A DNA stretch of 64,000 bases from Amaricoccus macauensis (GTDB lineage: Bacteria > Pseudomonadota > Alphaproteobacteria > Rhodobacterales > Rhodobacteraceae): the NCBI RefSeq assembly GCF_014201905.1, contig NZ_JACHFM010000002.1:558001-622000 (forward strand), read 5' to 3'. The stretch's first letter is position 1. Every line of letters begins with the position of its first letter. The notes beneath the pieces are model-generated. The model had not been told where the DNA came from and made no database searches. It was given only the letters and a program-made list of their open reading frames with translations. Positions 1 through 64,000 of this stretch are shown piece by piece. The translations under genes and the position numbers were made by a program.

Positions 1-1
1 T

Positions 2-55
2 GCCACGTTCAACGGCGGGCGCGCCCGGGATATGGTGGCGGCTGCATCCGTATGA
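2..55 (+). CDS. 3' end of an upstream gene (partial)
   Basis: An open frame enters from the left edge and reads 17 codons (ATFNGGRARDMVAAASV) to a TGA at 53-55. That stop directly abuts the GTG start of the export gene, a spacing typical of the tightly packed operon that follows. The fragment is too short to identify. The other two forward frames are also open here, so this frame is chosen only from the gene junction. Confidence 0.3.
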   Translation, partial: ATFNGGRARDMVAAASV

Positions 56-1294
56 GTGGGTCCGGTTACGCCAGTGTCAGGTTTGTTGCGAGTTGGGTTC
101 AACCCGTCTGCCGCGTGGCTTCTCGGGCCCGCGCTCTGGGTGGCGTTGCCGATGCAGGCACGCGCCGACTATCTGGTACAGCGCGGCGACGTGCTCTTCG
201 TCTCCATCGCCGAGGATCATGACGCCGGGCGCGAGGCGAAGGTGAACGCCGATGGCCGGATCATGTTGCCGCACATCGGCGGCGTCATGGTCGCCGGCAG
301 TGACCTCGACACCATCCGGCACCGCATTGAATCCTCGCTCAGCGATCAGGCGATCATCCGCAAGCCGACTGTCGTGGTGGAGGTCTCGACCTACCGCCCG
401 GTCTACGTGGGTGGGGCGGTCGCCCGTCCGGGCGCGATCGGCTTCGACGTCGGGCTCACGGTGCGGCAGGCGCTGGTCCTCGCCGGCGGGGTCGACCGCT
501 CCGGTGACCCGAAGCTGCCGACCACCGAGGCCCTGCTGGAGCTGAAGGCGAAGTTCAAGACCAACGCCGCGGAGCTCGTCGACGTCGACGGGTCGATCGC
601 CCGCCTGCGGGCGGCCCTGACCGAGTCGCCGAAGATGGACACCGCGGGTGTGGCGCGGGCCGGCGTCGCGCCGCAGGACACCGCGTCGATCCTGTCGCTT
701 GACGACGACCTGTTGCGCGACGAGCTCGCGACGCGCGCCGCCGATGCCGCGCACCTCGAGGATCTGGTAAGTCTCGTCGATTTCGAGATCGACACTCTCG
801 CGAAGCAGGCGACACTGCAGGAAGCAGAGCAGAAGTCGCAGCAATCGGAGGTCGAGACTGCGACAAAGCTCCATGAAAAGGGGCTCCTGCCGCTGCCGCG
901 CGTGCAGGAGCTGGAGCGCGAGCGCTCGCGGCTGCAGCGCGACCTGCTCGAGAACCAGTCCTTCACCGCGCGGGCGCAGCAGAATAAGGCGTCAAGCGAG
1001 TACGATCTCCGGTCGGCCGATGCGAAATGGCGCGTGGACCTTCAGGAGAAGCTGCGCGGCGCACTCGTGCATCGCATGAAACTCAAGGCCGAGTCCGAGG
1101 TCATCGCCGGTAGTCTGGTCGCCGCGGGGGTGTCGCTCGTCGGTGATGACGCGTTCGACGCGGTGACACCGGAAGTCATCATTCACCGGAATGTCGAGGG
1201 CCACGATCAGACCATCGACGCAGATATGGACACCGAGATCCTGCCGGCCGACGTCCTCGACGTCTCGGTCGCGACAGGGGGGAGCGCGGGATGA
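56..1294 (+). CDS. Polysaccharide export protein, Wza/ExoF-like
   Basis: Predicted periplasmic or outer-membrane export protein for exopolysaccharide. The 412-residue product starts at a GTG and has a likely signal peptide ending at ...MQARA (about residue 37). It then has a polysaccharide-export domain (DYLVQRGDVLFVSI, about 38-110) and an SLBB-like segment (RPVYVGGAVARPGAIG, about 113-145). A long charged, helical, coiled-coil-like region follows (about 225-345). Length and the coiled-coil extension resemble rhizobial ExoF more than enterobacterial Wza. There is no lipobox cysteine, so it is probably not a lipoprotein. The ATGA overlap with the next glycosyltransferase indicates one operon. 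Family is confident; the exact start is moderately sure. Confidence 0.85.
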   Translation: MGPVTPVSGLLRVGFNPSAAWLLGPALWVALPMQARADYLVQRGDVLFVSIAEDHDAGREAKVNADGRIMLPHIGGVMVAGSDLDTIRHRIESSLSDQAIIRKPTVVVEVSTYRPVYVGGAVARPGAIGFDVGLTVRQALVLAGGVDRSGDPKLPTTEALLELKAKFKTNAAELVDVDGSIARLRAALTESPKMDTAGVARAGVAPQDTASILSLDDDLLRDELATRAADAAHLEDLVSLVDFEIDTLAKQATLQEAEQKSQQSEVETATKLHEKGLLPLPRVQELERERSRLQRDLLENQSFTARAQQNKASSEYDLRSADAKWRVDLQEKLRGALVHRMKLKAESEVIAGSLVAAGVSLVGDDAFDAVTPEVIIHRNVEGHDQTIDADMDTEILPADVLDVSVATGGSAG

Positions 1295-2271
1295 CCGAGG
1301 CCACTGCATCGTCAGCGGCGGCACAGACGCCGCGCCTGAGCGTGATCATCAACAATTACAATTACGCGGGCTTCGTCTCGCGCGCGATCGACAGCGTCCT
1401 TGCCGAAGGCCACCCGGAGACGGAAATCGTGGTCGTCGACGACGGCTCGACCGACGGCTCCCGCGAGGTTCTCGCGAGCTACGGCGACCGGATCGCCACG
1501 GTGCTGCAGGTGAACCAGGGGCAGGCGGCGGCGATCAACGCCGGGGTGCGCGCTGCCCGCGGCGACGTGCTCCTGTTCCTCGACGCCGACGACTGGATCC
1601 TGCCCGGTCGCCTCAGGGCGGTCGATGCGGCGTTCGCGGCCAATCCGGAGGCCGCGCTCGTCTACCATCGTCTGCAACCGATGCGTTCCGATGGCACGCT
1701 GGTCATGAAGACGATCCCGCGCACGCTGGGCGCGGGCAATCTCGTGCCGCAACTGGTGCGAAGCGCCGGCTGGTGGGACTTTCCGCTGACCTCCGCGCTC
1801 GCCGTGCGCAAGGGCGCGTGGTATGCGGCCGGGCCGATCCCGCCGGAGTTCCGCATTTCGGCCGACGCCTGGATCGTCGGCATCCTGCCCTTCATCGGCC
1901 CGGTGGTGGCATTGCCGGAGGCGCTTGGCGCCTACCGCATTCACCAGAACACCTGGTACCGGGCGACTGAGGACGCGGGCACGCTTCGCAAGCGCATGGC
2001 ACACTGGAAGGCCACGGTGCAGGTGACGAACCGCTGGCTGATTGCCCAGGGGCGGCCCGAACGGCTGAGCCTCGCCGACCACCATCCTTATCATGTGGCC
2101 GCCGCGCGGCTCTCGGGCGTCACCGTCCGCGAGCGCCTTGGCCTGCTGCTGGCGGGCCTGACGTTCCGGGGCGAGGCGGACCTCGCGCGCCGCGTGCGCC
2201 GGACACTCGTCACCGCCCGTGATCTTCCGTCCCGTGGCGCCGGTGCCGCGCTGACCGAGAGTTCCGAATGA
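1291..2271 (+). CDS. Glycosyltransferase, family 2 (GT-A)
   Basis: Probable cytoplasmic sugar transferase of the exopolysaccharide repeat-unit pathway. The 326-residue protein opens with the GT2 core LSVIINNYNY, then the nucleotide-sugar motif VVVDDGSTDGS (about 48-57) and the metal-binding DXD-type motif LFLDADDW (about 95-102). No membrane segments are evident, so it is probably soluble or peripheral. It overlaps the export gene by 4 nt and the next glycosyltransferase by 4 nt, implying translational coupling. Donor and acceptor sugars cannot be inferred. Confidence 0.9.
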   Translation: MTEATASSAAAQTPRLSVIINNYNYAGFVSRAIDSVLAEGHPETEIVVVDDGSTDGSREVLASYGDRIATVLQVNQGQAAAINAGVRAARGDVLLFLDADDWILPGRLRAVDAAFAANPEAALVYHRLQPMRSDGTLVMKTIPRTLGAGNLVPQLVRSAGWWDFPLTSALAVRKGAWYAAGPIPPEFRISADAWIVGILPFIGPVVALPEALGAYRIHQNTWYRATEDAGTLRKRMAHWKATVQVTNRWLIAQGRPERLSLADHHPYHVAAARLSGVTVRERLGLLLAGLTFRGEADLARRVRRTLVTARDLPSRGAGAALTESSE

Positions 2272-3371
2272 AGCCGCTTCTTCTGGTCTCCGAGATCGAG
2301 GACTACACGATCTCCTTCGCCAACGGGCTCGCCCGGCACGTGCCGGTGATCCTCGGCGTTCCTGCGCGCCGCTATGCGAGCTTTGCGAGCTGCTTTCATC
2401 CGGGCGTCGATCTGCGCCTGCTCGACTGGCCGCGGCACTCGAGCCCGAAGAATCCGGCGTTTCTGATGTCGCTCACCCGGCTCGTCCGGCGCGAGCAGCC
2501 GAGTATCGTGCATCTTCTGTCCAACAACACGATCTGGCTCAACTTCGCCGCGCCGCTCTGGCGGCCGATCCCGCTCCTGACGACGGTGCATGACGTGCGC
2601 GTCCACCCCGGCGATCACGAGACAAAAGTCCTGCCGAACTGGGCAACGACGATGATCGCGCGGCAGTCGGACGGCATCGTCGTCCATGGCGAAGGACTGC
2701 GCACGCTCGCGGTCGATCGCTTCCGCAAGCCGGCCGAGCGGGTGCATGTCCTCGCGCATCCCTCGATCCAGCGCTACACCGAGCTTGCGGCGAACGAGGG
2801 GCTGCGGCCCGCATTGAACCGGCCCTTCACCCTGCTGCTCTTCGGTCGGATCATGGCCTACAAGGGCCTGACGACGCTGCTCCGGGCGGAGAAGGCGCTG
2901 GGCGACCGGGTGCCGGATCTGCGCGTGGTGATCGCCGGGCGCGGTGACGATCCGATGATGTTCCGCGACGAAATGGGCGATCCGGCGCGCTACGAGGTGC
3001 ACCACGGCTATGTCGAGGACCGCAAGACCGCCCAGCTCTTTCTCGACTGCGACGCGGTGGTGCTGCCCTATTCCGAGGCATCGCAGAGCGGCGTGCTGAA
3101 CCTCGCCGCTGCCTTCGGCAAGCCGGTGATCGTGACCGACGTGGGGGAGCTGCGCGCCACCGTCGAGCCGAATGGCCTCGGCCTCGTGGTGCCGCCGGAC
3201 GACCCCGCCGCCCTCGCGGACGCAATCGCGAGCCTCGCGAACGGACCCGAGCGGCTGGCCGCGCTCGGCACCCAGGCCCGCGCCTGGGCCGATGGCCCGA
3301 ACGCGCCGGAAACCGTTGGCGCCCATGCCGTCGACCTCTATCGCCGCATCATCAGGGAGCACGGCCGATGA
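2268..3371 (+). CDS. Glycosyltransferase, family 4 (GT-B)
   Basis: Probable retaining GT-B glycosyltransferase of the exopolysaccharide operon, 367 residues. The C-terminal donor-binding domain is clear: LLLFGRIMAYKGL, then VVLPYSEASQSGVLNLA, where E-x7-E is replaced by an E-x-S-G arrangement common in GT4, and KPVIVTDVGEL. The N-terminal half carries the acceptor-domain pattern (HLLSNNTIW, TTVHDVRVHPGDH). It is coupled by 4-nt overlaps on both sides. Substrate unknown. Confidence 0.9.
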   Translation: MKPLLLVSEIEDYTISFANGLARHVPVILGVPARRYASFASCFHPGVDLRLLDWPRHSSPKNPAFLMSLTRLVRREQPSIVHLLSNNTIWLNFAAPLWRPIPLLTTVHDVRVHPGDHETKVLPNWATTMIARQSDGIVVHGEGLRTLAVDRFRKPAERVHVLAHPSIQRYTELAANEGLRPALNRPFTLLLFGRIMAYKGLTTLLRAEKALGDRVPDLRVVIAGRGDDPMMFRDEMGDPARYEVHHGYVEDRKTAQLFLDCDAVVLPYSEASQSGVLNLAAAFGKPVIVTDVGELRATVEPNGLGLVVPPDDPAALADAIASLANGPERLAALGTQARAWADGPNAPETVGAHAVDLYRRIIREHGR

Positions 3372-4465
3372 CCGCCACGGTCCGACACTACGTCTCCGGC
3401 GGCCGCGAGCGGGGCGGTGGCATCGGCCGGCTGGTCGGCAACATCGTCGATGCGGCGGCAGAGGGTGGAGTGGAACATCTCGTCACCGACACCCGTGGTC
3501 CCCGCTGGTCCGTGCCGGGCTCGCCGCTCCGCCTCTCGGCGGCGCTTGCGACGCTCGCAGGCGACCGGCTTGCCGCGCCGAGGCGCATCCAGCATATCCA
3601 CATCGCCGGTCGCGGCTCGACCGCGCGCAAGCTCGTGCTGACCGCCGCCGCCCGGTCGATCGGCGCGCCGTATGTCCTGCACCTGCACGACTACGACTAT
3701 GCCCGGGACTATACCCGCCGCTCGCCGCGCCTGCAGGCCGCGATCCGCGCCATGTTCGCCGCCGCCGAGCGGGTGATCGTGCTTGGCAATCGCGATGCGG
3801 GCACGATGACAGGCCTTCTCGGGGTGCCGGCGGAGCGCGTCGAGATCTTTCACAACTGCGTCCCCGATCCGGGGGAGACGCCGCCCCGTCGCCCGGGCGC
3901 GGCGCCCCGTATCGTCTTTCTCGGCCAGCTCAGCGAGCGCAAGGGCGTGCCGGAGTTGCTTCAGGCACTGGCAAGCCCAAGCCTCGCCGCGCTCGACTGG
4001 CAGGCGGTCCTCGCCGGCGACGGTCCGGTCGAGGGCTACCGGGCCGACGCGGATCGCCTCGGGCTTGCAAACCGCGTGTCGATGCCGGGCTGGCTCGGGC
4101 TCACCGATACCCGCGCGCTCTGCGCCGACGCCGATATCCTCGTCCTGCCGTCATACTCCGAGGGCATGGCCATGGCGGTGATCGAGGGCCTCGCCCATGG
4201 GCTCGCGGTGGTGACGACCCGCGTCGGCGCCCACGAAGAAGCCATCACCGACGGCCGGACCGGCCGTTTTGTCCCCGTCGGCGACGTGTCGGCGCTTGCC
4301 GGGGCGCTCGCGCGCCTCGTCGCCGATCCGACCGAGCGTGCCCGCCTTGGTTCCGAGGGCCGCGCGCTCTTCCTCTCCCGTTTCAGTATGTCCGCCTACA
4401 TGCGGCGTCTCGACGGCCTCTATGACCGCCTCGTCGAGACTGCCCGCGCCATCCCGGCGGAGTGA
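3368..4465 (+). CDS. Glycosyltransferase, family 4 (GT-B)
   Basis: Second GT-B enzyme of the operon, 365 residues. The glycine-rich N-terminal loop (RERGGGIGRLVGN) and the donor-domain sequence IVFLGQLSERKGVPELL are typical of GT4. The motif PSYSEGMAMAVIEGLAHG contains the conserved E-x7-E pair. It is only distantly similar to the preceding GT4, so a recent duplication is unlikely. It begins inside the previous stop and ends at a TGA overlapping a possible GTG start of the downstream kinase gene. Substrate unknown. Confidence 0.9.
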   Translation: MTATVRHYVSGGRERGGGIGRLVGNIVDAAAEGGVEHLVTDTRGPRWSVPGSPLRLSAALATLAGDRLAAPRRIQHIHIAGRGSTARKLVLTAAARSIGAPYVLHLHDYDYARDYTRRSPRLQAAIRAMFAAAERVIVLGNRDAGTMTGLLGVPAERVEIFHNCVPDPGETPPRRPGAAPRIVFLGQLSERKGVPELLQALASPSLAALDWQAVLAGDGPVEGYRADADRLGLANRVSMPGWLGLTDTRALCADADILVLPSYSEGMAMAVIEGLAHGLAVVTTRVGAHEEAITDGRTGRFVPVGDVSALAGALARLVADPTERARLGSEGRALFLSRFSMSAYMRRLDGLYDRLVETARAIPAE

Positions 4466-4473
4466 GTACCGGT

Positions 4474-6672
4474 ATGACACATTTCGACAAGCTGTCCCGA
4501 TCCATGATCCGTCCGGCGCCGACGCCGGTGCAGCTCCGGGAGGAGGAACTCGACCTCTTTTCGGTGTTCAGGCTCATCCGACGCAGGATCTGGCTGATCC
4601 TGATCGTCGGTGCGGTGCTGACCGCACTGGCGCTGCCGGCCATCCTCGGGATGGAACGGCCCTACTATGGCCAGTCGCGGCTCCTGATCCAGCAGCCGAT
4701 CACCAGCGCGCTCGGGACCGATCCCAACAGCCGACCGGCGCCGCTCGACCCGAACACCGAGATCGAGCGTCTGCTCGCCCGGCCGATCGCCGTCAGGATG
4801 GTTCAGGAGTTTCACCTCGACCGGCTGGAGGAGTTCAACCCGAGCCTGAAGCCGGTGCCGGCGTTCACCGCGTGGGTGGACGGGGCCAAACGGTGGCTCA
4901 AGGGCGAAGCCGAACCGGTGGCGCCAAGCCAGGCCGACATCATGGAAGAGGTGATCGCGGGCTACTACAACGGGCTCGTCGTGCGGCGCAGCGGCACCAC
5001 CGACGTGATCGAGATCGGCTTCAGCTCGCTCGACCCGCAGCTCGCGGCCGACATCCCGAATGCTCTCGTGCGCATCTACCTCGATGCCCGCGACAGCGGC
5101 GTTCGGGGCCGCGTCAGCGAGGCCGAAGCCTGGCTCGCGCCGCAGATCGAAGCGCAGCGGGAGCGGCTCGAAAGCGCGCTCACCGAAGTGAAGGCGTTCC
5201 GCGACTCCTCCGGCCTTGTCTCCGATGATGCCCGCAGCGATGCGGCGCGGACGATCTCCGTGCTCACCGCGCGGCAGGCCGAGCTTTCGACGGAGAGCGC
5301 CGACGCGGCGGCCGCGCTCGCCAGCCTGCAGGCAAGGCGCGGCACGCCCGAGGCCGCTCAGGCGGTCGACACCGAGGCCATGGCCGGGCTCCGCCGCAGC
5401 CTGCAACAGCAGCAGAGCCAGCTTCAGCGCCTGCTCGAAGTCTATGGCGAAAACTACGGGCCGGTCCTCGACGCCCGCAGTTCGATCCGCGAGACCCAGA
5501 GCGCGATCGTCGGCGAGGTCGACCGCACCATTCAGGCATTGCAGGCGAAGCTCGCCTCGTTCGACCGGGAAAGCGTCGCCAACGCGAGCGGTCTCGATGA
5601 GGCACGGGGACGACTCACGCGGCTGAACGGTTCCCAGAACCAGCTCGCGGCGCTCACCTCGACGGTCGACCGCGAGCAGAAGGCGCTCGACCTGCTGGAG
5701 GACCAGCGCCGCGAGTTGAGCCGCAGGAGCGACGTGCCGGTGGCCGAGGCCGAGATCCTGTCGCCCGCGTCGGTGCCGCTCGAGCCTGCGGGCCGCGGCA
5801 AACTCATCTACCTGATCGGCGCCATGGTGGCGGCCGGCAGTATCGCGCTCACCGTCGCGCTCGTGTGCGAGATGCTCGACACAGGCCTGCGCAGTCCGCA
5901 GCAGCTCGCGCGCCTGCCCGGCGTGATGAGCGGCGGCCTCGTGCCGGCGCTCGGCAAGGACGAGGTGGAAGACCTGCGCGAGACCCTGCGCAGGCGGCGC
6001 GGCGGCATGTTCGCCGAGGCGGCGCGCGGTCTCATCCATTCGCTGGAGCGATCGAACGACGGGGTCCTGCCGGAGAGCATCCTCGTGACCTCGGCGCTTC
6101 CGGGCGAGGGCAAGTCGACCCTCTCGCTGGCACTGGCGCTCGAACTCGCGGCAGGCGGGCGCAAGGTGCTGCTCGTCGATACCGACCTGCGGCAGGGACA
6201 CCTGGCCGAGACCTTCGGCGTCGGCGGCGCGTCCGGCCTGCTCGATCTGATCGCCGGAGACGTGACTGCCGAGGAGATCATCCGTCACGACCCGGTGAGC
6301 CGGGTGGACTTCGTGACCCGGGGCAGTGCCGAGGCGTTCGGCGCCTTGCGCGAGCCGCGGCAACTGGCCGCACTCCTCCGCGTCGCAAAGGCGCGCGGTG
6401 CGGTGGTGATCTTCGACAGCGCGCCGGTGCTCGCCACCACCGAGACGGCAATCCTCGCCGGCGTCGCCGAACGCTCGCTCCTCGTCCTGCGCTGGGGCAA
6501 GACGCCCCGCCGCGCTGCCGATCTCGCGGTGGCGGAGATCGGTGCGCAGACGTCGGGGCCGATTCTCGCCACGATGAATGCGGTCGATCTCGCGCGTCAC
6601 GCCCAGTACGGCTATCACGACGCGGGCATGTTTGCCGGCCGGCTGGCCAAGTACTACCCGGGCGGCCGCTGA
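4474..6672 (+). CDS. Polysaccharide co-polymerase with BY-kinase domain (Wzc/ExoP-like)
   Basis: Inner-membrane chain-length determinant fused to a cytoplasmic bacterial tyrosine kinase, 732 residues. A Wzz-type domain has one membrane segment near 45-65 and another near 445-470, bracketing a long periplasmic coiled coil. The kinase domain follows with Walker A (SALPGEGKST), Walker A' (VLLVDTDLR) and Walker B (VVIFDSAPVL). The C-terminal tail has a short tyrosine cluster (QYGYHD and KYY) where autophosphorylation is expected. An ATG at 4474 is preferred over the GTG at 4462 because GGCGGAG lies 11 nt before it. It is the last gene of this operon seen here and regulates polymer length and export in the family. 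Confidence 0.9.
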   Translation: MTHFDKLSRSMIRPAPTPVQLREEELDLFSVFRLIRRRIWLILIVGAVLTALALPAILGMERPYYGQSRLLIQQPITSALGTDPNSRPAPLDPNTEIERLLARPIAVRMVQEFHLDRLEEFNPSLKPVPAFTAWVDGAKRWLKGEAEPVAPSQADIMEEVIAGYYNGLVVRRSGTTDVIEIGFSSLDPQLAADIPNALVRIYLDARDSGVRGRVSEAEAWLAPQIEAQRERLESALTEVKAFRDSSGLVSDDARSDAARTISVLTARQAELSTESADAAAALASLQARRGTPEAAQAVDTEAMAGLRRSLQQQQSQLQRLLEVYGENYGPVLDARSSIRETQSAIVGEVDRTIQALQAKLASFDRESVANASGLDEARGRLTRLNGSQNQLAALTSTVDREQKALDLLEDQRRELSRRSDVPVAEAEILSPASVPLEPAGRGKLIYLIGAMVAAGSIALTVALVCEMLDTGLRSPQQLARLPGVMSGGLVPALGKDEVEDLRETLRRRRGGMFAEAARGLIHSLERSNDGVLPESILVTSALPGEGKSTLSLALALELAAGGRKVLLVDTDLRQGHLAETFGVGGASGLLDLIAGDVTAEEIIRHDPVSRVDFVTRGSAEAFGALREPRQLAALLRVAKARGAVVIFDSAPVLATTETAILAGVAERSLLVLRWGKTPRRAADLAVAEIGAQTSGPILATMNAVDLARHAQYGYHDAGMFAGRLAKYYPGGR

Positions 6673-6688
6673 CGGCGGTCGTCCGCCT

Positions 6689-6722
6689 GTGTCCCCGGGC
6701 CGTGTCCCCGGGCCGTGTCCCC
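6689..6722. repeat. 13-bp tandem repeat, 2.6 copies
   Basis: The unit GTGTCCCCGGGCC occurs at 6689-6701 and 6702-6714, with a partial third copy at 6715-6722. It fills most of the 58-bp convergent spacer between the tyrosine-kinase gene and the secreted protein gene on the other strand. It is a simple tandem duplication with no obvious function. Confidence 0.9.
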
Positions 6723-6730
6723 AGCGGGCG

Positions 6731-7228
6731 TCAGTTGCCGGGGCCGCGAATGTCGCGGCATGCGTCGCGGAGCTTCGGCTCCGCGCTCTTCTTCAGTTCC
6801 GCCTCGATCGTCGGCGCGAAGGCCGCGAGGATCGGCCCGAGGCTGCCGCCGAAGTCGCTGAGGCGCACGTCGATCGTCTCGATTGCGCAATCGGCGAGGG
6901 TAAGTCCGGCTTCGGCTTCTACCGTGGCGGCTGCATCGCCGGAAAAGCCGCTGTCGGGCGACGTCTCGCAGGTGAGCCTCCCGTCGAGATCCATCGACAG
7001 GCGATCGCCTTCAAGCCGGAGTGTCGCGGTGTCGAGGCGCACATCCTTCAGCCGATCCACGCCGATCGTCATTCCGAACTGCTTGGTCCGCAGTCCCTGA
7101 CAAGGGTTCTGCGCGGCGATGAGGTCCTCCACCACCGTCCGCGGCGCCGCCCGGACGCCGGTTCCGAGGCCAAGTGTGACCACCACCGCCACCGCGGTCA
7201 TCGCCGATAGTCTGCCTGCGCTTCGCAT
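6731..7228 (-). CDS. Secreted protein of unknown function
   Basis: A 165-residue protein with a clear signal peptide (MRSAGRLSAM, then a hydrophobic run ending GTGVRA) and a predicted mature start at APRTVVEDL. The mature part has four cysteines (NPCQGL, LTCETS, LADCAIE, RDACRD), enough for two disulfides in the periplasm. It has alternating beta-like segments and an amphipathic C-terminal helix. I do not recognise the family. The reading frame stays open far upstream, but the ATG before the signal peptide is the sensible start. It ends convergently with the polysaccharide operon and is followed upstream by the LigD-type gene on the same strand. Confidence 0.7.
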   Translation of the reverse strand: MRSAGRLSAMTAVAVVVTLGLGTGVRAAPRTVVEDLIAAQNPCQGLRTKQFGMTIGVDRLKDVRLDTATLRLEGDRLSMDLDGRLTCETSPDSGFSGDAAATVEAEAGLTLADCAIETIDVRLSDFGGSLGPILAAFAPTIEAELKKSAEPKLRDACRDIRGPGN

Positions 7229-7268
7229 CAGCCGTCTCCCCGTCAGGTCGGACGCGGCTGCTCCCGGC

Positions 7269-8123
7269 CTAACCCGCTGGCAGCGGCCGGGCCGCGTCGC
7301 GAAACTCCGACCACGGGTCGGGCGCGTCAAGCCGGGCCGGGGCATTCCGCACGGTGAAATGATCGGGGCCGATCGCTGTCCCGAGCTCGCCCCACGCGAG
7401 TGGCATCGAGACCGGCGCACCCGGCCGGGCGCGCGCGCCCCAGGCAACCACCGCCGTGTTGTTGCGCCCGTTCCGCAGATAGTCGATGAGAATGCGCCCC
7501 TTGCGGTCCGCCTTGGCGACGGTCGCCACATAGCGCTCGGGCGCCTCCGTCGCCATGGCGTGCGCCATCTGGTCGGTGAACGCCTTGACCGCATCCCATC
7601 CTGCGCGCGGGACGAGCGGTGCGACCACGTGAAGCCCCTTGCCCCCGGACGTCTTGACGAAGGCGGCGAGCCCGGCCGCCTCCAGCCGCTCGCGGATTTC
7701 CCGGGCAGCGTCGATCACCGCCTGCCAGTCCACGCCCTCGCCGGGGTCGAGATCCATCACCAGCTGGTCGGGGTGCTCGAGATCGGCCCGCGTCGCCTGC
7801 CAGGTGTGAATTTCGAGGGCGGCGCCCTGCACCAGCGCCGTTAGTCCGTCGAGATCATCGACCGCGATGATCGGTGCGTCGCTCGAGTCGCCCGGATCGT
7901 CGAAAGCCTCGATCTCGTCGCCCATGCCGCGCCACGGATGCTTCTGGAAGAAGCACGTGCCGTTGATCCCTTCCGGACAGCGCAGGAGTGCGATCGGTCG
8001 GTCGATGAGATGCGGCGCGATGCGCGGCCAGACCCGCACGTAGTAGTCCGCAAGCCCTTGCTTGGTCAGACCGACGTCGGGCCAATAGACCCGGTCGGGA
8101 TGGGTAAGGGCCAGCGATCGCAT
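7269..8123 (-). CDS. ligD: Stand-alone LigD-type polymerase/primase domain
   Basis: Archaeo-eukaryotic primase-like polymerase of the non-homologous end-joining family, 284 residues, matching only the polymerase domain of LigD. Visible motifs are the opening ALTHPDRVYWPD, the metal-binding pair MDLDPGEG, the nucleotide-binding SGGKGLHV and the third acidic motif LIDYLRNGRNN. The ligase and phosphoesterase domains of full LigD are absent, and neither ku nor a ligase gene is in the window. The ATG at 8123 is preferred over an in-frame TTG at 8138. Expected role is gap filling or short RNA/DNA synthesis in double-strand-break repair. The domain assignment is strong; the biological role is inferred. 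Confidence 0.9.
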   Translation of the reverse strand: MRSLALTHPDRVYWPDVGLTKQGLADYYVRVWPRIAPHLIDRPIALLRCPEGINGTCFFQKHPWRGMGDEIEAFDDPGDSSDAPIIAVDDLDGLTALVQGAALEIHTWQATRADLEHPDQLVMDLDPGEGVDWQAVIDAAREIRERLEAAGLAAFVKTSGGKGLHVVAPLVPRAGWDAVKAFTDQMAHAMATEAPERYVATVAKADRKGRILIDYLRNGRNNTAVVAWGARARPGAPVSMPLAWGELGTAIGPDHFTVRNAPARLDAPDPWSEFRDAARPLPAG

Positions 8124-8276
8124 CCGCAATGAACGCAAGCGACGGCCACAGGGTTCCGGCAGGGGTTCCGGTTGTGGCGGATATGCCTCGGCCGGGCGGC
8201 ATCCGTCGGCGGCGACTTGCCCGGACGGGCGTGGTATCCAAGATCCCGCGGAAGGATGACCCCGCCCGGGAGTGAT

Positions 8277-8597
8277 ATGGTGATGATGCGTTTCAGTCTG
8301 GCAAAGGTTCTCGCCCCTCGGCTCGTCGCCACGGGGCTTGTCGCCGCGGGCCTTCTGGCGGCCGGGCTCACGGTCGCGCCGGTTCGGGCGCAGGAGCGTG
8401 AGAAGTGCTTCGGCGTGGCGAAGGCCGGCCAGAACGAGGGTCTTGCATCCGGGCCGGGCAAGAGCACGATCGACTTTCAGGGCGATGCGTGGGTCTGGGT
8501 TCCGGCGGGCTCCTGCGCCACCATCACCCTGCCGGTGCAGGGCGACGGCACCCCGCGGCGTGGCGCGATCCAGCCGCTGGCCCGCGATCGGGGCTGA
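8277..8597 (+). CDS. DUF2282/bufferin-like secreted protein with two cysteines lost
   Basis: A 106-residue exported protein with a signal peptide ending PVRAQ and the DUF2282 hallmark [12 protein letters not shown], followed by [18 protein letters not shown]2282 proteins, now called BufA1-type bufferins, normally carry four cysteines. The two middle ones (NDC...SCAG in the family pattern I recall) are missing here, replaced by NEGLASGPG. Only the first and last cysteines remain. No modifying enzyme genes (DUF692 or DUF2063) are adjacent. The ATG at 8277 follows CCCGGGAG. It is convergent with the next gene, 3 nt apart. Family placement is from memory and moderately confident. Confidence 0.7.
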
Positions 8598-8600
8598 GCC

Positions 8601-9395
8601 TCAGCGTGTCACGAGCGTCACCGGGCTCGGGCAGGCCGTGCCACTCGCGTCGGCATAGCCTCGCCGGAACGCCGCCTCTCGCTCCTCCACCGTGCCTTCG
8701 CCGAAGGTGTCGAGCTCGGGCGGGATCGGCCGCCCGACGGACGCGAAATCCGCGGCGATCGTCCGGGTCGAGCGGACCAGCCGGCCCCAGAAAGCATCCG
8801 GCACTCCCCCGAGGCTCGACCGGGTCCCCCACGCCCAGGCGCCGGTCAGGCAGTCTGCCTGCAACGCCAGACCCAGCATGATGTCGGTGCGTCGCTTCTT
8901 GCGCGCGCCGATCATGTCGAGCGCGGCCATGTCGAGGATATCGCTCTCGCGCTGGCGGTGCTCGGCCGCGAGGCGTGCGGCCGCCAGCACCACCGCGAGT
9001 TCGGCATCGCCCTTGAGACGGGCGACCAGCGACTCGAGGTAGCCGAGATCGAAGGCCGCCGTGCCGGTCTCCGGGCAGTAGAAGACGCCCCGCCCGCTCA
9101 CGCCGGCAGCACAAACCGAAGATGTGGCGCCACGGAAGAACATGAGCTCCGCGCGCCTCGCACCGGGTACCGCGCGCCTCGTTGCCGCATCGGCCTCGGC
9201 AAAGGCCGCCTCGGCACGGCGGGCGATCGCCTCGCTGCTGAAGCTGAGATCGGCAGCGGGGGGCACGACGCGCATGGGCGCCGTCGCCCAGCCCCAGACC
9301 GCACCAACCCCCGCAAGGCCGAAAAGGACGGCAAGAACCGACCAGATGCGCAAAGCGGTCGACGAGGGCGTGTGTGTCGGGTCAATCCTCGTCAT
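8601..9395 (-). CDS. YpfJ-family putative metallopeptidase lacking HExxH (pseudoenzyme)
   Basis: A 264-residue protein with an N-terminal membrane anchor (about 16-38) and the frame of the YpfJ/neutral zinc metallopeptidase family. Retained features are MFFRGATSSVCAAG, GVFYCPETG with its paired cysteine, ALQADCLTGAWAWG and a late FRRGYADASG. Where the family has the zinc-binding HEVGHH, this protein reads LAAARLAAEHRQ, so the HExxH motif is gone. The acidic residue normally just before QADC is also replaced. It is probably a periplasm-facing pseudopeptidase. It is convergent with the bufferin-like gene. Family recognition is moderate to good; inactivity is inferred. Confidence 0.65.
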   Translation of the reverse strand: MTRIDPTHTPSSTALRIWSVLAVLFGLAGVGAVWGWATAPMRVVPPAADLSFSSEAIARRAEAAFAEADAATRRAVPGARRAELMFFRGATSSVCAAGVSGRGVFYCPETGTAAFDLGYLESLVARLKGDAELAVVLAAARLAAEHRQRESDILDMAALDMIGARKKRRTDIMLGLALQADCLTGAWAWGTRSSLGGVPDAFWGRLVRSTRTIAADFASVGRPIPPELDTFGEGTVEEREAAFRRGYADASGTACPSPVTLVTR

Positions 9396-9499
9396 GTCCG
9401 CTACCCTCTCGATGCCGCGAGGCGCCGGCGGAACGGTCTTGACGCGTCGCGGGCCATCGTGGTGGTTGTGCGCGACACTGACGCAAAGGTCTGAAACAA

Positions 9500-10081
9500 G
9501 TGCTACGACGGGTCTATGAGTGGACGCTGTCGCTCGGATCCTCGCGTCATGCGGTCTGGGCGCTCGCAGCCGTCAGTTTCATCGAGAGCTCGGTCTTCCC
9601 GATCCCGCCGGATGCGCTTCTCATCCCGATGATCATCGCGGATCGCTCGCGCGCATGGCGCCTGGCACTGATCTGCACCGTGGCGTCCGTGCTCGGCGGC
9701 TTTCTCGGCTACGCCATCGGCTACTATGCCTTCAGTGCGATCGGCGAGCCGCTGCTGCGCTTCTACGGCATTTCGGAGCAGTACCTGCACCTCGAGCAGC
9801 TCTATGCGAAGTACGGGGCATGGCTCATCATCATCAAGGGCGCGACGCCGATTCCGTTCAAGCTGGTGACGATCGCGAGCGGCGCGTTCCACTTTCCGCT
9901 GCTCATCTTCGCGGTGTCGGCGATGATCTCGCGTGGTATCCGCTTCTTCCTGATCGCGGGGCTGCTCTGGAAGTACGGTGAGCCGATCCGCGACTTCATC
10001 GAACGTCGCCTTGGTCTTGTCTTCAGCATCGCCGTCGCGCTTCTGGTCGGCGGCTTCCTCCTGGTCGGATTGGTCGGATGA
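9500..10081 (+). CDS. DedA/YqaA-family membrane protein
   Basis: A polytopic inner-membrane protein of the DedA (VTT/SNARE-associated) superfamily, 193 residues, closest in pattern to YqaA. Typical elements are the re-entrant segment FIESSVFPIPPDALLIP (about 28-45), a glycine-rich segment FLGYAIGYYAF, the late motif KGATPIPFKLVTIASG and a C-terminal hydrophobic helix. Family members are linked to lipid flipping and envelope homeostasis. The start is GTG. The gene overlaps dsbB by 4 nt, so the two are co-translated. Confidence 0.85.
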   Translation: MLRRVYEWTLSLGSSRHAVWALAAVSFIESSVFPIPPDALLIPMIIADRSRAWRLALICTVASVLGGFLGYAIGYYAFSAIGEPLLRFYGISEQYLHLEQLYAKYGAWLIIIKGATPIPFKLVTIASGAFHFPLLIFAVSAMISRGIRFFLIAGLLWKYGEPIRDFIERRLGLVFSIAVALLVGGFLLVGLVG

Positions 10082-10551
10082 ACACTCTGCAACTTCGGGC
10101 GCTCGGGCCGACCCTCGGCTCGCTCGCGCTGCTTCTCGGGGCCTATGGCTTTCAGTACATCGGCGGGCTCCAGCCCTGCCACCTCTGCCTGCTGCAACGC
10201 GCGCCGCACGGCATCGCGATCCTGATCGGGATCCTGATCCTGGCCTGGCCGGTGCGCGGGTTCGCGCTGCTCGCCGGGCTCGTGGTGCTCGCGGGCGCCG
10301 TGATCGCCGGCTACCACGTGGGTGTGGAACAGCACTGGTGGGCGGGTCCCGCGAGTTGCACGTCGGCGGCGCCGGTCACCGGCGACCCCGGGGCGCTCCT
10401 CGACCAGATCCTCGCGACGCCCACCGTGCTCTGCGACGCGATCGCGTGGAGCTGGCTTGGCATCTCCATGGCCGGCTGGAACGCGATTGCCTCGCTCGTG
10501 CTCGGCTGGCTCTGGTTCCGGGCCTACGCCTCCAGCTCGGCGTCCCAGTAG
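10078..10551 (+). CDS. dsbB: Disulfide bond formation protein DsbB
   Basis: Inner-membrane quinone reductase that reoxidises DsbA-type thiol oxidases. The 157-residue protein has four hydrophobic segments, the first redox pair in QPCHLCLLQR (about 36-45) and the second pair in the periplasmic loop (ASCTSA and VLCDA). It overlaps the DedA-like gene by 4 nt, suggesting a small envelope operon. Its 3' end overlaps the convergent HNH gene by 28 nt. Confidence 0.9.
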   Translation: MNTLQLRALGPTLGSLALLLGAYGFQYIGGLQPCHLCLLQRAPHGIAILIGILILAWPVRGFALLAGLVVLAGAVIAGYHVGVEQHWWAGPASCTSAAPVTGDPGALLDQILATPTVLCDAIAWSWLGISMAGWNAIASLVLGWLWFRAYASSSASQ

Positions 10552-11147
10552 AGATAGTCCATCCAGCTCTCGTGCAGGTGGTTCGGCGGGAACTTCCTGC
10601 CGATGTTCTGCAACTGCTCGGGGGTCGGGCGGACGGGCTTGCGCCGCAGGTTCATGCCCGCCTGCTTCAGGGTCTTCGAGCCCTTGTGCAGGTTGCACGG
10701 CCCGCAGGACGCCACGACGTTTTCCCATGTGGTACGCCCGCCCTTGGAGCGCGGCACCACATGGTCGAAGGTGAGATGTTCCCGGCTCGGGCAGTACTGG
10801 CAGGTGAATTCGTCGCGCAGGAACAGGTTGAAGCGGGTGAAGGCGCTGGAACGCGCCGGCTTCACGTATTCCTTCAGCACCACCACCGAGGGAATTCGGA
10901 AGGCGATGGAGGGCGAGTGGACCAGCGTGTCGTACTCCGCCACCACCGACACCCGGTCGAGCACCGCCGCCTTCACCGCCTCCTGCCATGGCCAGAGCGA
11001 CAGTGGCAGATAGGAGAGCGGGCGGAAGTCCGCATTGAGCACCAGCGCCGGATGATCCCGGAGGCCACCGGGATGCCGGACGAAGCTGGGCATGTTCGTG
11101 CAGTGCAGCATCCAAGGATCCTCGTCGGGGCCTCTGCGACGCGCCAT
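10524..11147 (-). CDS. HNH endonuclease family protein
   Basis: A 207-residue protein with an HNH nuclease core: two zinc-type Cys pairs (TCQYCPSRE and SCGPCNLHKG) flank the catalytic LTFDHVVPRSKGG and the N of WENVV. The N-terminal half (HPALVLNADFRPLSYLPLSLW) matches the common chromosomal HNH family of alphaproteobacteria, whose role is not established. No restriction or phage genes are adjacent. An in-frame ATG at 11111 preceded by GAGGAT is an alternative start. Its 3' end overlaps dsbB by 28 nt. Confidence 0.85.
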   Translation of the reverse strand: MARRRGPDEDPWMLHCTNMPSFVRHPGGLRDHPALVLNADFRPLSYLPLSLWPWQEAVKAAVLDRVSVVAEYDTLVHSPSIAFRIPSVVVLKEYVKPARSSAFTRFNLFLRDEFTCQYCPSREHLTFDHVVPRSKGGRTTWENVVASCGPCNLHKGSKTLKQAGMNLRRKPVRPTPEQLQNIGRKFPPNHLHESWMDYLYWDAELEA

Positions 11148-11365
11148 GGGGTACGGCGCTTCGGCACGACCACGTACAGGCTACATCTGGTCGGGTTTTG
11201 CTGACAAGCCTCTAGATAGAGACGATTTTGTGAACAGTACGGGCGTTTGCGCTAAATGTTGCTGCTCTGATATTTTGCCGCAGCGCGGGACGTGAAGCTT
11301 CGCCCTTGCGGTGCCGGTCACCGATTGGCTAGCTCGTGCCCGGAAAACGATGCACGGAGAGACAC
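11148..11365. other. Divergent spacer between HNH and aldo/keto reductase genes
   Basis: This 218-bp spacer is less GC-rich than its surroundings and must hold promoters for both genes. The only clear structure is a small palindrome CTCTAGATAGAG at 11210-11221. No confident promoter boxes or RNA gene are visible. Confidence 0.4.
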
Positions 11366-12361
11366 ATGGAGCGGCGCAGGCTCGGAGCAGGCGGACCGGA
11401 GGTATCAGCGATCGGGGTTGGATCCATGTCTTTCGGCGGCTTCTATGGCCCGACGACGGAACCTCAGTCCCACGCGCTTCTCGCGGCGGCGCTCGATCTC
11501 GGCATCGACCACGTGGATACCGCGAACGTCTACGGCATGGGAGTCTCGGAGACTGTCATCGGCAGCTTTCTCAGGGGCCGCAAGGGGCCGCCTCCATTCC
11601 GCATTGCAACAAAGGGGGCGATCACCCGCGACGCTGATGGGCGCCGACGCTATGACAATACCGCCGCACACCTCGGCCGTGAACTCGACGGCAGCCTGAA
11701 GCGGCTCGGCGTCGAGTCGGTCGATCTCTACTACGTGCACCGCCGTGATCCGTCGCTGCCGATCGAGGACGTGGCCGAGACCATGGCCGGCTTCGTGAAG
11801 GCCGGAAAGATCCGCGCGATCGGCTTCTCCGAGATCGCACCCTATTCCCTGCGGCGTGCTGTCGCAGTGCAGCCCGTCGCCGCGGTGCAGTCGGAATATT
11901 CGCTCGCCACCCGCCTGCCGGAGCTTGGCCTCGTGCAGGCCTGCGAGGCGCTCGGGGTCACGCTCGTCGCCTTTTCGCCGGTTGCCCGCGCGCTCCTGAC
12001 CGACCGGCCGCCGACGCCCGAGCATGCCATGACCTCGCAGTTCATGCTGTCGAACCCGCGGTTCACCGAGCCAAACCTCTCGCTGAACCTCGCCCGCACG
12101 GACGAGTTCCGCCGCCTCGCTGCCGACATGGGCACGAGCGCCGCCGCCCTCGCCATCGCCTGGCTGCTGGCGCGCAGCCCCGCGGTGGTGCCGATCCCCG
12201 GCACCCGCACCGTCGGCCACCTGAAGGAACTGGCAGCCGGCGCCGAGCTCGAACTTGACGCCGAAGACCTGCGGCGCATCGAGACGATCCTGCCGATCGG
12301 CTGGGCCGCGGGCGATCGCTACTCCGAGGAGCAGTCGATCGGCCCCGAGCGCTACTGCTAG
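11366..12361 (+). CDS. Aldo/keto reductase
   Basis: Cytosolic NAD(P)H-dependent oxidoreductase of the aldo/keto reductase superfamily, 331 residues. The catalytic tetrad is complete: Asp and Tyr in HVDTANVYG, Lys in IATKGA and His in YYVHRRDP. The C-terminal cofactor region (VVPIPGTRTVGHLKEL) is also present. The ATG at 11366 has GGAGA 5 nt upstream, which decides the start over an in-frame codon 30 nt earlier. The substrate cannot be assigned; the neighbours give no pathway. Confidence 0.9.
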   Translation: MERRRLGAGGPEVSAIGVGSMSFGGFYGPTTEPQSHALLAAALDLGIDHVDTANVYGMGVSETVIGSFLRGRKGPPPFRIATKGAITRDADGRRRYDNTAAHLGRELDGSLKRLGVESVDLYYVHRRDPSLPIEDVAETMAGFVKAGKIRAIGFSEIAPYSLRRAVAVQPVAAVQSEYSLATRLPELGLVQACEALGVTLVAFSPVARALLTDRPPTPEHAMTSQFMLSNPRFTEPNLSLNLARTDEFRRLAADMGTSAAALAIAWLLARSPAVVPIPGTRTVGHLKELAAGAELELDAEDLRRIETILPIGWAAGDRYSEEQSIGPERYC

Positions 12362-12471
12362 GCGAAGCAGGTTCGGTGACAGGCTGCCGGCGCAGACCCT
12401 GGTTCCTGCCCCGGGGCTCGCGGTCGACGGCCTTGCCAGGCTCCGCCGGATCGGTTTGCGCGCCCCGGGCG

Positions 12472-12699
12472 CTACGGCTGCGGCGGCTCGTCGGGCGGGG
12501 GCTGCTTCGCCCGATCCGGATTGAAATCAAAGAAGAAACCGTAGGCCGCATAGGCCGCCAGTCCGAGGAAGATCGTCCCCCAGAACGGCGAGCCGGTGGC
12601 GAACTCCAGCACGCCCCAGCCCGCCGGGATCGCGGTGAAGAGGATCCGCATCCAGAGCGGCCGAAACCAGGGATGGTCGGTATCGAGGAATTTCTTCAC
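12472..12699 (-). CDS. Small membrane protein of unknown function
   Basis: A 75-residue protein with two hydrophobic stretches (LWMRILFTAIPAGWGVLEF and IFLGLAAYAAYGFFF) and a proline-rich acidic tail (PPPDEPPQP). It starts at a GTG with a strong CCGGAGG Shine-Dalgarno sequence 10 nt upstream, which decides the start against longer in-frame readings. I recall similar small proteins in Rhodobacterales genomes but no function. It is divergent from the cbpA-like gene. Confidence 0.65.
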   Translation of the reverse strand: MKKFLDTDHPWFRPLWMRILFTAIPAGWGVLEFATGSPFWGTIFLGLAAYAAYGFFFDFNPDRAKQPPPDEPPQP

Positions 12700-12808
12700 G
12701 TGCGTTGCGCCTCCGGTTGGCCGCGAGGGTAACGATGGGCCGCGCGTTGACAACCCCGCCCGGGCGCGTGACTGTTGCAAGGGGGAAAATCCGGGAGCAG
12801 AGTTGAGG

Positions 12809-13735
12809 ATGAGCGACGACCCGTATGCCGCGCTCGGCGTTTCCAAGACGGCGACTCTCGATGAGATCCGCAAGGCCTACAAGAAGATCGCCAAGGAAAG
12901 TCATCCGGATCTCAATCCCGGTGACGCGAAGGCGGCTGACCGCTTCAAGGCGGCGGCCGCCGCCCATGACCTGCTGAAGGATCCGGAGCAACGCGCCCGC
13001 TTTGATCGTGGCGAGATCGACGAGCAGGGCCACGAGCGGCCGGAGCGGCGGTTCTATCGCGAGTACGCCGAAGGGCCGGAGGCGACTTATCACACCTCGC
13101 ATGGCTATGAGGACTTCGGCGACTATTCGGACATCTTCTCCGATCTCTTCGGCCAGCGCTCCCAGCAGGCGCGGGGTGCCGGGCGAGGGCAGGGCATCCG
13201 CATGCGCGGCCCGGACCGGCATTACACGCTGGAGGTGGATTTCCTCGAGGCGGCCAAGGGCGGCAAGCGGCGCATCACGCTGCCGGGCGGCGGCGCACTC
13301 GACGTGCAGATCCCCGAGGGCATCGCCGACGGCCAGACGTTGCGGCTGAAGGGCAAGGGCGGCGAAGGCATCGGTGGCGGCGAGCCGGGCGATGCGCTCG
13401 TCACCGTCATGATCGCGCCGCACAGCCATTTCACCCGCGACGGCGAGGACATCGCGCTCGAGTTGCCGATCTCGATCGACGAGGCGGTCCTCGGCGGCAA
13501 GGTCGAGGTGCCGACGATCGACGGCCCCGTGGCGCTCACCATCCCGAAGGGCGCGTCCAGCGGCCGGGTGCTGCGCCTGCGCGGCCGCGGCGTGCGCAAG
13601 CGTGACCGCACCGGTGATCAGCTCGTCACACTCCGGATCGTGATGCCGCCCAAGGTTGACGACGAGCTGACGACGTTCTTCGAAGGGTGGCGCAAGAAGC
13701 ACGGCTACGACCCGCGCAAGGGGGTGTTGTCATGA
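12809..13735 (+). CDS. cbpA: DnaJ-family co-chaperone, CbpA type
   Basis: Hsp40 co-chaperone that stimulates DnaK, 308 residues. It has an N-terminal J domain (PYAALGVSKTATLDEIRKAY with the HPD motif in ESHPDLNPG), a linker rich in acidic and aromatic residues, and the C-terminal substrate-binding domains (HYTLEVDFLEAAKGGKRRI, SGRVLRLRGRG). The zinc-finger Cys repeats of DnaJ are absent, which defines the CbpA subtype. The ATG at 12809 lies just after GTTGAGG. It overlaps the cbpM-like gene by 4 nt. Confidence 0.9.
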   Translation: MSDDPYAALGVSKTATLDEIRKAYKKIAKESHPDLNPGDAKAADRFKAAAAAHDLLKDPEQRARFDRGEIDEQGHERPERRFYREYAEGPEATYHTSHGYEDFGDYSDIFSDLFGQRSQQARGAGRGQGIRMRGPDRHYTLEVDFLEAAKGGKRRITLPGGGALDVQIPEGIADGQTLRLKGKGGEGIGGGEPGDALVTVMIAPHSHFTRDGEDIALELPISIDEAVLGGKVEVPTIDGPVALTIPKGASSGRVLRLRGRGVRKRDRTGDQLVTLRIVMPPKVDDELTTFFEGWRKKHGYDPRKGVLS

Positions 13736-14067
13736 GACTCTATTCCGAAACCGAGGTGGTCGCCCGCGTCGAGGGCATGACCGTGACGCGGCTCCGGGCG
13801 TTCGTCGCCGCCGAATGCGTCCGCCCGTCCGAGGCCGAGGGCCACGTCGGCTATGCCGAGGCCGACCTCGCCCGCCTGCGGCTCGCCGCCGAGCTTGCGC
13901 AGGATTTCGAGCTCGATCCCCACGCCTCGGCCATGGTCCTGTCGCTCGTCGACCAGATCCACGGCCTGCGCCTCGCGCTCCGCCGCCTCGGCGAAGCCGT
14001 CGGCGAGGAGCCCGACGAAATCCGCACCCGCGTCCGCGCCCGCCTGCGCGGCCCTGGCGCTTCCTGA
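13732..14067 (+). CDS. cbpM: CbpM-like chaperone modulator (MerR-type fold)
   Basis: A 111-residue protein directly coupled to cbpA by an ATGA overlap. It has the MerR-like pattern LYSETEVVARVEGMTVTRL and an alpha-helical C-terminal half (MVLSLVDQIHGLRLALRRLG), as in CbpM, the specific inhibitor and modulator of the CbpA J domain. Gene order and fold agree, so the assignment is likely despite low sequence conservation in the family. Confidence 0.8.
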   Translation: MRLYSETEVVARVEGMTVTRLRAFVAAECVRPSEAEGHVGYAEADLARLRLAAELAQDFELDPHASAMVLSLVDQIHGLRLALRRLGEAVGEEPDEIRTRVRARLRGPGAS

Positions 14068-14163
14068 CCGGAGCGGAGGCAGAGCCGGATCATCCTCTCC
14101 GGAGTCGTGAATTGCCGCGATGGCGTCGATCGGTCGGGGGAGCCCGTCCGGTCGGAAATCGCC

Positions 14164-14820
14164 CTACCGCATCGCGCCGTGGTAGAAGAAGACCCCGAGC
14201 CCCGCGGTAAAGACGATGAGCCCGCAGATTGCGTGCATCACCACCGCCTGCGCAAAGCCGCCGCGTCCGAGATAGCCGCGCGCGAAGAGCACCCCGCCGA
14301 CGAAGGTCATGGAGAGCGTCACCGGGCTCCAGAACAGCAGATGCGCCAGCGCGAAGACACCGCCGTTCACCAGAAGCGCCACCCGTGCGTCGGCAAAGAG
14401 CGCGGCATACCGCCGGAAGAACAGCGCCCTGAACACCAGCTCCTGCGGCAAGGCCGACAGGATGGGATAGAGCACCATCAGCAGCAGCCAGAACCCCGGC
14501 GCCCGGCGCGGTAGCCGGAACAGCGCGTCGGGCACCAGCCAGAGCACGAAGACGAGCGACGCCACTGCGGTCAGCGCCGCGGCGACCCCGATCTCCCGCC
14601 AATCGAGGTTCCGCCAGCCGTGGAGCAGCTCGCGCCAGCGAAAGTCCGGGGTGACCGCGAGCAGCCCGATCGCAACGGCGACGACACAGAGAAACAGCGG
14701 ATGCAGCCAGTCGGGCGGCAAGGCGAAGGCCATCACCAGCGGCGCCGCGAGGAAGATGACGGCGAATTCGGCCGCGAGACGTGCTCGCTCAGCGGTGATT
14801 TGTGGTGTTCCGATTGTCAA
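14164..14820 (-). CDS. CPBP-family intramembrane protein
   Basis: A polytopic membrane protein of the CPBP (Rce1/Abi-like) family, 218 residues from a TTG. The family motif EExxxR reads PQELVFRALFFRRY here, with Gln in the first Glu position. The two later His motifs are present (FALAHLLFW and VMHAICGL). No ATG exists near the expected start: the TTG at 14820 is a compromise, and the frame also runs up to 14895, overlapping the divergent gene. Function is unknown; members are proposed proteases or membrane-complex partners. Confidence 0.75.
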   Translation of the reverse strand: MTIGTPQITAERARLAAEFAVIFLAAPLVMAFALPPDWLHPLFLCVVAVAIGLLAVTPDFRWRELLHGWRNLDWREIGVAAALTAVASLVFVLWLVPDALFRLPRRAPGFWLLLMVLYPILSALPQELVFRALFFRRYAALFADARVALLVNGGVFALAHLLFWSPVTLSMTFVGGVLFARGYLGRGGFAQAVVMHAICGLIVFTAGLGVFFYHGAMR

Positions 14821-14882
14821 TGCGTCGACCCGGTCTATGCTGATATCTATGAAGTAGGGCTGCAAACCACCGAGGTGAAGGC

Positions 14883-15230
14883 ATGTCCCAGGCACCCACC
14901 CGGGTTTCTCTCAAGGAGCATCGCGACTGGCGCCCCGATGCTCTGCCGAAGGACGTGGTCTATATCGGCCGGGCGGTGCATCGCGGTGGCTGGCACCTGC
15001 CCGACTCGCCCTTCGCTAATCACGTGGCGAGCGCCGCGGCCGTTGGTCATCCCGAAGCCGCGCGGCTCTACGAGGAGGTGATGCGCGTCCACCTCGCGGC
15101 GGGCGACGGGCCGGTCAGCGCCGCGGAGATCAGGGGGCTTGCCGGACACCGGCTCGCCTGCTTCTGCACGCCGGAGGAGGTGTGCCACGCCGACGTGCTG
15201 ATCCGGCTCTGGCACGAGCTCGAAGGCTGA
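14883..15230 (+). CDS. DUF4326 protein
   Basis: A 115-residue soluble protein with the DUF4326 pattern: VYIGRAVHRGGWHLPDSPFAN near the N-terminus and a C-terminal RLACFCTPEEVCHADVL containing three cysteines. The pattern WxLPxSxxANP is typical of this family, which also occurs in phages. No activity is established. The ATG follows GAGGTGAAGGC. It stands alone between two divergent or convergent neighbours. Confidence 0.8.
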   Translation: MSQAPTRVSLKEHRDWRPDALPKDVVYIGRAVHRGGWHLPDSPFANHVASAAAVGHPEAARLYEEVMRVHLAAGDGPVSAAEIRGLAGHRLACFCTPEEVCHADVLIRLWHELEG

Positions 15231-15235
15231 AGGGC

Positions 15236-15589
15236 TTACGGCTGTTCGCCGAACTTGATCGATTCGCCGCAGCCGCAGGCATCGACCACGTTCGGGTTGT
15301 TGAACTTGAAGCCCGACTCGATCAGCCCTGAGGCGTAGTCGATCTCGGTGCCGAACAGGAACATCTGCGCCATGGGTGCGATCATCACCCGCGCGCCGTT
15401 GCTCTCGACCACCTCGTCGTGGGGGTTGATCTCCGAGGCGTACTCCATGGTGTATTCCATGCCGGCGCAGCCGCCCTTGCGCACGCCGATCCTGAGCCCC
15501 TTGGTCTCGCCATGCGCGATCAGGCGGGCGATCTGCGCTTCGGCCGCCGGGGTCATCGTCACTGGAGGCTTGCCGGGAATGCCGAACAT
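15236..15589 (-). CDS. sufA: A-type Fe-S cluster carrier (SufA/IscA/ErpA)
   Basis: Scaffold or carrier protein that passes Fe-S clusters to apo-enzymes, 117 residues. The three conserved ligand cysteines are visible: KGGCAGMEY near residue 55 and DACGCGES near the C-terminus. The ATG at 15589 (MFGIPGKPP) is chosen over longer in-frame readings that run into the repeat array upstream. It is the last gene of a minus-strand set with sufT, satD and the DUF3307 gene. Confidence 0.85.
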   Translation of the reverse strand: MFGIPGKPPVTMTPAAEAQIARLIAHGETKGLRIGVRKGGCAGMEYTMEYASEINPHDEVVESNGARVMIAPMAQMFLFGTEIDYASGLIESGFKFNNPNVVDACGCGESIKFGEQP

Positions 15590-15630
15590 TTCGCCCGTCC
15601 TGTCATCTGGTTGTTGCTCTCTTAGGTAGT

Positions 15631-15710
15631 GCCAAGCCCCACATGTCTCAAGTCCCATGGAACTCAAGTCCCATGGTACTCAATTCCCGGGGAGCGCCGT
15701 CCCATGGTCA
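15631..15710. repeat. 16-bp tandem repeat array in the sufA leader
   Basis: Two nearly identical units, CTCAAGTCCCATGGAA (15647-15662) and CTCAAGTCCCATGGTA (15663-15678), are followed by two degenerate units (15679-15694 and 15695-15710). A weaker unit precedes them (15631-15646). CCATGG or CCCGGG palindromes recur every 16 bp. The array lies between the stop of the DUF3307 gene and the start of sufA, and would be in the sufA leader on the minus strand. Confidence 0.8.
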
Positions 15711-15712
15711 GG

Positions 15713-16444
15713 TCACGGCGCGAGGGCCCCGAGGATCGCCTGGGTGCCGAACGCCGCGCCGAGCCCCCAGCCGAAGCTCGCGAGAGTGCCGATGATGACG
15801 TATTCGCTCACCCGCCGGTCGTGCTCCCGCGTCATCTCGCCGAAGCGGAGCAGCGATTTCGCCGCGATCAGGAAGCCGATGCCCTCGGGCTGGCCCACCA
15901 GCACGAAGAGCAGGATCAGCGCCCGCTCCAGCCGGCCGATGAGGCGACCGGCCGCGGCAAGGCTGGCCGGGTCCTTGATGGCGAAGTCCCCGGTGATCGC
16001 CTGCACCGCATAGCCGCCCGCGATCACGGCGGCGATCGCGCCGCCCGCCACCGTCATCGCCTCGGGCAGCAGACCGAGCGAGGGCGCGACCGCCGGCAGA
16101 CCCCAGATCCCGCCACCGTAGGCGGCTGGCCAGAGCGCGGCCCCGAGCCAGATCACCGCGCCATGCGCCGCCTGATCGGCGGCAAACCCGGCGAACCCCT
16201 TGCCGCCCCACATGAGCTTCGCCCAGTCGATCGCCAGATGCAGCAGCGCAACGGTCGCGATGAGGGCGGGAGCGGGGGCGAAGCCCAGCGCCGCCCAGCT
16301 CGCCACCGCCACGATCAGCACGTGGAGGGGCAGGGCCCAGAGACGCCGCGCCGGATCCCGCTTCGCCGCGATCAGCCGTCCCGGCTGGAGCAGGAAGTCC
16401 GCCACCAGATGCCCGAACCCGAGGGCGACCGCAGTCTCAAGCAC
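15713..16444 (-). CDS. DUF3307 membrane protein
   Basis: A polytopic inner-membrane protein, 243 residues, with the DUF3307 opening LETAVALGFGHLVADFLLQP containing the conserved His and Asp, and HLAIDWAKL further on. The GTG at 16444 is chosen because it begins exactly at the conserved family start; an upstream TTG at 16501 is less likely. It is downstream of the satD-like gene on the same strand, an association I recall from other genomes. The function is not established. Confidence 0.75.
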   Translation of the reverse strand: MLETAVALGFGHLVADFLLQPGRLIAAKRDPARRLWALPLHVLIVAVASWAALGFAPAPALIATVALLHLAIDWAKLMWGGKGFAGFAADQAAHGAVIWLGAALWPAAYGGGIWGLPAVAPSLGLLPEAMTVAGGAIAAVIAGGYAVQAITGDFAIKDPASLAAAGRLIGRLERALILLFVLVGQPEGIGFLIAAKSLLRFGEMTREHDRRVSEYVIIGTLASFGWGLGAAFGTQAILGALAP

Positions 16445-16504
16445 GATGACAGGATCCCGGGCCTGTTTCGCCTTCCACAGGAAGAACCGGCTGTTTTCCA
16501 AGAT

Positions 16505-16522
16505 ACAGGGTTATATACCTGT
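16505..16522. promoter_or_regulatory. Imperfect 18-bp palindrome between satD-like and DUF3307 genes
   Basis: ACAGGnnTATAnnCCTGT, 14 of 18 positions symmetric, lies in the 84-bp spacer upstream of the DUF3307 gene and just after the satD stop. Its AT-rich centre and symmetry suggest a regulator site overlapping a promoter. The binding protein is unknown; the HTH-containing SatD-like protein is a candidate only by proximity. Confidence 0.45.
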
Positions 16523-16528
16523 AATGCC

Positions 16529-17212
16529 TCATACGCCCTCTACCGCCCGCAACGCCTCCTGAAGCGCCCAGTCGCCGCCGCCGGAGAGGTGCTCTGCGAT
16601 CGTCTGCTGGGTCCGGCCCAACGCACGGGCCAGCGCCTCCTGATTCGGCCGCTCACGGTCGCCGAGCAGGTGCTTGAAGACCTCGGCCTGCTTCGGCGTC
16701 CAGTTGCGCGAAATCTCGTCGCAGAGCGCGAAGATCGGTGTGATCAGCGGCGCGCCCTCGGGCGGATCCTGCCACGCGATCGCAAACCGCTGCGGGCCCT
16801 TCATGGCGTCGAGGGCACGGCCCGACAACTCGAAGGCCGGACCCGAGGCGACGCTCAGGTTCGGCGCGTCCGTCGTCCAGCCCGAGCCGATCCCGATCGA
16901 GATGCGGGTGTCGAACGGGCGGCCGAGCGCCCCGAGATGCGCCCGCATCAACAGCGCGCCGCGCAGGGCGAGCGCCGGCCCGGCGCCAATGCATTGCCAG
17001 CCGTCGCCGCGGAACGCCGAAAACCGCGGCTCCCACGCCAACGCGCCCGGATCACGGGCGGAAAGGCGGCGCGCCATGTCATGCGCCGCCGCGTCCAGCG
17101 TCCGCATGGCCTCAGAGAGATCGGAAGGGCTCAGCTTCGATGACCCGACCAGATCGCCCGTGAAGACAACGATCTCGGGATGGTCGTGACGCGACTGGCT
17201 CTGCATGGTCAT
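16529..17212 (-). CDS. SatD-family protein with C-terminal HTH
   Basis: A 227-residue soluble protein. The N-terminal part (IVVFTGDLVGSSKLS, RFSAFRGDGWQCIG, ISIGIGSG) matches the SatD family, named from the acid-tolerance operon of Streptococcus mutans; the GDxVGSxxL motif is typical. The C-terminus (WTPKQAEVFKHLLGD, LARALGRTQQTIAEHL) forms a helix-turn-helix like those of sigma-factor region 4. Start at the ATG 17212 with GAGG 5 nt upstream. It is followed by the DUF3307 gene and preceded by sufT, all on the minus strand. Role unknown. Confidence 0.75.
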   Translation of the reverse strand: MTMQSQSRHDHPEIVVFTGDLVGSSKLSPSDLSEAMRTLDAAAHDMARRLSARDPGALAWEPRFSAFRGDGWQCIGAGPALALRGALLMRAHLGALGRPFDTRISIGIGSGWTTDAPNLSVASGPAFELSGRALDAMKGPQRFAIAWQDPPEGAPLITPIFALCDEISRNWTPKQAEVFKHLLGDRERPNQEALARALGRTQQTIAEHLSGGGDWALQEALRAVEGV

Positions 17213-17262
17213 CCTTGCCTCGGACGCCCGACCATGGCCGGGGCGCCGGAGCGCGGCAAGGC

Positions 17263-17628
17263 TCACATGAACCCGAGTTCGAGACGCGCCTCGTCGGACA
17301 TCATGTCCATGCCCCACTGCGGATCCCAGACGAGATCCACATCGACCTGCCGCACGCCCGGCACCACGGAAACCGCGTCCGAGACCCAGCCGGGCATGTC
17401 GGCGGCCACCGGGCAGCCGGGCGCCGTCAGGGTCATGGTGATTGCCACATCGCCGGCTTCATTGATCGCGACCGTGTAGATCAGCCCGAGATCAAAGATG
17501 TTCACCGGAATTTCCGGGTCGTATACCGAGCGGCACGCCTCGACCACCGCGTCATAGAGCGGGTGCTCGATGCTTGACGGCCGGATGAGCGGCTCGCCCT
17601 CCGTCGGATGATCGACCTCGGCGTTCAT
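17263..17628 (-). CDS. sufT: Fe-S maturation factor SufT (DUF59/MIP18 family)
   Basis: A 121-residue DUF59 protein that helps Fe-S cluster assembly or transfer in the SUF system. The typical sequence SVYDPEIPVNIFDLGLIY and TLTAPGCPVAADMPGWV, with the single conserved Cys, are both present. It is the first gene of the minus-strand group sufT-satD-DUF3307-sufA. The rest of the suf operon (sufBCDS) is not in the window. Confidence 0.85.
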   Translation of the reverse strand: MNAEVDHPTEGEPLIRPSSIEHPLYDAVVEACRSVYDPEIPVNIFDLGLIYTVAINEAGDVAITMTLTAPGCPVAADMPGWVSDAVSVVPGVRQVDVDLVWDPQWGMDMMSDEARLELGFM

Positions 17629-17670
17629 GCTGTGGACCCCTTCCCGTGGGCCTGGTGATACCTGAGGACT

Positions 17671-17698
17671 TATATAGGGAATCGGCCCCGCCGGTAAA
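17671..17698 (-). promoter_or_regulatory. Candidate promoter of sufT
   Basis: On the minus strand TTTACC (17698-17693) and TATATA (17676-17671) are separated by 16 bp, giving a plausible sigma-70 promoter about 43 bp upstream of the sufT ATG. The surrounding ACTTATATAGGG is unusually AT-rich for this genome. It is sequence-based only. Confidence 0.35.
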
Positions 17699-17729
17699 GG
17701 CGTGGCCTGCTACAGGGTGTCGCGGCTGG

Positions 17730-18581
17730 TCAGAGGTCGAGCGGGCGGGCCTTCGCCAGTTTGTCGAAAGCAACGAGGTCGGCGAGAAGGGCCGGCATCG
17801 CGTCGAGCGGGATCATGTTCGGCCCGTCCGAGGGGGCGTTGTCCGGGTCCTGATGCGTCTCGAGGAAGACCGCCGCGACCCCGATCGCCAGCGCCGCGCG
17901 CGCCATCACCGGCGCGAACTCGCGCTGGCCGCCGGAAGAGTTGCCCTGTCCGCCGGGCTGCTGCACCGAATGCGTCGCGTCCATCACCACCGGATAGCCG
18001 GTGCGCCCCATGATCGGCAGGCTGCGCATGTCGGCGACCAGCGTGTTGTAGCCAAAGGAGGCGCCGCGCTCGCAGAGCAGGATGCGCTCGTTGCCGGTCG
18101 AGGCGATCTTTTTCGCGACGTTCGCCATGTCCCACGGCGCGAGGAACTGGCCCTTCTTGACGTTGATCGCCGCCCCGGTCTCGCCGGCGGCGAGAAGCAG
18201 GTCGGTCTGGCGGCTGAGGAAGGCCGGGATCTGGAGCACGTCGATGCCCGCCTCCACCGCCGGGGCGCAGTGATCGGGCAGGTGCACGTCCGTCAGGACC
18301 GGGCAGCCGAAGCGTGCCTTCACCTCGGCGAGGATCGCCAGACCCTCGTCCATGCCGATGCCGCGCTCGGCGTTGACCGAGGTGCGGTTTGCCTTGTCGT
18401 AAGAGCTCTTGTAGATCAGCCCGAGCCCGAGCTCGGCGCACATCGCCGCCAGCCGCTCGGCGACCATCAGCGCGTGGTCGCGGCTCTCGATCTGGCATGG
18501 GCCGGCGATCAGGGTGAACGGTGCCCGGTTCGACACCTCGAGATCACCAATGCGGACGGTACGGGCTTCGGTCATCTTCAT
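17730..18581 (-). CDS. kdsA: 3-deoxy-8-phosphooctulonate synthase (KDO-8-P synthase)
   Basis: Condenses phosphoenolpyruvate with arabinose-5-phosphate to KDO-8-phosphate, for the inner core of lipopolysaccharide. The 283-residue protein shows the family sequence FTLIAGPCQIES, YKSSYDKANRTS, VLTDVHLPDHC and the C-terminal METHQDPDNA-type segment (FLETHQDPDNAPSDG). A second in-frame ATG at 18575 has better Shine-Dalgarno spacing (GAGG, 7 nt) and may be the true start. It stands alone between sufT and a LysR gene on the same strand. Confidence 0.95.
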   Translation of the reverse strand: MKMTEARTVRIGDLEVSNRAPFTLIAGPCQIESRDHALMVAERLAAMCAELGLGLIYKSSYDKANRTSVNAERGIGMDEGLAILAEVKARFGCPVLTDVHLPDHCAPAVEAGIDVLQIPAFLSRQTDLLLAAGETGAAINVKKGQFLAPWDMANVAKKIASTGNERILLCERGASFGYNTLVADMRSLPIMGRTGYPVVMDATHSVQQPGGQGNSSGGQREFAPVMARAALAIGVAAVFLETHQDPDNAPSDGPNMIPLDAMPALLADLVAFDKLAKARPLDL

Positions 18582-18698
18582 GCCTCTCTCAGGGCTCTGC
18601 GCCGCACTCCGTAGCCCAGCCATCGGGAACCTGCAAACCCCCGGACGGCAGAGCTGGGTGTGAACCCCTGCGAAAGTCGCGACCGGGCCGAGCAGCCC

Positions 18699-19571
18699 TC
18701 AGGCCTGCGCCTGCCGCCGAAGCCAGGAGACGAAGGTCTTGAGCGGTGGCCGCATCACGCCCGGCCGGGTGACGATGTAGTAGCCGGTCCCGGGATCCAC
18801 ATCCTCGAAGAGCGCCACCACCCGGCCCGAAGCAAGCTCGGGCTCGACCACCACGCGCGAGGAGAGCGAGACGCCGGCGCCGCTGCGCACCCCCTCCAGC
18901 ACCAGATGCCCAGGCAGGTGGATGACCGACCCCTTGCGCGGTGCGATCACCCCCCGGTCGCGCAGCCAGTTCGACATCTCTGAGGTGCCGAGCTCCTGCA
19001 GCCACGGCAGATCGAGAATGTCGCGCGGCTCCCGGATCGTCCGGTCGGCGAGCAGCGACACCGAGCCGACGAGCACCATCGTCGTCGGCATCAGCAAATC
19101 AGCGTCGAGTCCGCGCCAGTTGCCCTTGCCGAAACGGATCGCCACGTCGACGCCACCCGGCACCAGCTCCACGAGCTGCGAGGTCGGGTACAGCATCAGC
19201 TCGATATCCGGGTGCAGATGACGGAATTCCGAGAGCCGCGGCATCAGCCAGTTTGACGCGAAGGCCGAACTGGTCGTCACCTGCAACGGTCGCCCGTCCG
19301 CCCCCGTCAGCTCCTCCACTGCCTGTGCGATGTCACTGAACGCCTCGCGCAGCGCCTGCGCCAGCCGCTCGCCCTCCGGTGTCAGCCGGCCACGCGCGCC
19401 ACCGCGCATGACGAGAAGCACGCCAAGTCGCTCCTCGAGGGCGCGAACCTGCTGGCTCACCGCCGCATGGCTGACGTTGAGCGCTGCCCCCGCGCGGGTG
19501 AAACTGCCGGTCTCGGCAAGCGCCGCGAACGCTCGAAGCGCGCTGAGCGGCGGGAGGCTCTGCCAATCCAT
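18699..19571 (-). CDS. LysR-type transcriptional regulator (GcvA-like)
   Basis: A 290-residue regulator with an N-terminal winged HTH (LSALRAFAALAETGSFTRAG, VSHAAVSQQVRALEERLG) and a periplasmic-binding-like effector domain. The ATG at 19571 starts at MDWQSLPPL, the expected LysR opening. It is divergent from a small two-gene unit with a DUF1127 protein, and betC/choX lie just beyond. LysR proteins are known beside choline-sulfatase genes, so regulation of betC is possible but not shown. Confidence 0.85.
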   Translation of the reverse strand: MDWQSLPPLSALRAFAALAETGSFTRAGAALNVSHAAVSQQVRALEERLGVLLVMRGGARGRLTPEGERLAQALREAFSDIAQAVEELTGADGRPLQVTTSSAFASNWLMPRLSEFRHLHPDIELMLYPTSQLVELVPGGVDVAIRFGKGNWRGLDADLLMPTTMVLVGSVSLLADRTIREPRDILDLPWLQELGTSEMSNWLRDRGVIAPRKGSVIHLPGHLVLEGVRSGAGVSLSSRVVVEPELASGRVVALFEDVDPGTGYYIVTRPGVMRPPLKTFVSWLRRQAQA

Positions 19572-19677
19572 CCGTAAGCCTGCCTTACAGTGAGCAATTC
19601 TTCCTGAGTGGCTGAGCCGCCCAAAGAAGCGCATATTCTGTATCAGAAATCAGGACCCGAAGAAAGGACGTGCAGCG

Positions 19678-19800
19678 ATGGACATCTTCGCCAAAACTTT
19701 CATGACCGCGACGCTGCTCGACCGCCCGACCAGCCCCCGCGCGCCGCGTCACGCAACCAGCGCGGGCTGGCTCCGGCGGTTGATCCGGAGGGCACGGTGA
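19678..19800 (+). CDS. Small basic peptide upstream of the DUF1127 gene
   Basis: A 40-codon frame starting at ATG 19678 with AAAGGA 9 nt upstream. The product begins MDIFAKTFMTATLL and ends in the strongly basic WLRRLIRRAR. Its TGA overlaps the ATG of the DUF1127 gene (TGATG), so the two would be translationally coupled. The basic tail resembles the basic, helical character of DUF1127 proteins. The good ribosome site and coupling support it, but its length makes it uncertain. Confidence 0.45.
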   Translation: MDIFAKTFMTATLLDRPTSPRAPRHATSAGWLRRLIRRAR

Positions 19801-20018
19801 TGCGCGCCCCGGCCCGTTCGAACGGGATCGTTCACCCGATCCGCTGGCTTCGCGGCTATCTCTCCGATGCCGAATGCGTCCATGAGCGCCGCCGCTCGGC
19901 GCAGCATCTCTCGACGCTGAGCGACCAGATCCTCGCCGACATCGGCCTCAGCCGCGCCGACGCCGAGCTGCTCGCGCGCAACCCCGACGTGTTGCCGGAC
20001 CGCCTGCGCCGCTGCTGA
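19800..20018 (+). CDS. DUF1127 (YjiS-like) small protein
   Basis: A 72-residue protein whose C-terminal half (HLSTLSDQILADIGLSRADAE) is the DUF1127 signature, with a basic N-terminal region (RWLRGYLSDAECVHERRRS). In other alphaproteobacteria DUF1127 proteins bind RNA or affect phosphate and carbon metabolism and stress responses. The start overlaps the upstream micro-ORF stop. It ends 40 nt before the betC stop, with a shared hairpin between them. Confidence 0.8.
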   Translation: MRAPARSNGIVHPIRWLRGYLSDAECVHERRRSAQHLSTLSDQILADIGLSRADAELLARNPDVLPDRLRRC

Positions 20019-20042
20019 GCGCCGCGCGGACCATGTTTCGAG

Positions 20043-20074
20043 GCTATCCCCGCAGCATCACCCGCGGGGATAGC
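20043..20074. terminator. Hairpin between convergent DUF1127 and betC genes
   Basis: Arms GCTATCCCCGC (20043-20053) and GCGGGGATAGC (20064-20074) form a perfect 11-bp stem with a 10-nt loop. The betC stop codon lies in the loop. There is no T-run on either side, so termination may rely on the stem alone or on Rho. It probably serves both convergent genes. Confidence 0.5.
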
Positions 20075-21554
20075 GTTTCGAAGCTTCGAGACTGTCGAGG
20101 TTCATGTGGTTGCGCATGAACCTCTCGGCCGCACTCCACCGCGGCTGGTGGTCCCAGGCCGTATGCGCCCCCTGACGCAGCGCCTCATAGACCACCCGGC
20201 GCCGCGCCTGACTGGCGCGAACGTCCGCGTCGAACGCCGCCAGATCCCAGCGCGCCCCGGCCTTCGCCGCCAGTGCCGCGAGCATCGTCGCATGTGCCGG
20301 ATCGTCCGCCAGATCATGCGCTTCGCCCGGATCAGCCACCACGTCGTAAAGCAGCGGCGCGTCGGTCAGGCTCAGCACCAGCTTGAAGCGCCCCTCGCGC
20401 AGGCAGACCATCGGGCTCGCCGAGCCCTCGGCGGCATACTCCATCGGCACCGGAGCGCGCGCGCCGCCACCGCCGACGAGGCTCTCGCCATCGACGAATG
20501 GCGCCACATCGGCAATCCCCGCGAGCGCCGCGAGGGTCGGACAGACGTCGAGGCTCGAGACCGGCCGCGACTGCCGCCCCGGCGCGATGCCCGGCCCGGC
20601 GAACATCAGCGGCACGCGCGCTGAACCCTCGCGGAAGCTCATCTTGAACCACAGACCGCGCTCGCCCAGCATGTCGCCATGATCGGAGGTGAAGACGATC
20701 ACCGTGTCCTCGCCAAAGCCGCAGCGATCGAGCACCCCGAGGATCGCCCCGATCTGTTCATCCACATAGGAGATGTTGGCGAAATACCCGCGCCGCGCGG
20801 CTCGCACATCCTCGTCCGTGATCTCGAAGGCGGTGTAATCGCTCACGACCCGAAGCCGCTGCGAGTGCGGATCGAGCTCTTCGAACGCCACCGCGGGCTC
20901 GGACGGATCGAGGGCAGGACACCCCTCATAGAGATCCCAGAACCGCTGTCGCGCCACATACGGGTCGTGCGGATGCGTGAAACTCACCGTCAGCGCCCAG
21001 GGGCGTGGATCGGCCCGGCGCGCGAGATCATGCAACCGCTGCGCCGCGAGAAAGGCGACTTCGTCGTCGTACTCAAGTTGATTGGTGATCTCGGCAACGC
21101 CCGCGCCGGTCACCGATCCCATGTTGTGATACCACCAGTCGATGCGCTGGCCGGGATGCCCGTAGTCCGGGGTCCAGCCGTAGTCCGCCGGATAGATGTC
21201 GGTCGTGAGCCGCTCCTCGAAGCCATGAAGCTGGTCGGGCCCGACGAAATGCATCTTGCCCGACAGGCAGGTCAGATAGCCCGCCCGGCGCAGGTGATGC
21301 GCGAAGGTCGGAATGTCGGCGGCAAACTCCGCGGCGTTGTCGTAGACGCCGGTACGTGACGGCAGCTGGCCGGTCATGAACGAGGCCCGTGACGGTGCAC
21401 AGAGCGGGCTCGCGCAATAGGCCGCGTCGAAGCGCATCGAGCGGGCGGCGAGTGCGGCAAGGTTTGGCGCGTGCAGGAACGGCGCCGGCCCGTCGGGAAA
21501 CAGCGTTCCCGCGAGCTGGTCGACCATGAAGATCAGGAAGTTGGGGCGGGACAT
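20058..21554 (-). CDS. betC: Choline-sulfatase
   Basis: Hydrolyses choline-O-sulfate to choline and sulfate, supplying the betaine pathway and sulfur. The 498-residue protein has the sulfatase formylglycine motif in CAPSRASFMTG (about residue 54), the metal-binding opening FLIFMVDQLAG, the substrate segment GKMHFVGPDQLHGFEERL and the metal motif TSDHGDMLGERGLWFK. The last two are typical of BetC. The ATG at 21554 is preferred over the longer frame. It is downstream of choX on the same strand, 103 bp apart. Confidence 0.9.
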   Translation of the reverse strand: MSRPNFLIFMVDQLAGTLFPDGPAPFLHAPNLAALAARSMRFDAAYCASPLCAPSRASFMTGQLPSRTGVYDNAAEFAADIPTFAHHLRRAGYLTCLSGKMHFVGPDQLHGFEERLTTDIYPADYGWTPDYGHPGQRIDWWYHNMGSVTGAGVAEITNQLEYDDEVAFLAAQRLHDLARRADPRPWALTVSFTHPHDPYVARQRFWDLYEGCPALDPSEPAVAFEELDPHSQRLRVVSDYTAFEITDEDVRAARRGYFANISYVDEQIGAILGVLDRCGFGEDTVIVFTSDHGDMLGERGLWFKMSFREGSARVPLMFAGPGIAPGRQSRPVSSLDVCPTLAALAGIADVAPFVDGESLVGGGGARAPVPMEYAAEGSASPMVCLREGRFKLVLSLTDAPLLYDVVADPGEAHDLADDPAHATMLAALAAKAGARWDLAAFDADVRASQARRRVVYEALRQGAHTAWDHQPRWSAAERFMRNHMNLDSLEASKRYPRG

Positions 21555-21657
21555 GGGGCTTTTGCCTGGGAATGCGGGGAGCGTGGCGCCACACTGACGG
21601 CCCCACGCTTGCTGCCGCACGACGGTTCCGACGTCCTGCGGCCGATTTGCGGATGGC

Positions 21658-22599
21658 TCAGAGGCCGAGTGACTTCTGCACGGCGGCAAGCCCCGGCTCG
21701 CCATCAAACGTGGTGACCCCGGCGAGCCAGCCGTCGAGCACGCCCGCGTTCTGCTTCAGCCAGCCCTTCGCCGCAGACTCCGGATCCTCCTCGGCGATCA
21801 GGGCCATCATGTCGTTCTCCATCGGCACGGTGAACGTCAGGTTCCTGAAGAACGTCGCGGCGTTCGGGCACTGGGCCGGCCAGCCGGTGCGGGCGAGGGT
21901 GTAGACCTCGGCCCCGCCGTAGTTCGGCCCGAAGTAGGCGTCACCGCCGGTGAGATAGGTGATGTCGAAGGCGTTGTTCATCGGGTGTGGCGCCCAGGCG
22001 AGGAAGACGATCCAGTCCTCGGCCTTCTCGGCGCGCTTCACCTGCGCCAGCATCGCCTGTTCGCCGGACTCCACCACCGACCAGCCCTTCAGGCCGAAGT
22101 CGTCGGCGTCGATCATCTTCTGCAGGTTCTGGTTCGCCGGGGCGCCGCTTTCGATGCCGTAGATCTTGTCGTCGAACTTGTCGGCATTGGGCGCGAGATC
22201 CTTGAAATCCTTGACGCCCGCCTCGGCGACATAGCTCGGCACGCCGAGGGTGAACTTCGCGCCCTCAAGGTTTCGCACCAGCACCTCGGCAGCCTTCGCC
22301 TTGTCGAGATCGTCCCGGAAATGCTGCTGCGCCGGCATCCAGTTGCCAAGGAAGACGTCGAGATCACCGACCTTCAGTGCCTCGTAGCCGATAGGCACCG
22401 ACAGCGACTTCACGTCCGCCTTGTAGCCGAGGGCATCGAGCACCGTGCTCGCGAGAGCGTTCGTCGAGGTGATGTCGCTCCAGCCCGGATCGGACATGCG
22501 AACCGTCTGGCAGGCCGCGTCATCCGCCAGTACCGGTGTCGAGAGCGCCGGCACCGCGAGCGCGAGGGCAGCGAGCAGGGCGGTGAAGCTTGGCTTCAT
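21658..22599 (-). CDS. choX: Choline/betaine ABC transporter substrate-binding protein
   Basis: Periplasmic binding protein of the ChoX/OpuAC type, 313 residues, with a signal peptide ending PVLADD. Typical ligand-pocket aromatics occur in MSDPGWSDI, DVFLGNWMPAQ and FLAWAPHPMN. It is upstream of betC, which fits choline delivery. No permease (choW) or ATPase (choV) gene is adjacent, so it must use a transporter elsewhere. The ATG has GGAGA 7 nt upstream. Confidence 0.9.
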   Translation of the reverse strand: MKPSFTALLAALALAVPALSTPVLADDAACQTVRMSDPGWSDITSTNALASTVLDALGYKADVKSLSVPIGYEALKVGDLDVFLGNWMPAQQHFRDDLDKAKAAEVLVRNLEGAKFTLGVPSYVAEAGVKDFKDLAPNADKFDDKIYGIESGAPANQNLQKMIDADDFGLKGWSVVESGEQAMLAQVKRAEKAEDWIVFLAWAPHPMNNAFDITYLTGGDAYFGPNYGGAEVYTLARTGWPAQCPNAATFFRNLTFTVPMENDMMALIAEEDPESAAKGWLKQNAGVLDGWLAGVTTFDGEPGLAAVQKSLGL

Positions 22600-22907
22600 G
22601 AGGGGATCTCCTGACGTCCGGGGCAAAGCCTGATGGCAGAGCGTGACACTGGTCGCCGCCGCTGAGGGTCCGCAAGCGGCATTTCGCGATGCGCCTGCGA
22701 CGTCGCCCCCAATTTTGGACTGGAAGACTTTGCGCCAACCTAATGGCGAAATTTGTAACTTTATCACGCCGGTTCCGGTCTCGGGCTGGAGTGAGGTTCC
22801 TTCCGGTGCGGCGAGAGTCTCTGCTGAGTGCGGAGCGCGGCCGAAATGATCCTCGTCTGCTCACGACGACATCGGGATGAGTCCCGGTGGCAAGGAGTGG
22901 CAAGGGG
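22600..22907. other. Spacer between yejF and choX
   Basis: This 308-bp region is the only gap above 300 bp. It should contain the choX promoter (minus strand) and the end of the yej transcript. The middle (about 22727-22770) is AT-rich for this genome, as expected of a promoter, but no boxes are convincing. A hairpin CATCGGGA/TCCCGGTG lies at 22870-22889 and may end the yej transcript. A 10-bp tandem repeat (GTGGCAAGGA, GTGGCAAGGG) at 22887-22906 follows. No open frame or RNA gene was seen. Confidence 0.5.
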
Positions 22908-24533
22908 TCAGCGACCCTGAGACGTCAGTTCCGTATCGAACGCGGCGGCGAGAAGCTTGCGGGTGTACTCGGTGCGTGGGGCGCCGAAGATCGCATTGGC
23001 GCCGCCGGCTTCCACCACGTCGCCGTTCTGCATCACCATGACCTTGTGGGAAAGCGCGCGGACCACGCGCAGATCGTGGCTGATGAAGATGTAGGCGAGC
23101 CCGTAGGTCTTCTGCAGCCGGCGCAGCAACTCGACGATCTGCACCTGTACCGTCATGTCGAGGGCGCTGGTCGGCTCGTCGAGCACCACGAGCTTCGGTT
23201 GCAGGATCATCGCCCGGGCGATGGCGATGCGTTGGCGCTGGCCGCCGGAGAACTCGTGCGGGTAGCGCTGCGCCGTCTCGGGGTCGAGCCCCACCTCGCG
23301 CAGGATCGCCGCGACCCGGCCGGCCTCGTCGCCCATTCCGTGCACGGCCAGCCCCTCGGCGACGATCTGCTCCACCGACATGCGCGGCGAGAGCGAGCCA
23401 TAGGGATCCTGAAACACCATCTGCATGTTGCCGCGCACCGGGCGCAGCTCGTGGCTCTTCAGCCCCTGAATGTCGCGGCCGAGAAAGACGATGCGGCCCT
23501 CCGAGCGGATGAGCCGCAGGATCGCGAGGCCGAGCGTGGTCTTGCCGGAGCCCGACTCACCCACCACTCCCAGCGTCTCACCGGCCCGGAGCGTCAGCGT
23601 CGCGTCGTTCACCGCCTTCACATGGCCCACGACCTTGCGCAGCAGCCCCTGCCGGATGGGAAACCAGACCTTGAGATGGTCGGTGCGCAGCACCTCGGCG
23701 CCGTCGGCCGGGGCAGGGTCGGGCGTGCCGGACGGCTCGGCGGCCAGCAGCATCCGGGTATAGGGATGCTGCGGGTTCGCGAAGATCGTCGATGTGGGCC
23801 CGGCCTCGACGATCTCGCCGGCCTTCATCACCGCCACCCGGTCGGCGATGCGCCGCACGATGCCGAGGTTGTGGGTGATGAACAGCATCCCCATGCCCTC
23901 GGCCCGCTGCACCCCGGCGAGCAACTCGAGGATCTGCGCCTGGATCGTCACGTCGAGTGCCGTTGTCGGCTCGTCGGCGATCAGCACGTCGGGCTTGTTG
24001 GCGAGCGCCATGGCGATCATCACGCGCTGCCGCTGCCCGCCGGAAAGCTGGTGCGGGTAGGCGTCGAGCCTGCTCTCGGGATCGCGGATGCCAACCTGCG
24101 TCAGCAGCTCCAGCACTCGCACCCGCGCCTTCGGGCCCACCAGACCCTGATGCAGCGCAAGGCTCTCGGACACCTGCCGCACGATGGTGTGCAGCGGGTT
24201 GAGGCTCGTCATCGGCTCCTGAAAGATGAAGCTGATGTCATTGCCGCGCACGCCGCGCAGCTCGCGCGGGCTCGCCGTCGTCATCTCGCGGCCCCGATAC
24301 TTCACCGAGCCCGTCACCTCGGCGTTGTCGGCGAGAAGCTTCACCGTCGAGAGCGCCGTCACCGACTTGCCCGATCCCGACTCACCCACCAGCGCCAGCG
24401 TCTCGCCGGGGTAAAGCTCGAAGCTCACGCCCCGCACAGCCTCCGTCCGCTGACCGCCCTGCAGAAACGTGACCCCGAGGTCACGCACCGCAAGCAACGG
24501 CTCGGGCAGGGGAAACTGTCCGGTGTCCTTCAT
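22908..24533 (-). CDS. yejF: Peptide ABC transporter ATPase, tandem NBD (YejF)
   Basis: Double ATP-binding subunit of the YejABEF oligopeptide importer, 541 residues. Each half has a full ABC set: Walker [11 protein letters not shown] and [10 protein letters not shown], signature LSGGQRQRV and FSGGQRQRI, Walker [12 protein letters not shown] and [11 protein letters not shown]. The start ATG at 24533 overlaps the stop of the acetyltransferase gene. In E. coli the homologous transporter imports oligopeptides and microcin C. Confidence 0.92.
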
Positions 24534-25075
24534 CACCCGTCGTGCTCCGCGACCTTCTCCGCCCAGACGTCGCGGTCGAGACGGAAGCACATCCACTCCG
24601 CCGGCTTGCCGGAGATGTCGATCTCGCGCGTCTCCACATGCACCGCCCCGAGCCGCCCGGTGGCGATCTGCGAGCGCAGGTTGGTCGGGTCGATGTGAAA
24701 CCACACCTCCGGATAGCTCGCGAACGCATGGCCGAGCATCAGTCGCTTCAGCTCGAAGTTCGTCGCCCCGCCCCAGAAGCTCCGGTCGAGGAACGTGAAG
24801 CCGATGGCGATCGTCTCCGGCCGTTCGGGGGGCACATAGAACCGCGAACCGCCGATGATCCGCCCGGTCGCCCGCTCGACGACGGCCAGCACACCGCCCG
24901 CCTTGAGCAGGAAATCGAAGTAGGGATCGAACGCTTCGCGCCGCCAGCGCTCCTTCGCCGGATGCCCCGCCCAGGTCTCCGGGTCCGAGGCCGCGCCATG
25001 CAGACCGTCGCGGTCCGCCGCCTCGAGGGGCCGAAGCTCCAGGGTCGGGCCGACGAGTTCGGGGGAAAGGTTCAT
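24533..25075 (-). CDS. GNAT-family N-acetyltransferase inside the yej operon
   Basis: A 180-residue acetyltransferase of the RimJ/RimL-like (Acetyltransf_3) type. The opening LVGPTLELRPLEAADRDGL, the core TIAIGFTFLDRSFWGGATN and the C-terminal HIDPTNLRSQIATGRLGA match the family. The acetyl-CoA pyrophosphate loop is replaced by WGGATN, as in a known subgroup. It overlaps yejE by 4 nt and yejF by 4 nt, so it is translated within the operon. Substrate unknown; acetylation of an imported peptide or antibiotic is a possibility suggested by the context. Confidence 0.85.
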   Translation of the reverse strand: MNLSPELVGPTLELRPLEAADRDGLHGAASDPETWAGHPAKERWRREAFDPYFDFLLKAGGVLAVVERATGRIIGGSRFYVPPERPETIAIGFTFLDRSFWGGATNFELKRLMLGHAFASYPEVWFHIDPTNLRSQIATGRLGAVHVETREIDISGKPAEWMCFRLDRDVWAEKVAEHDG

Positions 25076-26184
25076 CGGAAGGTCTTTCGCGGGTCGAAGG
25101 CGTCACGGACCCCTTCGAAGATGAAGACGAGCAGCGAAAGCATGATGGCGAAGGTGAAGAACGCCGTGAAGCCGAGCCACGGTGCGTTCAGCCGATTCTT
25201 CCCCTGCAACGCCAGCTCGCCCAGCGACGGATAGGACGGCGGTAGCCCGAGCCCGAGGAAGTCGAGCGCTGCCAGCCCGCCGATCGCCCCGGTAACGATG
25301 AACGGCATCAGCGTCAGCGTCGCCACCATGGCGTTCGGCAGGACGTGCCGCACCATGATCTTCAGATCGCCGAGCCCGAGCGCGCGTGCCGCCCGCACAT
25401 ACTCGAAGTTCCGCGCCCGCAGAAACTCCGCCCGCACCACGCCGACCAGCGACGTCCACGAGAAGAACGCGATCAGAAGCGTCAGTAGCCAGAAGTTCAT
25501 CGTGAAGATCGCCGAGAGGATGATGATGATGTAGAGGCTCGGCATGTTCGTCCAGATCTCGACGATCCGCTGGAACGTCAGGTCGATCCAGCCACCGAAA
25601 TATCCCTGCATCGCGCCCGCGGCGATGCCGATCGCCGACGAGATCACCGCCACGACAAGCGCGAACAGCACCGAGATGCGGAAGCCGTAGATCACCCGCG
25701 CCACCACGTCGCGCGTCTGGTCGTCGGTCCCGAGCCAGTGCACCCGGTCCGGCGGCGACGGCGCGGTCGTCACCTCGTAGTTGATCGTGTCGTAGGAGAA
25801 CGGGATCAGCGGCCAGAGGATCCAGCCCGGCCGCTCCACCTTCACGCCGTTGACCGCACCGGTCTGCTCGAACCCGGCGATGACACCTGCAGGGTCGTCA
25901 AGACAGTCCTCCGCCCCGTCGGTGCGGATCAGGCACTGCACCTCCGGCGTTGCATACTCCGCCTCGGTCTCGAACTCGCCGCCGAAGTCCGCCTCGGAAT
26001 AGAAGCGCACGACCGGCATGTAGAAGCCGCCGTCGTAGCGCACCAGAAGCGGCCGGTCGTTCGCCACGAACTCCGCACAGAGCGTAATGACGAACAGTAC
26101 GAGAAAGATCCAGAGCGACCAGAACGCCCGGCCATTCGCCCGGAAGTTTGCCAGCCGTCGGCGCTGGAGGGGGGAAAGGGCCAT
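25072..26184 (-). CDS. yejE: Peptide ABC transporter permease YejE
   Basis: Inner-membrane permease of the YejABEF importer, 370 residues. The long N-terminal insertion with a periplasmic part (FYMPVVRFYSEADFGGEF) is diagnostic for YejE among dipeptide permeases. The ATPase-contact loop (EFLRARNFEYVRAARALGL) is present. It overlaps yejB and the acetyltransferase gene by 4 nt each. Confidence 0.92.
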   Translation of the reverse strand: MALSPLQRRRLANFRANGRAFWSLWIFLVLFVITLCAEFVANDRPLLVRYDGGFYMPVVRFYSEADFGGEFETEAEYATPEVQCLIRTDGAEDCLDDPAGVIAGFEQTGAVNGVKVERPGWILWPLIPFSYDTINYEVTTAPSPPDRVHWLGTDDQTRDVVARVIYGFRISVLFALVVAVISSAIGIAAGAMQGYFGGWIDLTFQRIVEIWTNMPSLYIIIILSAIFTMNFWLLTLLIAFFSWTSLVGVVRAEFLRARNFEYVRAARALGLGDLKIMVRHVLPNAMVATLTLMPFIVTGAIGGLAALDFLGLGLPPSYPSLGELALQGKNRLNAPWLGFTAFFTFAIMLSLLVFIFEGVRDAFDPRKTFR

Positions 26185-27260
26185 CAGGTCTCGCGGGTTT
26201 CGAAGTCGATGCGCGGATCCACCCAGACGTAGGTGAGATCGGAGAGCAGCCCCACGAGCAGGCCCATGAGGCCGAAGACATAGAGCGTGCCGAAGACCAC
26301 CGGATAGTCGCGCTGCAGGGCGCTCTCGTAAGCCAGCCGCCCGAGCCCGTCGAGGGAGAAGATCGTCTCAATGATCAGGCTGCCGCCGAAGAACACCGAG
26401 ATGAAGACCGCGGGAAATCCGGCGATGACGATGAGCATCGCGTTGCGGAAGACGTGGCCGTAGAGCACGCGCCTTTCGGTCAGGCCCTTGGCCCGCGCCG
26501 TGATGACATACTGCTTCTTGATCTCGTCGAGGAACGAGTTCTTCGTGAGCAGCGTCATAGTGGCGAAGGCGCCGATCGTCGAGGCGATCACCGGCAGGGT
26601 GATGTGCCAGAAATAGTCCACGACCTTGCCGATCATCGAGAGATCGGCCCAGTTGTCCGACGTCAGCCCGCGCAGGGGAAAGATCCGCCAGTAGCTGCCG
26701 CCTGCGAAGAGCACGAGCAGCATGATTGCAAAGAGAAAGGACGGGATTGCATAGGCGACGATGATCGCGGCCGATGTCGCCGTGTCAAACCGGCTGCCGT
26801 CGCGTGTCGCCTTGGCGATGCCGAGCGGGATCGAGATCATGTAGGCGAGCAGCGTCGACCAGAGCCCGAGCGAGATCGACACCGGCATCTTCTCCAGCAC
26901 CAGATCGAAGACCGAGATCGAGCGGAAATAACTCTCGCCGAAATTGAAGGTGAGATAGTTGCGGATCATCAGAACGAACCGGGTGAGCGGCGGCTTGTCG
27001 AAGCCGAACTGCTTCTCCAGATTCGCGATGAACTCGGGTGGCAGGCCCTGCGCGCCGCGATAGTCGCTGCCGGCCGCCACATCGCCCCCACCGCCGCCGC
27101 TGATACGCCCGGTGGCGGACGTCGCCTCGTCGTTCACCTGGGCGATGATCTGCTCTATCGGGCCGCCGGGCATGAACTGCACCAGCACGAAGTTCACCAG
27201 CATGATGCCGAAGAGCGTCGGTATGATGAGCGCCAGCCGGCGCAGGATATAGGCGCCCAT
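26184..27260 (-). CDS. yejB: Peptide ABC transporter permease YejB
   Basis: Second inner-membrane permease of the peptide importer, 358 residues, six hydrophobic segments. The N-terminal MGAYILRRLALIIPTLFGIM and the cytoplasmic loop FLDEIKKQYVITARAKGL are typical DppB-family features. The extended loop after the first membrane segment fits YejB. It is 25 bp downstream of yejA. Confidence 0.92.
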   Translation of the reverse strand: MGAYILRRLALIIPTLFGIMLVNFVLVQFMPGGPIEQIIAQVNDEATSATGRISGGGGGDVAAGSDYRGAQGLPPEFIANLEKQFGFDKPPLTRFVLMIRNYLTFNFGESYFRSISVFDLVLEKMPVSISLGLWSTLLAYMISIPLGIAKATRDGSRFDTATSAAIIVAYAIPSFLFAIMLLVLFAGGSYWRIFPLRGLTSDNWADLSMIGKVVDYFWHITLPVIASTIGAFATMTLLTKNSFLDEIKKQYVITARAKGLTERRVLYGHVFRNAMLIVIAGFPAVFISVFFGGSLIIETIFSLDGLGRLAYESALQRDYPVVFGTLYVFGLMGLLVGLLSDLTYVWVDPRIDFETRET

Positions 27261-27285
27261 CAGGCGGCCCCGCGCTGCGCCGGGC

Positions 27286-29214
27286 TCACCGGAGCGCGCC
27301 TTCCGCCTTCAGCTTGTCGAACTTCGCCTGATCGAACCACCAGTAGGCGTCGCCACGCGAGTATGTGGGCGGGGCAGGTGGCATCCCGAAGACGTCCCAG
27401 TAGGCGAGCCAGTGATAGGGGCGATACCAGTTCGAGACCCAGATCTGCTTCTGGCGCAGCACCCGGTCGAGGGCGCGCACCCGCGACACCATCTCGTCGC
27501 GGCTGGTCGAGGCGATGATCTTCTCCACCAGCGCGTCCACCACCGGATCGGCGAGCCCGCTCATGTTCACCGTTCCCGGCGTGTTGGCGCTCTGGGAGCT
27601 GAAGAACTGCCGGAGCTCCAGCGAGGGGCTGAGCGACATGACAAATCGCGCGACCGCAATATCATAGTCGAAGTTCTTCTGGCGCTCCTGCATCTGCGCC
27701 GCGTCGATCTGGCGATAGCTCGCGTCGATCCCGACCTGCCGCAGGTTGGTGACGAAGGTGTTGATGATCGGCTCGAATGACGCATTGTCGTCGACGAACG
27801 CGACCTGCAGCGTCTGGCCCTTGTCGTTCACCCGCATCCCGCCGGGGCCGACCCTCCACCCGGCATCACCGAGCAGTTTCGACGCCTTGCGAAGCGACGC
27901 CCGGTCGAGCCTGTCGGGCTTCTGCACCGGCGGCGTCCATGCGGGCTCGGTGAAGATCTCGGGCGGCAACTGGGCGCGGAACGGCTCCAGCGCTGCCAGT
28001 TCCTCGCCCTCCGGCAGGCCCGAAGCCGCCATCGGCGAGTTCATCCAGAAGCTCGTGGTCCGCTGGTTGAGCCCATGAAAGAGCGCCTGGTTCGTCCACT
28101 CGAAGTTGAACATGAGGCCGATGGCCTCGCGGACCCGCTGGTCCTTGAACTTGTCCCGGCGCAGGTTCATCCAGAACCCTTGCGTGCCCCCGGGACGACC
28201 GTCGGGGACCTCCGCTTTGGTCACCCAGCCTTTTTCGAGCGCGGGGAAGTTATAGCTGGTCGCCCAGAGCGCCGACGACATCTCCTCGTGGAAGAAGTAT
28301 TCACCGACCTTCAGTGCCTCGAACGCGGCATTGTTGTCGGCGAAGTACTGGTAGATGACGCAGCCGAAGTTGTTGGCTCCGACGTTGACGGGGAGATCCC
28401 TGCCCCAGTAGTCGGTATTGCGGCAGTAGCGGACCGACTTGCCGGCCTGCACGGCTTCGATGACGTATGGCCCCGAGCCGATCGGTGGCGTGAGCGTCGA
28501 GGCGGCGAAGTCGACCGTATCGTAGTAGTGCTTCGGCAGCACCGGCAGGCCGCCGGCGAGCTGGGGCAGGTCGCGCTTCGGCGCCTCGGGCCGGAAGGTG
28601 AATTTCACCCGGTGCGGGTCGAGCGCCTCGGCCCCTGTGATGTCCTGCAGCGTGATCTGGTAGACCGGCGCGCCTTTCTCGATCAGCACGTTATAGCTGA
28701 AGACCACGTCCTCGGCGGTGACCGGCACGCCGTCGGAGAATTTCGCCTCCGGCCGAAGGTTGAAGATCACCCAGGAGCGGTCCTCGGGGTATTCGATGCT
28801 CGCCGCAACGAGCCCATAGCTCGAATCCGGCTCGTCGTCCGAGCCTGCGAGGAGCGTGTCGTAGATCAGACCCAGCCCCTGCGCCGGTTCACCCTTCAGG
28901 ATGAAGTTGTTCAGGCTGTCAAAGGTCTGACTCGCGCCGGTGCCGCGGAAGCTCATGGTGCCGCCCTTGGGCGCATCCGGGTTCACGTAGTCGAAATGTC
29001 TGAAGTCGGCCGGGTACTTCAGATCGCCGAAGGCCGAGATGCCATGACTCGTGATGACGGGGGCATCCACGCTAGCTGCAGCGGCGGCTTCCTCCGCCGA
29101 TGCCGCGGCGGGCAGGACGGCGGACGCCGCGAGGACGAGCGCCGTGAAGACGAGACCGTGCCAGCGGGTGGCGGTCATCGCGGTAGGGGCCGTGGTGCGG
29201 GGCCAGTCGGACAT
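27286..29214 (-). CDS. yejA: Peptide ABC transporter substrate-binding protein YejA
   Basis: Periplasmic family-5 extracellular solute-binding protein, 642 residues, with a signal peptide ending PAAASAEE. The YejA-type opening ITSHGISAFGDLKYPADFRHF and the core FDSLNNFILKGEPAQGLGLI are clear. It probably binds oligopeptides for the downstream permeases and ATPase. A second in-frame ATG at 29178 begins the signal peptide more tightly and may be the real start. Confidence 0.92.
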   Translation of the reverse strand: MSDWPRTTAPTAMTATRWHGLVFTALVLAASAVLPAAASAEEAAAAASVDAPVITSHGISAFGDLKYPADFRHFDYVNPDAPKGGTMSFRGTGASQTFDSLNNFILKGEPAQGLGLIYDTLLAGSDDEPDSSYGLVAASIEYPEDRSWVIFNLRPEAKFSDGVPVTAEDVVFSYNVLIEKGAPVYQITLQDITGAEALDPHRVKFTFRPEAPKRDLPQLAGGLPVLPKHYYDTVDFAASTLTPPIGSGPYVIEAVQAGKSVRYCRNTDYWGRDLPVNVGANNFGCVIYQYFADNNAAFEALKVGEYFFHEEMSSALWATSYNFPALEKGWVTKAEVPDGRPGGTQGFWMNLRRDKFKDQRVREAIGLMFNFEWTNQALFHGLNQRTTSFWMNSPMAASGLPEGEELAALEPFRAQLPPEIFTEPAWTPPVQKPDRLDRASLRKASKLLGDAGWRVGPGGMRVNDKGQTLQVAFVDDNASFEPIINTFVTNLRQVGIDASYRQIDAAQMQERQKNFDYDIAVARFVMSLSPSLELRQFFSSQSANTPGTVNMSGLADPVVDALVEKIIASTSRDEMVSRVRALDRVLRQKQIWVSNWYRPYHWLAYWDVFGMPPAPPTYSRGDAYWWFDQAKFDKLKAEGALR

Positions 29215-29328
29215 CGGCAGCTCTGATCGGGTTGCGGGTTGCCGCCACTCTATCGCCGAATGGCCTTGGGTAAAGCGGTCGCGGCGAGTTTGACCGCTTC
29301 GTGAATGCCGCGTCCAGCCGAAACGCTG

Positions 29329-29365
29329 CGCGCGTCAACCTGAATTGAGATCAGGTTGACGCGCG
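29329..29365. terminator. Perfect 15-bp inverted repeat
   Basis: Arms CGCGCGTCAACCTGA (29329-29343) and TCAGGTTGACGCGCG (29351-29365) pair perfectly around a 7-nt loop. It lies 64 bp downstream of the cytochrome c stop and 114 bp upstream of the yejA start, both on the minus strand. It is a likely transcription terminator for the cytochrome gene. No T-run follows, only a short GTTT. Confidence 0.6.
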
Positions 29366-29429
29366 AGCCTCTTACCATGTGAATTCAGTCGCTTGGCGGG
29401 CCCGCGCAACCCGCGCAGGCACCAGCCCC

Positions 29430-29927
29430 TTACTGGGCGTGTGCCTCAAGGTAGGCGATCACGTTCGCCCGATCCTCGTCCTTCGGCAGGCCCGCGAAGG
29501 ACATCTTGGTGCCGGGCGTGAACTTCTTCGGGTTCGCGAGGAAGTGGAAGAGGTTGTCCGGGGTCCAGTCATCACCGTGCGACTTCATCGCGTCGGAGTA
29601 GGTGAAGTCACCGAGCGAACCGATCGGACGCCCGACGACACCGTTCAGGTGCGGGCCGACCGCGTTCGTGTTGTCGATCTTGTGGCAGGCAGCGCACTTC
29701 TTGAAGACCGCCTCGCCCTTCGCGACATCCGCCGCCGCGACCAGCGCCGCCACGTCGACCTGCTCGGCCCCGCCGCCATCGCCCTCGGCCGCCTCGACGG
29801 GCACCACGAAGGACGTCGCGTCGGTCCCCACGTGGAAGATCGCGCCCGCAGCCATGTGAATCAGCAGGAAGACCAGCAGACTCCCACAGATCGCCCCGAC
29901 GAACTTCGTGATTTCCATCGTGTTCAT
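29430..29927 (-). CDS. cycM: Membrane-anchored cytochrome c (CycM/c552-like)
   Basis: A 165-residue c-type cytochrome with an N-terminal membrane anchor (VGAICGSLLVFLLIHMAAG), an acidic linker and a class-I domain. The haem site is FKKCAACHKI and the sixth ligand Met is in KMSFAGLP. This architecture matches the membrane-bound cytochromes that shuttle electrons to terminal oxidases in alphaproteobacteria. It is divergent from a patatin gene. Confidence 0.9.
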   Translation of the reverse strand: MNTMEITKFVGAICGSLLVFLLIHMAAGAIFHVGTDATSFVVPVEAAEGDGGGAEQVDVAALVAAADVAKGEAVFKKCAACHKIDNTNAVGPHLNGVVGRPIGSLGDFTYSDAMKSHGDDWTPDNLFHFLANPKKFTPGTKMSFAGLPKDEDRANVIAYLEAHAQ

Positions 29928-30074
29928 GGGGTCTCGCTCACCTCGCTCGCGGGTCGTGCCGACCCGTCTGGCCTCGTTGGCGTCGTTTTAGCCGCTTCAC
30001 GCGATGGTGTGCAAGACGCTTGCGCCGCTTCCGCTGCCGAGCGACGAAAGGCGCGTCCACGAAGGAGCCGCCAC

Positions 30075-31133
30075 ATGGCGCGAGCAGCCAGGCCCATCAA
30101 CCTCGCCCTGCAGGGCGGCGGCTCGCATGGCGCGCTGACCTGGGGCGTGCTCGACCGGCTCCTCGAGGACGACCGGATCGATATCCGCGCGGTGAGCGGC
30201 ACCAGCGCCGGGGCGATGAACGCCGTCGCGCTGGCCGACGGATTCGCCCGAGACGGCGCCGCCGGGGCGCGCGCCGCGCTTGCCAATTTCTGGAAGGCGG
30301 TAAGCGATGCGGCCCGCCTCTCACCGGCGCAGCGGACATGGGCCGACCGTCTGGCCGGCCGCTACAGCCTCGACCGCTCGCCGGGATATCTCTGGATGGA
30401 AGCCCTGGGACGGATTTTTTCTCCCTACGAACTCAACCCGTTCGACCTGAACCCGCTACGCGACCTCCTCGCCGCGCAGGTGGATTTCGACCGGGTGAAT
30501 GCCTCGCCCGTTCAGGTGAGTGTCACCGCGACCAACGTCCGCACCGGCCTGCCGCGGGTCTTTGCCACTGGCGAGCTCACTGTCGACGCCGTGCTCGCCT
30601 CGGCCTGTCTGCCCCAGCTCTACAAGGCGGTCGAGATCGGCGGCGAGGCCTATTGGAACGGCGGCTTCTCCGCGAACCCCGCACTCTACCCGCTGGTGGC
30701 GAATGCCGAGAGCCCGGACGTGGTGATCGTGCAGATCAATCCGCTGATCCGGCGTCGCCTGCCGCGGACGGCGCGCGAGATCATCAACCGGATGAACGAG
30801 ATCAGTTTCAACACGAGTCTCGTGAAGGAGCTTCGCGCGCTGGCGATGGTGAAGAAGGCCGGGATGCCGCCGCCGGGCTCGGAGGCGTCGGGGGGCGCGT
30901 TCCTGCATCTCATCCACGTCGACGAAGAGGTGCAGGACCTCGCCGCTTCCAGCAAGCTCAACGCCGAATGGCGCTACCTCAGCACGCTCTTCGAGCGCGG
31001 GCACCGCTGGGCCGACGTCTGGCTCCGGGACAACTTCGACCGGGTGGGCGTTGCCTCGACGCTGGATCTCGACCGGCTCTTCGAGGAGGGCCCGCGTCCC
31101 GCCGGTCTGCCGCCACGCCTCACCGACGGCTGA
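30075..31133 (+). CDS. Patatin-like phospholipase with Asn in the DGG position
   Basis: A 352-residue patatin-family protein. The oxyanion loop LALQGGGSHGALTWG and the nucleophile elbow GTSAGAMNA (GXSXG) are canonical. The catalytic Asp, normally in DGG or DGA, is replaced: the sequence reads YWNGGF, codon AAC. Activity may therefore be lost or altered. The ATG at 30075 has AAGGAG 7 nt upstream, which decides the start over a much longer open frame. A paralogue lies at 57721-58782. It overlaps pdeM by 14 nt at the 3' ends. Confidence 0.85.
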   Translation: MARAARPINLALQGGGSHGALTWGVLDRLLEDDRIDIRAVSGTSAGAMNAVALADGFARDGAAGARAALANFWKAVSDAARLSPAQRTWADRLAGRYSLDRSPGYLWMEALGRIFSPYELNPFDLNPLRDLLAAQVDFDRVNASPVQVSVTATNVRTGLPRVFATGELTVDAVLASACLPQLYKAVEIGGEAYWNGGFSANPALYPLVANAESPDVVIVQINPLIRRRLPRTAREIINRMNEISFNTSLVKELRALAMVKKAGMPPPGSEASGGAFLHLIHVDEEVQDLAASSKLNAEWRYLSTLFERGHRWADVWLRDNFDRVGVASTLDLDRLFEEGPRPAGLPPRLTDG

Positions 31134-31812
31134 GGCGGTCGGCCCGGGCGAGGGCAGGCGCGAGAGGAAGTGCCACGCAGGGCTCGCCGGTCAGGATCGC
31201 CCGCGCGTCCGACCCGAGCAGTCCCGCCAGCGCCGGATCCCCGGCGCAAAGTCCCCCGGTGTAGGCCCCGAACGCCGGCAGGATCAGCCGGCGTGAGTCG
31301 TGCAGGAAACACGGCCGCGAGACCGTCCTGCCGCCGATCGCGAGGCGAAGTTTCGGATGATAGTGGCCGGAGACTTCACCCGGGGCTGCGTCTGGCCGGG
31401 CGATGTGGCGGAGGACCAGAGGGCCGAGAATCACCTCGTCCAGGTGCCGTCCGCCGAGGCCGAGGGGTGCGGGATCGTGGTTCCCGGCGATCCAGAGCCA
31501 GTCGCGACCGTCCGCGATGGTCGCGAGCCGGTCGCGCTCTGACAGGGTCTCGCTCGCCACGTTGTCGTCGAAACTGTCGCCGAGACAGACCACGCGGAGC
31601 GGGTCGAGGCGGGCGATTTCGGCCGCGAGGCGCGCCAGGGTGTCACGGGTCTCGTAGGGCGGCAGGAGCGTCCCGCCGCGCCGGGCGATCCGTTCCGCCT
31701 TGCCGAGGTGCAGGTCGGCGACGCAGAGCAGCCGCTCCCCGGGCCAGAACAGCCCGCCCGAGGCGAGCGCGAGCAGCGGCGTGCCGGCAAGGACGAGAGG
31801 CGCGGAGTTCAT
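31120..31812 (-). CDS. pdeM: Ligase-associated DNA damage response nuclease PdeM
   Basis: A calcineurin-like metallophosphoesterase of 230 residues. All metal motifs are visible: VADLHLGKAER (DxH), CLGDSFDD (GDxxD), IAGNHDP (GNHD) and SGHYHPK (GHxH). The DLHLGK opening and length match PdeM, which normally travels with an ATP-dependent ligase, an Lhr-type helicase and an exonuclease. None of these is adjacent here. The ATG at 31812 starts MNSAPLVLAG. Confidence 0.85.
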   Translation of the reverse strand: MNSAPLVLAGTPLLALASGGLFWPGERLLCVADLHLGKAERIARRGGTLLPPYETRDTLARLAAEIARLDPLRVVCLGDSFDDNVASETLSERDRLATIADGRDWLWIAGNHDPAPLGLGGRHLDEVILGPLVLRHIARPDAAPGEVSGHYHPKLRLAIGGRTVSRPCFLHDSRRLILPAFGAYTGGLCAGDPALAGLLGSDARAILTGEPCVALPLAPALARADRLSRR

Positions 31813-31956
31813 GGCGCCCGGATTGCGGCATGAGACGGGGCGGGACAAGCGCGGATCGTTCCCGCCCGGGGCCAGCTCACGGGATCTCAATGGAATCTTA
31901 GCGGCTCGGTGCCAGTCTCCGCGCGGTTTTACCCAACATTGCTGGAGACAGATCCG

Positions 31957-32568
31957 ATGCACTCGGTCGAGAGCATCGCGGCGGAGATCGTGCGCCGCGA
32001 AGGAGGATTCGTGAACGACCCCGACGATCCGGGAGGGGCGACCAAGCATGGTGTCACGCTCGGCACGCTGCGGCGGCTCGGCATCGACCTGGACCGCGAC
32101 GGTGACGTCGACGTGGACGACGTGAAGGCCCTGACACCGGCGCGGGCAGCGCAGATCTACGTGAGGCACTACTTTCGCGAGCCGGGGATCGACCGGCTTC
32201 CCGAGCCGCTGCAGCCGAGCGTCTTCGACATGCAGGTGAACGCCGGCCAGAACGCGGTGAAGATCCTGCAGCGACTGATGGCGGCGTTCGGGCTGCCGCT
32301 CGCCGACGACGGGGTGGTCGGGCCGGTGACGGCGCGGACGGTGGCGCGGGGGATGGCAAAGGCGCCGCACCATCTGGTCGACGCCTACGGCATCGCCCGG
32401 CGCAATTACTACTACAGGCTCGCGGACGGCCGGCCGGCGAGCCGGAAGTTCGCCCGGCGAAACGACGGAGGCAAGGGCGGCTGGATCGTTCGGGCGGAGG
32501 AGTTCATGGCGGAGAAGTATCATCTCACGGCGGCTGAGCACGCGGCGCGGGTGGCAGCATGGGCATGA
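31957..32568 (+). CDS. Holin-associated N-acetylmuramidase (GH108, GTA endolysin type)
   Basis: A 203-residue peptidoglycan hydrolase of glycoside hydrolase family 108. The catalytic region IVRREGGFVNDPDDPGG with its Glu, and KHGVTLGTLRRLG, are clear; a C-terminal peptidoglycan-binding part begins near DDGVVGPVTART. An EF-hand-like loop (DLDRDGDVDVDD) is embedded near residue 48. No signal peptide is seen, so release would need the adjacent holin. The ATG has GGAGA 10 nt upstream. The pair resembles the unlinked lysis genes of Rhodobacter gene transfer agents. Confidence 0.88.
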   Translation: MHSVESIAAEIVRREGGFVNDPDDPGGATKHGVTLGTLRRLGIDLDRDGDVDVDDVKALTPARAAQIYVRHYFREPGIDRLPEPLQPSVFDMQVNAGQNAVKILQRLMAAFGLPLADDGVVGPVTARTVARGMAKAPHHLVDAYGIARRNYYYRLADGRPASRKFARRNDGGKGGWIVRAEEFMAEKYHLTAAEHAARVAAWA

Positions 32569-33098
32569 TGGCGGCGGTTCTCGGGGCGGGCAGCACCGCG
32601 CGGCAAATCGGCGACGTGGTGGGCGGGGTGGCCGAGATCTTCGTCGGCAACCGGGCGGAGCGCGAGGCGGCAGAGAGCCGCGAGCCGGCGGCGGCGCTGA
32701 CCGAGTTCGGCGCGGAGTTCGCGCGCACGCCGGCGGGCCGGTTCGACGGGTTCGTTGATGGGTTGAACCGCCTGCCGCGGCCGTTGCTCACGCTCGGCAC
32801 GCTCGGGCTCTTTGTCTACGCCATGGCCGCGCCGTCCGGTTTTACCGTGCGAATGCACGGGCTCGACACGGTGCCCGAGCCGCTGTGGTGGCTGCTCGGG
32901 GCGATCGTGTCGTTCTATTTCGGCGCGCGGGAGCTGCATCACCAGCGCAGCCGCGTGGCGGGCATCGGTCAGGCCGTGGCCGAGGCGAAGGCGGTTGCCG
33001 CGCCCAGGGTTGCGCCCCAGCCGCTCGCGGCGGTTGCGGCTGTCGATCCGGATCGCAACCGGGCGGTTGAGGACTGGCGGCGGACGCAGCGCCGCTGA
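32559..33098 (+). CDS. GTA-type holin, three-TM family
   Basis: A 179-residue membrane protein overlapping the endolysin gene by 10 nt. The pattern LNRLPRPLLTLGTLGLFVYAM and WWLLGAIVSFYFGARELHH, and the N-terminal acidic/basic region, match the GTA holin family with about three membrane segments. A basic C-terminal tail ends in QRR. It would permeabilise the membrane to release the endolysin. No gene transfer agent capsid or tail genes are in the window. Confidence 0.85.
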   Translation: MGMMAAVLGAGSTARQIGDVVGGVAEIFVGNRAEREAAESREPAAALTEFGAEFARTPAGRFDGFVDGLNRLPRPLLTLGTLGLFVYAMAAPSGFTVRMHGLDTVPEPLWWLLGAIVSFYFGARELHHQRSRVAGIGQAVAEAKAVAAPRVAPQPLAAVAAVDPDRNRAVEDWRRTQRR

Positions 33099-33110
33099 GA
33101 GGGAGCGGAG

Positions 33111-33137
33111 AGGCGGGGGGGGGGAGACCTCCCGCCT
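33111..33137. terminator. GC hairpin between convergent holin and glpK genes, with a G10 tract
   Basis: AGGCGGG (33111-33117) pairs with CCCGCCT (33131-33137) in the 39-bp convergent spacer. The loop side contains a run of ten G (33115-33124). It may terminate both genes. The G-run is slippage-prone, so its length could vary or be miscalled. Confidence 0.45.
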
Positions 33138-34634
33138 TCAGACCGCGAGACAGGCGGCGACGGCGCGCTGCCAGCGGTCATAGCGGGACTGGCGCTCAGT
33201 GGCGCCCATCGTGGGCTCGAAGCGCCGCTCAAGTGCCCAGCCGCGCTGGAACTCGGCCGGGCCGGGGGCGACACCCGCGCCGAGGGCCGCGAGGTAGGCG
33301 GCACCGAGGGCGGTCGTTTCGGTCGATGCCGGGCGGTCGATCTCGGTGCCGAGGATGTCGGCGAGGAACTGCATCGCCCAGTCGTTCGCCGCCATGCCCC
33401 CGTCGACGCGCAGCACCTCGGTGCCGCTGGCGCCCCAGTCCTCGCGCATCGCCTCGAGCAGGTCCCGCGTCTGGTAGCCGACGCTCTCGAGCGCCGCGCG
33501 GGCAAGCTCCTTCGGGCCGGAGTTGCGGGTGAGCCCGAAGACCGCGCCGCGGCAGTCGGGGCGCCAGTAGGGCGCGCCGAGGCCGGTGAAGGCCGGGACG
33601 AGGACGACATCCTGCCCGGGGTCGGCGGCCTCGGCGAGCCCTTGGGTGGACTGGGAGGTCTCGATGACGCCGAGGCCGTCGCGCAGCCACTGGACGACGG
33701 CCCCGGCGACGAAGATCGAGCCTTCGAGGGCGTAGGTCGGCTCGCCGTCGAGCTGATACGCGATGGTGGTGAGGAGCCGGTGCTTCGAGGTGACGCGCTC
33801 TCGCCCGGTGTTGAGCAGCGCGAAGCAGCCGGTACCATAGGTCGATTTCAGCATTCCGGGCGAGAAGCAGGCCTGACCGACGGTCGCGGCCTGCTGGTCG
33901 CCGGCGACGCCGCGGATCGGGATCGCCCGGCCGAAAAGCCCGGGCTCGGTCGTGCCGAAGTCGCCGGCGCAGTCGCGCACCTCCGGCAGGAGCGCGAGCG
34001 GGATGCCGAGGATGCCGCAGATCTCCGCGTCCCAGCCGCCGTTTCCGATGTTGTAGAGCAGCGTGCGCGCGGCGTTCGTCGCGTCGGTCGCGTGGACGCG
34101 GCCGCCGGTCAGGTTCCAGATCAGCCAGGCATCGACGGTGCCGAAGGCGAGCTCGCCCTTCTCGGCCCGTGCCCGCGCGCCGGGGATGGTGTCGAGCAGC
34201 CACTTGAGCTTGGTGCCGGAGAAGTACGGGTCGATCAGCAGGCCGGTGCGCTCGGTCAGCATCGCCTCATGGCCGGCGTCGCGGAGGCCGCCGCAGATGT
34301 CCGACGTGCGGCGGTCCTGCCAGACGATGGCGTTGTGGAGCGGCGCGCCGGTGGCGCGGTCCCAGAGGAGGGTCGTCTCGCGCTGGTTGGTGATGCCGAT
34401 CGCCGCTACCTCAGAGGTCTCGATGCCGGCCCTGGTGATCGCCGCGCGCGTAGTGCGGACCACGGTCGACCAGAGATCGGCTGGATCGTGTTCCACCCAG
34501 CCGGACGCCGGGTAGTGCTGCGGGAATTCTTCCTGCGCGGTGGCGCGGGCAGCAACACCGCCGGCGGGGTCGGTGGTGAAGACGATAGCGCGGGTCGAGG
34601 TCGTGCCCTGGTCGATGGCGAGGATATAGGTCAT
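33138..34634 (-). CDS. glpK: Glycerol kinase
   Basis: Phosphorylates glycerol to glycerol-3-phosphate with ATP; 498 residues, the normal length. The FGGY-kinase sequence is complete: [16 protein letters not shown] at the start, [26 protein letters not shown] and the C-terminal [14 protein letters not shown]. The ATG at 34634 begins [10 protein letters not shown]. It is the last gene of the glp operon, after glpV, with a hairpin in between. Confidence 0.95.
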
Positions 34635-34662
34635 GCGCGGCCCGCGATGTGAATTGGAAGAA

Positions 34663-34689
34663 GGGAGGCGGTGCTTTCCAGCGCCTCCC
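34663..34689 (-). terminator. Hairpin between glpV and glpK
   Basis: GGGAGGCG (34663-34670) and CGCCTCCC (34682-34689) form a perfect 8-bp stem. Read on the minus strand the stem is followed by TTCTTCC. It may be a leaky terminator or a 3'-end stabiliser for the abundant glpV message, lowering glpK expression. Confidence 0.45.
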
Positions 34690-34696
34690 GGAGTCG

Positions 34697-36421
34697 TCAC
34701 TTCTGCCAGGACTTGATCAGCTCGTCATAAGAGACGGTCTCGGCCTTCGGGTTCTCGTCGGCGAGCGGGCCGACGGGTGCGCCGGGCTGGTCGATCCAGT
34801 ACTGCGCGTCCTGCTCCTCGTTCATCTTCGGCCCGAGGTCGCCCTGGACGCCGGCGCGCTCGAGACGCTCCAGCACCTTTTCCTGTTCGGCGCAGAGCGA
34901 GTCGAGCGCCTCCTGCGGGGTCTTCGCCCCCGACATGGCGTCGCCGATGTTCTGCCACCAGAGCTGCGCCAGCTTCGGATAGTCGGGAATGTTCGTCCCC
35001 GTCGGCGACCACTGCACCCGCGCGGGCGAGCGGTAGAACTCGACGAGGCCGCCGAGCTCCGGCGCGCGCTCGGTGAACGACTTGTCGTGGATGGTGGAGT
35101 CGCGGATGAAGGTGAGACCCACGTGGCTCTTCTTCACGTCGACGGTCTTCGAGGTGACGAACTGGGCGTAGAGCCAGGCCGCCTTGGCGCGATCCTCGGG
35201 CGTCGACTTCATCAGCGTCCAGGAACCCACGTCCTGATAGCCGATCTTGGTGCCTTCCGACCAGTAGGCGCCGTGCGGGCTCGGCGCCATGCGCCACTTC
35301 GGCGTGCCGTCGGCGTTCATCACCGCGAGGCCGGGCTTCACCATGTCGGCGGTGAAGGCCGTGTACCAGAACATCTGCTGGGCGATGTCGCCGCGTGCCG
35401 GGACCGGTCCGGCTTCGGAGAAGGTCATGCCCTGCGCCTCGGGGGGCGTGTACTTCTGCAGCCACTCGATGGCCTTCGTCACCGCATAGACCGCCGCCGC
35501 GTCGTTGGTGGCGCCGCCACGGGTCACGCAGGAGCCGACGGGACGCGAGTTCTCGTCGACGCGCACGCCCCACTCGTCGACCGGCAGGCCGTTCGGCTCG
35601 CCCTTGTCACCCATGCCCGCCATGGACATCCACGCGTCGGTGTAGCGCCAGCCGAGCGAGGGGTCCTTCTTGCCGTAGTCCATGTTGCCCCAGGCGCTCT
35701 TCGGGCCGCCCTCGATGTAGGACATGTCACGGCCGGTGAAGAACTCGGCGATATCCTGATAGGCCGTCCAGTTCACCGGAACGCCGAGCTCGTAGCCGTA
35801 CTTCGCCTTGAAGTCGTCCTTCGTCTTGGCGTCGTTGAACCAGTCGTAGCGGAACCAGTAGAGGTTCGCGAACTGCTGGTCGGGGAGCTGGTAGAGTTCC
35901 TTGTCCGGCGCGGTGGTGAACTTCAGGCCAATGAAGTCGGGCAGGTCGAGCGTCGGGCTCGTCACGTCCTTGCCTTCCTCGGCCATCCACTTCGTCAGAT
36001 CGCGCGCCTGCTGATAGCGCCAGTGGGTGCCGATCAGGTCGCTGTCGTTGATGTAGGCGTCATAGATGTTTTCGCCGGTCTGCATCTGGGTCTGCAGCTT
36101 CTCGACGACGTCACCCTCGCCGATCAGGTCGTGGGTGATCTTGATGCCGGTGATCGCGGTAAAGGCCGGCGCCAGCACCTTCGATTCGTACTCATGGGTG
36201 GTGATCGTCTCGGAGACGACCTTGATGTCCATGCCGGCGAACGGCTTCGCCGCATCGACGTACCACTGCATCTCGGCTTCCTGATCGGCGCGGGTGAGCG
36301 ACGACAGATCACCGATTTCCTTGTCGAGGAAGGCTTTCGCCGCCTCCATGTCGGCCCAGGCCGGGGCGCCCGTCACCATCAGCGCGAGCGCAATGGCGGT
36401 CAATGTCCGTCCGGTTCTCAC
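34697..36421 (-). CDS. glpV: Glycerol ABC transporter substrate-binding protein GlpV
   Basis: Periplasmic binding protein of 574 residues with a signal peptide ending GAPAWAD. The sequence ([37 protein letters not shown]) and the long length match GlpV of the rhizobial glycerol ABC transporter glpSTPQUV, not sugar-binding proteins of about 430 residues. It lies downstream of glpU and upstream of glpK, with hairpins on both sides. Confidence 0.9.
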
Positions 36422-36470
36422 AGGAATCCTCCCTTTGGCTAAACGCCTGACGAATCTGGTCTTGTCATTG

Positions 36471-36494
36471 CCGGGGGCAGGGGTCCGCCCCCGG
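36471..36494 (-). promoter_or_regulatory. Hairpin upstream of glpV
   Basis: CCGGGGGC (36471-36478) and GCCCCCGG (36487-36494) form a strong 8-bp stem in the 87-bp gap between glpU and glpV. It has no T-run. It could be an RNA-processing or stability element that gives the binding protein its own mRNA level. Confidence 0.4.
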
Positions 36495-36508
36495 GTCTTC
36501 GGTATCGC

Positions 36509-36918
36509 CTAGACCCAGCGGAAGACCGCTGTGGCGTAGACGAGGCACAGGACAAGGCCTCCCCAGAGCGGCAGGCCGTCGACGCCGAAGGCGTAGAGCC
36601 AGCCGAGGCAGATGAAGGCCGAGCCGAGCAGCGAGATGAAGAGCCGGTCGCCGCGCGTCGTCTCGATGCGCAGGATGCCGAGCCTCGGCGTCTCGGGATA
36701 GCGCAGCGCGAGCAGCGTCATCAGGGCGAGGAGCGCCGCGATCGCGAGGAAGAAGGCCGCCACCGGGAAGCTCCAGGCCATCCACCCGCGCTCGACGAGC
36801 TGGCCCGTCCACTCGCGCCCGTCGTCGCCCGAGGGAACCGCCCGGACGAGGAGGCCGAGCACCACGGCGAAGACCACCGCCACGACGGCCGAGACCGTCC
36901 CCCAGCGAGCCGAGCCCA

Positions 36919-36919
<1 letters not shown>
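36509..36919 (-). CDS. glpU: Small membrane protein GlpU (DUF2160)
   Basis: A 136-residue protein with about four hydrophobic segments (WGTVSAVVAVVFAVVLGLLV, AAFFLAIAALLALMTLLAL, and two near the C-terminus). Position and size match GlpU/DUF2160 of glycerol ABC operons. Its ATG overlaps the glpQ stop by 4 nt. Its precise role in transport is not known. Confidence 0.8.
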
Positions 36920-38593
<1,674 letters not shown>

Positions 38594-38594
<1 letters not shown>

Positions 38595-39670
38595 CAGGCG
38601 GCCTCCCCCTCAACCCGCCAGTCGTCGGCGTAGACGTTGATCTTTTCCGGCGCGAAGCTCACGTGCGGCGCGCCGGAGGGCAGCGGCGCGCCCTCTTCGG
38701 CGATGACGTTGAGCGGCTGGCCGAACAGCTCGGCGCGCACGATCCGGTGGCGGCCCACGTCCTCGATGCGGCGGATCGTCACCGGCAGGCCGGGGCCGTC
38801 GGTGAGGGTCACGTACTCCGGCCGGATGCCGATCCGGGTGCGCCCGGTCAGTGTCCCGTAAGCGGCGCCAAGGGCCACGGTGGCGTCGCCGATGCGGGCG
38901 CGGGTGCCCTCGATCCCGGCGTCGATCAGGTTCATCCCCGGCGAGCCGATGAAGTAGCCGACGAAGGTATGCGCCGGCCGCTCGAAGAGTTCCTGCGGCG
39001 TGCCCATCTGCACCACCCGGCCCTCGTGCATGACGACCACCTGATCGGCGAAGGTCAGCGCCTCGGTCTGGTCGTGGGTGACGTAGATCATCGTGTGCCC
39101 GAACTCCCGGTGCAGCGTGCGAAGCTGGGTGCGGAGCTCCCACTTCATGTGCGGGTCGATGACCGTCAGCGGCTCGTCGAAGAGGATCGCGTTCACGTCG
39201 CGCCGCACCATGCCGCGGCCGAGGCTGATCTTCTGCTTGGCGTCGGCGGTGAGGCCGCGCGCCTTGCGGTCGAGGACCGCCTCCATGCCGATCATCTCCG
39301 CGATCGCCTGAACCCGGGCCGCGATGTAGTCGGGGTCCATGCGGCGGTTCTTCAGCGGGAAGGCGAGGTTCTCGCGCACGGTCATGGTGTCGTAGACCAC
39401 CGGAAACTGGAACACCTGCGCGATGTTGCGGGCCTCGGGGGCGAGATCGGTCACGTCCTTGCCGTTGAAGAGCACCTGGCCCTGCGACGGCCGGATCAGA
39501 CCGGAGATGATGTTGAGGAGCGTGGTCTTGCCGCAGCCCGAGGCCCCGAGCAGCGCGTAGGCCTGTCCGTCCTGCCAGACGTGATCCAGTTCCTTCAGCG
39601 CGAACTGCGAGTCCTCGGTCGGCCGGGGAAAGTAGCTGTGGGCGAGGTGCGAGAGGGTGATTTCAGCCAT
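38594..39670 (-). CDS. glpT: Glycerol ABC transporter ATPase GlpT, degenerate signature
   Basis: ATP-binding subunit of the glycerol importer, 358 residues, with a C-terminal OB/TOBE domain. Walker A (GASGCGKTTLL), the Q-loop (VFQFPVV), Walker B (AILFDEPLTVID) and the H-loop (YVTHDQTEAL) are normal. The ABC signature LSGGQ is replaced by LTADAKQKISLGRG. It is paired with GlpS, which keeps the signature but has lost the H-loop. The substitution looks like a subfamily feature rather than damage. Confidence 0.92.
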
Positions 39671-39673
39671 GAT

Positions 39674-40762
39674 TCAGGCCGCCAGCGCGTAGGCGGCGGG
39701 CGCGGCGAGCCGGCCGTCGGCGTCGAAGAGATAGATGTGGGCCGGGTCGACCCAGACCGTAAAGGGCTCGCCCGCGGGCAGTTGGTGAACGCCCTTCACC
39801 AGCCCGACGAATGCCTCCGGTCCGTGGGCGAGATGCAGGAAGGTCTCCGACCCGGTGATCTCGTTGCCAGTCAGCACGCAGTCGAAGGCGACGGCATCGC
39901 CCCCATGCCGGGTCACGTCGAGATGGTTCGCCCGGAAACCCGCGCGATAGGTCCCGTCGGGGATCGTCGCGAGCGGGCCGGTCGCGGTGACGGCCTGACC
40001 ATTTCCGAACGCGACCTCGGTGCCGTGCTTGCGGCAGGCGACGAAGTTCATTGGCGGATCGCTGAAGACCCGGGCGGTGGTGGCGTCCTTCGGCTGGCGA
40101 TAGACCGTGGGGGTCGGGCCGAACTGGGTCACGCGGCCCTCCCAGAGTGTTGCGGTGTTGCCGCCGAGCAGGAGCGCCTCCTCGGGTTCCGTGGTGGCGT
40201 AGACGAAGATGGCGCCGGACGCCTCGAAGATGCGCGGGATTTCGACGCGCAGTTCCTCGCGGAGCTTGTAGTCGAGATTGGCCAGCGGCTCGTCGAGCAG
40301 CACGAGCCCCGCGCCCTTCACCAGCGCGCGGGCGAGCGCGCAGCGCTGCTGCTGGCCACCGGAGAGCTCGAGCGGCTTTCGCGTCAGCATCGGCGTCAGC
40401 TTCAGCATCTCCGCCGTGCTGCGAACGGCGCGGTCGATCTCGGCGCGGGAGTTGCTGAGGAGCCGCAGGGGCGAGGCGATGTTCTCGTAGACGGTGAGCG
40501 TCGGGTAGTTGATGAACTGCTGATAGACCATCGCCACGCGGCGCTCCTGCACCGGCATGCCGGTGACGTCCGCGCCCTCCCAGAGGATGCGCCCTTCGGT
40601 CGGCCGGTCGAGACCGGCCATCAGGCGCATGAGCGAGGTCTTTCCCGACAGCGTTGGCCCGAGGAGCACGTTCATCGTGCCCTTTTCGAGCGTGAGGTCA
40701 GTGGAATGGATATGCGGCTGTCCACGTACCAGACGTGTCACCGCCTCGAGCGCAAGTGCCAT
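39674..40762 (-). CDS. glpS: Glycerol ABC transporter ATPase GlpS, altered H-loop
   Basis: Second ATP-binding subunit, 362 residues. Walker A (GPTLSGKTSLM), Q-loop (VYQQFINY), signature (LSGGQQQRCAL) and Walker B (LVLLDEPLANLD) are intact. The H-loop position, normally VTHDQ, reads YATTEPEEAL, so the switch histidine is missing. A C-terminal TOBE-type domain follows. It is the second gene of the operon, 49 bp after glpD. Confidence 0.92.
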   Translation of the reverse strand: MALALEAVTRLVRGQPHIHSTDLTLEKGTMNVLLGPTLSGKTSLMRLMAGLDRPTEGRILWEGADVTGMPVQERRVAMVYQQFINYPTLTVYENIASPLRLLSNSRAEIDRAVRSTAEMLKLTPMLTRKPLELSGGQQQRCALARALVKGAGLVLLDEPLANLDYKLREELRVEIPRIFEASGAIFVYATTEPEEALLLGGNTATLWEGRVTQFGPTPTVYRQPKDATTARVFSDPPMNFVACRKHGTEVAFGNGQAVTATGPLATIPDGTYRAGFRANHLDVTRHGGDAVAFDCVLTGNEITGSETFLHLAHGPEAFVGLVKGVHQLPAGEPFTVWVDPAHIYLFDADGRLAAPAAYALAA

Positions 40763-40811
40763 CGCCTCCCTTTCGTTGCGCCGCCGGGATCCGTGCCCCG
40801 GACGGTCGTCG

Positions 40812-42404
40812 CTATGCCGCCGGGGTCATTGTCCCGGTTGAAGTCGTTATCTGGCGCACGAACTCGTCGAGCGCCGCGCGTTGTTCGGGTCCGAGCCTGA
40901 GGCCGAGCTTGCTCCGCCGCCAGAGGATATCGTCGGCCGTGTGCGCGAATTCGCGCGTGACGAGCCAGCGCACTTCGGCCTCGCTCAATGTACCACCGAA
41001 ATCGCGACCGAGATCCGCCGCCGTGCCGGCCCCGGCAAGGATCGCCTCCGCCTCGGTGCCGTAGGCCCGGATCAGCCGGCCGGCCCAGAAGTCGGTCAGG
41101 AACGGATAGCGCGCCCGGAGCTTCGCGGTGATCGCCGCGACACCGTCCCAGGGGAAGTCGCCCCCCGGCAGGGCCACCCGCGCCGTCCAGTCGCCGCGAG
41201 CGCTCGGGAATGCCGGCGCGAGCTTTGCGAGCGCGCTCTCGGCCAGCCGGCGGTACGTGGTTATCTTGCCGCCGAACACGTTGAGCAGCGGCGCGCCTCC
41301 GGCGGTGTCGAGGGCGAGCACGTAGTCGCGCGTCGCCGCCGTCGCCGAACTCGCGCCGTCGTTGTAGAGCGGGCGCACACCGGAATAGGTCCAGACCACG
41401 TCCTCCGCCGTCACCGGCGTCGTGAAGTAGCGCGAGGCGAAGGCGAGGAGATAGTCGCGTTCCGCATCGGTGATCCGCGCGTCGCCCGGCGCGCCCTTGT
41501 GATCCATGTCCGTGGTGCCGATCAGGGTGAAGTCGCCCTCGTAGGGGATGGCGAAGATGATCCGCCCGTCGGTGCCCTGGAAGAAATAGCAGCGGTCGTG
41601 GTCGAAGAGCCGCCGCGTGACGATATGACTGCCGCGCACCAGCCGGACGCCGCCGGTCGGGCGGGCATGGGCGACGTTGCGGATCACATCCTCGACCCAC
41701 GGGCCGCCGGCATTGACGAGCGCCCGGGCGCGGAACTCGCGCCGCCCGGCGGGGCCCTCGGTGACGACGCGCCAGACATCGCCCGAGCGTTCCGCCGAGA
41801 CGACCCGGGTGCGGGTCAGGATCCGCGCGCCGCGCGCCGCCGCGTCACGGGCGTTCAGCACCACCAGCCGGGCATCGTCGACCCCGCAGTCGGAATACTC
41901 ATAGGCGCGCCGGAAGCGCGGCTGGAGCGGCTTGCCGGCCGGGTCGGTCGCGAGATCGAGCGTGCGCGTCGCGGGCAGGATCTTCCGGCCACCGAGCGTG
42001 TCGTAGAGGAAGAGGCCGAGGCGGATGAGCCAGGCGGGACGGCGCCCCTTCATCCACGGCATGATCCGCCCGAGAAGGCGCGCGGTCGGCGTGTCGCTCT
42101 CGAAGCGCATGTCGGGACTGTAGGGCAGCACGAACCGCATGGGCCAGCTGATGTGCGGCATGGCGACAAGCAGCGTCTCGCGCTCCTCAAGTGCCTCGCG
42201 CACCAGCCGGAACTCGAAGTATTCGAGATAGCGCAGGCCGCCGTGAAACAGCTTGGTCGATGCCGATGACGTCGCCTGCGCCAGGTCGCCCTGCTCGGCG
42301 AGGGTCACCGAAAGGCCGCGTCCGGCCGCGTCGCGGGCGATCCCGCACCCGTTGATGCCGCCACCTATGACGAAGATATCCGTTGTCCCGGCGTCCGCGG
42401 ACAT
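40812..42404 (-). CDS. glpD: Glycerol-3-phosphate dehydrogenase, FAD-dependent
   Basis: Membrane-associated flavoenzyme oxidising glycerol-3-phosphate to dihydroxyacetone phosphate and passing electrons to quinone; 530 residues. The FAD-binding motif is FVIGGGINGCGIARDAAGRG, followed by SSASTKLFHGGLRYLEYFEF and IGTTDMDHKGAP, all typical of GlpD. The ATG at 42404 has AAGGAAG upstream, deciding the start. It is the first gene of the glp operon and is divergent from glpR. Confidence 0.95.
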   Translation of the reverse strand: MSADAGTTDIFVIGGGINGCGIARDAAGRGLSVTLAEQGDLAQATSSASTKLFHGGLRYLEYFEFRLVREALEERETLLVAMPHISWPMRFVLPYSPDMRFESDTPTARLLGRIMPWMKGRRPAWLIRLGLFLYDTLGGRKILPATRTLDLATDPAGKPLQPRFRRAYEYSDCGVDDARLVVLNARDAAARGARILTRTRVVSAERSGDVWRVVTEGPAGRREFRARALVNAGGPWVEDVIRNVAHARPTGGVRLVRGSHIVTRRLFDHDRCYFFQGTDGRIIFAIPYEGDFTLIGTTDMDHKGAPGDARITDAERDYLLAFASRYFTTPVTAEDVVWTYSGVRPLYNDGASSATAATRDYVLALDTAGGAPLLNVFGGKITTYRRLAESALAKLAPAFPSARGDWTARVALPGGDFPWDGVAAITAKLRARYPFLTDFWAGRLIRAYGTEAEAILAGAGTAADLGRDFGGTLSEAEVRWLVTREFAHTADDILWRRSKLGLRLGPEQRAALDEFVRQITTSTGTMTPAA

Positions 42405-42470
42405 CCGCGCTTCCTTTCGACGTGTCACGTGGGAGCTAACCGCACGGCGGCGTGCACGTCAATCGCTTGA

Positions 42471-42513
42471 TGTGCGAAAATGTTCGGAATATCGAAAATC
42501 GCTTGTTTTCGAT
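42471..42513. promoter_or_regulatory. Candidate GlpR operators between glpD and glpR
   Basis: Two dyads lie side by side: ATGTTCG-N6-CGAAAAT (42480-42499) and a perfect ATCGAAAA-N7-TTTTCGAT (42491-42513). The half-site ATGTTCG matches that of the E. coli GlpR operator, and CGAAAAT recurs 18 bp apart. They sit in an AT-rich part of the 269-bp divergent spacer, closer to glpD, as expected for a DeoR-type repressor site. Binding is inferred. Confidence 0.55.
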
Positions 42514-42673
42514 CATGTATATGGGGTTGTTTTTGTTCGCTGATGCAGCAAATGGCGGGCGCGGGACCCGAATGCGACCATTCCATAGCAACCTGAGGCA
42601 ATTGGCGCTTTGCCGTTGACCCCTCACGCGCGAGCGCGCACGTTAAGGACAACAATCGCGCGGAACCGAAGTC

Positions 42674-43444
42674 ATGGCCCTCAGCTTTCGCCAATCGGAG
42701 ATTCTGGAGATCGCCCGGGGGGATGGGCGGGTGTTCGTCGAGGATCTCGCGCAGCGTTTCGACGTGGCACTCCAGACGATCCGGCGTGACCTGACCGAGA
42801 TGTCGAACGCCGGGCTCCTTGACCGGGTCCACGGCGGGGCCGTGCCGCGCACCGGCGTCACGAACTTCGGCTACGAAGAGCGGCGCGGCATGAACCAGAC
42901 CGCGAAGGCCGCCATCGGACGCGCCTGCGCCGCGATGATCCCGAACAACTGCTCGATCATCATGAACCTCGGCACGACGACCGAGGCGGTGGCGCGCGAG
43001 CTTCTGAATCACCGCAACATCACGGTGGTGACGAACAACATGAACGTCGCGAACATCCTGCTCGCAAACCCGAGTTGCGACATCATGGTGGCGGGCGGCG
43101 CGCTCCGCCGGTCGGACGGCGGACTGGTCGGCGATCTCACCAGCGAATTCTTCGGCGAGTTCAAGGTGGACTACGCGATCATGGGTGTCTCCGCGATCGA
43201 CCCCGACGGCGACCTGATGGACTTCGATCTCGCCGAGGTTCGCGTGTCACGCGCGATCCTGAAGCAGGCCCGGCAGGCGTTCCTCGTCTGCGACCGTTCG
43301 AAGCTCGGGCGTTCCGCGCCGGCGCTGCTCGGCTCGCTGTCGCAGATGGCGATCTGGTTCACCGATCAGGCGCCGCCCGCCCCGCTCGCACGCCGATGCA
43401 GCGACTGGGACATGCAGGTGCGCATTACCGAGCCGACCGTCTGA
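42674..43444 (+). CDS. glpR: DeoR-family glycerol regulator GlpR
   Basis: A 256-residue repressor with the DeoR HTH (FRQSEILEIARGDGRVFVED, VALQTIRRDLTEMSNAGLL, HGGAV) and the sugar-phosphate-sensing domain (NLGTTTEAVARELL, GGLVGDLTSEFF). Divergent placement from the glp operon makes it the likely GlpR, released from DNA by glycerol-3-phosphate. Its last codons and stop lie in a 13-bp tandem duplication. Confidence 0.92.
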   Translation: MALSFRQSEILEIARGDGRVFVEDLAQRFDVALQTIRRDLTEMSNAGLLDRVHGGAVPRTGVTNFGYEERRGMNQTAKAAIGRACAAMIPNNCSIIMNLGTTTEAVARELLNHRNITVVTNNMNVANILLANPSCDIMVAGGALRRSDGGLVGDLTSEFFGEFKVDYAIMGVSAIDPDGDLMDFDLAEVRVSRAILKQARQAFLVCDRSKLGRSAPALLGSLSQMAIWFTDQAPPAPLARRCSDWDMQVRITEPTV

Positions 43445-43458
43445 CCCGACCGTCTGAT
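43433..43458. repeat. 13-bp tandem duplication over the glpR stop
   Basis: CCGACCGTCTGAC (43433-43445) is followed directly by CCGACCGTCTGAT (43446-43458). The first copy contains the glpR stop codon; the second repeats it in the spacer, now one base out of the reading frame. It is a short slippage-type duplication. Confidence 0.9.
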
Positions 43459-43563
43459 ATGGCTACCTCGCTGCGGGAATCGGCAAGAGGGTGACGCATC
43501 CGGCAAAGAACACGCCGCGATCCGCGCCCATGCTCGGCGGATTGAACAAATGAGGAGGCACGC

Positions 43564-44514
43564 ATGAGATATCGCGCACTGGCCGCCAGCATGATCGCCA
43601 TTCTTGTTGCCGGACAGGTTCCGGCACAGGCGGCCGAAGCGGAATCCGAGACCTGCGCCACGCCCCGGTTTTCCGACGTGGGCTGGACCGACATCTCTGC
43701 GACGACGGCGATCGCGGGGATGATCCTGAAGTCCCTCGGCTACACGCCGAAGATCGACATCCTCTCGGTTGCCGTCACCTACGAGGCGCTGCCGCGCGGG
43801 GATGTGGACGTCTTCCTCGGCAACTGGATGCCATTGCAGGACCCGATCCAGCGGCCGCTGGTGGAAGCCGGCAAGATCGACGTGGTTCAGACGAACCTCG
43901 AGGGCGCGATCATCGGCCTTGCGGTTCCCAAGGCGACTTACGACGCCGGGCTGAAGACCTATTCCGACATTGCGAAATTCGGCGACGATCTCGGCCTGAA
44001 AATCTACGGGATCGAGGCGGGCAGCAGTGCCAACGAGACGATCTCGAAGATGATCGCCGGCGACAAGTTCGGGCTGAAGGATTTCCAGCTCGTCGAGTCG
44101 AGCGAGCAGGCCATGCTCGCGCAGGTGCAGCGTGCCGTGAGGTCCGAGAAGCCGATCGTGTTCTTCGGCTGGCGCCCGCATCCGATGAACGTGAACATCG
44201 ACATGGAGTATCTGACCAACGGTGACGACGTCTTCGGCCCGAACGACGGCGCGGCGGAGGTGCTGACCAACACCCGGCCGGGATACGTCGAGGAATGCCC
44301 GAACGTCGGTGCCTTCCTGAAGAACTTCGTCTTCGAGGTCGAGCAGGAGGATGTTCTGATGAGCTACATCCTCGACGACGGCATGACCGCCGACGCCGCC
44401 GGCGAGAAGTGGCTGAAGGAAAATCCCGGCGTGATCGATGGCTGGCTCGCGGGCGTCACCACGCGCGACGGCAAGCCGGGCGCGGACGCGGTCCGTCAGG
44501 GGCTCGGTCTCTGA
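43564..44514 (+). CDS. caiX: Carnitine/betaine substrate-binding protein (CaiX-like)
   Basis: A periplasmic binding protein of 316 residues, ChoX/OpuAC family, with a signal peptide ending PAQAAEA. Ligand-pocket patterns are DVGWTDISA, VFLGNWMPLQ and FFGWRPHPMN. Its position beside cdhR, BKACE and carnitine dehydrogenase suggests carnitine as ligand, as for Pseudomonas CaiX. No permease or ATPase genes follow. A strong GAGGAGG lies upstream of the ATG. Confidence 0.88.
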   Translation: MRYRALAASMIAILVAGQVPAQAAEAESETCATPRFSDVGWTDISATTAIAGMILKSLGYTPKIDILSVAVTYEALPRGDVDVFLGNWMPLQDPIQRPLVEAGKIDVVQTNLEGAIIGLAVPKATYDAGLKTYSDIAKFGDDLGLKIYGIEAGSSANETISKMIAGDKFGLKDFQLVESSEQAMLAQVQRAVRSEKPIVFFGWRPHPMNVNIDMEYLTNGDDVFGPNDGAAEVLTNTRPGYVEECPNVGAFLKNFVFEVEQEDVLMSYILDDGMTADAAGEKWLKENPGVIDGWLAGVTTRDGKPGADAVRQGLGL

Positions 44515-45473
44515 GCCGCCTTGCGGGCTGCCGAGGGAGGCAGCCCGTACTCCCGGCGAAACGCGCGGGACAGCGCCGAGATGGATGAGAAGCCCGTCCG
44601 CTCGGCGACATCCACCATGGGAAGGCGGGTGTCGAGCACCAGACGGCGCGCCGCCTTGAGGCGCAGCGCGAGGTAGTAGGCGCCCGGCGAGGCGCTGACC
44701 GCCTCGCGAAACAGCGTCTCGAGCCGTCGGGTCGAGACGCCGCTCCGGCGCGCGATGGCGCTGACCGGAAGCGGCTGGTCGAGATGCGCTTCCATCACCC
44801 GGATCGCCGCCGCAACGCGGGGCTCGCTCTCGCGCAGGCGACCGAGCGAAACGAGCGGCTGCGCTTCCGATGAGGCGCGGGTCTCGTCGTAGACATAGAG
44901 GCTCGCCACATCGAGCGCGGTCGAAAGTCCCTGGCGCGCGCGGACCAGCGCCAGCATCAGGTCGAGCGCCGGCATTGCCCCGCCAGCGGTGAAGACCGGT
45001 CCGTCGATCACCCAGCGATCGGGCCGCACGTCCGCCAGCGGAAAGCGCGCGGCGAACTCCTCCAGATCCTCCCAGTGCGTCGTTGCCGCCCGGCCATCGA
45101 GCAGGCCCGCAAGGCCGAGCACCCACGCCCCGCCCTCGAAGCCTCCGACCATCGTGGCGTGCCGCGCGCCGGTGCGGAAGGCGCGAAGCACGGGCCGGGT
45201 CGCGTGGTGCAGCACGTTGAAGGCCGCCAGCACCACCAGCGCATCGCGCCGGCGTGCGGGATCGAACGCACCGTGCACCGGGATCGGCATGCCGCCGCTC
45301 GTGACGGGCTGGGAGCCGTCGAGGGAGACGATCTCCCAGCGATAGATCTCGCGCGCCGCGACCCGGTTTGCCGCGCGCAACGGATCGACCGTGGCGGCGA
45401 GCGTCATGAGCGACGCTTCGGGCAGGACGAGAAGCGTGATCGAGAGGGGATCCAGCGATGGGGTGAAGAGCAT
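44496..45473 (-). CDS. cdhR: GlxA/CdhR-type AraC-family regulator
   Basis: A 325-residue activator with an N-terminal DJ-1/glutamine-amidotransferase-like domain (LSITLLVLPEASLMTLAATV, ATMVGGFEGGAWVLGLAGLL) and a C-terminal AraC HTH (VSAIARRSGVSTRRLETLF, VADVAERTGFSS-type VDVAERTGFSSISAL). This architecture and the neighbours fit CdhR, which activates carnitine catabolism in Pseudomonas. It is divergent from the BKACE gene and overlaps caiX by 19 nt at the 3' ends. The ATG is at MLFTPSL. Confidence 0.85.
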   Translation of the reverse strand: MLFTPSLDPLSITLLVLPEASLMTLAATVDPLRAANRVAAREIYRWEIVSLDGSQPVTSGGMPIPVHGAFDPARRRDALVVLAAFNVLHHATRPVLRAFRTGARHATMVGGFEGGAWVLGLAGLLDGRAATTHWEDLEEFAARFPLADVRPDRWVIDGPVFTAGGAMPALDLMLALVRARQGLSTALDVASLYVYDETRASSEAQPLVSLGRLRESEPRVAAAIRVMEAHLDQPLPVSAIARRSGVSTRRLETLFREAVSASPGAYYLALRLKAARRLVLDTRLPMVDVAERTGFSSISALSRAFRREYGLPPSAARKAAQRPSP

Positions 45474-45574
45474 GGTGGTTCGCTCTCTGCAAAGCCAACT
45501 GCGCCTGAAGTCAAATAGTGTCGGGCCGGCAGCGTCAAGGTCCATCCAGCACTTCCAGAAGAGGAGCGGCTCCC

Positions 45575-46480
45575 ATGCCGTTGACGCCAAACCGGGACGT
45601 CTTCATTACCTGCGCCGTGACCGGCTCGGGCGACACCACCTCGCGCTCGGACAAGGTGCCGGTGACACCGGCCGAGATCGCCGCCGCCGCGATCGAGGCC
45701 GCGGAGGCGGGCGCCGCGATTGCCCATATCCATGTGCGCGACCCCGAGACCGGCAAGGGCGCGCGTGACCCGAAGCTCTACGCCGAGGTCGTCGAGCGGA
45801 TCCGCGACTCCGGCGTCGACGTGGTGCTGAACCTGACGGCCGGCATGGGCGGCGATCTCGTGCTCGGCTCGACCGAGGCGCCGTTTCCGCCGGATCCCTC
45901 CGGTACCGACATGGTCGGCGCAACCGAGCGGCTCGCGCATGTGGCCGAGCTTCTGCCCGAGATCTGCACCCTCGACTGCGGCACGATGAACTTCGGCGAG
46001 GGCGACTACGTGATGACGAACACGCCCGCCATGTTGAAGGCGATGGCGCGACAGATCCAGGCGCTCGGCGTGCGGCCGGAGATCGAGGTCTTCGACACCG
46101 GGCACCTGCTGCTGGCGCAGTGGCTGAAGGCGCAGGGGGTGATCGACGATCCGGTCATGATCCAGCTCTGCATGGGCATCCCGTGGGGGGCCCCCGACGA
46201 CATCGGCACCTTGAAGGCAATCGTCGACAACGTGCCCCGGGACTGGACCTTCTCGGCGTTCTCGATCGGCCGCAACCAGCTGCCCTACGCCGCGCTCGCG
46301 GTGCTTGCCGGCGGCAACCTCCGGGTGGGTCTCGAAGACAATCTCTGGCTCGGCAAGGGCGAACTCGCCACCAACGGTGCGCTGGTGACGCGCGCGGCGG
46401 ACATCGTGCGCGGCATGGGCTCGCGGCTGCTGACGCCCGCCGAGGTCCGGGCCAATCTGAAACTCGAGCGCAGGTGGTAA
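45575..46480 (+). CDS. Beta-keto acid cleavage enzyme (3-dehydrocarnitine; BKACE/DUF849)
   Basis: A zinc-dependent TIM-barrel enzyme of 301 residues that cleaves 3-dehydrocarnitine with acetyl-CoA to betainyl-CoA and acetoacetate. Metal-binding His residues are in AAIAHIHVRDP; the substrate/CoA region is FDTGHLLLAQWL and the C-terminal VGLEDNLWL motif is typical of DUF849. The ATG at 45575 has GAGGAG 9 nt upstream. Carnitine specificity is inferred from the adjacent dehydrogenase-thioesterase. Confidence 0.9.
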   Translation: MPLTPNRDVFITCAVTGSGDTTSRSDKVPVTPAEIAAAAIEAAEAGAAIAHIHVRDPETGKGARDPKLYAEVVERIRDSGVDVVLNLTAGMGGDLVLGSTEAPFPPDPSGTDMVGATERLAHVAELLPEICTLDCGTMNFGEGDYVMTNTPAMLKAMARQIQALGVRPEIEVFDTGHLLLAQWLKAQGVIDDPVMIQLCMGIPWGAPDDIGTLKAIVDNVPRDWTFSAFSIGRNQLPYAALAVLAGGNLRVGLEDNLWLGKGELATNGALVTRAADIVRGMGSRLLTPAEVRANLKLERRW

Positions 46481-46485
46481 GCGGA

Positions 46486-47967
46486 ATGCAGGAAAACCTC
46501 CCCAGGAAGGCCGCCTGCATCGGCGGCGGCGTGATTGGCGCAGGCTGGGTCGCGCGGCTGCTTCTCGCCGGGGTCGACGTATCGGTCTTCGACCCTGCTC
46601 CGGACGCGGAACGGGTGGTGCGCGAAGTGCTGGCGAACGCCGAGCACGCGACCGCGCGGCTCATCTCCGCGCCGTTGCCGCCGCAAGGCACGCTGAGCTT
46701 CGCGTCGAGCATCGAGGCGGCAGTCGAGGGTGCGGATTTCATCCAGGAAAGCGTGCCGGAGCGGCTCGACCTGAAGCGCCGGATTCTCGGAGCGATCGAC
46801 GCCGCAGCGCCTGCGGATGCGCTCATCGGCTCGTCGACCTCGGGACTGCTGCCCACGGACCTGCAGGCCGAGATGTCCCATCCCGGGCGGCTCTTCGTGG
46901 CGCATCCGTTCAACCCGGTCTACCTGCTGCCGCTCGTCGAGCTGGTGGCTGGCGGGCGTACCGCGCCCGAGAGCATGGAGCGCGCCGTGGCGCTCTACGG
47001 CGCCATCGGCATGAAGCCGGTGGTGATCCGCCGGGAGATCGAGGCCTTCGTGGGCGACCGCCTGCTTGAGGCGCTGTGGCGTGAGGCGCTGTGGCTCGTC
47101 AACGACGACGTCGCGACGACCGAGGAGATCGACGACATCATCCGCTATTCGTTCGGCCTTCGCTGGGCGCAGATGGGCCTCTTCGAGACCTATCGCATCG
47201 CCGGCGGCGAGCCGGGGATGCGTCACTTCCTCGCCCAGTTCGGCCCGGCGCTGAAATGGCCGTGGACGAAGCTCATGGACGTGCCGGACCTCGACGACGC
47301 ATTCATCGAGAAGATCGCCAGCCAGTCGGACGAGCAGGCACAGGGCCGCGGGGTGCGGACGCTCGAACGCATCCGCGACGACAACCTCGTCGGGATCATC
47401 CGCGCGCTTGCGGCGGAGCAGGGCGGCAAGGGCTGGGGAGCGGGAGCGCTCCTGCGGGAGCACGAGGCGCGGCTTCGTGCGGCAGCGGAGCCAGCGCCAG
47501 CCGGGGAGCCGCTTCGCCTGATGGAGGGCGAGGTCGACGCGGCGTGGATCGACTACAACGGCCACATGACCGAAAGCCGCTACCTGCAGGTCTTCGGGGA
47601 GACGACCGACGCGCTGCTTGCCCGGATCGGCGCGGGGGCGGACTATGTGGCGGGCGGGCGGAGCTTCTACACCGTCGAGACCCACATCCGCCATCTCAGC
47701 GAGACGAAGCAGGGCGAGGCGTTCCACACCACGACGCAGATCCTCGGCACCGACGCGAAGCGCATCCGTGTCATGCACCGCTTCCACGGCGGCGACGGGA
47801 CGCTGCGCGCCACGGCGGAGCAGATGCTGCTGCACGTGGACATGGGTGCCGGGCGCGCGTCACGCGCCACGCCGGAGGTGCTTGAGGCGATCGCGGCTAT
47901 CGCCGGGCCGCAGCGGGCGCTGCCGATCCCGCCGGAGGCCGGGCGGGGGATTTCGGATCTGCGGTAG
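46486..47967 (+). CDS. Carnitine 3-dehydrogenase fused to a thioesterase
   Basis: A 493-residue two-domain enzyme. The N-terminal part (about 1-320) is an NAD-dependent 3-hydroxyacyl dehydrogenase: Rossmann motif CIGGGVIGAGWVARLL, SSTSGLLPTDL and HPFNPVYLLPLVE. It oxidises L-carnitine to 3-dehydrocarnitine. The C-terminal part (about 345-490) is a hotdog thioesterase (AAWIDYNGHMTESRYLQVFG), likely hydrolysing betainyl-CoA to glycine betaine. Together with BKACE it converts carnitine to betaine. It starts 5 bp after the BKACE stop. Confidence 0.92.
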   Translation: MQENLPRKAACIGGGVIGAGWVARLLLAGVDVSVFDPAPDAERVVREVLANAEHATARLISAPLPPQGTLSFASSIEAAVEGADFIQESVPERLDLKRRILGAIDAAAPADALIGSSTSGLLPTDLQAEMSHPGRLFVAHPFNPVYLLPLVELVAGGRTAPESMERAVALYGAIGMKPVVIRREIEAFVGDRLLEALWREALWLVNDDVATTEEIDDIIRYSFGLRWAQMGLFETYRIAGGEPGMRHFLAQFGPALKWPWTKLMDVPDLDDAFIEKIASQSDEQAQGRGVRTLERIRDDNLVGIIRALAAEQGGKGWGAGALLREHEARLRAAAEPAPAGEPLRLMEGEVDAAWIDYNGHMTESRYLQVFGETTDALLARIGAGADYVAGGRSFYTVETHIRHLSETKQGEAFHTTTQILGTDAKRIRVMHRFHGGDGTLRATAEQMLLHVDMGAGRASRATPEVLEAIAAIAGPQRALPIPPEAGRGISDLR

Positions 47968-48013
47968 GGACGACTCGATCCCGGGCCTCGAAGGGGCAGC
48001 TTCGGACGTCGCC

Positions 48014-49519
48014 TCAGGCCTTCAGCCAGCCCGTCAGGTGATCGCCCAGCCGCAGCGCGAGCTGGGTGATCGTGTAGGTCGGGTTGGCATGTCCGGTGGT
48101 GGCAAAGACGCTCGACCCGCCGATGAAGAGGTTCGCGAGGTCGTGGACCTTGCAGTCGGCGTCGACGACCCCGGTCTTCGGATCGTCCGACATGCGCGTG
48201 GTGCACATGTGATGCTTGCCGCCCACCTCCTCGTCCGGGAACAGCGGGAACTCCGGCGGGTCCTGCAGGAGCCATGGCCGGATCCGGGCACGGCCGATCT
48301 GCTGTTCCGCGAGATGCGCCGCGAACGACTTCGCGGCGGTCCGCATCGTGTGGATGTCGAGGTCGGTCAGCCGCCAGTCGAGCCGCACCCGCCGCAGGCC
48401 GAAGGCGTCGCGCTCGTCGCCGAGCATCACGCGGCTCTCCGGATTCTGCTGCTGCTCCTGCGCCATGCGCATGGATGCGGTTTGCGGCGAGGGCGAGCCG
48501 AGAAGCGTGCGCTCGGTCGCGGTCAGATCCACCGCGGAATCGCGGACGCGCTGGCGGAGATGGATGGCGAACTCCTCGTCGGTGATCTGCTCACCGACCA
48601 GCGATGGCAGGTCTGACGGCTCGATCCAGCCGGGTTCGAGCCGCATCCCGAAGTTCAGGCATTTCGCGTCCAGCATGAAAGTCTCGAACGGCGAGTAGAA
48701 CTCGCGCTCGAGCAACAGCGTCTGCAGCACCACGTCGCCGACGACATAGTGCGGGTGATCGCAGAAGCAGCGACCGACCATGCCCGTGCGGTTGCCCAGG
48801 CCCTCGTGCATCTGGCTGTCGAAATTCAGCAGCAGCCGCGCGTTCTCGATGCCGCCGCAGCAGAGCGCATAGGCGCGGGCAGCGACGGTGAAGCCGGTGT
48901 CTGCCGGGTCGTAGTTGCGGAAGACCGCGCCCGTGACCCGCGAGAGCACCCCGTCGAGTTGCAGGTCGACGAGGTTCGCGTTGAGGACGAGCGTGATGCG
49001 ATCGGACGCGGCGATCTCGTCGCGATACTTCTCGCCGAAGCGGGTGGGTGCGCTGAAGCGGAACTGGAAGCGCCGGAAGATGTACTCGTTTTCCTTCATC
49101 GGCAGGTCCGGCGCCTCGGTCGCCGACGGCAGATCGAGGATGCGGTCCGCCTCGGCGCGATAGGGATCGAGGTCGAGCTGGGCGATCGGCCAGCCGCTCA
49201 TCGGGTGGAACGGTCTCGGCTCGAAGTCATAGAGATCGAGAGCCCGCGACCAGCCGCCCCAGTGGTTCGAGGTGCCGCCAAAGTAGCGCAGCCGCGCGGT
49301 TTCGAGCTCGAAGTAATCCCGTCCGACATTCTCGCCGCGATAGACGTCCTGGGACTCCTCGGTGATGTCGAAGCCGCCGGCCTCCATGAGCGCCACCGTG
49401 GCCCCGGCATTCGCCAGCCGTCGCGCGAGCGTGATGCCGGCGGGGCCGGCGCCGATGACGCACACGTCGAAGCTCTCGGGGAGCTGGCTGCGATCGAGGG
49501 TGGCGGCATCAAGAATCAT
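48014..49519 (-). CDS. GMC-family FAD-dependent oxidoreductase
   Basis: A 501-residue flavoprotein. The FAD motif CVIGAGPAGITLARRL opens the protein and the GMC C-terminal block (GGKHHMCTTRMS, NLFIGGSSVFATTGHANPT) carries the active-site His and Asn. It lacks the standard choline-dehydrogenase middle signature and looks closer to the fructose or gluconate dehydrogenase branch. No signal peptide is seen. Substrate unknown; convergent with the carnitine genes. Confidence 0.85.
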   Translation of the reverse strand: MILDAATLDRSQLPESFDVCVIGAGPAGITLARRLANAGATVALMEAGGFDITEESQDVYRGENVGRDYFELETARLRYFGGTSNHWGGWSRALDLYDFEPRPFHPMSGWPIAQLDLDPYRAEADRILDLPSATEAPDLPMKENEYIFRRFQFRFSAPTRFGEKYRDEIAASDRITLVLNANLVDLQLDGVLSRVTGAVFRNYDPADTGFTVAARAYALCCGGIENARLLLNFDSQMHEGLGNRTGMVGRCFCDHPHYVVGDVVLQTLLLEREFYSPFETFMLDAKCLNFGMRLEPGWIEPSDLPSLVGEQITDEEFAIHLRQRVRDSAVDLTATERTLLGSPSPQTASMRMAQEQQQNPESRVMLGDERDAFGLRRVRLDWRLTDLDIHTMRTAAKSFAAHLAEQQIGRARIRPWLLQDPPEFPLFPDEEVGGKHHMCTTRMSDDPKTGVVDADCKVHDLANLFIGGSSVFATTGHANPTYTITQLALRLGDHLTGWLKA

Positions 49520-49779
49520 GATGTAATTCCAAGGTCATGGGCAATTGGACTGGCGTTGCCGCCAAGAGCTGCCGGCGCGCGAGATTTAGGGCAAGTCGCG
49601 AAGGGAGCCCAGAGGAAACGCGCGGCATGACCTCACGGACGCGTTTTCCGGCTGGTCTCCGCCCGTGCAGTTCTGGCATCGGGGAAGTGCGTGCGCCAAG
49701 CCGACCCGGTCAGCCGGACCAGAGGTCTGCACGCGACAGTTGGCAGATGGCCGGGCGGAACCGGTCCCGGGAGGTGCGT
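49520..49779. other. Divergent spacer between GMC oxidoreductase and LysR genes
   Basis: A 260-bp spacer that must hold promoters for both genes. No clear boxes, repeats, hairpins or RNA genes are visible. The long forward reading frame through it has no ribosome site or recognisable sequence. Confidence 0.4.
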
Positions 49780-50715
49780 TTGGACATTCGGCAGCTGCGC
49801 TATCTGATCGCCCTCGTCCGGGAGGAGCACTTCACGCGCGCGGCCGAAGCCTGTCACGTCACCCAGCCGACGCTCTCGGGCCGGATCCGGGCACTGGAGG
49901 AGGAGCTTGGCCTTGCCATCGTCGAGCGCGGCCAGCGCTACCACGGCCTGACGCCCGAGGGGGAGCGGGTTTATCGCTGGGCGCTGAAGATCGTCGAGGA
50001 CGTCGATGCCCTGACCGCTGATGTCGCCATGCTCGCCGCCGAGCCGCGTGGCCGCATGACGCTCGGGGTCATTCCCTCGGCGCTGCCGCTCAGCGCGGCG
50101 CTCACCGGTCGGGTGAACGCGCGCTACCCCGGGGTGGCCTTCGAGATCCGCTCCATGACCTCGCGACAGGTCTTGCAGGCGGTCGAGGACTTCCAGATCG
50201 ACGCGGGTCTCACCTATCTCGGCAACGAGCCGGTGCCGGTCGGCCGGACATGGCCGCTCTATCGCGAGGACTATCGCCTGTTCGTTCGCGCCGACCACGT
50301 GCTCGCCGATCGCGCAACGGTGAGCTGGGCCGAGGCGGCGGCGCACCCGCTCGCGGCGCTCACGTCCGACATGCAGAACCGCCGCATCATCGACGCGGCT
50401 TTCCTCGAAGCCGGTGCGGCGGTCGAGCCGATGGTGGAGAGCAACTCCGTCGTGGCGCTCTGTTCGCAGATCCTGACCGGACGCGTCGCCTGCGTGCTGC
50501 CGGGGTCGTTCCGCGGCATCCTCGGGCCGGGGGTCGCGGCGCCGCGGCTGGTGGAGCCGGAGGTGACCCATGCGGTCGGGCTGGTGGCGCTCGCCCCGGA
50601 CCCGGAGCCGGTGCTGCTCGCCGCGTTGCGCGAGGCGGCCTTGGGGCTTACGTCCGGATTCATCGACGAGGGCGATGATCTAATAGGATCTGGCAATTTG
50701 CAGGGACGGGAGTAG
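49780..50715 (+). CDS. LysR-type regulator of formate dehydrogenase
   Basis: A 311-residue LysR protein, HTH in IRQLRYLIALVREEHFTRAA and TQPTLSGRIRALEEELG, with an effector domain. The TTG at 49780 is chosen as start because GGGAGG lies 5 nt upstream and MDIRQLRYL is the usual LysR opening; an ATG at 49747 has no ribosome site. It directly precedes fdsGBA and is probably their regulator, as in other proteobacteria. Confidence 0.85.
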   Translation: MDIRQLRYLIALVREEHFTRAAEACHVTQPTLSGRIRALEEELGLAIVERGQRYHGLTPEGERVYRWALKIVEDVDALTADVAMLAAEPRGRMTLGVIPSALPLSAALTGRVNARYPGVAFEIRSMTSRQVLQAVEDFQIDAGLTYLGNEPVPVGRTWPLYREDYRLFVRADHVLADRATVSWAEAAAHPLAALTSDMQNRRIIDAAFLEAGAAVEPMVESNSVVALCSQILTGRVACVLPGSFRGILGPGVAAPRLVEPEVTHAVGLVALAPDPEPVLLAALREAALGLTSGFIDEGDDLIGSGNLQGRE

Positions 50716-50766
50716 AGGACTACATTTCCTCAAACGGCCTTGAAAGCCGTCGGGAGGAGCAAGCAT

Positions 50767-51237
50767 ATGCCCGAGCCAGCGAGCCCGCAGGTTGAGCACG
50801 CCATCGCCGTCTGCGCCGCGCACGGCAACGCAGCGTCCGAGCTTATCGAGATTCTGCACGACATTCAGGATGAGGCCGGTTGCGTCGCCGAGGAGACGTT
50901 GCCGGCGATTGCCAAGGCGCTGAACCTCGCACGCGCCGAGGTCCACGGCGTCATGAGCTTCTACCACGACTTCCGCCGGGCGCCGGCGGGCCGGGTGCGG
51001 GTGCAGCTCTGCCGGGCGGAGTCGTGCCAGTCTCGCGGTGCCTCGGCGCTGATCGAGGATTTCTGTGCGCGGCACGACGTCGCACTCGGGCAGACCTCGC
51101 GGGACGGGATGCTGACGGTCGAGGCGGTTTATTGCCTTGGCAACTGCGCGCTGTCGCCGGCGGCAATGGTGAACGGGCGCCTCGTCGGACGGGCCGACGT
51201 CGCCCGGCTCGACGCGCTGGTGGCGGAGGCACGCTGA
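50767..51237 (+). CDS. fdsG: NAD-dependent formate dehydrogenase gamma subunit
   Basis: A 156-residue NuoE-like subunit with a thioredoxin-like [2Fe-2S] domain. Cluster cysteines are in LCRAESCQSRGA and VYCLGNCALSP. It passes electrons within the FdsGBA complex. The ATG has GGGAGGAG upstream. It overlaps fdsB by TGATG. Confidence 0.92.
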   Translation: MPEPASPQVEHAIAVCAAHGNAASELIEILHDIQDEAGCVAEETLPAIAKALNLARAEVHGVMSFYHDFRRAPAGRVRVQLCRAESCQSRGASALIEDFCARHDVALGQTSRDGMLTVEAVYCLGNCALSPAAMVNGRLVGRADVARLDALVAEAR

Positions 51238-52781
51238 TGCGGATTTATGTTCCTGCCGATTCCGCGGCACTTTCTGTCGGTGCCGACGAGACGGCGGCCG
51301 CCGTCGACGCGGCCATCGCCGCCCGCGGCCTCGACGCGACGCTCGTGCGCAACGGCTCGCGCGGCATGTTCTGGCTCGAGCCGCTGGTGGAGGCCGAGAC
51401 GCCCGCCGGACGGATCGCCTTCGGACCGGTGACGGCCGGAGACGTGGACTCGGTGATCGGTGCGATCGTCGACGGGACTGCGCATCCGCTGGCGCTCGGG
51501 CTGACCGAGGAGATCCCGTATCTGAAGAATCAGGAGCGGCTGACGTTCGAGCGGGTGGGGGTCACCGACCCGTTGAGCCTCGCCGACTACGAGGCCCACG
51601 GTGGGCTCGCCGGGCTCCGCGCCGCGCTCGGCATGGACGGGGCGGCGATCTGCAAGGAAGTCCTCGACAGCGGCCTGCGCGGTCGTGGCGGCGCCGGCTT
51701 CCCGGCCGGCATCAAGTGGAAGACCGTGCACGACCTACCCGAGGGGCAGAAGTACATCTGCTGCAACGGAGACGAGGGCGACAGCGGCACCTTCGCCGAC
51801 CGGATGATCTTCGAGGGTGATCCGTTCCTGCTGATCGAGGGCATGGTGATCGCCGGCATCGCGGTCGGGGCGACCGAGGGCTATCTCTACATCCGCTCGG
51901 AATACCCGCGCTCGATCGAGGTCATGAAGCGCGCGGTCGCGATCATGGAAGCGGCCGGCTGGCTCGGCGCCAACGTCGGCGGCTCGGGCCGCACGTTCTG
52001 GCTGAAGGTCCGCCGAGGCGCCGGAGCCTATATCTGCGGCGAGGAAAGCTCGATGCTCGAAAGCATCGAGGGCAAGCGCGGCACGGTTCGTTCTAAGCCG
52101 CCGATCCCGGCGATCTCCGGGCTCTTCGGGCGGCCGACGGTCATCAACAACGTCCTGACGCTCGCCGCCGTGCCGCTTATCATGGACAAGGGCGCGCAGT
52201 TCTATCGCGACTACGGCATGGGCCGCTCCACCGGAACGCTGCCCTTCCAGCTCGCGGGCAACATCGCCCGTGGGGGCCTCGTGGAGAAGGCGTTCGGCGT
52301 CACGCTGCGCGAGCTCGTCGAGGACTTCGGTGGCGGCACCGCGAGCGGCCGGCCGTTCCGCACGGCGCAGGTGGGCGGCCCGCTTGGCGCCTACGTCTCG
52401 GCCGGGATGCTCGACCTGCCGATGGACTACGAGACTTTCGCCGAGAACGGTGCGATGGTGGGCCATGGCGGGATCGTCGTTTTTGACGACACCGTGGACA
52501 TGGGTGCAATGGCGCGCTTTGCCTTCGAGTTCTGCGAGATCGAGAGCTGCGGCAAGTGTACGCCCTGCCGGGTCGGCGCGGTGCGCGGCAAGGAAACCGT
52601 GGAGAAGATCCTGCGCGGCGAGGACGTGGCGAAGAACGTCGCGCTCGTCGAGGACCTCTGCGAGGTGATGCGCGACGGCTCGCTCTGCGCCATGGGCGGC
52701 CTGACCCCGATGCCGGTGCTCTCGGCCCTGAAGCTGTTCCCGGAGGACTTCGACCGGGCGCCCAAGCTGGCGGCGGAATGA
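51237..52781 (+). CDS. fdsB: NAD-dependent formate dehydrogenase beta subunit
   Basis: A 514-residue NuoF-like diaphorase subunit that binds FMN and NAD and reduces NAD+. The N-terminal part is a thioredoxin-like extension; then GRGGAGFPAGIKWKTV and CNGDEGDSGTF (FMN/NAD site) and the [4Fe-4S] motif ESCGKCTPCRVG with a later Cys in GSLCAMGG. Coupled to fdsG, 10 bp before fdsA. Confidence 0.93.
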   Translation: MRIYVPADSAALSVGADETAAAVDAAIAARGLDATLVRNGSRGMFWLEPLVEAETPAGRIAFGPVTAGDVDSVIGAIVDGTAHPLALGLTEEIPYLKNQERLTFERVGVTDPLSLADYEAHGGLAGLRAALGMDGAAICKEVLDSGLRGRGGAGFPAGIKWKTVHDLPEGQKYICCNGDEGDSGTFADRMIFEGDPFLLIEGMVIAGIAVGATEGYLYIRSEYPRSIEVMKRAVAIMEAAGWLGANVGGSGRTFWLKVRRGAGAYICGEESSMLESIEGKRGTVRSKPPIPAISGLFGRPTVINNVLTLAAVPLIMDKGAQFYRDYGMGRSTGTLPFQLAGNIARGGLVEKAFGVTLRELVEDFGGGTASGRPFRTAQVGGPLGAYVSAGMLDLPMDYETFAENGAMVGHGGIVVFDDTVDMGAMARFAFEFCEIESCGKCTPCRVGAVRGKETVEKILRGEDVAKNVALVEDLCEVMRDGSLCAMGGLTPMPVLSALKLFPEDFDRAPKLAAE

Positions 52782-52791
52782 GGAGACGGAC

Positions 52792-55695
52792 ATGACCATT
52801 CACCAGGAAATCCCGCTCGGCCTCCGCAACCTCAAGCTCACGCCGCTCGAGGCCGAGATCGACCGCGGCACGCCGGAGCGCGAAGGCCCGCCGGTGACGC
52901 TGATGATCGACGGCGTCACGATCACCGTGCCCGAGGGCACCTCGATCATGCGCGCGGCCTCGCTCGCCGACCGGCAGATCCCGAAGCTCTGCGCCAGCGA
53001 CAACGTCGAGGCCTGGGGGTCGTGCCGGCTCTGCCTCGTGGAGATCGAGGGCGTGAAGGGCACGCCGTCATCCTGCACCACGCCGGTGCGCGAGGGGATG
53101 CGCGTCACCACCCAGAACGCCCGGCTCGAGCGGCTGCGCAAGGGGGTGATGGAGCTCTACATCTCCGATCACCCGCTCGACTGCCTGACCTGCCCGACCA
53201 ACGGCGACTGCGAATTGCAGGACATGGCCGGCGTCGTCGGCCTGCGCGAGGTGCGTTACGGCATGGACGGGGACAACCACTTCGATGCGGCCCACAAGGT
53301 GCCGATCGACGTGTCGAACCCGTATTTCCAGTACGATGCGTCGAAGTGCATCGTCTGCTCCCTCTGCGTCCGCGCCTGCGAGGAAGTGCAGGGCACCTTC
53401 GCGCTGACGATCGAGGGCCGGGGCTTCGAGAGCCGGGTGTCGCCCGGCATCCTGTCCGACGACTTCTTCTCGTCCGACTGCGTCTCCTGCGGTGCCTGCG
53501 TGCAGGCCTGCCCGACGGCGACGCTTGTGGAGAAGTCCATCGTCGAACACGGCACTCCGCGCCGCGAGGTGATCACGACCTGCGCCTATTGCGGTGTCGG
53601 CTGCGCGTTCAAGGCCGAGATGCAGGGCGAGGAGATCGTCCGCATGACGCCGTGGAAGAACGGCGGCGCGAACGAGGGGCACTCCTGCGTCAAGGGCCGC
53701 TTCGCCTTCGGCTACGCCACCCACAAGGACCGGGTGCTGACGCCCATGGTCCGCGAGAAGATCACCGATCCGTGGCGCCCGGTCGACTGGGAGGAGGCGA
53801 TCGGCTTCGCTGCCCGGCGGCTCCTCGAGATCCGCGACGAGCATGGCGCCGGCGCCATCGGCGGCATCACGTCGTCGCGCTGCACCAATGAAGAAGTCTA
53901 CGTCGTCCAGAAGATGATCCGCGCGGCCTTCGGCAACAACAACGTCGATACCTGCGCCCGCGTCTGCCACTCGCCCACCGGGTACGGCCTGAAGACGACG
54001 CTCGGCACCTCTGCCGGCACGCAGGATTTCAAGTCGGTCGACAAGTCCGACGTGATCCTCGTCATCGGCGCCAACCCCACCGACGCGCATCCGGTCTTCG
54101 GCAGCCGCATGAAGAAGCGCCTGCGTCAGGGTGCGAAGCTCATCGTCGCCGACCCGCGCCGCATCGACCTGGTGCGCTCGCCGCATGTCCGTGCCGAGCA
54201 CCACCTGCAACTGCGTCCGGGCACCAATGTCGCGCTGATGAACGCGCTTGCCCACGTGATCGTGACCGAGGGGCTGGTGAACGAGGCCTTCGTTGCCGAA
54301 CGCTGCGACATGACCGAGTTCGAGCGCTGGCGCGGCTTCGTCGCGGAGGAGCGCAACAGCCCCGAGGCGTTGTCCGAGATCCTGGGCGTGCCGGCGGACG
54401 AACTTCGGGCTGCCGCCCGGCTCTACGCCACCGGCGGCAACGCCGCGATCTACTACGGCCTCGGCGTCACCGAGCACAGCCAGGGCTCGACCATGGTGAT
54501 GGCGATGGCCAACCTCGCCATGGCGACCGGCAACATCGGTCACGACGGCGTGGGCATCAACCCGCTGCGCGGCCAGAACAACGTGCAGGGCTCCTGCGAC
54601 ATGGGCTCGTTCCCGCACGAGTTCACCGGCTACCGCCACGTCTCGGACAAGGAGGTCCGTTCGACCTTCGAAGCCGACTGGGGCGTCACGCTCGACGCCG
54701 AGCCGGGCCTTCGGATCCCGAACATGTTCGCCTCCGCCCTCGATGGCTCGTTCCGCGGGCTCTACGTGCAGGGCGAGGACATCGCGCAGAGCGACCCGAA
54801 CACCCGGCACGTCACCGCCGCGCTGAAGGCGCTCGATCTGCTGATCGTGCAGGATCTGTTCCTGAACGAGACCGCGCTCTACGCCCATGTGTTCCTGCCG
54901 GGCACGTCGTTCCTCGAGAAGGACGGCACCTTCACCAACGCGGAGCGGCGGATCAACCGAGTCCGCCCGGTGATGCGCGAGCAGCAGGGCATGAGCGAGT
55001 GGGAGACGGTCTGCCGCATCTCCGAGGCCATGGGCTATCCCATGACCTATGAGAACGAGGCCGAGATCATGGACGAGATCGCCCGCCTCACCCCGACCTT
55101 CGCGCTCGTCAGCCACGCCCGTCTCGACGCGGAGGGCTCGATGCAGTGGCCGGTCAACGAGGCGCACCCGGATGGCTCGCCGATCATGCACGTGGACGGC
55201 TTCGTCCGCGGCAAGGGCCGCTTCATGGTGACCGAGTACGTGCCGACGGAGGAGCGCGCCAACCGGCGCTTCCCGCTGATCCTCACGACCGGGCGCATCC
55301 TCAGCCAGTACAACGTCGGCGCGCAGACCCGCCGCACGGAGAACAGCCTCTGGCACCCGGAGGACAGTCTCGAGATCCATCCCTTCGACGCGGAAGAGCG
55401 CGGCGTCGCCGATGGCGATCTGGTCGCCATCACGAGCCGGGTGGGCCAGACGACGCTTCGCGCCATGGTCTCCGAGCGGATGCCGCAGGGCGTGGTCTAC
55501 ACCACCTTCCACCACCCGTTCTCGGGCGCGAACGTCATCACCACGGACTACTCCGACTGGGCGACCAACTGCCCCGAGTTCAAGGTGACGGCGGTCCAGG
55601 TGATGCCGACCAACCGCCCGTCCGCGTGGCAGGAGGAATACACCCAGACCGCGCCGGGATCGCGGCGGATCCACACGGCAACGGCGGCGGAATGA
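52792..55695 (+). CDS. fdsA: NAD-dependent formate dehydrogenase alpha subunit (Mo)
   Basis: Catalytic subunit of 967 residues oxidising formate to CO2. An N-terminal [2Fe-2S] region (NVEAWGSCRLCLVEI) and His/Cys cluster (CLTCPTNGDCEL), then ferredoxin-type 4Fe-4S motifs (CIVCSLCVRAC, CVSCGACVQAC), precede the molybdopterin domain with its own cluster (TTCAYCGVGC). The Mo ligand is Cys in CARVCHSPTG, not selenocysteine. The length matches the Rhodobacter capsulatus enzyme. Bis-MGD insertion needs FdhD, encoded next. Confidence 0.95.
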   Translation: MTIHQEIPLGLRNLKLTPLEAEIDRGTPEREGPPVTLMIDGVTITVPEGTSIMRAASLADRQIPKLCASDNVEAWGSCRLCLVEIEGVKGTPSSCTTPVREGMRVTTQNARLERLRKGVMELYISDHPLDCLTCPTNGDCELQDMAGVVGLREVRYGMDGDNHFDAAHKVPIDVSNPYFQYDASKCIVCSLCVRACEEVQGTFALTIEGRGFESRVSPGILSDDFFSSDCVSCGACVQACPTATLVEKSIVEHGTPRREVITTCAYCGVGCAFKAEMQGEEIVRMTPWKNGGANEGHSCVKGRFAFGYATHKDRVLTPMVREKITDPWRPVDWEEAIGFAARRLLEIRDEHGAGAIGGITSSRCTNEEVYVVQKMIRAAFGNNNVDTCARVCHSPTGYGLKTTLGTSAGTQDFKSVDKSDVILVIGANPTDAHPVFGSRMKKRLRQGAKLIVADPRRIDLVRSPHVRAEHHLQLRPGTNVALMNALAHVIVTEGLVNEAFVAERCDMTEFERWRGFVAEERNSPEALSEILGVPADELRAAARLYATGGNAAIYYGLGVTEHSQGSTMVMAMANLAMATGNIGHDGVGINPLRGQNNVQGSCDMGSFPHEFTGYRHVSDKEVRSTFEADWGVTLDAEPGLRIPNMFASALDGSFRGLYVQGEDIAQSDPNTRHVTAALKALDLLIVQDLFLNETALYAHVFLPGTSFLEKDGTFTNAERRINRVRPVMREQQGMSEWETVCRISEAMGYPMTYENEAEIMDEIARLTPTFALVSHARLDAEGSMQWPVNEAHPDGSPIMHVDGFVRGKGRFMVTEYVPTEERANRRFPLILTTGRILSQYNVGAQTRRTENSLWHPEDSLEIHPFDAEERGVADGDLVAITSRVGQTTLRAMVSERMPQGVVYTTFHHPFSGANVITTDYSDWATNCPEFKVTAVQVMPTNRPSAWQEEYTQTAPGSRRIHTATAAE

Positions 55696-55793
55696 GGCCC
55701 TTGTCGGCCGAAGCGGGGCCTGGCCCTGCAAGCGTGGCCGGTGGGGTGAAGTTCCCCGCCGGGTCCGCTCCCGCACCGCGCAAGGCCGCCTGA
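55692..55793 (+). CDS. Possible 33-residue peptide between fdsA and fdhD
   Basis: An ATG overlapping the fdsA stop (ATGA) opens a 33-codon frame ending at a TGA 3 nt before the fdhD ATG. The product is Pro/Ala/Gly-rich (MRPLSAEAGPGPASVAGG...) with no recognisable domain. It may be merely a coupling device or chance. No similar gene is known to me in fds operons. Confidence 0.2.
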   Translation: MRPLSAEAGPGPASVAGGVKFPAGSAPAPRKAA

Positions 55794-55796
55794 CCC

Positions 55797-56606
55797 ATGG
55801 AAATCCGCCGCCTCGACATCAACGCCCGCCCGGTCTCGCCCACTGCTCGCGGGCGCCTCTACAGCAATGGCGCCGAGCATCCCGTTGACTGGCGTGTCGC
55901 CGAGGAAACGCCGCTTGCGGTGCTGCTGAACGGCGCGGCGTTTGCGGTGATGATGCTGACTCCCGAGGACCTCGAAGACTTCGTAGTGGGATTCGCGATC
56001 ACCGAAGGCATCGTCACGGGTCCGGCCGAGATCGAGAGCCTGCGGCTTGCCGAGGCGGGCGAGGGGTTCGTGGCGAACCTGAAGCTCGACCCGGCCAAGG
56101 TCGCGGCGGTGGAGGATCGCCGGCGCACGCTCGCGGGACGTGCCGGTTGTGGCCTCTGCGGTGCCCAGACGATCGAGGCGGTGCTTCGCCCGCCGCGCCG
56201 GGTGACGGGCACGCGGCCGGTGCCCGAGGCGATCCTTGCGGCGCTCGCCGCGCTGCCGAAGGCGCAGGTCATGAAGCCGGTGAACCATTCGACGCACGCC
56301 GCCGCCTACTGCGGGGCGGACGGCACGATTCGTGTCGTGCGCGAGGACATCGGGCGCCACAATGCGCTCGACAAGGTGGCGGGCGCGCTGGCCCGCGACG
56401 GGCGTGACGCGCGGGACGGATTCCTTCTGCTGTCGAGCCGGGTCTCCGTCGAGATGGCGCAGAAGGCGGCGGCGATCCGGGCGCCGCTCGTCGCCGCCGT
56501 CTCGCCGCCGAGCGCACTGGCGCTCCGGGTCGCGGGGCAGGCGGGGCTCGCCGTGGCGGCACGGGCGGGCGATGGTGTGGTGATCTTCGACGGGTTGGGG
56601 AGCTGA
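55797..56606 (+). CDS. fdhD: Formate dehydrogenase accessory sulfurtransferase FdhD
   Basis: A 269-residue protein needed to sulfurate the molybdenum cofactor of FdsA; called FdsC in Rhodobacter. The essential cysteines are in GRAGCGLCGAQTIE, and STHAAAYC and REDIGRHNALDKV are conserved. It is followed 2 bp later by fdsD. Confidence 0.93.
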   Translation: MEIRRLDINARPVSPTARGRLYSNGAEHPVDWRVAEETPLAVLLNGAAFAVMMLTPEDLEDFVVGFAITEGIVTGPAEIESLRLAEAGEGFVANLKLDPAKVAAVEDRRRTLAGRAGCGLCGAQTIEAVLRPPRRVTGTRPVPEAILAALAALPKAQVMKPVNHSTHAAAYCGADGTIRVVREDIGRHNALDKVAGALARDGRDARDGFLLLSSRVSVEMAQKAAAIRAPLVAAVSPPSALALRVAGQAGLAVAARAGDGVVIFDGLGS

Positions 56607-56607
56607 A

Positions 56608-56844
56608 ATGTCCGATAACGAAGCCGAGAACGAACTCGTGCGGATGGCGAACGAGATCGCCGCCTTCTTCAAGCCGTATCCGCACGACGAGGCGGTGGCG
56701 GACATCTCCCAGCATATCCTCGACTTCTGGGATCCGCGGATGCGGCGGGCGATGATCGCGCACCTGGAGGCGGGAGGCGAGGGGCTCCAGCCGCTCGCGC
56801 TGGAGGGGCTGGAGGCCGCGCTGCGGCCGGCGCCAGCCGCGTAG
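56608..56844 (+). CDS. fdsD: Formate dehydrogenase delta subunit
   Basis: A 78-residue protein with the FdsD pattern NELVRMANEIAAFFKPYPHDEAV and HILDFWDPRMRRAM. It is needed for assembly or stability of the FdsABG complex in related bacteria. It starts 2 bp after fdhD and ends the operon. Confidence 0.9.
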   Translation: MSDNEAENELVRMANEIAAFFKPYPHDEAVADISQHILDFWDPRMRRAMIAHLEAGGEGLQPLALEGLEAALRPAPAA

Positions 56845-56899
56845 AAACCTCGCGCAATTGGAACCCGGCGTCGGTTGTGTTCGCACCGGCGGGAGCTAT

Positions 56900-56912
56900 G
56901 TTGCCATGCAAC
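56900..56912. promoter_or_regulatory. Palindrome GTTGC-CAT-GCAAC upstream of bdhA
   Basis: A perfect 5-bp dyad with a 3-bp centre, followed by another GCAAC at 56913-56917, lies 26 bp upstream of the bdhA ATG. TGC-N3-GCA symmetry resembles sites reported for the polyhydroxybutyrate regulator PhaR in alphaproteobacteria. This is an inference from motif and context. Confidence 0.35.
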
Positions 56913-56938
56913 GCAACAGCTCACGGGGATCCAGCGCA

Positions 56939-57724
56939 ATGTCAGTTTCCGGAAAGATCGCAGTCGTCACCGGCTCCAATTCAGGCATTGGGCTCGGGAT
57001 CGCCACCGAACTGGCGAAGAACGGCGCGAGCGTCGTGCTCAACTCCTTCACCGACCGGCCGGAGGACCATGAGCTTGCCGAGAAGCTTGGCGCCGAACAT
57101 GGCGTGAAGGCAATCTATGTGAAGGCGGACATGTCGGTGGGCGACGAGTGCCGCGCGCTTGTCACCACGGCGGCGGAGAAGCTCGGCCGGGTCGATATCC
57201 TGGTGAACAACGCCGGCATCCAGCATGTGGCGCCAATCGAGACGTTTCCGGTCGATCAGTGGGACCGGATCATCGCGATCAACCTTACCTCGGCGTTCCA
57301 CACCACGGCGGCGGCGCTGCCGATCATGCGCAAGGAGGGCTGGGGCCGGATCGTCAACATCGCGTCGGCGCATGGCCTGACCGCGTCGCCCTACAAGTCG
57401 GCGTATGTCTCGGCCAAGCACGGTGTCGTCGGCTTCACCAAGGTGACGGCGCTCGAGACGGCGGAGGAGGCGATCACCGCCAACGCGATCTGCCCGGGCT
57501 ATGTGCTGACGCCGCTGGTGGAGGCGCAGATCCCCGACACCATGAAGCAGTACAACCAGAGCCGCGAGGATGTGATCCGCAACGTGCTGCTGGCGCGCCA
57601 GCCCTCGAAGCAGTTCGCGACGGTGGAACAGATCGGCGGCTGCGTGGTGTTCCTCTGCTCTGCGGCGGCCGATCAGGTTACCGGGACCACGCTTTCTGTC
57701 GATGGTGGGTGGACGGCGCTTTGA
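56939..57724 (+). CDS. bdhA: D-3-hydroxybutyrate dehydrogenase
   Basis: A short-chain dehydrogenase of 261 residues interconverting 3-hydroxybutyrate and acetoacetate with NAD. Cofactor motif TGSNSGIGLGIA, NNAG in VNNAGIQHV, catalytic Ser in NIASAHG and YxxxK in YVSAKHG. The segment VRTPLVE-like YVLTPLVEAQI and ANAICPG are typical of this enzyme. Acetoacetate is also a product of carnitine cleavage. It overlaps the patatin gene by 4 nt. Confidence 0.92.
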   Translation: MSVSGKIAVVTGSNSGIGLGIATELAKNGASVVLNSFTDRPEDHELAEKLGAEHGVKAIYVKADMSVGDECRALVTTAAEKLGRVDILVNNAGIQHVAPIETFPVDQWDRIIAINLTSAFHTTAAALPIMRKEGWGRIVNIASAHGLTASPYKSAYVSAKHGVVGFTKVTALETAEEAITANAICPGYVLTPLVEAQIPDTMKQYNQSREDVIRNVLLARQPSKQFATVEQIGGCVVFLCSAAADQVTGTTLSVDGGWTAL

Positions 57725-58782
57725 GCGTCGTCAATCTCGCGCTTCAGGGTGGCGGCGCGCACGGCGCCTTCACCTGGGGCGTGCTTGAGCGTCTGCTCGA
57801 GGACACCTCGATCGACATCGACGGCATCACGGCGACGTCCGCGGGCGCGATGAACGCGGCGGCGCTGAAGCGTGGCTGGGTCAACGGCGGGCGGGAAGGC
57901 GCGCGGGAGCAGCTCGAGGCGTTCTGGCTTCGGGTGAGCGGGCTCGACGGGCCGATGAGCGACGCGGTCCTCGACTGGCTGCGCATGGTCTCGCCGTCGC
58001 CGGCCCTCACCGCGCGGATGCTGGAGTTTTCGCCGGCGGTGGTGGCGGCGGACACCGTGACGCGGATGTTCTCGCCCTATCAGTTCAATCCGACGAACTT
58101 CCATCCGCTGCGCTCGATCGTCGAGGACATGCTCGACTGCGATACGGTGCGCTCGCAGAAGGGGCCGAAGCTTTTCGTCAACGCGACCAACGTCCGGGAT
58201 GGCAAGGCGCGGATCTTCACGGGCAAGGAGGTGACGGCTGATGCGATCCTCGCGTCTGCGTGCCTGCCGTCGCTCTATCAGGCGATCGAGCTCGACGACC
58301 CGAAGACCGGCAAGCGGGAAGCGTACTGGGATGGTGGCTATACCGGCAATCCGGCGCTCTATCCGCTCTTCTACCGGACCAAGGCGGTGGACATCGTCAT
58401 CGTCCACATCAATCCGCTCTACCGAGAGGAACTGCCGAAGACCGCGGCGGAAATTGCCACTCGGATGAACGAGATAAGCTTCAATGCTTCGCTTCTGCGC
58501 GAGCTTCGCAACATCGAGTTCGTGAACCGGCTGATCCAGCGCGGGCTGATCTCGCCCGAGGCGATGCGGCTCAATCACGTGCATTCGGTGAGCGATGACC
58601 GGCTGATGAACATGCTCGGGATCGTCACCAAGATGACGATCAGCCGGACGCTGCTGCTGCAGCTTCGGGACGCCGGGCGGGAGGCGATGTCGGAGTTTCT
58701 CGACAAGCACCGCAGCAAGCTCGGGCAGCGCTCGTCGGTTGATCTGAAGGCGGTGGTGAGCTCGGCGGGGTCGATCGTCTAG
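57721..58782 (+). CDS. Patatin-like phospholipase coupled to bdhA
   Basis: A 353-residue patatin starting at a TTG inside the bdhA stop (TTGA), so it is co-translated. The oxyanion loop LALQGGGAHGAFTWG and the catalytic Asp in YWDGGY are intact. The nucleophile elbow reads ATSAGAMNA, with Ala instead of the first Gly of GXSXG. It is a paralogue of the protein at 30075-31133. A role in releasing stored lipid or polyhydroxybutyrate products for BdhA is possible from context. Confidence 0.85.
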   Translation: MSVVNLALQGGGAHGAFTWGVLERLLEDTSIDIDGITATSAGAMNAAALKRGWVNGGREGAREQLEAFWLRVSGLDGPMSDAVLDWLRMVSPSPALTARMLEFSPAVVAADTVTRMFSPYQFNPTNFHPLRSIVEDMLDCDTVRSQKGPKLFVNATNVRDGKARIFTGKEVTADAILASACLPSLYQAIELDDPKTGKREAYWDGGYTGNPALYPLFYRTKAVDIVIVHINPLYREELPKTAAEIATRMNEISFNASLLRELRNIEFVNRLIQRGLISPEAMRLNHVHSVSDDRLMNMLGIVTKMTISRTLLLQLRDAGREAMSEFLDKHRSKLGQRSSVDLKAVVSSAGSIV

Positions 58783-58812
58783 GGACAGGCGTCTGCGCGG
58801 GTTGCGCAGATG

Positions 58813-58826
58813 ATCAATATATTGAT
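58813..58826. promoter_or_regulatory. 14-bp perfect palindrome in an AT-rich island
   Basis: ATCAATATATTGAT is fully symmetric and lies in a 30-bp stretch of about 80% A+T in the spacer after the patatin gene. It could be a regulator site or part of a transcript end. No matching regulator is known to me. Confidence 0.35.
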
Positions 58827-58835
58827 GTAACAATA

Positions 58836-58915
58836 TAAAATGCCATCCGCCAACCGGATGGCACTCCTCGTCAGGACGAGCTGAAAGGAGACGGCCAGCC
58901 CGGTCGTCCGGCCCG
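58836..58915 (-). ncRNA. Candidate small RNA upstream of trkA
   Basis: Reading the minus strand from about 58915, the spacer contains CTCCTTTC (complementary to a Shine-Dalgarno sequence), a small stem CTCGT-CCTG-ACGAG, the 9-bp hairpin and then a T-tract. This layout resembles alphaproteobacterial Hfq-dependent small RNAs. No clear promoter was identified. Low confidence; 5' end arbitrary. Confidence 0.2.
58841..58863 (-). terminator. Terminator-like hairpin with T-tract on the minus strand
   Basis: TGCCATCCG and CGGATGGCA form a perfect 9-bp stem with a 5-nt loop. On the minus strand it is followed by TTTTATATTG, a good intrinsic terminator; on the plus strand no T-run follows. As the genes on both sides are plus-strand, the orientation suggests a minus-strand transcript or simply a symmetric stem ending the patatin message. 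Confidence 0.55.
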
Positions 58916-58936
58916 TGGCAAACGGTCTCGCGGCAA

Positions 58937-58965
58937 TTGTGCAGGCAGGGTGGCGCGGCTATAGA
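58937..58965 (+). promoter_or_regulatory. Candidate trkA promoter
   Basis: TTGTGC (58937-58942) and TATAGA (58960-58965) are 17 bp apart, followed by AT. It predicts a start near 58972 and a leader of about 20 nt to the trkA ATG at 58992. Matches to consensus are moderate (3/6 and 4/6). Confidence 0.35.
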
Positions 58966-58991
58966 ATCGCCCCATACGGGGGACGGGCGGG

Positions 58992-60374
58992 ATGAAGATC
59001 ATCATCTGCGGCGCGGGGCAGGTGGGCGGTCAGATCGCCCGCCACCTCGCGCGCGAAGAGATCGCGAATCAGGTCACGGTGATCGACAAGGACGCGGGCC
59101 TCGTGCGCCGGCTGACCGACGCCTATGACGTGAGCGGCATCGCGGGCTTTGCCTCGCACCCGGACGTGCTGGAAAAGGCGGGCGCGCGCGATGCCGACAT
59201 GATCATCGCCGCGACCCAGTCCGACGAGGTCAACATGGTGGTCTGCCAGGTGGCGAACTCGATCTTCTCGGTTCCGAGAAAGATCGCGCGCCTGCGCGCG
59301 CCGGCATACCTCAATGCGCTCTATTCCGACCTCTACCGCCAGGATCACATGCCGATCGACGTGGTGATCTCGCCGGAATACGCGGTCGCCGATGCGGTGA
59401 TGCAGCGCCTCGCCGCGCCGGCCGCGTTCGACATCGAGGGCTTTCTCGAAAACCGGGCGCAGCTTGTCGGCATCACCCTCGACACTGCCTGCGCCGTCCT
59501 CAGGACGCCGCTCCGCCAGCTTTCGGAGCTGTTCTCGACGCTGAAGGCCGTGGTCGTCGGTGTCCGCCGCGGCGAGAGGCTGTTCGTGCCGGAAGCGGCG
59601 GATCAGCTCTATGCGGAGGATCAGGTCTATCTGATCTGTGCCACCGAGGACATGGCGCGCCTGATGGAGGTGTTCGGCAAGCCGCACCGCGAGGTGCAGC
59701 GCGTGCTGATCATCGGCGCCGGCAACATCGGGTTGCACGTGGCCCAGACCCTCGAGGCCGACAGCCGGCGCATCCGGCTGAAGCTCATCGAGCGCAGCCG
59801 GGCGCGGGCCGAGGTGGCGGCGGACTCGCTGAAACGCACGGTGGTGCTGAACGGCGACGGGCTCGACGTGGACCTTCTGGAGGAGGCGAACATCACCGCG
59901 ATGGACGCGGTGCTGGCGCTGACCGACGACGACAAGACCAACATCCTCGCCTGCGTGCGAGCCAAGACCGAGGGGGCGAAGCTGGTGGTGGCGCTGGTCA
60001 ACGACCCCTCGCTCATCAGCCTGATCGCGCCCATGGGGATCGATGCCTACGTCAACCCACGGGCGACCACGGTCTCCTCGATCCTGCGCTATGTGCGGCA
60101 TGGGCGGATCCGCGCGGTTTACTCGATCGGCGACGGCGAGGCGGAGGTTATGGAAGCGCAGGTGCTCGGCACTTCGGCGCTCGCCGGCCGGCTGGTGCGC
60201 GACAGCGAGATGCCGAAGACGGCAATCATCGGCCTCGTGCAAAAGGGCGATCAGCTCATCGTGCCGCGCGGCGACACCCGGCTGGCGGAGGGGGACGTGC
60301 TGACGATCTTCGCCATGCGCGAGGCGGTTGCCGAGGTCGAGCGGCTGTTCCAGGTCGGCATAGACTTCTTCTGA
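58992..60374 (+). CDS. trkA: Potassium uptake regulatory protein TrkA
   Basis: Cytoplasmic NAD-binding subunit that gates the Trk channel; 460 residues with two RCK repeats. Rossmann motifs are IICGAGQVGGQIARHL at the start and LIIGAGNIGLHVAQTL near residue 240. Each is followed by a TrkA_C domain. It overlaps trkH by TGATG. Confidence 0.95.
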   Translation: MKIIICGAGQVGGQIARHLAREEIANQVTVIDKDAGLVRRLTDAYDVSGIAGFASHPDVLEKAGARDADMIIAATQSDEVNMVVCQVANSIFSVPRKIARLRAPAYLNALYSDLYRQDHMPIDVVISPEYAVADAVMQRLAAPAAFDIEGFLENRAQLVGITLDTACAVLRTPLRQLSELFSTLKAVVVGVRRGERLFVPEAADQLYAEDQVYLICATEDMARLMEVFGKPHREVQRVLIIGAGNIGLHVAQTLEADSRRIRLKLIERSRARAEVAADSLKRTVVLNGDGLDVDLLEEANITAMDAVLALTDDDKTNILACVRAKTEGAKLVVALVNDPSLISLIAPMGIDAYVNPRATTVSSILRYVRHGRIRAVYSIGDGEAEVMEAQVLGTSALAGRLVRDSEMPKTAIIGLVQKGDQLIVPRGDTRLAEGDVLTIFAMREAVAEVERLFQVGIDFF

Positions 60375-61873
60375 TGCGGATCATCCGCAAGTTTCCCGCG
60401 ATCGTCATTCTGGTGCTGGTTGCCGCGAGCGCGATGCTGGTACCGGCGCTGCACGCGGTGAAGCTGCGCGACTGGGGCGTGGCGCGGGCGTTTTTCGACT
60501 ATTCGTTTCTGGTTGCACTCCTCGCCATACTGATCGGGCTCGCAACGATGAACCACCGGCCGCCACGCCTGCCGGCGCGGGCGCTGTTGCTGACGATCCT
60601 GCTGGCCTACCTCATTCTGCCGGCGCTGCTCGCGCTGCCGTTTGCCACGTCGGTGCACGGGCTCGGGTTCGGGCGGGCCTATTTCGAGATGCTGTCCTGC
60701 CTCACGACCACCGGGGCGACGCTGTTCGACCGCCCGGGCAGCCTTTCAGAGCCGTTGCATCTCTGGCGGGCCATTGTCGGCTGGCTCGGCGGCGCCATGG
60801 TGCTGGTCCTGGTCTGGGGGATCCTCGAGCCGCTGAACCTCGGCGGCTTCGAGATCGCCGAGGAGAGCGCGCGCCGGGTGCGGCAGCGCAGCGGCACGAG
60901 CGACGAGGCGCGGGCCCGCATCGTCCGGGTGGTGCGGGTGGTGGCGCCGATCTATGCCGGTTTGACCGCCCTGCTGTCGCTGCTCCTGATCTTCGCCGGT
61001 GACCGGCCGTTTGTTGCCGTCGCCCATGCGATGGGAACGCTCTCCACGAGTGGCATCTCGCCGGTCGGTGGCCTTGCAGGCGGGCACTCGGGGATCCCGG
61101 GCGAGATCGCCATCGCGATCTTCCTGCTGCCGGCCGTGTCGCATCGTGTCCTCGGCTTCCTGGCGCGAAGGTCGCTGCCGGGCCTGAGCGACCCGGAGGT
61201 CCAGCTCATGCTGATCTCGGTCCTCGGGCTGACGGTGATCCTGTTTCTGCGGAGCTTCCTCGGCGCCGCCGAGATCGAGCGGGCGGACGACCTCTCCGCC
61301 GCCGGACGCGCGATCTGGGGCGGGCTCTTTACGGTGCTGTCATTCCTCACCACGACCGGCTTCGAGAGTCAGGACTGGCGGACGCTGCAACTCTGGTCGA
61401 ACCTGCCGAGCCCCGGCCCGTTGCTTCTTGCCGTGGCAGTGATCGGCGGCGGGGTCGCCACAACCGCGGGCGGCGTGAAGCTGTTGCGGGTCTACGCGCT
61501 CTACCGGCTGGGGCTGCGCGAGCTTGACCGGCTCATCCATCCGTCGGGCGTCGGGCGCCGGGGGCTCGGGGATCGGCTCATTTCGCGGCGCGGCGCGCGG
61601 ATCGCCTTCATCTTCCTGATGCTCTTCATGATCGCGCTTGCGATCACCATGGCGGCGCTTGCGGCCACCGGACTCAGCTTCAATCACTCGCTCTCGCTCT
61701 CGGTGGCTGCCCTCACCACCACCGGGCAGGCGATACAGGTGCTTGGCAGTCATGTGACCTACGCGGCCCTCCCGGATGCAGCACTCCTGGTGTTTGGCGT
61801 GGCAATGATCGTGGGACGCATGGAGGCTCTGGTCGTCGTGGCCTTGTTCAGCCTGGTGAGCTGGCGTGATTAA
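60374..61873 (+). CDS. trkH: Potassium uptake channel TrkH
   Basis: Inner-membrane K+ channel of the SKT superfamily, 499 residues with four pore repeats. Selectivity-filter sequences are [23 protein letters not shown] and TTTGQAIQ. It works with TrkA, with which it is translationally coupled. Expected role is osmotic adaptation. Confidence 0.95.
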
Positions 61874-62037
61874 CACGATTGTCGGCGGGTGCGTCCTTTC
61901 GGCCACGCCCCCTGGTCCTGCTGCTAAAAAGTGCTGGGGCAGGCTGGAAATGCAGTGGTCCGCCACCCATACTGTCCTTCAACGAGAACAAAGACGCGGC
62001 GAGTCGCTGCGTCCAATACAACTTAAGGCTGAGAAAA

Positions 62038-62274
62038 ATGGCTGCCGAAAAACAAAACTTACAGGACGCATTTCTTAACAATGTTCGGAAGTCCAAGGTC
62101 CCGGTGACGATCTTCCTGATGAACGGCGTGAAGCTGCAGGGCGTCATCACCTGGTTTGACAATTTCTGCGTTTTGCTGCGCAGGGACGGGCAGTCGCAGC
62201 TGGTCTACAAGCACGCCATTTCGACTGTGATGCCGTCGCAGCCGATCACGCTCTACGAGGCCGAAGATCACTGA
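62038..62274 (+). CDS. hfq: RNA chaperone Hfq
   Basis: Sm-like hexameric RNA chaperone of 78 residues, the typical short alphaproteobacterial form. Sm1 motif [20 protein letters not shown] and Sm2 motif [10 protein letters not shown] are conserved; the opening AAEKQNLQD is typical. The start follows an A-rich stretch. A 164-bp gap after trkH suggests its own promoter. Followed by hflX 13 bp later. Confidence 0.97.
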
Positions 62275-62287
62275 CGATAGTGGGCGG

Positions 62288-63535
62288 ATGCGGGCGGTTG
62301 TCCTGCATCCAGTCAGATCCAAAGACGGGCCGCGCGCGCCCCAGGATGCGCTCGACGAGGCGGTGAGCCTTGCGCGCGCCCTCGACCTCGACGTCGTGGG
62401 CGCCGAGGTCGTGCCGCTCGCCAAGGCGCGGGCCGGCTATCTGTTCGGCAAGGGCAAGGTCGAGGAGCTGGGCGAGCGGATCGCCGAGCGTGAGGCGGGG
62501 CTCGTCATCGTCGATGGCGCGCTCTCGCCGGTGCAGCAGCGCAATCTCGAAAAGCTCTGGAAGATCAAGATCCTCGATCGCACCGGGCTCATTCTCGAGA
62601 TTTTCGGCGACCGGGCGCAGACGCGGGAAGGCGTGCTGCAGGTCGAGCTGGCGCATCTCTCCTATCAGAAGTCGCGGCTGGTGCGGTCGTGGACCCACCT
62701 CGAGCGGCAGCGGGGCGGCTTCGGCTTTCTCGGCGGCCCGGGTGAGACGCAGATCGAGGCGGACCGCCGGGCGCTCGACGAGCGGATCCACCGGATCAAG
62801 GAACAACTGCGCCGGGTGGTGCGGACGCGCGGCGAGCATCGTCGGGCGCGCCAGCGGGTGCCTTATCCCATCATCGCGCTGGTGGGATATACGAACGCCG
62901 GCAAGTCGACGCTTTTCAACCGGTTGACCGGCTCGGCCGTCCTGGCGAAGGACATGCTTTTCGCGACGCTCGATCCGACGATGCGGGCGATCGCGCTGCC
63001 GGACGGCCGGCGGGCGATCCTCTCGGACACGGTGGGATTCATCTCGGCGCTGCCGACGCAGTTGGTCGCGGCCTTTCGGGCGACGCTCGAGGAGGTGCTG
63101 GAGGCCGACCTGATCCTGCACGTGCGCGACATCGCCCACGCGGAGACCGAGGTGCAGGCGCAGAGCGTTCGCGCGACGCTGGAGGATCTCGGGGTCGGGG
63201 CGGAGGCGCCGGTGATCGAGGTCTGGAACAAGGTGGACCTGCTCGACCCGGAGAGTGCCGAGACCGCGCGGGCGGTGGCGGCGCGCAGCCCGGAGGTCGC
63301 GGTCATCTCGGCGCTGAGCGGTGCAGGCGTCGAGGCGCTGATGGTTGCGGTTGCCGAGGCGCTTGCCGAGCCTGCGACCGAGGAGACGGTGCATCTCGCC
63401 TTCGACGACGGGCGGCGGCGGGCGTGGCTCTTCGATCGCAAGCTGGTCCGGGCGGAGCATTCGACCGACGACGGTTATGATCTCGACGTGCGCTGGACCG
63501 AGCGCGACCGGAACAAGTGGCTGGCACTCGGCTAG
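62288..63535 (+). CDS. hflX: Ribosome-splitting GTPase HflX
   Basis: A 415-residue GTPase that binds the 50S subunit and rescues stalled ribosomes under stress. The N-terminal HflX domain (FGKGKVEELG, RQRGGFGFLGGPGETQIE) is followed by the G domain: G1 GYTNAGKST, G3 DTVGFI, G4 NKVD. Gene order hfq-hflX is conserved in proteobacteria, consistent with one transcript. Confidence 0.95.
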   Translation: MRAVVLHPVRSKDGPRAPQDALDEAVSLARALDLDVVGAEVVPLAKARAGYLFGKGKVEELGERIAEREAGLVIVDGALSPVQQRNLEKLWKIKILDRTGLILEIFGDRAQTREGVLQVELAHLSYQKSRLVRSWTHLERQRGGFGFLGGPGETQIEADRRALDERIHRIKEQLRRVVRTRGEHRRARQRVPYPIIALVGYTNAGKSTLFNRLTGSAVLAKDMLFATLDPTMRAIALPDGRRAILSDTVGFISALPTQLVAAFRATLEEVLEADLILHVRDIAHAETEVQAQSVRATLEDLGVGAEAPVIEVWNKVDLLDPESAETARAVAARSPEVAVISALSGAGVEALMVAVAEALAEPATEETVHLAFDDGRRRAWLFDRKLVRAEHSTDDGYDLDVRWTERDRNKWLALG

Positions 63536-63650
63536 ACGCCTTGGCCTGACGCATACGTTGATCCGACAATGCGGATTTGTGAAAGCAGCGCCGGGAATGC
63601 GTTGACAGAGGCTCCGTGTGAGCGGTGAATACCCGAGGTGACGAAGCGGG

Positions 63651-63669
63651 GATCTGCTATAAGTAGATC
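63651..63669. promoter_or_regulatory. Imperfect 19-bp palindrome upstream of the FG-GAP gene
   Basis: GATCT-N9-AGATC (14 of 19 positions symmetric) surrounds TATAAG, a possible -10 box, about 50 bp upstream of the FG-GAP start. A regulator site overlapping the promoter is plausible. A TTGACA at 63602-63607 is too far upstream to pair with it. Confidence 0.3.
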
Positions 63670-63717
63670 TGACTCCGCATGTAGTACCGTTTAAGTAATT
63701 CCCGGGGGATTGTGCTG

Positions 63718-64000
63718 ATGGTGGTGAAACTCGATCAGCTCGACGGGACGAACGGGTTTCGTCTCGACGGGATCGACGCGTGGGATCAGTCGGGCTTTGC
63801 GGTCGCGGGGACGGGGGACGTCAACGGCGACGGCTACGACGACATGATCATCGGCGCGTTTGGCGCAGATGCGGACGGCGAGGCGCGATCGGGCGAGACC
63901 TATGTGGTTTTCGGCAAGGCGTCGGGCTTTCCGGCGCGCTTCGATCTCTCGACGCTCAACGGCAGGAACGGCTTTCAGCTCGACGGCATCGACTTCATGG
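63718..64000 (+). CDS. FG-GAP/integrin-alpha repeat protein, N-terminal part
   Basis: The first 94 codons of a protein that runs off the right end. It starts with ATG after GGGGGA and lacks a signal peptide. It has repeats of FG-GAP type: LDGTNGFRLDGIDAWDQSGF, GDVNGDGYDDMIIGAFGAD (calcium-binding DxNxDGxxD) and a second unit starting LSTLNGRNGFQLDGID. Such proteins in marine alphaproteobacteria are often large, calcium-binding, secreted by type I systems and end in RTX repeats. Confidence 0.85.
   Translation, partial: MVVKLDQLDGTNGFRLDGIDAWDQSGFAVAGTGDVNGDGYDDMIIGAFGADADGEARSGETYVVFGKASGFPARFDLSTLNGRNGFQLDGIDFM

Follow-up and report, generated by a model that had tools for sequence, protein, structure and literature searches.

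A genus-restricted, probably non-catalytic member of the YpfJ zinc peptidase family in Amaricoccus macauensis

The window analysed here (the whole stretch of 64,000 nucleotides of Amaricoccus macauensis contig NZ_JACHFM010000002.1, positions 558,001 to 622,000 of the forward strand) contains an open reading frame whose product resembles the YpfJ-type zinc peptidases without having their zinc-binding HExxH motif. Pseudoenzymes are common, and the question raised by this locus is whether the gene encodes a maintained protein that no longer acts as a peptidase or is a duplicate on its way to decay. A sequence-only reading had favoured the former and described a repurposed pseudopeptidase in which both metal-binding histidines were lost and the family frame was kept. 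The gene and the predicted membrane segment of its product are as follows.

8601..9395, minus strand: pseudopeptidase gene, PF04228 homologue without a zinc site (264 amino acids, ATG start; Pfam and orthologues)
9297..9353, minus strand: predicted membrane anchor, residues 15-33, followed by a predicted periplasmic domain (Kyte-Doolittle mean 1.96)

A Pfam search assigned the product to PF04228 (Zn_peptidase) with 58.5 bits (cut-off 23.2, E=1e-15), so the family membership proposed from the letters alone is borne out. PF04228 is the only Pfam family recognized in the protein, residues 80-255 aligning with profile positions 112-287, and on these scores the match is not due to chance. Orthologues scored between 33 and 112 bits against the same profile. 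All eight have an anchor-like hydrophobic segment, and no other segment exceeds 1.6 on the Kyte-Doolittle scale after residue 80. A profile search of the genome identified two PF04228 genes, the pseudopeptidase gene and, on another contig, an intact paralogue (412 bits) with HEVGH and ELQADC motifs, the existence of which had been left as a point to check.

Residues were scored by aligning the eight copies of the second, pseudopeptidase type with 63 active homologues. The positions that bear on catalysis and scaffold are listed below.

8958..8975, minus strand: R141-L-A-A-E145-H146, in place of the HExxHH site (alignment of eight orthologues with 63 active homologues)
8865..8867, minus strand: A177, replacing the third zinc ligand Glu of ELQAD (alignment)
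8853..8855, minus strand: D181, the Asp of ExxxD, kept in 8/8 (alignment)
9111..9113, minus strand: C95, in SSVCAAG, kept in 8/8 (alignment)
9075..9077, minus strand: C107, in VFYCPE, kept in 8/8 (alignment)
8850..8852, minus strand: C182, in ALQADCLTGAWAWG, kept in 8/8 (alignment)
8631..8633, minus strand: C255, kept in 8/8 (alignment)
8679..8681, minus strand: R239, kept in 8/8, equivalent by numbering offset to Arg268 of KPN_02809 (alignment)

Where active relatives read VIAHEVGHHVQ, the pseudopeptidase reads LAAARLAAEHRQ. The paralogue residues H164, E165, H168 and E200 correspond to R141, L142, E145 and A177, so that the first His, the Glu and the second His of HExxH as well as the Glu of ELQAD are replaced. 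H146 preserves the final His of HEVGHH, a residue that is not among the zinc ligands. By analogy with the gluzincin ExxxD pattern, rather than from a solved structure, we take the Glu of ELQAD to be the third zinc ligand. In thermolysin-like enzymes the Asp of ExxxD contacts the first zinc-binding His. The loss of both metal-binding histidines is therefore real, and it goes further than first described: the sequence-only reading overlooked the catalytic Glu and the third-ligand Glu, and also the losses at the Y160, T254, H255 and W264 positions.

The same loss runs through the orthologues. The first His, the Glu and the second His of HExxH are each found in none of the eight, nor are the Thr-His of the THG motif and Tyr160; the third-ligand Glu is kept in one, the closest relative (G004, which reads ELQGD). 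Fixed in seven of the eight are R141, L137 and A242, at positions where active homologues have an invariant or nearly invariant His, Tyr and Trp. The two orthologues in G003 and G010 further lack H146 and the segment preceding the DC motif. Kept in all eight, in agreement with the claim of a preserved family frame that included the SSVCAAG and VFYCPE cysteines, are the four family cysteines, G103, F105, D116, Q148, D181, G185, W187, R239, F243 and G246. The lost catalytic and the kept scaffold positions are all at least 95% identical across the 63 active homologues, and the loss pattern, as read from this alignment, splits chemistry from scaffold. Misalignment of the motif was considered and rejected, HExxH, HxxEH and HxxxH being absent anywhere in all eight proteins. 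The histidine count is zero in three orthologues and two or three in the remaining five, and a content this low excludes, at the level of protein sequence, a relocated His-based zinc site for the clade.

Compared with YpfJ and its relative KPN_02809, the protein has in common the profile match, the N-terminal anchor, the four cysteines, the QADC-LxGxW core and the equivalent of Arg268, but it lacks HExxH, the third-ligand Glu, the THG motif and the N-terminal MxWxxRxSxNVEDRR segment. In KPN_02809, substitution of the first motif His (H171S) nearly abolishes activity and reduces zinc binding, and Arg268 was modelled near the zinc (PMC3269727). The pseudo-metallopeptidases Gone early (neprilysin family), FtsHi and the alpha subunit of mitochondrial processing peptidase (MPP) are similar in that key active-site residues are gone while the fold is kept and selection maintains the protein, but they belong to families other than PF04228. 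YpfJ and PF04228 are absent from a review of such pseudoenzymes (PMC11266112), and no report of an inactive PF04228 clade was found in the literature searched.

An AlphaFold model of the pseudopeptidase was confident (mean pLDDT 84, above 90 over most of the domain; pTM 0.79), and the order of its elements equals that predicted for an active homologue; the input alignment of 46 rows included active relatives, of which the predicted fold is thus not independent. A sequence search with the active copy as query returned no solved structure of the PF04228 family, and Foldseek gave no significant match for the model in the PDB. With VIA-align 2, the best solved matches were mostly zincin-like metal hydrolases, among them YbeY (Z 7.7, rmsd 3.6, 130 aligned residues), abylysin (Z 7.5, rmsd 3.3, 105 aligned) and selecase (Z 7.4, rmsd 3.0, 106 aligned); the active homologue reached Z 10 against DPP III and ECE-1 and 9.9 against BepA. 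Since the pseudopeptidase values are all below 8 and weak by themselves, the case for the predicted zincin-like fold comes chiefly from sequence similarity to the family and from the confidence of the model.

Profile searches identified pseudopeptidase orthologues in eight of the eleven genus genomes and an intact copy in ten, the active copy accompanying the pseudopeptidase in all eight. The genomes without pseudopeptidase are G001 (85% complete), G007 and G009 (both nearly complete). In a tree, the eight copies form a single, fast-evolving clade with 100/100 support on a very long stem, and the loss of the active site most simply happened once. With so long a stem, the duplication is placed broadly, before or early in the genus. 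The presence of the gene in the G003/G010 branch as well as in the rest of the genus suggests an early gain followed by later losses; because it is missing from the nearly complete G007 and G009, the pseudopeptidase is not essential across the genus. A search of the DedA and DUF2282 loci in G001, G007 and G009 brought up no gene remnants, though the contigs of G001 and G009 end nearby. Outside the genus, HExxH and E-x-x-ADC are kept at 142 of 142 scorable PF04228 loci, a few of which may be the same gene counted twice; five fragmentary or frameshifted loci (L161 and L165-L168) were left unscored. No further member with the loss was detected among the readable loci from profile searches of 295 genomes of the family and 385 of the class, a sample of mostly one genome per genus from which part of the matches was read.

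Two side observations were made in these searches. At L165 (G149), L166 (G121) and L167 (G259), in three other genera, the sole PF04228-type match is split over two frames, which suggests frameshifted active copies or assembly errors. Tandem PF04228 copies occur in two other genera (L017 and L032 on G018:C56; L160 on G043:C142), and both G018 copies have HExxH.

Selection was most readily assessed in the closest orthologue pair, G003 and G010, with 65.7 differences over 220.7 synonymous sites versus 89.3 over 514.3 non-synonymous sites (Fisher p=0.0002). The dN/dS of the pseudopeptidase is about 0.53 in this pair and that of the active paralogue about 0.22; the other pairs are much less informative for this ratio, being near saturation. 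In a simple neutral-drift simulation that allowed substitutions only and covered the G003/G010 distance, about 0.4 to 0.5% of runs ended with both the frame and the four cysteines intact; an intact frame by itself was left in 12 to 48%, owing to the G+C-rich genome. A ratio below 1 together with this rare neutral survival indicates, from sequence comparison, that the pseudopeptidase gene is under selection, which is relaxed relative to that on the active enzyme.

The genes around the pseudopeptidase gene are the following.

8172..8597, plus strand: DUF2282 (Buf1 bufferin-like) gene with two instead of four cysteines (Pfam PF10048 E=4.4e-13, cysteine pattern, synteny)
9500..10081, plus strand: VTT/DedA-like membrane protein gene, divergent neighbour in conserved synteny (Pfam PF09335)
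10078..10551, plus strand: DsbB disulphide-forming protein gene, conserved synteny (Pfam PF02600 E=9.6e-34)

By gene calling, the order DUF2282 (convergent), pseudopeptidase and VTT/DedA (divergent) is found in five of the eight genomes; tblastn adds G005 and, without DedA, also G003, so that DUF2282 adjoins the pseudopeptidase in seven. G010 has the pseudopeptidase beside DsbB and its DUF2282 gene on a different contig. DsbB and an HNH gene are next in all genomes with the pseudopeptidase. The conserved neighbourhood argues for orthology; it names no function. Between 9395 and 9500 of the window, on the DedA-DsbB side, a TTGACG-like box (CGTCAAG from the pseudopeptidase side) is present in seven of the eight genomes, with GGTCAAG in G010; it may serve the DedA-DsbB promoter as a -35 element. 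Beyond the DUF2282 gene, at 7269-8138 on the minus strand, lies a gene for a LigD primase-polymerase domain protein (PF21686 E=6.4e-90), no ligase domain being found in the same reading frame.

The convergent, cysteine-depleted bufferin-like neighbour noticed in the sequence-only reading is genuine, as its PF10048 match shows. Its true start is probably near 8277, and it runs tail to tail with the pseudopeptidase gene, the stop codons being 3 bp apart. Buf1 bufferins have four cysteines, an outer pair joined by a disulphide and a central pair converted to copper-sequestering thiooxazoles (PMC12452194). The neighbour is like them in its family, its predicted secretion and its first and last cysteines, but unlike them it lacks both central, copper-site cysteines. 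This two-cysteine form, with the outer pair only, occurs in 10/10 DUF2282-bearing genus genomes, and the four-cysteine form is found in other sampled genera of the family. The MNIO enzyme is common in the family (177 of 248 genomes); none was found in the genome of the window, nor in ten of the eleven genus genomes; G001 has part of an MNIO where a contig ends. Given the two-cysteine form throughout and the missing MNIO, gene content suggests that most of the genus kept the precursor after losing the enzyme that modifies it. G002 has an extra four-cysteine DUF2282 gene at a contig end (L270, G002:C162, near the 3' end), and the membrane protein beside it resembles NrsF by eye, an arrangement known from bufferin clusters.

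As read from these comparisons, the gene has what defines a pseudoenzyme, namely homology to an enzyme, lost catalytic residues and maintenance of the gene. The most sober rival explanation is that the duplicate no longer does anything and is slowly decaying, loss of the active site being the first sign. Fast evolution, a high pN/pS at long distances, the further losses in G003 and G010 and the absence from some genus genomes would fit such a course; full-length frames with all four cysteines in eight diverged genomes, the dN/dS of G003 and G010, which is significantly lower than 1, the 0.4 to 0.5% survival in the neutral simulation and the synteny common to the orthologues argue against it, and we consider decay improbable. 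Owing to those frames, those cysteines and that ratio, the earlier suggestion that this is no decaying gene is supported; its other half, repurposing, is an interpretation, and the active paralogue is the more strongly constrained of the two. That the protein is still an enzyme, its new site on the old fold being metal-free or differently metallated, is very improbable: the polar residues D116, Q148, D181 and R239 are invariant, but they are equally so in the active family and give no sign of a new site, and the few histidines of the orthologues form no common motif. A zinc-independent stand-in under Zur control was also considered and rejected, Zur-like palindromes upstream being no more frequent than shuffled expectation with a crude consensus.

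The most specific rival holds that the protein regulates or partners the active YpfJ paralogue, as a heteromer or decoy, by analogy with the MPP alpha subunit, which lacks the zinc residues and serves the active beta subunit. An active paralogue does accompany every pseudopeptidase, and among metallopeptidases, pseudoenzymes with an effect on an active relative are frequent (PMC11266112). The two genes are, however, on different contigs without a common operon, and G007, G009 and many other genera of the family have the active copy alone, from which it follows that YpfJ needs no such partner generally; such a role may exist but is unlikely. The remaining proposal, that the pseudopeptidase and the two-cysteine bufferin-like protein form a paired, demetallated and disulphide-held envelope module derived from two former metal proteins, appears improbable; the two genes are convergent, and convergent genes need not be co-expressed.

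The explanation we prefer, at a probability of roughly 0.6, is that of a genus-restricted pseudopeptidase whose periplasmic domain, held together by disulphides, would bind and no longer catalyse. That the protein is catalytically dead and maintained is very probable. A copy of a YpfJ-type zinc peptidase would have arisen once by duplication, before or early in the genus. The zinc ligands and the catalytic Glu would have gone, whereas the four scaffold cysteines would have stayed in a zincin-like fold still anchored in the membrane. Seated in the periplasm on its N-terminal anchor, as is probable from the predicted topology, the domain may be braced by two disulphides, putatively C95-C107 and C182-C255. 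R141, at the position of the first zinc-binding His in seven of eight orthologues, may form a salt bridge with the invariant D181 and so replace zinc as a helix lock. The protein would then bind rather than cut. Its former substrate groove could hold a protein or peptide of the envelope, or it might associate with another protein, for which the active YpfJ, whose gene lies elsewhere in the genome, is a possibility. In this precise wording the binding or adaptor mechanism is tentative, and we hold it at somewhat less than even odds.

PF04228 is widespread and nearly unstudied, and a natural clade stripped of nothing but the chemistry tells scaffold residues from catalytic ones. With it one can ask cleanly whether YpfJ proteins do anything besides proteolysis, and the adjoining bufferin relative without the modified cysteines is a natural test for a copper-free function of such peptides.
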